Source: a virus. From it: DNA of 21,978 nucleotides. The notes under the pieces were generated by a model. The model worked only from the letters and a program-made list of their open reading frames with translations, had not been told where the DNA came from and searched no databases. Location of the stretch: positions 1-21,978 of the IMG/VR virus record IMGVR_UViG_3300049489_000354. One strand, 5' to 3'. Below are positions 1 to 21,978 of this stretch, in pieces. Both the position numbers and the translations under genes were made by a program. The stretch's first letter is position 1; every line of letters begins with the position of its first letter.

Positions 1-22
1 GTACGAAACCGGGGTGGGGCTC

Positions 23-442
23 ATGATCGGGCGGCCTCCGAAGCACCCTGCCGTGCGTCAGAGGCGAAATAAGGTCTCGACTGCGGCGAAGATCGAGCTT
101 CAGGGTCTCAAGAAGGGGACTCTCCCGCCCGGTGAATGGTCGCCATTCGCGCGTGAAATGTGGGAAGCGATATGGAAATCGCCGCTGTCTGGTGAGTACG
201 CGCAGGAGGATTACTACGCGCTCGTCATCGCGTTCCACGGCTTGGAAGCGTTCCTCAAGGAGCCATCAGTCCAGGGTTCAGTGGCGGTATTGCGGGCGTT
301 GTCTCCGTTTGGGCTGACTCCGTTCGATCGGCGGCGCTTAAACTGGACGATCAAGGCTCCCGAGCCGGCGAAGCGAGAGCGGGCTGTTACATCGTCTCGG
401 CCGATGGCTGATCCGCGTGACGCACTGGATGAGATCCACTAG
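23..442 (+). CDS. terS: Small terminase subunit (probable)
   Basis: Probable small terminase, which recognises phage DNA and recruits the large subunit to the packaging motor. The N-terminus carries a basic G-R-P-P-K-H-P segment followed by Arg-rich residues, as in P27-type small terminases of siphoviruses, and the rest is a short mostly helical protein of about 139 aa. I chose ATG 23, which places the GRPP motif at the N-terminus; a GTG three codons earlier (14) is also possible, and the frame has no stop back to the window edge, so an upstream start cannot be excluded. The stop shares one base with the GTG of the large terminase (CTAGTG), indicating coupling. The call rests on the motif and position; sequence similarity in this family is weak. 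Confidence 0.75.
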   Translation: MIGRPPKHPAVRQRRNKVSTAAKIELQGLKKGTLPPGEWSPFAREMWEAIWKSPLSGEYAQEDYYALVIAFHGLEAFLKEPSVQGSVAVLRALSPFGLTPFDRRRLNWTIKAPEPAKRERAVTSSRPMADPRDALDEIH

Positions 443-2094
443 TGAAATTCGAAATCCCGAAGGACCCCAAGATCAGGCGGTGGCCATCGCTAGGGATGGA
501 ACTCGCTGAGTGGATGGAGGCTCATCTGGTCTACGGGCCGGGAGACCTTCGCGGGAAACCGCTCAAGCTGAGCACGGAGAAGAAGGGACTCATTGCGCGG
601 CTGTACGAGGTTCATCCAAAAGAGCACGAGCTGGCCGGCCGTCGCAGGTTCAAGCGTGCCGGTCTGTCGGTTCGCAAGGGATGGGCTAAGACTGAGCTCG
701 GCGCGATGTTGGCGCTCGCGGAGTTACATCCTGAGGCTCCGGTGCGCGTGTCAGGGTGGACGCGGAAGGGTGATCCGATCGGCGGGCCAGTGACTGATCC
801 GTTTATCCCGATGGTGGCTTACACCGAGGAGCAGTCTGACGAGCTTGCTTTCCGCGCTGCCTATGTGATCGTCCAAGAGTCGCGGGCCTTGCAGGGGGTC
901 TTCGACCTGGGGCTTGAGCGGATCATGCGCGTGAGCGGGGATGGAAAGATGGTTAGCCTTGCGAGTTCGCCGGGCGGGAATGACGGGGCGCGCACCACGT
1001 TCCAGCTGTTCGATGAAACACATCGAATGATTACGCCAAAGCTTCGCAAGGCTCATGAAACGATGCTCGGGAATATCCCTAAGCGCTACGCTTCGGATGC
1101 ATGGACTCTCGAACTCACGACGTGTTACGCGCCCGGGGAAATGTCCGTCGCAGAGCGGACTATGGATTACGCGCGGGCCGTGCGCGATGGCAAGATAAAG
1201 GACTCGAAGCTGTTCTTCTTTCACATCCAGGCTGATGACGCGATCAAGATTGAAGACGAGAAGGGGAACATCATTGAGGCCAATCTACGAAAGGCTATCG
1301 ACGAAGCGTCTGGCCCATCGCCGATCGGTGACGTTGAGGCTATCGTCGCAGCGTTCCAGGACCCGAAGGCAGACCGCGAGTATCTCCGGCGAGTGTGGCT
1401 AAATCAGCCGAGACAGGCGACGGAACGCGCGTTTAACGCTGACACTTTCCGCGCTCTTACCCGTAAGGGCGCGACGATACCGCCACAGGCTGACATAGTG
1501 CTCGCCTTCGACGGTTCGCGGCGCGAAGACGGGACGGCGATCATTGCAACTGAAATCCTGACGGGTCTTCAGGTGGTTGTCGGGCTTTGGGAGAAACCGG
1601 ACAGCGATCTAGAGGCCTCTGACAATTGGGAAGTGTCGGCCGAAGAAGTGAACGCTTCGGTTCGCTTGGCGTTCGATCAGTGGAACGTATGGCGCTTCTA
1701 CGCCGACCCTCCTAAGTGGGAGGAGACGGTTGCGCAATGGGAAGCGACGTATGGCTCCGATCGCGTCATCAAGTGGCATACTAACCAATGGGCCAAGATG
1801 TCTCTGGCAGTGGATGCGTTTGACTCGGCGATCAAGAGCGGAGAGATACACCACGACGGTGACGAGCGATTGATTCGCCACGTCGGAAACTGTCATCGCT
1901 TGCCGATCGGGAAGCGTAACGATCGCGGCGAGCGGATGTACGTCGTAGTCAAGGAACAGAAGAACTCCGCCAACAAGATTGACGCGGCGGTGGCTGCGAT
2001 CCTTGCCAATCAGGCTCGCATTGATGCGATAGCCGAAGGCGTTGGCGGACAGTCGATCTATGAGCGTAATGGAGGCCAGATAGAGGCATGGTGA
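442..2094 (+). CDS. terL: Large terminase subunit
   Basis: Packaging ATPase/nuclease that pumps DNA into the prohead and cuts concatemers. The 550-aa length is normal. A variant Walker A (RKGWAKTE) lies at residues 78-85 and a Walker B-like LFDETH with D191/E192 follows. The RNase-H-like nuclease half begins near residue 350 with LAFDGSRREDG (D357, likely metal ligand) and ends with KIDAAVAAILA, where D514 is the likely last acidic ligand. The arrangement resembles terminases of actinobacteriophages. It starts with GTG overlapping the small terminase stop by one base and ends inside the next small gene. All expected catalytic landmarks are present, so it looks intact. Confidence 0.95.
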   Translation: MKFEIPKDPKIRRWPSLGMELAEWMEAHLVYGPGDLRGKPLKLSTEKKGLIARLYEVHPKEHELAGRRRFKRAGLSVRKGWAKTELGAMLALAELHPEAPVRVSGWTRKGDPIGGPVTDPFIPMVAYTEEQSDELAFRAAYVIVQESRALQGVFDLGLERIMRVSGDGKMVSLASSPGGNDGARTTFQLFDETHRMITPKLRKAHETMLGNIPKRYASDAWTLELTTCYAPGEMSVAERTMDYARAVRDGKIKDSKLFFFHIQADDAIKIEDEKGNIIEANLRKAIDEASGPSPIGDVEAIVAAFQDPKADREYLRRVWLNQPRQATERAFNADTFRALTRKGATIPPQADIVLAFDGSRREDGTAIIATEILTGLQVVVGLWEKPDSDLEASDNWEVSAEEVNASVRLAFDQWNVWRFYADPPKWEETVAQWEATYGSDRVIKWHTNQWAKMSLAVDAFDSAIKSGEIHHDGDERLIRHVGNCHRLPIGKRNDRGERMYVVVKEQKNSANKIDAAVAAILANQARIDAIAEGVGGQSIYERNGGQIEAW

Positions 2095-2234
2095 ACCTGT
2101 TCTTTACTCTGCTCGGGATGGCTCTAACAGTTTACGGCGCGTGGCTTTGGTATCCTCCCGCAGCGTACATAGTCGCGGGCGTGCTGTTTCTGGCCGGTGC
2201 GGCCGCGCCTGGGAAAGGGGACGGTGATAAATGA
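2088..2234 (+). CDS. Small two-helix membrane protein
   Basis: A 48-aa hydrophobic protein with two predicted membrane segments, roughly residues 3-20 (LFFTLLGMALTVYGAWL) and 26-40 (AYIVAGVLFLAGAAA), separated by a WYPP turn and ending in a short charged tail. It overlaps the terminase stop by seven bases, and its own stop overlaps the portal start in an ATGA junction, so it sits inside a coupled operon and is very likely translated. Small hydrophobic proteins in this position are familiar in actinobacteriophage genomes; their role is not established. A holin-like function is possible but unsupported. GTG 2091 is an alternative start, four bases after a GAGG motif. Confidence 0.7.
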   Translation: MVNLFFTLLGMALTVYGAWLWYPPAAYIVAGVLFLAGAAAPGKGDGDK

Positions 2235-3784
2235 GCGTATGGGATGACATGGTGCGAGCGCTTCGGACGCCCGTCTCTGGCTTGTTTGCGCTAAACCCTC
2301 TCGACGATCGTTACTATGGCGAGGCGGCTTCGTTCCCGTGGGGCAACACGTCAAGTTCAGGCGCTAGCGTAACTCGAGACTCGGCGCTCAACGTGGCGAC
2401 GTTCTACCGATGCGTGAGTTTGCGCGCGAATGCATTCGCGATGCTGCCGGCGAAGGTGTACCGTCGCGGTAACGGTACGCGGTCTGAAGTTACTGATCAT
2501 CCGTTCGCGCGCGCGCTGCGCCGGCCTAACCCTCGCATGTCTAGCTTTGTCCTTTGGCGTCAGGTGGCGGTAGACCTGATGCTTGCCGGTAACGCATATC
2601 TTCAGATCACGATGCAAGGTCGCGATCTTTGGCTGGTGCGTCTCGACCCTTCGAAGGTCACTAGGAAAGTCACGACATCGGGGAGCGTTGTCTACCTGTA
2701 CCAGCGCGATACAGGGGCTCCGGTGCCGCTTGTCGAAGACGTTGACGTATGGCACTTGCAGGCGTGGTCACCGGGCGGAACGATGGGACTGGGGCTTATC
2801 GACGCGGCGCGCGAGACTTTGGGCATGAGCCTTAGCGCTCAGAGTCACGCGGGCGCGTTCTTCCGTCGGGGCGTAAAACCGTCAGGCGTGTTAGTGCATC
2901 CGCGAACTTTGAAGCCCGCGACTGCTTCCGCAATGGGCGAGAGTTTTGAGCAGAAATACGGCGGCGCGGCCGGTGCCGGGAAGGTGCCGGTGTTGTGGGA
3001 AGGGATGGACTTCAAACCTCTCGCGCTCAACAATCGAGACGCGCAGTTCCTTGAGACCTATAAGGAAGGCGCTATCGGGATCGCGACGTTTTGCGGCGTT
3101 CCTCCGCACATGGTCGGGCAGACAGAACGGTCTACGTCTTGGGGAACCGGCATCGAGGAGCAGCGTTCAGAGTTCGTCACGTTTACCGTGATCCCTGATT
3201 GTGAGCTTTTCGAGGATGAGTCCGAGCGGATCTTTCTTTCGGACCTTGAAATGTACGTTCGCAAGAATCCCAACGTCTTGCTTCGAGGTAAGACTCTAGA
3301 GAGATTTCAGGTGTATCAGATCGGGGTCAATGCGCACATCATGCCGCCGAATCAATGCCGCGAGCTCGAGGAGTGGGACCCGATTCCTGGCGGCGATAAG
3401 TTCCCCGCGGTTCCTGGGGCGACTAACGGAACCGAGGCGACGCTAGCAAAGGCCGCTACGGTGGTGCCGGAGGACTTCGCGCGGGCTGGTGTGTTGGCTG
3501 CTTCGCTTGCGCGTCAGATACTGGGCGTCGAAGTGGCCGCGCTGGCTGCTGCGGCTAAGGACAATGCGTCCGACGCTAACAAGTGGTCGCGTGTTATCGG
3601 CTCGTTCTACGGCCGGCACGCTGCGCACGTTGCGGAAACGCTTGGAATTAGTCACGACGTGGCGGCGGGGTACTGCAAGCAGCAGCAGAAACTTGCAACT
3701 GATGGCGGTGCCGCTGCTTTAGAATCGTGGGTGGAGACTCACAAACCGCGCCTGATGGCGCTAGCGTTACAGGTGGAGGGTTAA
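2231..3784 (+). CDS. Portal protein, HK97 family
   Basis: Forms the dodecameric ring at the unique capsid vertex through which DNA enters and leaves and to which the tail attaches. The HK97-type portal signature is clear: a conserved segment ALNVATFYRCVSLRANAFAMLP near residue 55, then a long core including LMLAGNAYLQI, and a C-terminal part with PPHMVGQTERSTSWGTGIEEQ. Length is 517 aa. After about residue 395 there is a helical, Ala-rich extension containing FYGRHAAHVAETLG, a type of tail seen in many portals of this family. The start overlaps the membrane gene stop by ATGA, and the protease follows after four bases. Confidence 0.93.
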   Translation: MSVWDDMVRALRTPVSGLFALNPLDDRYYGEAASFPWGNTSSSGASVTRDSALNVATFYRCVSLRANAFAMLPAKVYRRGNGTRSEVTDHPFARALRRPNPRMSSFVLWRQVAVDLMLAGNAYLQITMQGRDLWLVRLDPSKVTRKVTTSGSVVYLYQRDTGAPVPLVEDVDVWHLQAWSPGGTMGLGLIDAARETLGMSLSAQSHAGAFFRRGVKPSGVLVHPRTLKPATASAMGESFEQKYGGAAGAGKVPVLWEGMDFKPLALNNRDAQFLETYKEGAIGIATFCGVPPHMVGQTERSTSWGTGIEEQRSEFVTFTVIPDCELFEDESERIFLSDLEMYVRKNPNVLLRGKTLERFQVYQIGVNAHIMPPNQCRELEEWDPIPGGDKFPAVPGATNGTEATLAKAATVVPEDFARAGVLAASLARQILGVEVAALAAAAKDNASDANKWSRVIGSFYGRHAAHVAETLGISHDVAAGYCKQQQKLATDGGAAALESWVETHKPRLMALALQVEG

Positions 3785-3788
3785 TGCA

Positions 3789-4682
3789 ATGATCTACGGG
3801 CTCGAAAGCGGGATATGGGCGCTGGACCGAAAGCTGGTGCAGGATGTCCAGGCCATGAGCGAGGCGGACATCTCGAGAGCGCGTGAGGCCTCGGCGAAGG
3901 CGGCTGAAACGGTCGGTGACCCTGGCGGATCTATCGCGGTCCTGAATGTCCGCGGCGTCATCATGCTCAACGAAGATCACTGGATGATGGATGTCTTCGG
4001 AGGGACTAGCGTAGATGGGCTTCGCTCGCGCGGGCGTCAGGCGATGGCTGACCCTAGCGTCCGAGGCATCTTGCTTAACGTCTTCTCTCCGGGGGGCTCC
4101 GTGTTTGGGCTGACCGAGTTGCACGCTGAAATCATGGACTGGCGCAAGGCGAAGCCGGTGGTCGCGTTCACCCAGGCGGCGCTATCTGGAGGCTACTGGA
4201 TCGCGTCTGCGGCGCATGAGATCGTGTGTCCACCGTCCGGGCTGTGCGGCTCAATCGGCGTCTATACCGAGCACGTAGACACGTCTGAGGCCGAGAAAGA
4301 GGCCGGGGTAAAGCGGGAGATCATCTCGGCCGGCGAGCACAAGGCTGACGGCGTAGACGGCGCTCCGCTGTCAGACGAGGGCCGAGCGGCTAAACAGAGG
4401 CTCGTGGACTATCAGTATGGGCTTTTCACTGGGGACATTGCGGCCGGGCGCGGAATCGAGAGGTCGGCCGTGGTCGAGAACTTCGGGAAAGGCCTTGTTT
4501 TCTCGGCTCCCGACGCGCTGGCGGCCGGCATGGTTGACAAGGTGGGAACAGTCGAGGCGGCTTTCAAAAAGCTGGCGACTCCTCAGGGCAGAGCTGCGTT
4601 GATGAAAGCGGCCATTGATGAGCCTCCGGCCTATGATGGCGAAGCCGAGCGTCGTCTGTTGGAAATGCGCGTTAGAGGCTAA
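3789..4682 (+). CDS. Prohead protease, S49 (SppA-like) family
   Basis: Serine protease that most likely matures the prohead by removing the capsid scaffold domain. The protein (297 aa) has the crotonase-like SppA core: an IAVLNVRGVI strand near residue 50, the oxyanion-region FSPGGSV at about 99-105, the nucleophile S133 in ALSGGYWIAS, and the general base K185 in AGEHKADG. These form the Ser-Lys dyad of phage S49 peptidases. ATG 3789 is chosen because ATG 3784 is followed at once by a stop; a GGAGGG motif lies a few bases upstream. It sits directly between portal and capsid, the standard place. Its substrate is inferred to be the N-terminal domain of the next gene's product. Confidence 0.92.
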   Translation: MIYGLESGIWALDRKLVQDVQAMSEADISRAREASAKAAETVGDPGGSIAVLNVRGVIMLNEDHWMMDVFGGTSVDGLRSRGRQAMADPSVRGILLNVFSPGGSVFGLTELHAEIMDWRKAKPVVAFTQAALSGGYWIASAAHEIVCPPSGLCGSIGVYTEHVDTSEAEKEAGVKREIISAGEHKADGVDGAPLSDEGRAAKQRLVDYQYGLFTGDIAAGRGIERSAVVENFGKGLVFSAPDALAAGMVDKVGTVEAAFKKLATPQGRAALMKAAIDEPPAYDGEAERRLLEMRVRG

Positions 4683-4694
4683 CGATAAAAAGAC

Positions 4695-4724
4695 TTGACA
4701 ACCGTAAAACGGTTAGAGTAAAAA
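4695..4724 (+). promoter_or_regulatory. Putative promoter for the capsid gene
   Basis: A consensus TTGACA (4695-4700) is followed after 18 bases by TAAAAA (4719-4724, four of six matches to TATAAT). It lies in the only sizeable gap of the late operon, just after the protease stop. A small inverted repeat AACCG-TAAAA-CGGTT (4700-4714) lies in the spacer and could be a protein-binding site. Predicted transcription would start near 4731, giving a leader of about 150 bases before the capsid ATG. The -10 match is imperfect. Confidence 0.5.
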
Positions 4725-4726
4725 GA

Positions 4727-4862
4727 AGCCTGTTAGTTAGGCTCCCCGGCTTACATCGGTTCGTCGGGAGAGTGACACGCGAGCTCGCGACGCAATGTCG
4801 CCACCTTGCGGAAATCCAGAAGGCGTTACCTTTTGGGTGACCCGAGGTGAGTCTCGGCACCC
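4727..4862 (+). promoter_or_regulatory. Structured 5' leader of the capsid mRNA (candidate)
   Basis: This non-coding stretch can fold into a chain of stem-loops. AGCCT/AGGCT (4727-4731 with 4739-4743) forms the first. CUCCC(C)G around 4742-4748 can pair with CGGGAG at 4765-4770. GTGACA (4772-4777) pairs with TGTCGC (4796-4801, one G-U) and encloses the 12-base palindrome CGCGAGCTCGCG (4778-4789). GGGTG (4835-4839) pairs with CACCC (4858-4862) around an inner stem CCGAG/CTCGG (4842-4846 with 4853-4857). The capsid Shine-Dalgarno GGGAG (4872-4876) follows ten bases later. I do not recognise it as a known riboswitch class. It may set capsid expression or mRNA stability. Confidence 0.5.
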
Positions 4863-4882
4863 GCTAAAAATGGGAGTCCAAC

Positions 4883-6205
4883 ATGTCCGTGTCATTGCTG
4901 CTTGCGCTTAATGCGCAGGCTGAAGAAATCAAGAGAGAACACGCGGAGGTCCTTGCGCCTGCCGCGAAAGACAAGCGCGCGCTTTCGACTGAGGAGATCG
5001 CCAAGGCGGACGAGCTTCAGGCGAAGCTTGATCGCGTGATCGCGACCCGAAAGCACGAGCAGGCGCGAATCGAGGGCGAGCGAGCCGAGGCTGTTACCGA
5101 GCCCGAAGCGAAGCCAGACGCTACCGACCGAGTGGCGAAGGCTCACGCCGAGGAACGGCGCATCCTGGGATTCGGCAAGTTCCTGCAGGACGTTGCGACG
5201 TTCGCGAAAGACGGAAGCATCGGTCCGACGATCAAGGCCGCGGCGTCCGGGCTTAACACGTCTGTTCCTAGCGAGGGCGGTTTCCTTGTGAGGACGGACT
5301 TTTCCACGATGCTCCTTGATCGCGGCATGACTGAGGCGGTACTTGCCCCGAAGTGCACCACGATCAATATTGGCGCGGATGCGGACGGGCTCGAAGCGCC
5401 CTACATCGACGAAACCTCGCGAGTCACCGGCTCGCGGTTCGGCGGTGTCAGGGTGTACCGCGCGGCCGAGGCCGATACCGTCACGGCATCCAAGCCGAAG
5501 TTCGGTCGTTTCGAGATCCGGCTCGAAGATCTGAACGCCATATGTTACGCGACCGAGCGTAGCCTGCGTGACGCTCAGAGCCTGGGCGAAGTCATCAACA
5601 AGGCGTTTGCTTCGGAGTTTGCCTACACGATCGACGACGAAATCTTGACCGGTGACGGCGTTGGCAAGTGTCTCGGCATTCTCTCCAGCGACGCTACTGT
5701 GTCGGTGGCGAAGGAAGGCTCGCAGGTTGCGGCGACTGTGGTCGCTGAGAACGTCATGAAGATGCATGCTCGGATGCCGGCCAAGCTCCGATCGGGCGCG
5801 GAGTGGTTCTATAACCAGGACGTGGAGACTCAGTTCCCTCAGCTGCACATCAAGGTCAAGAACGTGGCCGGTAACGAGAACGTCGGCGGGCTTCCGATGT
5901 GGGCTCCGCCTAACGTGCTCGCGCCTTATCACGCGCTGTACGGTAAGCCTGGGACTCCGGTCGAGCAGTGCAAGACCCTCGGCACGGTTGGAGACTTCCT
6001 CTTCCTGAACCTGAAGGAGTATCTCCTCATCAAGAAGGGCGGACTCGAAATCGCCGACTCGATTCACGTTAGGTTCCTCTACAACGAGAAGACCTTCCGG
6101 TTCACGTATCGCATCAATGGGGCTCCGTCTTGGAAGTCGGCGCTCACTCCCGCGAACGGTTCGGCGACTCTCTCGCCGTTCATCTCGCTGGCCACCCGGT
6201 CGTAA
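4883..6205 (+). CDS. Major capsid protein, HK97 fold
   Basis: Builds the icosahedral shell. The 440-aa protein begins with a charged, helical, coiled-coil-like delta (scaffold) domain of roughly 110 residues, rich in Glu, Lys and Ala. The shell domain follows, opening with TSVPSEGGFLVRTDF near residue 124, a typical HK97-family entry into the N-arm. Later it has TERSLRDAQSLGEVINKAFASEFAYTIDDEILTGDG, the long spine-helix region, and a C-terminal IHVRFLYNEKTFRFTYRINGAP. The upstream protease presumably cuts between delta domain and shell domain. GGGAG six bases before ATG fixes the start. The gene has its own promoter candidate and leader, fitting the high expression capsid needs. Confidence 0.95.
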   Translation: MSVSLLLALNAQAEEIKREHAEVLAPAAKDKRALSTEEIAKADELQAKLDRVIATRKHEQARIEGERAEAVTEPEAKPDATDRVAKAHAEERRILGFGKFLQDVATFAKDGSIGPTIKAAASGLNTSVPSEGGFLVRTDFSTMLLDRGMTEAVLAPKCTTINIGADADGLEAPYIDETSRVTGSRFGGVRVYRAAEADTVTASKPKFGRFEIRLEDLNAICYATERSLRDAQSLGEVINKAFASEFAYTIDDEILTGDGVGKCLGILSSDATVSVAKEGSQVAATVVAENVMKMHARMPAKLRSGAEWFYNQDVETQFPQLHIKVKNVAGNENVGGLPMWAPPNVLAPYHALYGKPGTPVEQCKTLGTVGDFLFLNLKEYLLIKKGGLEIADSIHVRFLYNEKTFRFTYRINGAPSWKSALTPANGSATLSPFISLATRS

Positions 6206-6230
6206 TTGGATCAAGGAAAGGACTAACACA

Positions 6231-6713
6231 ATGAACATTCAGATTCCCGAAGGGGCCTTCCCGGTTCATCTCCTTGAGCCCAAGGCCGACGCTGCCGGAC
6301 GTACCGGCGTCTATCTGTCGCTCAAGAATGCCGTCAGTGCGTTCATCGTGGCCTACATCGACCAGGGTAACGCGGCGACCATCGCGCTCACTCCGCTTCA
6401 GGCCTCGGCCGTGGCGGGCACGGGCTCGAAGGCGCTGACTGCTGTAACGCGCGTTTGGGCAAACCTCGATTGCGCTGCGTCGAATGCGTTTACCAAGCCG
6501 GCTGAAGCGGCGAACTACACCACGGACGCGGGAGTTAAAAAGAAGATCGTCATCTTCGAGATTGACCCGAACAAGTGCATGGACGTTTCAAACGGTTTCG
6601 ACTGCATCAGCATGAGCACCGGCGCGTCTAACGCTGCGAACATCACGAGCGCGACTCTGTTCGTGGTTCCGCGGCATAAGGGCGCTACCGCTCAGTCTGT
6701 CATCGCCGACTGA
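6231..6713 (+). CDS. Probable head decoration protein
   Basis: A 160-aa protein directly after the capsid gene, without a recognised catalytic motif. It is rich in Ala, Thr and Val, begins with MNIQIPEGAFPVHLLEPKAD and contains predicted beta segments around alternating hydrophobic residues (KKIVIFEIDP, ATLFVVPRHKG). I recall similar proteins with LLEPKADAAGR...YVSLKN and GFDCI.(I/M)STGASNAANI motifs next to capsid genes in unrelated siphoviruses. The position suggests a cement or decoration protein stabilising the capsid, but this is inference. ATG 6231 is selected over the longer reading frame because it is preceded by AAGGAAAGGA and lies after the capsid stop. Confidence 0.6.
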   Translation: MNIQIPEGAFPVHLLEPKADAAGRTGVYLSLKNAVSAFIVAYIDQGNAATIALTPLQASAVAGTGSKALTAVTRVWANLDCAASNAFTKPAEAANYTTDAGVKKKIVIFEIDPNKCMDVSNGFDCISMSTGASNAANITSATLFVVPRHKGATAQSVIAD

Positions 6714-6725
6714 TGAGGAGCTTGG

Positions 6726-6753
6726 CGGCGTGGTCTGATGGTAGGCCACGCCG
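6726..6753 (+). other. Strong stem-loop before the connector gene
   Basis: Bases 6726-6736 pair with 6743-6753 to give an 11-bp stem (ten Watson-Crick pairs and one G-U) with a GATGGT hexaloop. It lies between the decoration gene stop and the connector ATG at 6766. No T-run follows, so it is not a standard intrinsic terminator. It could be a processing or stability element, or a weak attenuator lowering expression after capsid and decoration genes. Confidence 0.65.
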
Positions 6754-6765
6754 TCACGTCGGCTA

Positions 6766-7728
6766 ATGCTCCAAGCCTACTCTCTAGCGTCGCTGTCAGA
6801 CTTCCGCGATACGCTCAATATCAAAGGGTCTGATCGCTACGACATCGCCGAGCGCGCGATAGCTACGGCCTCGCGGCTGATCGAGACTGAAACGGGTTAT
6901 CGTTTGCGGTACCGGGCGCCGGAGGAGGTGTCAGGCGCCGCGAACCTCGTCGCGTCCGCTACGCTCGCAAATGGCGCTCTATCTGTCGCGGCGCAGCCTG
7001 ACTCTGCTGGCCGAACCGTGGTGCTCTCCCTCGTCGATACCGCGCGTCTGGTGTCGGATGGGACGGTCACTGTAACCGGGACGGTCGGCGGGACGGCTGG
7101 ACAGACTGAGGTGTTTCAACTGGCGGATGGGCCGCGCCAACATGGGCGAAAGTTCTTCTCGGCGGTATCTGCCGTAACCGTGGCGGGGTACACCACGGCG
7201 TCTAACGCAGTCCGAACGATCAAGCTCGGGACATCGGTCGGAATGACTGAGTACCACACTCTTGGAAGCGCTCGGAGTCGAATCAATCTTCTCGAGCGTA
7301 TCTACGCCATCGCCGAGGTGAACGAAGACTACGACCGGCTGTATGCCGCGGCCACGGCTCTTACCACGTCGCAGTATGAGATCGTGGGCACGAGGACCTT
7401 GCAGCGGGTCTTGGACCGTCTGCCGGACTCCTGGGAAACCGGCTACCGGGCGATCAAGGTCCGGTACTCTGGCGGCTTCGGTGGGATATCTACGCTGCCA
7501 TCGGATCTAGTGGATATCTGCATTCGCGTCGCTGGGCCGATCTATCAGGAGTGGACGCGCGGGACTCTTGGGGTCCAGTCACAGAGTGACCAGCTGGGTA
7601 ACTTCACGCGGTGGAGTTCGGCGCGCTTGTCGGATGACATCAAGAGCGACCTGGCCCCGTATCGCCGAGGGGATATCTTTGATTCGACGGGCGAGCGCGA
7701 CTTCGAGCTCGACGAGGTGACGCTGTGA
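6766..7728 (+). CDS. Head-tail connector (gp6-like) with inserted beta domain
   Basis: Adaptor ring protein between portal and tail. Residues about 5-48 (SLASLSDFRDTLNI...ASRLIETETGYRL) and 170-320 make up the mostly helical gp6/gp15-type connector, including VDICIRVAGPIYQEWTRG and a C-terminal SDDIKSDLAPYRR. Between them, roughly residues 55-165, is a Val/Thr-rich segment (TVTVTGTVGGTAGQTEVFQL, AVTVAGY) that looks like an inserted immunoglobulin-like beta sandwich. This makes the protein 320 aa, longer than a plain connector. No clear Shine-Dalgarno precedes ATG 6766, and a strong hairpin lies just upstream; no alternative start in frame is better. The next gene starts in a GTGA overlap. Confidence 0.75.
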   Translation: MLQAYSLASLSDFRDTLNIKGSDRYDIAERAIATASRLIETETGYRLRYRAPEEVSGAANLVASATLANGALSVAAQPDSAGRTVVLSLVDTARLVSDGTVTVTGTVGGTAGQTEVFQLADGPRQHGRKFFSAVSAVTVAGYTTASNAVRTIKLGTSVGMTEYHTLGSARSRINLLERIYAIAEVNEDYDRLYAAATALTTSQYEIVGTRTLQRVLDRLPDSWETGYRAIKVRYSGGFGGISTLPSDLVDICIRVAGPIYQEWTRGTLGVQSQSDQLGNFTRWSSARLSDDIKSDLAPYRRGDIFDSTGERDFELDEVTL

Positions 7729-8219
7729 GTGTCACCTTCTACGCTTCGCCGAAACTGGCACGGTTGAAGACTGCGGATCAGGTCATCGCCCGTGAAACGA
7801 TGAACGCAATCAAGCGCGGGCAGAATACGCTTCGCCGAACGATTGCGAAGGAGTTCGCGTCGCGTGGAATCGGCCGAGCGATGTTCGGGAAAGGGTACTC
7901 AAAGGCCGGGCTTAAGACCGTAATCAAGCGTGAGCGGCCGCGAAAGATCGGTGAGACATACACCGCGAACGTTCGAGTCAAGGGTATCGCTGCGATAGTC
8001 GCAACTGGCGACCGGACTAAGCGCCATAGCATCGGCTCTGTCGGTAAATTCATCGGTAACAAGGCGCGCGGGTTCGCGGCTCGTGGAGTTGTGCGTCATC
8101 CTGGGTCCAAGTTCGAGCCTGACAATTTCATCGACCGCGCCGTTAGCAAGACGGCGGGAGTGTTCCCGGCTGAAATGGAAAAGGCTCGGGCTCGTGTTGC
8201 GGCGGTAATCAATGGCTGA
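7725..8219 (+). CDS. HK97 gp10-like neck / tail completion protein
   Basis: A basic 164-aa protein that resembles the HK97 gp10-like family, which joins head connector and tail terminator. The N-terminal half is helical with many Lys/Arg (ARETMNAIKRGQNTLRRTIAKEF); the middle has beta strands (ETYTANVRVKGIAAIVATGD). The C-terminal part has the characteristic HPGSKFEPDNFIDRAV motif, comparable to the family's G-x-R..F..PA....K pattern, followed by a helix. It starts with GTG in a four-base overlap (GTGA) with the connector and overlaps the tail terminator gene by eight bases. Order and composition both fit. Specific docking partners are inferred from homologous systems. Confidence 0.7.
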   Translation: MSVTFYASPKLARLKTADQVIARETMNAIKRGQNTLRRTIAKEFASRGIGRAMFGKGYSKAGLKTVIKRERPRKIGETYTANVRVKGIAAIVATGDRTKRHSIGSVGKFIGNKARGFAARGVVRHPGSKFEPDNFIDRAVSKTAGVFPAEMEKARARVAAVING

Positions 8220-8742
8220 GCCTGTTCACGAGCAGATCAGCCGCGCGATTGTGGCGCGTCTTCGAGAGATCAACGAGGACGGTGGGCATACCTTTTGGTA
8301 CACGCCCGACGCGGTGAAACGCTGTCTTGACTTTGAGACGGTTAGCCTTGACGACTCCTATGAGCATCTCCTGTTCGTGAAACCGACACAGGACGCGATG
8401 AGCCACGGGGCGAGCGGTTCTTCGACAATTGCAAACTTCGACGCCGAAGCCGGGTTCGAGGTGTTGATTGTCAGGCGCGATCCTCACCCGGACCGATTGC
8501 CAGACGACGAGGACGACGACGACGCAGGAAACACGGAGGCCGCTACGCTAGGGCCTACTGTGATTGCGCGATGCGTTCACGACGTGCGGACTGTTCTTCT
8601 CCGTGAGTCAACGTTAGACGGGCTTGTCTGGAACGTGCTCCGCGGCGAGACCCTCGCCGATTACTCTTACAATGTGGCCGGATGGCTTGCGGCCGTGATT
8701 AGCTTTTCAGTCGAATACGACGGGAGCGTTCGAAGACAATGA
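8212..8742 (+). CDS. Tail terminator protein (probable)
   Basis: Likely the hexameric ring that caps the finished tail tube and binds the neck, placed by order: connector, gp10-like, terminator, tube. The 176-aa sequence starts with a helix typical of the group (EPVHEQISRAIVARLREI), then alternates beta and helix, with FEVLIVRRDP as a central strand, an acidic loop DDEDDDDAG, and a C-terminal strand AAVISFSVEYDGSV. The N-terminal helix followed by a final 'V.Y' strand matches the general pattern of tail terminators, but sequence conservation is low and the call leans on context. Start overlaps the previous gene by eight bases; stop overlaps the next start in ATGA. Confidence 0.65.
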   Translation: MAEPVHEQISRAIVARLREINEDGGHTFWYTPDAVKRCLDFETVSLDDSYEHLLFVKPTQDAMSHGASGSSTIANFDAEAGFEVLIVRRDPHPDRLPDDEDDDDAGNTEAATLGPTVIARCVHDVRTVLLRESTLDGLVWNVLRGETLADYSYNVAGWLAAVISFSVEYDGSVRRQ

Positions 8743-8912
8743 AACTGACATCTAAGGTCGAGGCTGGAGAGCTTCCAGGCTACGGCGGGATCTTCATTCC
8801 TGCGGCCGGCGAAACGTTCGAGACAGACGACGACACGGCGGCGCGAATGATCGCGGCCGGCTTGGCAATACCTAACAAAAAGGCCGAGAAGGCCGAGAAG
8901 AAGGAGAAGTAA
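8739..8912 (+). CDS. 57-aa accessory protein before tail tube
   Basis: A short protein starting MKLTSKVEAGELPGYGGIFI and ending in a Lys/Glu-rich tail (NKKAEKAEKKEK). The central GETFETDDDTAARMIAAGLA resembles a small motif common in phage proteins of this position, where a strand, an acidic turn and a helix ending in 'A.GLA' form a compact fold. The function is not known; a structural or assembly role with the tail tube is plausible. The gene is real by context: ATG overlaps the tail terminator stop (ATGA), and its TAA is followed immediately by the tail tube ATG. Its 3' end also carries the GGAG ribosome-binding site of the tube gene. Confidence 0.7.
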   Translation: MKLTSKVEAGELPGYGGIFIPAAGETFETDDDTAARMIAAGLAIPNKKAEKAEKKEK

Positions 8913-9983
8913 ATGGCTAGAGGAATCGGTCAGGAAGGAATCCTTTCGTGGAACAACGCCGCAACCACGTTTGGGACGGCCACGGCGAGCGGTGCCGGTC
9001 ACGGGATCTACGCGCGTAACTTCAAGGTCAATGGCGGCGTGGAACCCCTCGCCGATATGTCGATCACGGGCGGATTCAATCAGCGGATCTCAAGCCCTGG
9101 CGCTCGTAAGGCTACATTCAGCTTCGAGGCTAACTATTCCTACCAGGGGTTCGAGCGCGTCTTAGCTAACCTTTTTGGCGGGATCAGTGGCGCGCCGACG
9201 ACGGTAGACACATCGGCCTATCAGCATCGCTATCGTTTCGCCCGGCGCGATACCGTCATCGGGACGTTGGCCTATGAAGGGATCAAGGATACGACCGTCG
9301 TCGAGTGTCCGGCGTGTTGGGTCACGAAAGTCACACTGTCCTCGAAGGAAAAAGAGGACGTGATGATTAACGTCGAAGGCATCGCCGATGACGTGACCAT
9401 CAGCTCGGCGGTCAACACCACGACCACGATTGATAACGTCACGGTCCTGAACTATCAGCGGGCGCTTTTCTCTGAGTCGCTCTTCAAGCTCAACGACCAG
9501 ACGGCAGGCTCGCTTGCGGCTGCGCCTATCTACGTCGCCGGTTGGGAAGTCACGATTGAGCGAGGTGCCGCGGAAAACATCACCACGGAGCGCGGCAACA
9601 AGAGCTCTTTGTTCAGGCCTACGGGCTTCGTCCAGGGCAAGCTCAAAGTGACTTACGGGATGCTTCAGAATGGCACGGGAGGAAACCTCGTTCTTCTCAC
9701 TGACCATCTGGCCAACACGGCGAAGAAAGCAAAGGTTGAACTCACCTCCTCCGTCTTGGCAGGCGCGGCGACTCAGTATTTCCAGGCGTTTGTGTGGATG
9801 CCTAACCTTCGCTCCCTTCCGAGTGACATCATACCGGTCCAGGGGCCGGACGGTATCTCGTGGGATCAGGAGTACGAGTTCTCGCTCACGTCCACGGCTC
9901 CGACCGGGTTCACTGCCGGCGACGTTGACGGATGCGTAATTGACGTTTACTCGCAGCTGAACGCTAACCCGTTCACCACGTAA
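8913..9983 (+). CDS. Major tail tube protein
   Basis: Forms the stacked rings of the tail tube through which DNA passes. The 356-aa protein is rich in beta segments and Thr/Ser/Gly, as expected. Features include ARGIGQEGILSWN at the N-terminus, FSFEANYSYQGFERVLANLFGG near residue 70, CPACWVTKVTLSSKEKEDVMINVEG and GWEVTIERGAAENITTERG, where strands that build the tube barrel should lie. It is long for a tube protein, so an added surface domain is possible. It is preceded by AAGGAGAAG and lies between terminator and chaperone genes, the canonical site. No other gene here fits the role. Confidence 0.8.
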   Translation: MARGIGQEGILSWNNAATTFGTATASGAGHGIYARNFKVNGGVEPLADMSITGGFNQRISSPGARKATFSFEANYSYQGFERVLANLFGGISGAPTTVDTSAYQHRYRFARRDTVIGTLAYEGIKDTTVVECPACWVTKVTLSSKEKEDVMINVEGIADDVTISSAVNTTTTIDNVTVLNYQRALFSESLFKLNDQTAGSLAAAPIYVAGWEVTIERGAAENITTERGNKSSLFRPTGFVQGKLKVTYGMLQNGTGGNLVLLTDHLANTAKKAKVELTSSVLAGAATQYFQAFVWMPNLRSLPSDIIPVQGPDGISWDQEYEFSLTSTAPTGFTAGDVDGCVIDVYSQLNANPFTT

Positions 9984-9987
9984 CGAC

Positions 9988-10515
9988 ATGGCGAAACTGC
10001 ATCGTGTCGTTAGACAGCTAGAGGGCGCGGTAACTCATCGCGTCCCTTACCTGATGGAGAACGACGGAGAACAGGTTGAGACGGGCGCATATCTCCACCT
10101 GAAGATCCTCCCTACGGCTGTCCGGGAACGCCTGGGGCGAACGGTCGGCGAAGCTATGCGTAAAATCTCCGACCCGAAGTGCTCGGCTGAAGGGCGCGTG
10201 GCCGCCGCTGACTCGTTCTCGAAATGCGTTCGCGAGGCGGCGGCGTTGGCGCTTCACGAGACTGAGGGCTTCGAGATTCAGCTAGGCGATCCAAAGGCCG
10301 TAGAGCTGTTTCATGATGTGTTTCCCGATGCCGTCCCCGGCGACTGGGTAACCCTCGACGGTAAGTGGACGCCAGAAATCAAGAAGCGTTTGTTTGATGA
10401 TCAGATTGAGATTGCGACTGGAGTAAGTAACGCTCACGGTCGCTTGGCCGCGTCTAAAGCGACGGAAGAGGCCGTCATTGAAGAGGGAAAAGATCGGCGC
10501 TCCGCGACTTCGTAG
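9988..10515 (+). CDS. Tail assembly chaperone, short form (gpG-like)
   Basis: Chaperone that coats the tape measure during tail assembly and is absent from the mature virion. The 175-aa protein is mostly helical (RERLGRTVGEAMRKISD, GRVAAADSFSKCVREAAALALHE) and lies between tail tube and tape measure, as lambda gpG does. Near its 3' end the message carries GGGAAAA (10485-10491) in the phase G GGA AAA, allowing some ribosomes to slip back one base and make the longer product. The zero-frame stop is TAG at 10513-10515. The start, five bases after the tube stop, has no clear Shine-Dalgarno, so reinitiation is likely. Confidence 0.85.
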   Translation: MAKLHRVVRQLEGAVTHRVPYLMENDGEQVETGAYLHLKILPTAVRERLGRTVGEAMRKISDPKCSAEGRVAAADSFSKCVREAAALALHETEGFEIQLGDPKAVELFHDVFPDAVPGDWVTLDGKWTPEIKKRLFDDQIEIATGVSNAHGRLAASKATEEAVIEEGKDRRSATS

Positions 10516-10904
10516 TATTCCGACTCGGCATGAAGGGTCCGCCACCTGCCGAGTCTGGGATCGAATACGCGTCAATCGACGCGCGTTGTGGGGCGTGCGT
10601 GGTCAAAGGCGGACCAGAGAAAAAATGCATCTCAGCGGATCTAGAAGCAGCGTACAAGGCCACAGGGCGGGAGTGTGGGCGCGTCGAGTTACCGGCCGGC
10701 ATGGGGCCAGAGGTAGACATCCTAGAGTTTCTCATCCGCGATCGGCTCAAGCATCTTGCAAGTGTCCGGGCTCGGAACGTCGCGCGGGTGTACGGTCTGA
10801 CGGCAGAGGAGTTCTCTATGACGCTTTCGCGCGTCTCGTTTGTAATCGCAGACGAGCGGGTTTCCGCGATCATCTCCCCGCCGGTTCAGAAGGTGAAGGT
10901 GTAA
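9988..10904 (+). CDS. Tail assembly chaperone, frameshifted long form (gpGT-like)
   Basis: Predicted -1 frameshift product of about 305 aa. Residues 1-168 are read in the gpG frame through AAA 10489-10491. The ribosome then slips and continues from AGA 10491 as RSALRDFVVFRLGMKGPPP, adding 137 residues to the TAA at 10902-10904. The -1 frame is open only from 10482, just before the slip site, which fits a purely frameshifted origin. The first ATG of the extension (10530) has no Shine-Dalgarno and lies in a stem. The extension has Cys residues (RCGACVVKGGPEKKC) and helices (VDILEFLIRDRLKHLASVRARNV). In lambda the T domain recruits the tube protein; the same role is inferred. Confidence 0.82.
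10485..10491 (+). other. -1 ribosomal frameshift slippery heptamer
   Basis: GGGAAAA in the phase G|GGA|AAA, an exact X XXY YYZ heptamer. It is eight codons before the zero-frame stop of the chaperone gene. Lambda uses the closely related GGGAAAG at the same place. Confidence 0.88.
10522..10555 (+). other. Perfect 9-bp stem-loop downstream of the slippery site
   Basis: GACTCGGCA (10522-10530) is exactly complementary to TGCCGAGTC (10547-10555), leaving a 16-base loop. It starts 30 bases after the slippery heptamer, farther than the usual 5-9 bases for a stimulatory structure. It also contains the A of ATG 10530, which would hinder independent starts in the extension. Confidence 0.6.
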
Positions 10905-10907
10905 CTA

Positions 10908-13667
10908 ATGGCCAGTGACATCCGCCTAGCGATATCGGTCGATGCGTCTGGTGCCGTTAAAAGCATCCAGCAGTTTAACGAGGAGTTGGGAAAGACTCCT
11001 GCTCAGGCGAAGTCTGTCGGGCAAGGCGTTGACTATCTCAAATCCCAAATGTCTCAGTTCGCGTCTACGCTCGCGGGCGGTGCTGGCCTGGGCGCGGGGT
11101 TCGCGATCGGAGCGACGGCGGCTAACGCATTCCTGGGCGCGTTGGGCGCGGTCGCTAGCACTGTGTCAGGCGCTCTCCCGAAGCTGCTTAAGTACGCGGA
11201 CACGATTCAAACAACTAGCGACCGGCTCGGGATCGGAACCAGGGCGCTACAGTTCTACAACTACGTCGCAGCGAATAGCGGCACGAGCCTTGAAGCAGTA
11301 GCAAAGGCGTCAGGGCTTCTCTCCGTCGCGGTAACGAAGGGAGACGAGGCCTTCAGCCGGCTTGGCCTTTCGGTTGACAAGCTCCGCGCGATGAGTCCAG
11401 AAGCGATGTTTTCCGCGGTCGGTGGAGCTATCGGCGCGATCGAGAACGGGACGCAACGGGCGGCGGCGGCATTGGCGATCTTCGGCCGTGGCGCCGCGCA
11501 GTTGATCCCGATGTTCTCCGCTGACATGAAAGAGGCCGCGGCTCGCGCGTTGGGGCTCATCCTGTCGGATGAGGTAATCGCCGCGTCTGAGGCACTGGGC
11601 GATCGCGTGTCCGAAGTCGGGATGGCGTTTGATGCGTTCGTGATGCGCATGGCGTCGGCGATAGGCCAGTCTCCAGCGTTCGCCGCGGCGGTGTCACAGT
11701 TGGGCACGATGTTTGGCAACCTATCCCGATGGGTCGAAGCGAATCAGGTGACGCTTAACGGGTGGGTGAAAAGCGGTTTGTCTTACGCTCTCGATGGCGT
11801 GAACGCTCTCGCCGAGGGACTGAAGTTGTTAGTTGTCGGATTCTTCGCCGTTGCGCAGGCGGTTCAGCAGCTTTGGAGCCTGACGGGCGGCGCGATGTTC
11901 TCTAAGCTGTTTGGCTTTGACATCGGGAAGAGTTTCGCGTCGGCTAACCTTGGCGCGATCATGGGCAAGATGCTTGAGCCCATCGAGGCGTTTCAGAAAA
12001 ACGTGGTGTCGGCTGCTAACGCAGTAGACGCGGCCGATGCTACGTTCAAGAAAAGCTCTATGTTCGGCGGTGGCTCGGGTGGTTCTAACTCTTTCGGTGC
12101 GGCCGGAAAGGCCGCGGGCAAGTCTTTTGCCGAGGAGTTCATGGAAGCAATGAGCGAGATACCGCGAGGTGCGGCTGCGCTGGCGCGGGCAGTTAGGGAG
12201 TCGATCGCTCAAGGCGCTACGCGCGCCGGATTCGCTCCAGGAATTACGACTGAAATAGGCGGCGTGACTGTGGTGTCGGGCAGCGTCAAGCCCATTCCGC
12301 TTGAAATGCCGGGCATAGCGACGACGTTTGATTACAAAGCGATGCAAGACCGCGCGTTCTTGTCCGGCTCGAACACTGACAATCTAAAGACATCATCGTT
12401 CAACGCTGCGCAGGCTCTTCAGAATCTTGCAAACGTTGCGAGCGTGTCAGGGTCCAAGTTTGGCAAAGCAATAGCAGCGATTGCAGGCGGTGGCGCTGGC
12501 ATTGCCGGAGGACTTGGTTCTCTATTCGGCACTGGCGGAATGGCCAAGACTAACTTCGGGACCGGTGTGACTGGCCTCCTTGGCAAACTCGGAACATATG
12601 GGCAGATCGCGAGTAGCGCTCTGTCGATCGGTTCCGCGCTATTCGGGCTTTTCAAAAAGAAGCCAAAGGAACCGCCTCCAGAACCTCCGAAGCAGGCGAC
12701 CGCAGAGGCTTGGCGAAACTTCACCGGTGACCAACTGTCAAAGGGCGCGGCCGGTGTCTTGGCAGGAGTGTCAGGTATCGCAGTCACTACGCCCGAACAG
12801 ATGGCGGATCAAGCGTCGATAGCCTCGATGGTCTTTTGGCAGACGTGGAAAGACAAAGGGCTTATCGCTGCGGCCGAAGCGTTCGCGCCGATCCGCGACA
12901 AGATGCTCGAGAAGTTCAAGGCCGCGGGCGCGTCTGACGAAACGATTAACGCGCTACTCGGGCCGATGTCAGAGCAGATCGACCTTGCAGGTAACACCGC
13001 GTTCAAGGGCGCGGCCGAAGGGTCCAAGGGATTCGCCGATGCGTTAGCTTCGATGGCTAACTCTCAGATCCCGATGTCAATCGAACAATTCCGTGCGTTC
13101 GAGCGGCAGGCTGTTAGCGGTTACGAGCAGATGAAGCAGGCCGCGCTCGATCAGGGGATGACGATGGACCAGGCGATGAAAAACGCCTTGATGTCCAGCG
13201 GTACCTATCTCACGACGCTCAAGGACGCGGCGGCGAAGTATGGCTTTAGCCTCGATGGCTCTCAGGGCCTTTTCGACGAAGCTCAAAAGGCAGGAATCGG
13301 GCTGGCTTCGTCATCTGAAGAGCGGCTTATCCTGTCACTCGACGCGCTTACCACGACCCTCGGCGGGGCGCCCCCGAAGTTTGAGCAGGCGTTTACTCAG
13401 GCGGCGAAAGAATCTGCGCTCGGCGGAAGCCGTGAGGATCTATCGCGCGATCGTGAAAGCGGCATGGCGCAGGCGCTTGAATCAGGTTACTCCAAGATCG
13501 CCGACGCGGTAAAGGCGCTCGCGGATCGGCCGGTGTTCGTGGAATCAACTATTACAACCGAGCTCAACATGGACGGCTCTGTAATCGCCGGCGTGGTAGC
13601 AAGGCAATTCGAAGAGGGCGGACCTGGCGGCGAGTGGATGCGGGACGCGATGGCGGGCCGTGGCTAG
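10908..13667 (+). CDS. Tape measure protein
   Basis: Sets tail length and is probably ejected ahead of the DNA. At 919 aa it is the largest gene here, directly after the chaperone. It has the usual look: helical repeats rich in Ala, Gly, Ser and Gln, an N-terminal SIQQFNEELGKTPAQAKSVG, hydrophobic segments that may insert in the host membrane (about residues 55-95, 300-325 and 530-585), and a Pro-rich KKPKEPPPEPPK near residue 585. By the rule of about 1.5 angstrom per residue the tail would be near 135-140 nm. I saw no peptidase or lysozyme motif. The stop overlaps the next GTG start by eight bases. Confidence 0.93.
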   Translation: MASDIRLAISVDASGAVKSIQQFNEELGKTPAQAKSVGQGVDYLKSQMSQFASTLAGGAGLGAGFAIGATAANAFLGALGAVASTVSGALPKLLKYADTIQTTSDRLGIGTRALQFYNYVAANSGTSLEAVAKASGLLSVAVTKGDEAFSRLGLSVDKLRAMSPEAMFSAVGGAIGAIENGTQRAAAALAIFGRGAAQLIPMFSADMKEAAARALGLILSDEVIAASEALGDRVSEVGMAFDAFVMRMASAIGQSPAFAAAVSQLGTMFGNLSRWVEANQVTLNGWVKSGLSYALDGVNALAEGLKLLVVGFFAVAQAVQQLWSLTGGAMFSKLFGFDIGKSFASANLGAIMGKMLEPIEAFQKNVVSAANAVDAADATFKKSSMFGGGSGGSNSFGAAGKAAGKSFAEEFMEAMSEIPRGAAALARAVRESIAQGATRAGFAPGITTEIGGVTVVSGSVKPIPLEMPGIATTFDYKAMQDRAFLSGSNTDNLKTSSFNAAQALQNLANVASVSGSKFGKAIAAIAGGGAGIAGGLGSLFGTGGMAKTNFGTGVTGLLGKLGTYGQIASSALSIGSALFGLFKKKPKEPPPEPPKQATAEAWRNFTGDQLSKGAAGVLAGVSGIAVTTPEQMADQASIASMVFWQTWKDKGLIAAAEAFAPIRDKMLEKFKAAGASDETINALLGPMSEQIDLAGNTAFKGAAEGSKGFADALASMANSQIPMSIEQFRAFERQAVSGYEQMKQAALDQGMTMDQAMKNALMSSGTYLTTLKDAAAKYGFSLDGSQGLFDEAQKAGIGLASSSEERLILSLDALTTTLGGAPPKFEQAFTQAAKESALGGSREDLSRDRESGMAQALESGYSKIADAVKALADRPVFVESTITTELNMDGSVIAGVVARQFEEGGPGGEWMRDAMAGRG

Positions 13668-14964
13668 TCTCGACGACATCACAGGAGGCCGTGGGCTGGC
13701 TGTCATCGGCATGACGGCTGACCTGCCTGGGTTGACGCTCCGTGAGTCTGCCGCTCCGTTCACCAGTCTTACAGGCGGTCACCACGGCGGAAACGTCAAG
13801 TCCTGGCCGGTGTTGAGGTATGCGGCTTCAAGGATCGGAGGGCGGCTGTCTACTGTGTCAGGGCGTATCCTCATCCATGACACTGACCGGACGCTTTTGT
13901 CTATCAAGGACGGAGCTAACGCAGACGAAATCCGCGAGTCTGATGTTTCCATATACCTGATGACGACTGAATCTGAGTCATCTGACTGGACTACTCTGTT
14001 TGTCGGCAAGCTGGCAAAGCTTTCATTCCCGGAGCCATTCGTCGCGGCGTTAGATGTCAGGGTGGACGATCAAAAGATCCAGAGAATCCGCTCTGACGCA
14101 TGGAAACTCACGCGCCAATCGTGGCCTAACTGCAAGGCCGAGGTGCTGGATGAGTTCGCGCCGATTCTGTATGGCGAGCATGACGCATCCTCGCTCCAGA
14201 CGGGGCCGGGAATGGTGCCTACGCTTTACGTTGACAACATTCTTTATCGGTATCTTGTCTGCGCTGGGAAAGCCAAGACGATCACGCGGGCATATGTCAA
14301 CGGGACACAGGTATCAGGTAGCACGTGGACAACGGAGTATCTGACGCGCAACGGGCGCATTTACACAGTCATAAAGTTCTCGTCTACCGATGCGGCCACG
14401 GCAGACGGGGCTGACGTAACAGTTGACGCTCTCGGATATGAGACCGTTGGCGATGGGTCCGGGTCCGTTATTACTAACCCTGCGCTACAGTTGGCGCACC
14501 TGCTGACTAACTGGTACCTAGGCGACTACATGACCGGATCGTGGATCAGCACAAACGCGCTGATAGACTCGACGGCGCTATCTGCCGCAGAGGATTACAT
14601 GGACGCGCTTGCCGCTACTGGCTCGTGGCGATCTTCTGATGCGACAACAGGGCAAGACGTGCTCTCTACGTGGTGTACATCATGGCGGATGCGTTGCGGA
14701 TGGACCTACTCAGGCAAGATATGGGTGGCGAACGATGACATCTTCTCGGCCATGTACGGCGGCACTGAGTGGGTATGGTCGCGCGACGAAGTAGCGCCCC
14801 CGGCGTTCGAAGAAGACGACTGGTCGGTGACATCGCGGTACACCGTGAAGCAAAGCTACAGTCACGCGGAAAGCAAGTATCTGTCAACATTCTCAGTAGT
14901 GGATGCCGGCGTGGTTAGCGATACTCCTGGCGAACTGTCTCTAGAGTGGAGCGAATCCACATGA
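13660..14964 (+). CDS. Tail tip / baseplate hub-type protein (tentative)
   Basis: First gene after the tape measure, where distal tail or hub proteins are normally encoded. The 434-aa product is rich in beta strands and aromatic residues. The N-terminus has GLTLRESAAPFTSLTGGHHGGNVKSWP; the middle has VDNILYRYLVCAGKAKTITRAYVNG and a possible barrel-like region to residue 270; then ITNPALQLAHLLTNWYLGDY, a motif seen in hub-like tail proteins with 'NPA....LLTN' patterns. No catalytic motif was found. It starts with GTG inside the tape measure's last codons and ends in an ATGA overlap. The location is firm, but the exact structural role (Dit, hub or side protein) is not. Confidence 0.55.
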   Translation: MASLDDITGGRGLAVIGMTADLPGLTLRESAAPFTSLTGGHHGGNVKSWPVLRYAASRIGGRLSTVSGRILIHDTDRTLLSIKDGANADEIRESDVSIYLMTTESESSDWTTLFVGKLAKLSFPEPFVAALDVRVDDQKIQRIRSDAWKLTRQSWPNCKAEVLDEFAPILYGEHDASSLQTGPGMVPTLYVDNILYRYLVCAGKAKTITRAYVNGTQVSGSTWTTEYLTRNGRIYTVIKFSSTDAATADGADVTVDALGYETVGDGSGSVITNPALQLAHLLTNWYLGDYMTGSWISTNALIDSTALSAAEDYMDALAATGSWRSSDATTGQDVLSTWCTSWRMRCGWTYSGKIWVANDDIFSAMYGGTEWVWSRDEVAPPAFEEDDWSVTSRYTVKQSYSHAESKYLSTFSVVDAGVVSDTPGELSLEWSEST

Positions 14965-16436
14965 GCCTAACAGCGACACTGACCGCGCAAAGCGATTACT
15001 CAAACTCGTCTTATTCTTTCTCGTCTGGGGCAAACTTTTATTCTGTTGTCAGTGATACTAACGACTCTACTTATGCCTACGGCACGGATAACTTCGAGAC
15101 GGTAGACCAGTGGGAATTCTTGTGCGAGTTTACCGACATGCCTGCGGCGGTCGGTATCGACTCTGTGACTGTCACAATCCGCGCGAAGGACGGCTCCGGT
15201 GTGTCAGGTACGAACCACGTAGCGGGGCAGGTGCGCGTCGGAAGCACGACATACACCGCTAGTTCGCAAGCTACTTCCGGCTCATCTGCAAACTACACCT
15301 TCACTTGGTCTACTAACCCTTCTACGTCCGCGCCTTGGACTCAGGCTCAGGTAAATGCCGCGCGTTTCGGCGCGTGGTACGACGTTACCGGGTTCCCGTC
15401 TCCTGGCGCTCGCATCGCTCCGGAGGTTAGCGAGGTGACGGTTTCTGTCGTCTACCTGCCGAAGCCTGCAACGCTTGACGTGTCTCGTCATTTGGCGAGC
15501 GTGGAGTTATTGTTACGGCGGCGGCCTGAATCGTTTCTGAAGTTCGGAGGTAACCTCGATCTTCTGGCGGTATCCCCTGCGCTTGGAAAGGTCCGCATGC
15601 GTCACATCGCGGCTCCACACCCTAGCTCTTACGGGTGGGGTCCTCTAGTGTGGGAGACGCGGCCTATGGCGCTAGACTCAATTGACATCGACCTAAATGC
15701 GATGAAAGCCACGGCCAAGCTAAAAGACATGCGTCCTGTCCTTTGCCTTGTGCGTGATCTAGCTTACAGTCCGAAGGCGAGCGGCGTACTCGGCGATGGG
15801 ATCGCGCGGTTTGCTACGCCTGGCGCCACGTGGACCTTTACTCGAGCGGCTGAGGAAACCTTCACGAACCCGGTGGGAGAGTCTGAGACTGTTCCGGCTA
15901 ATATCCCAGGGTACGCGGACGGCGGACTCCAGATCCTCGCGGGCACGCGCTACTACGTCTCTAATAATTCCGCGGCGCGTACATGGTCGGCGGCGCAAGG
16001 CGGGTTCGCGTGCGAGGTAAAACTTACCGGCACTATCTCTCAGGATCGGACTATCGCTTACGTCTATCACGACACAAACAACTGGGCAAAGGTTTACTAC
16101 GATCACGCTTCGACAAAGATCAAGTTTGCGATCCGCGCGGCGGGGACTACCACGACAATCACATCTACAACGACGCCTATTTCCGGGACGTGGTACGCGG
16201 TAGAAGCCTCATGGTCTGGTAGTCAAGATGAGAATGGCGCGAGTTACACCATGACGCTGTACATTAACGGTGTTGTCGAAGTTTCGGGCACGGCATCCGG
16301 TGCAATGACTGAGGTTTCTTCGTCTAACTTTGACTTTGGGAGCGCGGCTGGATCGGCGGAGCTGCTCGGGCTCATCCGGAAGATTCACTCCTGGCAGTAT
16401 GTCAGAAACAGTTATGAAAGCGGGAGGAACCTCTGA
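14961..16436 (+). CDS. Tail protein with C-terminal LamG/concanavalin-like domain
   Basis: Probable tail-tip or fibre protein involved in host contact, 491 aa. Residues about 1-175 look like a beta sandwich (SYSFSSGANFYSVVSDTND, TVTIRAKDGSG, EVSEVTVSVVYLP). Residues about 176-320 resemble tail structural regions with no recognised fold. Residues about 330-480 look like a LamG/concanavalin A-like lectin domain: FACEVKLTGTISQDRTIAYVYHDTNNWAKVYYD, GTWYAVEASW, TMTLYINGVVEVSG and LGLIRKIHSWQYV. Such domains bind carbohydrates, so cell-surface glycans are a likely target. ATG 14961 in the ATGA overlap is preferred to GTG 14946. The stop shares one base with the next ATG. Confidence 0.65.
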   Translation: MSLTATLTAQSDYSNSSYSFSSGANFYSVVSDTNDSTYAYGTDNFETVDQWEFLCEFTDMPAAVGIDSVTVTIRAKDGSGVSGTNHVAGQVRVGSTTYTASSQATSGSSANYTFTWSTNPSTSAPWTQAQVNAARFGAWYDVTGFPSPGARIAPEVSEVTVSVVYLPKPATLDVSRHLASVELLLRRRPESFLKFGGNLDLLAVSPALGKVRMRHIAAPHPSSYGWGPLVWETRPMALDSIDIDLNAMKATAKLKDMRPVLCLVRDLAYSPKASGVLGDGIARFATPGATWTFTRAAEETFTNPVGESETVPANIPGYADGGLQILAGTRYYVSNNSAARTWSAAQGGFACEVKLTGTISQDRTIAYVYHDTNNWAKVYYDHASTKIKFAIRAAGTTTTITSTTTPISGTWYAVEASWSGSQDENGASYTMTLYINGVVEVSGTASGAMTEVSSSNFDFGSAAGSAELLGLIRKIHSWQYVRNSYESGRNL

Positions 16437-17671
16437 TGTCATTCCTGTATTTGACGGGGTCACGGTTTAACCTGTTCAGCGTCGGGACCGTTAGCGAAGA
16501 CCCGGCAGGGCACGCTTACGGGGCGATAACTAAACTGTACGATTCAGACCCCGGAAGCCCTCATATTTTTAGCGGCACGAGTGACGATTCTTACTTTCGT
16601 GTGAGACAGAATCGTCTAAGCAATGGTGGGTTTGAAACCGCTTCCCTTTCTGGATGGACGAACGGAAGCGCTGGGACTGGATCGGCGGCAGAGACGTCGG
16701 TCGGTGCCGAGGTGAATTCAGGCACTAAGGCCGCAAAGCTCGACGGTAGTAGCGGGGTCAATTACGGATCTCTCAGCCAGACTGTAACCGTTTCGGCAGG
16801 AGAAGCGTTTCAGATAACCGCGTGGATCAAGGTTGCGAGCGCGGGGGCAGATCAAGGGCTCGTGTACGTTCAGAATCTCCGGACTGGGAAGTACCTTACG
16901 GCTGCCGCGGCATGGCAGACTACGCGGACTTTCTGCATAGGGCATTCGACGGCGACGTACACTCAAAAAGACTTGCAGTTTTCGGTTGAATCTTTCGACG
17001 CTTGCCGCGTGGATACGATGCCGCTCAAAATTGAGATTTACTGTGAGTCAGGCCCAGCGTACTTCGACGATATTCTTTTAGTGTCTGGCGTGACATTCGC
17101 CGGGATCTTCGGGCATAACTACGGTCCAGTGAGTCCGCTAGTCCAATCCTCAGATGACGGCTCCGCATGGACGACGCGGTCAACGATGACGATTAGGCGA
17201 CCAGCCTTCTATTCGACCTTCTCAATCGTATACGCCGAGTACTGGCAGATACTCCTGAGTGGTACAAACCATGAAGCGCCTTACACCGGAGAGGCTGTCC
17301 TAGGCCAGTACCAGACCGCGGCCACGTCTCAAGATTGGGGCTTCTCAATCGAGGATGAAATACCAGGCGTCCGCAACACCGGACCTTCGGGGCGCGCATC
17401 GGTTTATTCGTTCTCGCGCGATCCACGGCAACTACTGACTATGACTGTTGGCCCGCGATCACTGACGGCGGCTCGTGATCTAACAGGCGCTCTCTGGCTG
17501 CGATCAGAGCAGGGGCGTTATCCCGTGGTCGCGGTCCCGATTGACACTGAGTCCGACGTGATCTTCGGCCGCATGATGGAGCCGATGAGACTAGACCGCG
17601 TGTTTGATGCGGTGTATTCGGCGGGTGGCGTGATGATCCAGGGCGACCCGTTCCCGACGGTTGGGCTCTAA
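16436..17671 (+). CDS. Tail protein with galactose-binding/CBM-like domain
   Basis: The last late gene seen, 411 aa. Residues about 58-215 show the pattern of a jelly-roll carbohydrate-binding module (CBM4/9 or similar): NRLSNGGFETASLSGWTNG, NSGTKAAKLDG, SLSQTVTVSAGEAFQITAWIKV and GPAYFDDILLVSG. The flanking parts are beta-rich, with an N-terminal FLYLTGSRFNLFSV and a C-terminal GRMMEPMRLDRVFDAVYSAGG, perhaps attaching to the tail. Together with the LamG-bearing gene before it, it probably makes up the receptor-binding apparatus. Its ATG overlaps the previous TGA by one base (TGATG), and GGGAGG lies nine bases upstream. No peptidoglycan hydrolase motif was recognised. Confidence 0.65.
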   Translation: MSFLYLTGSRFNLFSVGTVSEDPAGHAYGAITKLYDSDPGSPHIFSGTSDDSYFRVRQNRLSNGGFETASLSGWTNGSAGTGSAAETSVGAEVNSGTKAAKLDGSSGVNYGSLSQTVTVSAGEAFQITAWIKVASAGADQGLVYVQNLRTGKYLTAAAAWQTTRTFCIGHSTATYTQKDLQFSVESFDACRVDTMPLKIEIYCESGPAYFDDILLVSGVTFAGIFGHNYGPVSPLVQSSDDGSAWTTRSTMTIRRPAFYSTFSIVYAEYWQILLSGTNHEAPYTGEAVLGQYQTAATSQDWGFSIEDEIPGVRNTGPSGRASVYSFSRDPRQLLTMTVGPRSLTAARDLTGALWLRSEQGRYPVVAVPIDTESDVIFGRMMEPMRLDRVFDAVYSAGGVMIQGDPFPTVGL

Positions 17672-17745
17672 CGGCAGTGAGTTAACGACGCGAGTAGGCC
17701 TAGCAGGCAAGCTAGGATCAGGCCTAGAACTGCGCGGGCCGGCAT
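17668..17745 (-). CDS. Possible 25-aa membrane peptide
   Basis: A 25-codon frame on the - strand, MPARAVLGLILACLLGLLASLTHCR, with one hydrophobic helix. It starts inside the last codons of the lipoprotein gene in another frame and ends just over the stop of the convergent tail gene. A weak GAGAC precedes the ATG. It might be a membrane peptide coupled to the lipoprotein, or a chance frame: the Leu-rich stretch overlaps a hairpin. Confidence 0.22.
   Translation of the reverse strand: MPARAVLGLILACLLGLLASLTHCR
17699..17716. terminator. Possible hairpin between converging operons
   Basis: CCTAGC (17699-17704) pairs with GCTAGG (17711-17716) around a six-base loop, lying between the converging tail and lipoprotein genes. 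A GGCCTAG word is present at 17697 and again at 17721. No T-run is visible on either strand, so termination here is only a suggestion from location. Confidence 0.3.
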
Positions 17746-18203
17746 GTCTCGATGTAATCCTGTCTCGGACCGACGCGCTCGATATACACGCGGTATGACT
17801 CCGAGAAGACATTTGATGCCTTGGTCAACACGACTCCAGGCTCGCGCCCGACTTCGGCGCTAACTCCCTGAGCACGTATCGCGATCACCACTGCCGCGGT
17901 GTACTGGTCGATTCTGACGTTGACGGGTATCCCCACGGCTCGCAATACCGCCCAATGGTAGACCGGTGACTCGGCTCGACACGGCGGTTCCGGTGTAGGC
18001 GTCGCGGTTGGCGTCGGCGTTGCGGCCGGTGTTGGCGCGGGTGTCGGCGCAGGCGTCGGCGTGGGCGTAGGGGACGGATCGACGGCGGCACGCTGAGCAT
18101 CTGGCACAAGCGCGGCGAGTGGCTGGATTGACGCCACCGATGGTGCTACCGGCGATGAGCAGGCAGCGGCGAAGGCGGCGGTAACGGCTAGCGTGAGTCT
18201 CAT
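17724..18203 (-). CDS. Lipoprotein with Pro/Thr linker and C-terminal domain
   Basis: A 159-aa exported protein. A short signal sequence (MRLTLAVTAAFAAAC) ends at a Cys followed by SSP, suggesting lipid anchoring, although the AAA-C box lacks the usual Leu at -3. Residues about 43-74 are almost entirely Pro, Thr and Ala, an extended linker able to span a cell wall. The C-terminal domain of about 85 aa has Cys at each end (EPPC and ETC), perhaps a disulfide, with strands such as YRVYIERVG; I do not recognise it. ATG overlaps the NinB-like stop (ATGA), preceded by AAAGGA. Possible roles are superinfection exclusion or cell-surface change; an outer-spanin role is less likely. Confidence 0.65.
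   Translation of the reverse strand: MRLTLAVTAAFAAACSSPVAPSVASIQPLAALVPDAQRAAVDPSPTPTPTPAPTPAPTPAATPTPTATPTPEPPCRAESPVYHWAVLRAVGIPVNVRIDQYTAAVVIAIRAQGVSAEVGREPGVVLTKASNVFSESYRVYIERVGPRQDYIETCRPAQF
17990..18072. repeat. GGC/GTN-type imperfect short repeat (Pro/Thr linker DNA)
   Basis: On the + strand this reads as near-repeats of GGCGTCGGCGT and GGTGTNGGCG-type units, encoding the Pro-Thr-Pro-Ala linker on the - strand. Imperfect six-base periodicity makes slippage and length variation between relatives likely. Confidence 0.7.
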
Positions 18204-18589
18204 AAAATCCTTTCGTCTGCGGGGAGGTAAATTCCATTCTCGTTTAAGAGCTTCTCTGCCTTGTTTTGGAGCTCGGCGAATTGAGCCGTGGTCAGATCCT
18301 TAGTTGATGGCTCCTGAATCTCTTCGATCGTGTGACCGTTCGGAAGCGTCCGCGTCACCGTCCTGGGGCCGAGGATCATCGCCTTTAGTGTGCGATGCGC
18401 GGAGTCCTTTAGCGCCGCCAAGTCGCGCTTCTCGAGGTGCTCCGGGTATGACTCATATCCTGTCCAGTCCGCAAAGGCCGGTACGATGAGTGCCCAATAG
18501 CGGGAATTCTGGCGCAGGGTCCGGCGGCGCGCCTCGCTCTCGACCGTCACCGTCAACGGCTCGCCTGGCTTGAACCGCGCGAAGTCCAC
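18200..18589 (-). CDS. NinB-like recombination protein
   Basis: A 129-aa protein with the layout of the NinB/Orf recombination-mediator family: an early VTVESEARRRTLRQNSRYWALIVPAF (compare 'RSLDQN..LWA' in lambda NinB), a helical middle, then STKDLTTAQFAELQNKAEKLLNENGIYLP, close to 'STS.M...EFAEL' near the end of NinB. Such proteins bind single-stranded DNA and assist recombinase loading. It follows the ERF and exonuclease genes, consistent with a recombination set. GTG 18589 is preferred because GGGAGGG lies six bases upstream; the longer frame runs into the exonuclease gene. A TTG about 25 codons upstream is the main alternative. Family assignment is moderate. Confidence 0.6.
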   Translation of the reverse strand: MDFARFKPGEPLTVTVESEARRRTLRQNSRYWALIVPAFADWTGYESYPEHLEKRDLAALKDSAHRTLKAMILGPRTVTRTLPNGHTIEEIQEPSTKDLTTAQFAELQNKAEKLLNENGIYLPADERIL

Positions 18590-18594
18590 GGCGA

Positions 18595-18613
18595 CCCTCC
18601 CGGCATATGCCGG
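18595..18613 (-). promoter_or_regulatory. Palindrome overlapping the NinB-like ribosome-binding site
   Basis: A perfect 14-base palindrome CCGGCATATGCCGG (18600-18613) ends within the Shine-Dalgarno GGGAGGG (18601-18595, - strand). As RNA it could form a CCGGC/GCCGG hairpin with an AUAU loop and partly hide the ribosome-binding site. It could also be a DNA operator. Confidence 0.5.
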
Positions 18614-18671
18614 ATGGGGGCAGATAACCCCGCGGTTAATCGTGGCCGGGAAGGTTGTCTTCAAGCGTGGT

Positions 18672-19247
18672 TCATACGCGGTAGCGGGCGACGATTCCCG
18701 CCACTTCGGCGAGGAACTTCTCGACCTCGGCCTCGGCCATCGCGATCCAGGCGTCATCTCGGACCAATCGCGGGGCGATCCAAAGCCGGGAAGGCTCCGG
18801 CATCCGAACGTCATAGCTGGCGAAGTCTGACCATTTCCGCTCGGGATAGCAGGCTAACTGCCATTGCATTTGTGGGACGTGTTCGGGCGGTACGACTCCA
18901 TCAATCATCCAACCGACATGCGTCGCGGTGTTCGGGCACTTGATTTCGAGGATGCCTTCGTCGCCGATTTCGCCATCGGCCGACGCGCCGGACTCGAGCC
19001 GCGGGTGTGACCTGCCGGGGAGCTTATCCACGAGCTGTCCCGTGGCTGCCTCGTAGGCCGCGCGTGCGAAGGGCTCCTGTTCTGATCCCCATCGCATCGC
19101 ATCGGACTCGTAGGATGGCGCATACTGCCCCGTCAGGCGCTCGGCGACCAGTTGATCCCGGAGGGAGGCGCGGGTCTTGCCCTTGCCTTTGGCAAGGACG
19201 GCGGATATCTGCGATGCGCGGACGCGGCCAAGGCCTGCCGGGTTCAT
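18672..19247 (-). CDS. YqaJ-like phage recombination exonuclease
   Basis: 5'-3' exonuclease of the lambda Exo/YqaJ family that resects double-stranded ends so that the annealing protein can load. At 191 aa it is of normal length. The motifs are MRWGSEQEPFARAAYE (residues 51-66, E56/E58), then ASADGEIGDEGILEIKCPN with the metal-binding D91 and E101 and the catalytic K103, and VPPEHVPQMQWQLAC, where the Gln-x-x-x-Gln helix of this family lies. The ATG overlaps the ERF stop in ATGA, so exonuclease and annealing protein are translationally coupled, as expected for interacting partners. The protein appears intact. Confidence 0.9.
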   Translation of the reverse strand: MNPAGLGRVRASQISAVLAKGKGKTRASLRDQLVAERLTGQYAPSYESDAMRWGSEQEPFARAAYEAATGQLVDKLPGRSHPRLESGASADGEIGDEGILEIKCPNTATHVGWMIDGVVPPEHVPQMQWQLACYPERKWSDFASYDVRMPEPSRLWIAPRLVRDDAWIAMAEAEVEKFLAEVAGIVARYRV

Positions 19248-19963
19248 GCCTTCGCCTTCGCCGGCAGATCGTGACCGGCATAATCAGCCTCCTCTTGATC
19301 GCTGCCAAACGGATTAGGGCCTTTGGCTTGTTTTCGCGGAGGCGGCGTTAGCTTCGCTTTCATGGCGTCCTTGACGGTGGTCAGGTGGCGCAGTGCGTCC
19401 TGATCGTCTCCGCAGGCCTTTACGGCCAACTGCCACACCGTCTTCAGGGCTTCAAGCGTATCGGCGCCCTCGATGGCTGCCTGATGATTCGCGCGGGCAG
19501 ATTCGGACATCCGCTCGGGCTCAGGGGAGACCTTGCCGCTCGCGCTGTTCCCGTCGTCGTCGGCCTGGGCGACGCCTACGATGGACGCCAAAGCGTACCG
19601 GCGGGCGTAGGTGATCGCGGAGCCGATGCCTTGTGGGGTCACCATTGCCGGCTGTCCCTTCTCGACGACGGACGGGATCACGGGGACATCCAGGGTTGAG
19701 CGCGACCATTCGCCCGACGAATGAAGAAGGATCGTTTCGACCGAGACGAGGACCGGGGACGCGCCCTGTACCGTCTCAACGTTCTGGACGATGGAGAGTC
19801 CGTGCTTTGAGAGCGCGGGGCGGATCGCGTCCCAAACGCTCGCAAGGTCGGCGTATTTCGAGCGGAAGAAGGGATTCGCTGCGCCCTTAGCTGCGAAGGT
19901 TATCTCGCCCTGGGCCTTGGAAAGCGCCTCGGCAAGTGCGGCGATTGATGGCGACGTGTTCAT
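19244..19963 (-). CDS. erf: ERF-family single-strand annealing protein
   Basis: Recombinase that anneals complementary single strands, partner of the following exonuclease. The ERF signature is present: a start helix SIAALAEALSKAQGEI, then NPFFRSKYADLASVWDAIRPALSKHGLSIVQ, and the conserved TPQGIGSAITYARRYALASIVGV followed by ADDDGN. A variable linker and C-terminal part follow, ending in NPFGSDQEEADYAGHDLPAKAKA, a likely protein-interaction tail. I chose ATG 19963, giving 239 aa: it is preceded by GGGGGA and overlaps the upstream stop by one base (TAATG). The longer frame would overlap the upstream gene extensively. Confidence 0.92.
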   Translation of the reverse strand: MNTSPSIAALAEALSKAQGEITFAAKGAANPFFRSKYADLASVWDAIRPALSKHGLSIVQNVETVQGASPVLVSVETILLHSSGEWSRSTLDVPVIPSVVEKGQPAMVTPQGIGSAITYARRYALASIVGVAQADDDGNSASGKVSPEPERMSESARANHQAAIEGADTLEALKTVWQLAVKACGDDQDALRHLTTVKDAMKAKLTPPPRKQAKGPNPFGSDQEEADYAGHDLPAKAKA

Positions 19964-20280
19964 TAGAATGTCCCCCGTCCTTCGCCGATGTGGTTCTCGT
20001 ATTGAGAAACGACCCAGTTCCCAAGCGCCCATTTCTGCGAGTCGGGGATCGCCGGATCGCGGCGCAGCGTTATGTAAGTGTGATACTTCTTCGCGCCTGT
20101 CTTGTCCTGATACTGACGCGAAGGGAATGAGGCGTAGTAACCCGGCCCGTCCTTCTTTCGCCAGATGGCGATGGAGTTGATCTCGAATCCCGCGAGGGGG
20201 CCACAGTCCTCGTGGAATTCGATGGCGGCCTCGGCGACTGGGCCTTTGTCCTTGGGAGTGAATCGGCAGGTGATGGTCAT
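19963..20280 (-). CDS. 105-aa protein with SpoVG-like motif
   Basis: A small protein directly before ERF. The segment GFEINSIAIWRKKDGPGYYASFPSRQYQDKTGAKKYHTYITL resembles the strand-loop pattern of SpoVG-type nucleic acid binding proteins ('G..I....DG..V..PS++'). Whether it binds DNA or RNA here is inference. The C-terminal WALGNWVVSQYENH looks helical. ATG 20280 is chosen because AAAGGAC lies seven bases upstream and an ATGA overlap with another frame's stop is present; a longer frame to 20430 exists but mixes with the preceding small gene. It joins ERF by a one-base overlap. Confidence 0.6.
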   Translation of the reverse strand: MTITCRFTPKDKGPVAEAAIEFHEDCGPLAGFEINSIAIWRKKDGPGYYASFPSRQYQDKTGAKKYHTYITLRRDPAIPDSQKWALGNWVVSQYENHIGEGRGTF

Positions 20281-20430
20281 TGAGTGTCCTTTGTTAGCCC
20301 CTCGCGGAGCAGTTGAACGAGATACAGCAGTCGGGAGATAGCGGCGTCGCCGGTCTTCCTTGCCACCGAAGCAGAGCTTGAAGGCGGTGTGATAAATCTC
20401 GAATCTCAGGCGGGAGTCTGACTCACTCAT
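20277..20430 (-). pseudogene. Short early gene with an apparent frameshift
   Basis: Two good coding segments lie in different frames. From ATG 20430 the first reads MSESDSRLRFEIYHTAFKLC then FGGKED; one frame over, the second reads KTGDAAISRLLYLVQLLREG then LTKDTQ, stopping at 20277 in an ATGA overlap with the next gene. A one-base change near 20350-20366 would join them into a protein of about 50 aa. As it stands the first frame runs into the next gene and the second could start only at GTG 20366 (29 aa) without a Shine-Dalgarno. Either a recent mutation, a sequence error, or a real short GTG gene would explain this. Function unknown. Confidence 0.45.
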
Positions 20431-20452
20431 GGTTAGGTTCGGGTCCTTTCTT

Positions 20453-20752
20453 TCAGGGCTTTCGTGATGCCGGAATCCTGTTCGCCTGGTATTCCGCGAC
20501 GGCTAGCGCGATGATGCCGGCATCGCTCGGGGTGTGATGCCAAGGGCAGTTACGCGAGTCGCATTCGACGTAGATTCCTCTTCGGCCGTTTGTGACTACG
20601 CTGAAGCGAGTGTTATTGCAGTATGGGCATCCAGGCTTGATCCGGTCCGGGTAAAAGACGCTGGAATCGTCGTCGAAGAAACACTCTAGGCACCACTTGC
20701 CGGGATCGCTGACCGGCCGGCCGCACATGCCTTCACATTTGGCGCTAGACAT
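20453..20752 (-). CDS. Double zinc-ribbon protein
   Basis: A 99-aa protein with eight Cys in two clusters: C6, C10, C21, C24 (KCEGMCGRPV...WCLEC) and C42, C45, C64, C69 (GCPYC...YVECDSRNC), followed by PWHH. Each cluster could bind a zinc ion. Two linked zinc ribbons suggest a DNA, RNA or protein contact role in early phage functions, but no specific family is recognised. ATG 20752 is used because the longer frame covers the upstream 51-aa gene; GGAGAGG lies about ten bases upstream and the start overlaps that gene's stop by eight bases. Its operon position points to early expression. Confidence 0.65.
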   Translation of the reverse strand: MSSAKCEGMCGRPVSDPGKWCLECFFDDDSSVFYPDRIKPGCPYCNNTRFSVVTNGRRGIYVECDSRNCPWHHTPSDAGIIALAVAEYQANRIPASRKP

Positions 20753-20900
20753 GGGCGGTGAACCTCTCCGCCAGCGGGTAGGCGTCTCTGGGCTCGTCCG
20801 GGTATTCGTACCGCTCCGGGGTTGATTCTGGGTCGGCATCGGGGTGATGCGTCCGGAATCCGAGGGCGATCAGTGCGCGCGTGAATTCGTCTTGGGTCAT
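20745..20900 (-). CDS. 51-aa acidic protein
   Basis: MTQDEFTRALIALGFRTHHP opens the protein; the rest is Pro- and Asp/Glu-rich (DADPESTPERYEYPDEPRDA) and ends ERFTAHV. No family recognised. The gene is supported by AAAGG seven bases before the ATG, an ATGA overlap with the upstream stop, and an eight-base overlap with the zinc-ribbon gene. Possibly an inhibitor or small host-modulating protein, but this is only a guess from size and charge. Confidence 0.6.
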   Translation of the reverse strand: MTQDEFTRALIALGFRTHHPDADPESTPERYEYPDEPRDAYPLAERFTAHV

Positions 20901-21112
20901 TGATTAGCCTTTCGGTCGATAGCGGAGAGAGCGCCTTCGATCGCGCTGGCCATAATGTCGCGATGGTCGGAGCGTATCTCCATTAGGTAGCGCTTGCGGC
21001 CGAGTCCCCAATCGCGACGCACAAACCACTGCATGTAATGGCCTGCACCAGCCTTTTCGGCTCTCCGGCGCAATTGCGTCATAGTGAGCGCGCTTCGGCT
21101 CAATTGGGTCAT
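20897..21112 (-). CDS. 71-aa basic protein, unknown function
   Basis: Second gene of the leftward operon. The protein is basic, with RRRAEKAGAGHYMQWFVRRDWGLGRKRYLMEI in the middle and a C-terminal helix ASAIEGALSAIDRKAN. No family recognised. ATG 21112 is preferred to the in-frame ATG 21082, since GAGGAG lies eight bases before it and the start overlaps the upstream stop (ATGA). The first two possible starts share the residues MTQL, a small internal duplication. The positive charge would allow nucleic acid contact, but that is not established. Confidence 0.6.
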   Translation of the reverse strand: MTQLSRSALTMTQLRRRAEKAGAGHYMQWFVRRDWGLGRKRYLMEIRSDHRDIMASAIEGALSAIDRKANQ

Positions 21113-21321
21113 TTGGTAGTCTCCTCAATGAGTGAATCGGCGAGTCGGATTGCGTAGCGTGCGAGGCGGGCCGTGGTGCGGGCGGACTGGCCGGCCTGGT
21201 GCGGCTGATGATGATGGATCAGCCATCGCGTGTTCTTGGCCCACCAGTCGCGGGCACCGAGCGCGGAGAGCAAAAATTGATACCGATGTGCGTTGAGTCC
21301 TGCGAGCGTGATCGCGTGCAT
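21109..21321 (-). CDS. 70-aa protein, first gene of leftward operon (leaderless)
   Basis: First leftward gene, immediately after the divergent promoter. It has a His-rich central part (RWLIHHHQPHQAGQ) between helices (HRYQFLLSALGARDWW; ARLARYAIRLADSLIEE). I do not recognise a family or a helix-turn-helix. No Shine-Dalgarno precedes ATG 21321; a TAAACT -10-like hexamer ends seven bases upstream, so transcription likely starts at or near the A of ATG and the message is leaderless. The stop overlaps the next start in ATGA. First-gene position suggests an early regulator or host-takeover protein. Confidence 0.6.
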   Translation of the reverse strand: MHAITLAGLNAHRYQFLLSALGARDWWAKNTRWLIHHHQPHQAGQSARTTARLARYAIRLADSLIEETTK

Positions 21322-21327
21322 GATCGG

Positions 21328-21357
21328 AGTTTAGGCTCATGAACTTTTCCTTGTCAA
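21328..21357 (-). promoter_or_regulatory. Leftward early promoter
   Basis: On the - strand, TTGACA (21357-21352) is followed after 18 bases by TAAACT (21333-21328; four of six matches to TATAAT). The ATG of the first leftward gene begins seven bases after the -10. The -35 box is the left arm of the operator palindrome, so a bound repressor would block it. Confidence 0.65.
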
Positions 21358-21372
21358 GAAAATTTCTTGACA
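21352..21372. promoter_or_regulatory. 21-bp perfect palindromic operator
   Basis: TGTCAAGAAA (21352-21361) and TTTCTTGACA (21363-21372) are exact inverted copies around a single central A (21362). Each outer six bases is a TTGACA -35 box, one on each strand. It lies between the divergent gene 21321 and the XRE gene, so the XRE protein is its likely ligand. I saw no second copy in the window. Confidence 0.8.
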
Positions 21373-21396
21373 CGCGAGAAAGAGTAGGAGTAATGT
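21367..21396 (+). promoter_or_regulatory. Rightward promoter of the XRE gene
   Basis: TTGACA (21367-21372), 18-base spacer, then TAATGT (21391-21396; three of six, of the TANNNT type). ATG 21405 is nine bases past the -10, fitting a leaderless start. The geometry mirrors the leftward promoter. Confidence 0.5.
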
Positions 21397-21404
21397 TCGC
21401 GTCC

Positions 21405-21608
21405 ATGATCCGAATCAAACGATTGCGACTTGAACAAAAGCGCGGACAGCGCGACATCGCGGACGCGGCCGGCGTGACCACGAGGACCCTCAGCACGATC
21501 GAGAATGAGGCGGGCGGAAAGATCCAGGCGCGTGTGCGTCGCGGGATCGCGGCGGCGCTCGGCGTCGATGAGTCGGCTATTTTTTCCAAGGGCGGATACG
21601 CGCGATGA
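21405..21608 (+). CDS. XRE-family HTH regulator (repressor or Cro-like)
   Basis: A 67-aa DNA-binding protein. The helix-turn-helix is RGQRDIADAAGVTTRTLSTIENEAGGKIQ, with the usual continuation RVRRGIAAALGVDESAIF. It is a minimal single-domain protein like small phage repressors or Cro. The likely target is the palindrome in front of it, which would give autoregulation and control of the leftward operon. I favour ATG 21405, since ATG 21393 lies within the proposed -10 and has AGGAG only two bases away; 21393 would add MFAS. Which lysogeny side it serves cannot be decided here. The stop overlaps the next start (ATGA). Confidence 0.8.
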   Translation: MIRIKRLRLEQKRGQRDIADAAGVTTRTLSTIENEAGGKIQARVRRGIAAALGVDESAIFSKGGYAR

Positions 21609-21799
21609 CACAGCGGGAACGGATAACCGAGGCCGAGCAGGCGCGACTCCGCGCGATTGTTGCGGCCGATGAGCAGTACCGGCTCATCATGGCGCGGAAC
21701 ACGCGCGATGATCGCAACGCGCGGGCGCTGGCCATTGTCTACGCAGTTTGCGGGCTCGCCGCTTTGGCTGCGCTGCTTTATATTGCGGTGTCGCGATGA
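21605..21799 (+). CDS. Small single-pass membrane protein
   Basis: A 64-aa protein with a charged N-terminal helix (RITEAEQARLRAIVAADEQYRLIMARNTRDDRNARAL) and one membrane segment near the end (AIVYAVCGLAALAALLYIAV). This gives a likely tail-anchored topology with most of the chain in the cytoplasm. It is translationally coupled to the XRE gene (ATGA overlap) and to the next gene (ATGA). No family recognised; a role as a membrane partner of the regulator or in superinfection immunity is possible but unsupported. Confidence 0.65.
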   Translation: MTQRERITEAEQARLRAIVAADEQYRLIMARNTRDDRNARALAIVYAVCGLAALAALLYIAVSR

Positions 21800-21978
21800 T
21801 CTGGGCAGGCGAGACGCCCACGCACAAGCAGTGGCTAGAGATCCTCGGAGATCACGGTAAGTGGCTGCGCGGTTATGGCGGATCACGGGCGAACCTCGCG
21901 TGGGCGAACCTCGCGGGGGCGACTGGTGCAGCGTTAGCGATTGCGCGGACTCGCATACTCCCAGAGGGGCAGATCATC
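21796..21978 (+). CDS. Pentapeptide-repeat protein, 5' part (runs off window)
   Basis: Open from ATG 21796 to the last base, 61 codons. It begins MIWAGETPTHKQWLEILGDHG and then has RANLAWANLAGATGAA, two to three units of the A(N/D)LxX pentapeptide motif, followed by ARTRILPEGQII. In phage proteins of this kind a short run of such units is followed by a small beta domain; that part would lie beyond the window. The DNA carries a 14-base direct repeat (GGGCGAACCTCGCG) over the repeat units. Function is unknown. ATGA overlap with the previous gene supports the start. Confidence 0.7.
   Translation, partial: MIWAGETPTHKQWLEILGDHGKWLRGYGGSRANLAWANLAGATGAALAIARTRILPEGQII

Follow-up and report, generated by a model that had tools for sequence, protein, structure and literature searches.

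Genes and features at the capsid locus

The window analysed here is the whole of a 21,978-nucleotide stretch of viral DNA, IMG/VR record IMGVR_UViG_3300049489_000354. Comparison with Pfam and PHROG identified on this contig a row of genes for the terminase large subunit, the portal protein, an S49-type protease and an HK97-type capsid protein. The protease and capsid genes are separated by 200 nt (positions 4683-4882), the largest intergenic gap of the window. An earlier note on this DNA had taken it for the sole large gap in an overlapping late operon; this does not hold, since the ORF coordinates leave further gaps of 136 nt (2095-2230) and 170 nt (8743-8912). A group of recombination genes (NinB/Orf-like, exonuclease and Erf-like annealing protein) is found on the minus strand at 18200-20032, convergent with the late operon. 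The features in and around the gap are collected in Table 1.

Table 1. Genes and predicted elements around the capsid leader of the window (L numbers denote related loci; classes A and B are defined in the text).
Feature	Position	Strand	Basis
S49-type head maturation protease gene, upstream of the gap	3789..4682	+	Pfam PF01343, 3.2e-33; PHROG head maturation protease
Promoter-like TTGACA-18-TAAAAA for the capsid transcript	4695..4724	+	Sequence; TTGAC conserved in relatives
Stem-loop AGCCTGTTAGTTAGGCT, at or close to the predicted start of the capsid mRNA	4727..4743	+	Folding
Second stem-loop, located where related leaders have their first hairpin domain	4741..4773	+	Folding; alignment position only
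Antiterminator-like hairpin	4778..4810	+	Folding compared with class A; alignment with L004 and L002/L093
Terminator-like hairpin CACCTTGCGG...CCGAGGTG, -26 kcal/mol	4802..4849	+	Folding
Alternative hairpin GGGTG.CCGAG / CTCGG.CACCC, directly 5' of the Shine-Dalgarno sequence	4835..4862	+	Sequence
Shine-Dalgarno sequence GGGAG, six bases before the capsid ATG (4883)	4872..4876	+	Sequence
Major capsid gene, HK97 fold, Phage_capsid	4883..6205	+	Pfam PF05065, 1.9e-31; PHROG major head protein

A probable internal promoter conserved in related phages

The promoter-like sequence that the earlier note had placed in the gap is present. Its TTGACA (4695-4700) agrees with the consensus at 6/6 positions and is followed, after 18 nt, by TAAAAA (4719-4724), a weak -10 box with 4/6 matches; it was missed by our promoter scan because the scan demands a final T in the -10 box. 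Exact TTGACA occurs 13 times in the contig, both strands counted, and only two of the other copies have a 4/6 -10 box at a spacing of 16-18 nt. Searches of IMG/VR with the capsid sequence provided 139 distinct loci with related capsids. About 40 related phages have a leader before the homologous capsid gene, non-coding and roughly 150-220 nt long in the close relatives, and all members bearing the element are uncultured metagenomic contigs. The closest leaders form two groups: class A, the window's own group (16 leaders, the window included), and class B, a second group of 10 whose capsids begin with MTKRH. TTGAC is located 110-260 nt 5' of the ATG in 15/16 class A leaders (again with the window) and 9/10 class B leaders, where 1.2 and 0.7 would be expected; together this makes 24 of 26 leaders against about 1.9 expected. 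This recurrence, in surroundings whose sequence diverges, supports the earlier proposal that the capsid gene of the window has a putative internal promoter.

The spacing of the two boxes is 16-19 nt in other relatives. In seven cases (L016, L007/L101, L010, L017, L057, L020 and L004), TTGACR stands only 7-8 nt before an extended -10 element (TGnTAnnnT), 5' of the capsid leader. At this distance the motif cannot act as a -35 box in these seven relatives, and their conserved TTGACR is perhaps a protein-binding site.

Terminators before the capsid gene of the relatives

We scored a leader as terminator-bearing when a hairpin of -22 kcal/mol or better was accompanied by a U-tract 15-75 nt before the capsid ATG. 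Intrinsic terminators were found by this criterion in 38 distinct leaders, with hairpins of -23 to -54 kcal/mol and U-tracts 20-70 nt from the ATG, while the same test on control gene starts from the same loci was positive in 5/192 cases. Nearly all members have a strong hairpin that ends close to the Shine-Dalgarno sequence. When extra sequence lies between the protease and capsid genes, as in L007 and L016, the leader stays with the capsid gene. Exact-pattern scans of IMG/VR retrieved the class B hairpin in 9 contigs and the class A terminator in 8, in every case once per contig and only at the capsid-leader site. Only one of these contigs, L216, was not among the capsid loci already known, and there too a capsid gene lies directly 3' of the match.

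Two other arrangements were seen beside capsid genes. In L132, three consecutive hairpins with CUCCGUCGAG tops occupy the stretch about 30-110 nt 5' of the capsid start codon (ATG at 2753), and single hairpins in L117, L077, L047 and L033 resemble them. In L211 and L212 (Bradyrhizobium sp. Leo170 and Ai1a-2), before position 3602, a diverged pair of capsid-like genes stands in tandem with about 35% identity; the intervening stretch of about 160 nt contains a terminator-like hairpin with T6 beside the second Shine-Dalgarno sequence.

Mutually exclusive pairing and covariation

The leaders examined for alternative pairing came from every subgroup of relatives. In these, the terminator's 5' arm has two possible partners, one forward, within the terminator, and one on a strand located further upstream. 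Since one strand is common to both structures, the upstream hairpin excludes the terminator. The consensus fold of class B obtained with RNAalifold corresponds to the antiterminator form. Its upstream hairpin, D2, starts at the top with a tetraloop on a closing C-G pair, followed by a helix of four base pairs, a bulged G that never varies and six more pairs; then come an internal loop, asymmetric with GAGA facing A, and the outer helix GCAGC/GCUGC. A hairpin of the same design, D1, is located 5' of D2. In the class B alignment 93% of the cells are paired, and two-sided changes occur in 15/35 pairs, a result reached in 0/500 shuffles; when the partners were slid as a control, at most 8 pairs had two-sided changes. 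The comparison of L023, L030 and L035 reveals a triple covariation, in which the shared strand carries G, U or C and both of its partners carry C, A or G, respectively. The bulged G of D1 is kept in 9/10 class B sequences even though D1 lies outside the terminator, and this suggests D1 as a putative binding site.

Independently of any alignment, antiterminator pairing gave a weak signal (Fisher p 0.006, with no single locus below 0.05), and the antiterminator claim therefore rests on the class B covariation and the shared strands. The strand that follows the U-tract is complementary to the loop side of the terminator (Fisher p 5e-10 for 38 leaders combined, a value uncorrected for relatedness). 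In six class B leaders (L023, L030, L035, L060, L085 and L088) this strand (GCCCGG or a close variant) has a second possible partner in a CGGGC-like strand directly before the AUG. Such a pairing would enclose the Shine-Dalgarno sequence, which makes an additional translational layer possible in class B.

The leader of the window

The gap of the window is strongly folded, with a minimum free energy of -74.5 kcal/mol compared to -56.6 +/- 4.6 kcal/mol for shuffled sequences (z -3.85, 0/200 shuffles). Among 219 segments of 200 nt taken along the contig, the most structured begins at 4701 and the next at 4683. Folding recovered at least four stem-loops, as had been claimed (the first four hairpins of Table 1). 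The antiterminator-like hairpin has an outer helix CGCGAG/CTTGCG and an inner helix GCGAC/GTCGC, a two-part form also seen in the antiterminator hairpin of class A. It holds CGCGAGCTCGCG, the 12-base palindrome that had been reported within an enclosing helix; the palindrome alone is unremarkable, because several are expected in 22 kb. In the predicted folds of this single leader, the hairpin and the terminator-like hairpin overlap at 4805-4810. The latter is without a U-tract, AGTCTCGGC coming after 4849, and a terminator scan found no plus-strand terminator in the window leader. The possible alternative hairpin next to the Shine-Dalgarno sequence is the counterpart of the post-U-tract strand of the relatives; its duplex (-17.5 versus -13.4 +/- 3.2 for shuffled sequences, p 0.11) is not significant by itself. 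On the minus strand, a terminator-like hairpin followed by T-rich sequence (4747-4723) overlaps the first leader stem-loop, and sites of this kind are about as frequent as expected by chance.

In a capsid tree made with a quick method, the window belongs to a 16-member clade with 100% support, of which 13/16 members have a terminator leader. The best identity of its capsid to that of a relative is 57%. Two covariance models were used for searching: R1, built for class B, and R2, built for class A. The confident matches of R1 are class B leaders only. With R2, class B leaders were detected in their correct position (E 0.008-0.14), a result that connects the two classes. Neither model scored the window leader above background, even with filters off. 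For this reason the window leader is filed in neither class by these models; what ties it to the family is its location, its promoter, the architecture of its hairpins and the capsid phylogeny. Two other relatives, L020 and L112, are also devoid of the U-tract, and L020 keeps pairable strands just 5' of the Shine-Dalgarno sequence. The earlier suggestion of a cis-regulatory RNA element is thus borne out by the covarying antiterminator/terminator leaders of the relatives, and is weaker for the window, where neither model matches and the U-tract is absent. Similarly, the compensatory changes in homologues that had been proposed as a check are present in the relatives, while the window aligns too poorly for covariation to be followed pair by pair.

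Comparison with known elements

A search of Rfam 15 (4227 families) with the window and 20 related loci returned nothing above the gathering threshold. Rfam families also include structured leader RNAs in phage DNA, yet none of them matches, and this agrees with the earlier impression that the leader is unlike any recognised riboswitch family and may be undescribed. Cultured phages have no DNA similarity to the window. Among cultured phages with distant capsids, the leader measures 86 nt in Kronos and TMCBR2, which infect Caulobacter, and is short in the Pseudanabaena phage Pan4; no terminator was seen by eye in any of them. In 297 Acidobacteriota genomes there were 4 capsid relatives, and visual inspection revealed the element in none of these.

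Bacterial attenuators of the BglG/LicT type, which work with an RNA-binding antiterminator, have a promoter and then a hairpin that lends its 3' strand to an intrinsic terminator as the 5' arm, with the gene following. The leaders of the relatives have a similar general layout; they differ in standing before a phage capsid gene and in having tandem hairpins with a conserved bulged G. The literature searched, largely open-access, describes no earlier case of a capsid gene preceded by an attenuator. Attenuators are a known kind of element, and one that is dedicated to a phage capsid gene and contains tandem hairpins with a bulge is undescribed in Rfam and in that literature.

Proposed mechanism and alternatives

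We propose that the capsid leader functions as a transcription attenuator in this phage group, and that the leader of the window is a diverged read-through form of it, a reading to which we give a probability of about 0.6 from sequence comparison. In the relatives, RNA polymerase would start just 3' of TTGACA and synthesize one or two hairpin domains. The next strand could then pair backward, giving the antiterminator hairpin, or forward, giving a GC-rich hairpin which with the U-tract would terminate transcription intrinsically. As long as the upstream hairpin persists, RNA polymerase would carry on and reach the capsid Shine-Dalgarno sequence; on read-through, the post-U-tract strand would pair with the former loop side of the terminator. 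The balance would be tipped by some factor, for which a phage protein that binds the bulged hairpins is the likeliest candidate. The window keeps the promoter and counterparts of these hairpins and has lost the U-tract. We therefore consider that its leader has probably diverged into a read-through version with the role of a structured 5' UTR: transcription would initiate, produce a highly structured 5' UTR and read through into the capsid gene, with hairpins presumably descended from the switch.

Several other explanations have to be weighed against attenuation. Hairpins behind a promoter could simply constitute a plain 5' UTR, stabilising the mRNA or keeping the Shine-Dalgarno sequence open. 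This would fit the hairpin end near the Shine-Dalgarno sequence in nearly all members, as well as the fact that the window, L020 and L112 have no U-tract and that L020 retains pairable strands, and it may describe what is left in the window. For the relatives, neither strong terminators before a major structural gene nor covarying exclusive pairings would be needed for stability, and we regard a plain 5' UTR as a possible, not a favoured, explanation. It is improbable that the locus encodes a stand-alone small RNA about 150 nt long, with read-through into the capsid gene being secondary. A promoter, a compact structured RNA and a terminator do make a complete small RNA unit in the relatives; however, the element occurs only directly before the capsid gene and ends 20-70 nt from its ATG, its strands pair near the capsid ribosome-binding site, and the window is without a terminator. 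Antiterminator/terminator pairs are also typical of leaders controlled by ribosome-mediated attenuation through a leader peptide. An upstream ORF with a Shine-Dalgarno sequence is not conserved here, being absent in 24/26 leaders, and this mechanism is for that reason disfavoured, to the point of being very improbable.

Processive antitermination would dispense with switching hairpins altogether and would rely on a Q- or GafZ-like protein, or on a put-like RNA, in the style of lambda pR'/tR' or the Caulobacter GTA promoter. In lambda Q and GafZ antitermination, an antiterminator protein has its binding site between the -35 and -10 boxes. The overall layout is alike, with a promoter, a long untranslated stretch and a terminator before structural genes, and the distance of 7-8 nt between TTGACA and the extended -10 element in seven relatives could mark a protein site. 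Precedents exist: in Caulobacter, late-gene antitermination by GafZ involves a promoter, an untranslated stretch and a terminator ahead of structural genes (PMC11150451), and HK022 put consists of two adjacent stem-loops, one of them bulged, soon after a promoter and with terminators downstream (PMC9378689). The put element serves early genes and acts on distant terminators (PMC9378689), whereas the second hairpin and the terminator share a strand in our leaders, which are likened to put by general layout only. By contrast with the lambda Q and GafZ systems, which are located at the start of the late cluster, the element described here stands between the protease and capsid genes, and an RNA switch is conserved. 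Processive antitermination would leave unexplained why an upstream strand covaries with the terminator arm, and we consider it unlikely.

Beyond attenuation as such, the leaders may represent an undescribed family of phage RNA switches controlling the capsid gene, in which the tandem hairpins with their bulged G and internal loop bind a phage protein, and from which the lineage of the window escaped by terminator loss. We regard this extended version as tentative and somewhat unlikely. If it is true, the candidate ligand would be the capsid protein itself or an assembly factor, and capsid transcription would be coupled to assembly or to the stage of infection; the phage of the window would then be one of several lineages free of this control. 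The defined leader RNA could serve as bait for the regulator, and the losses in the window, L020 and L112 provide natural controls. Tailed phages make capsid protein in large excess over other products of the late operon, and this is usually ascribed to promoters and translation. A conserved attenuator placed solely before the capsid gene would constitute a distinct and testable layer of control.
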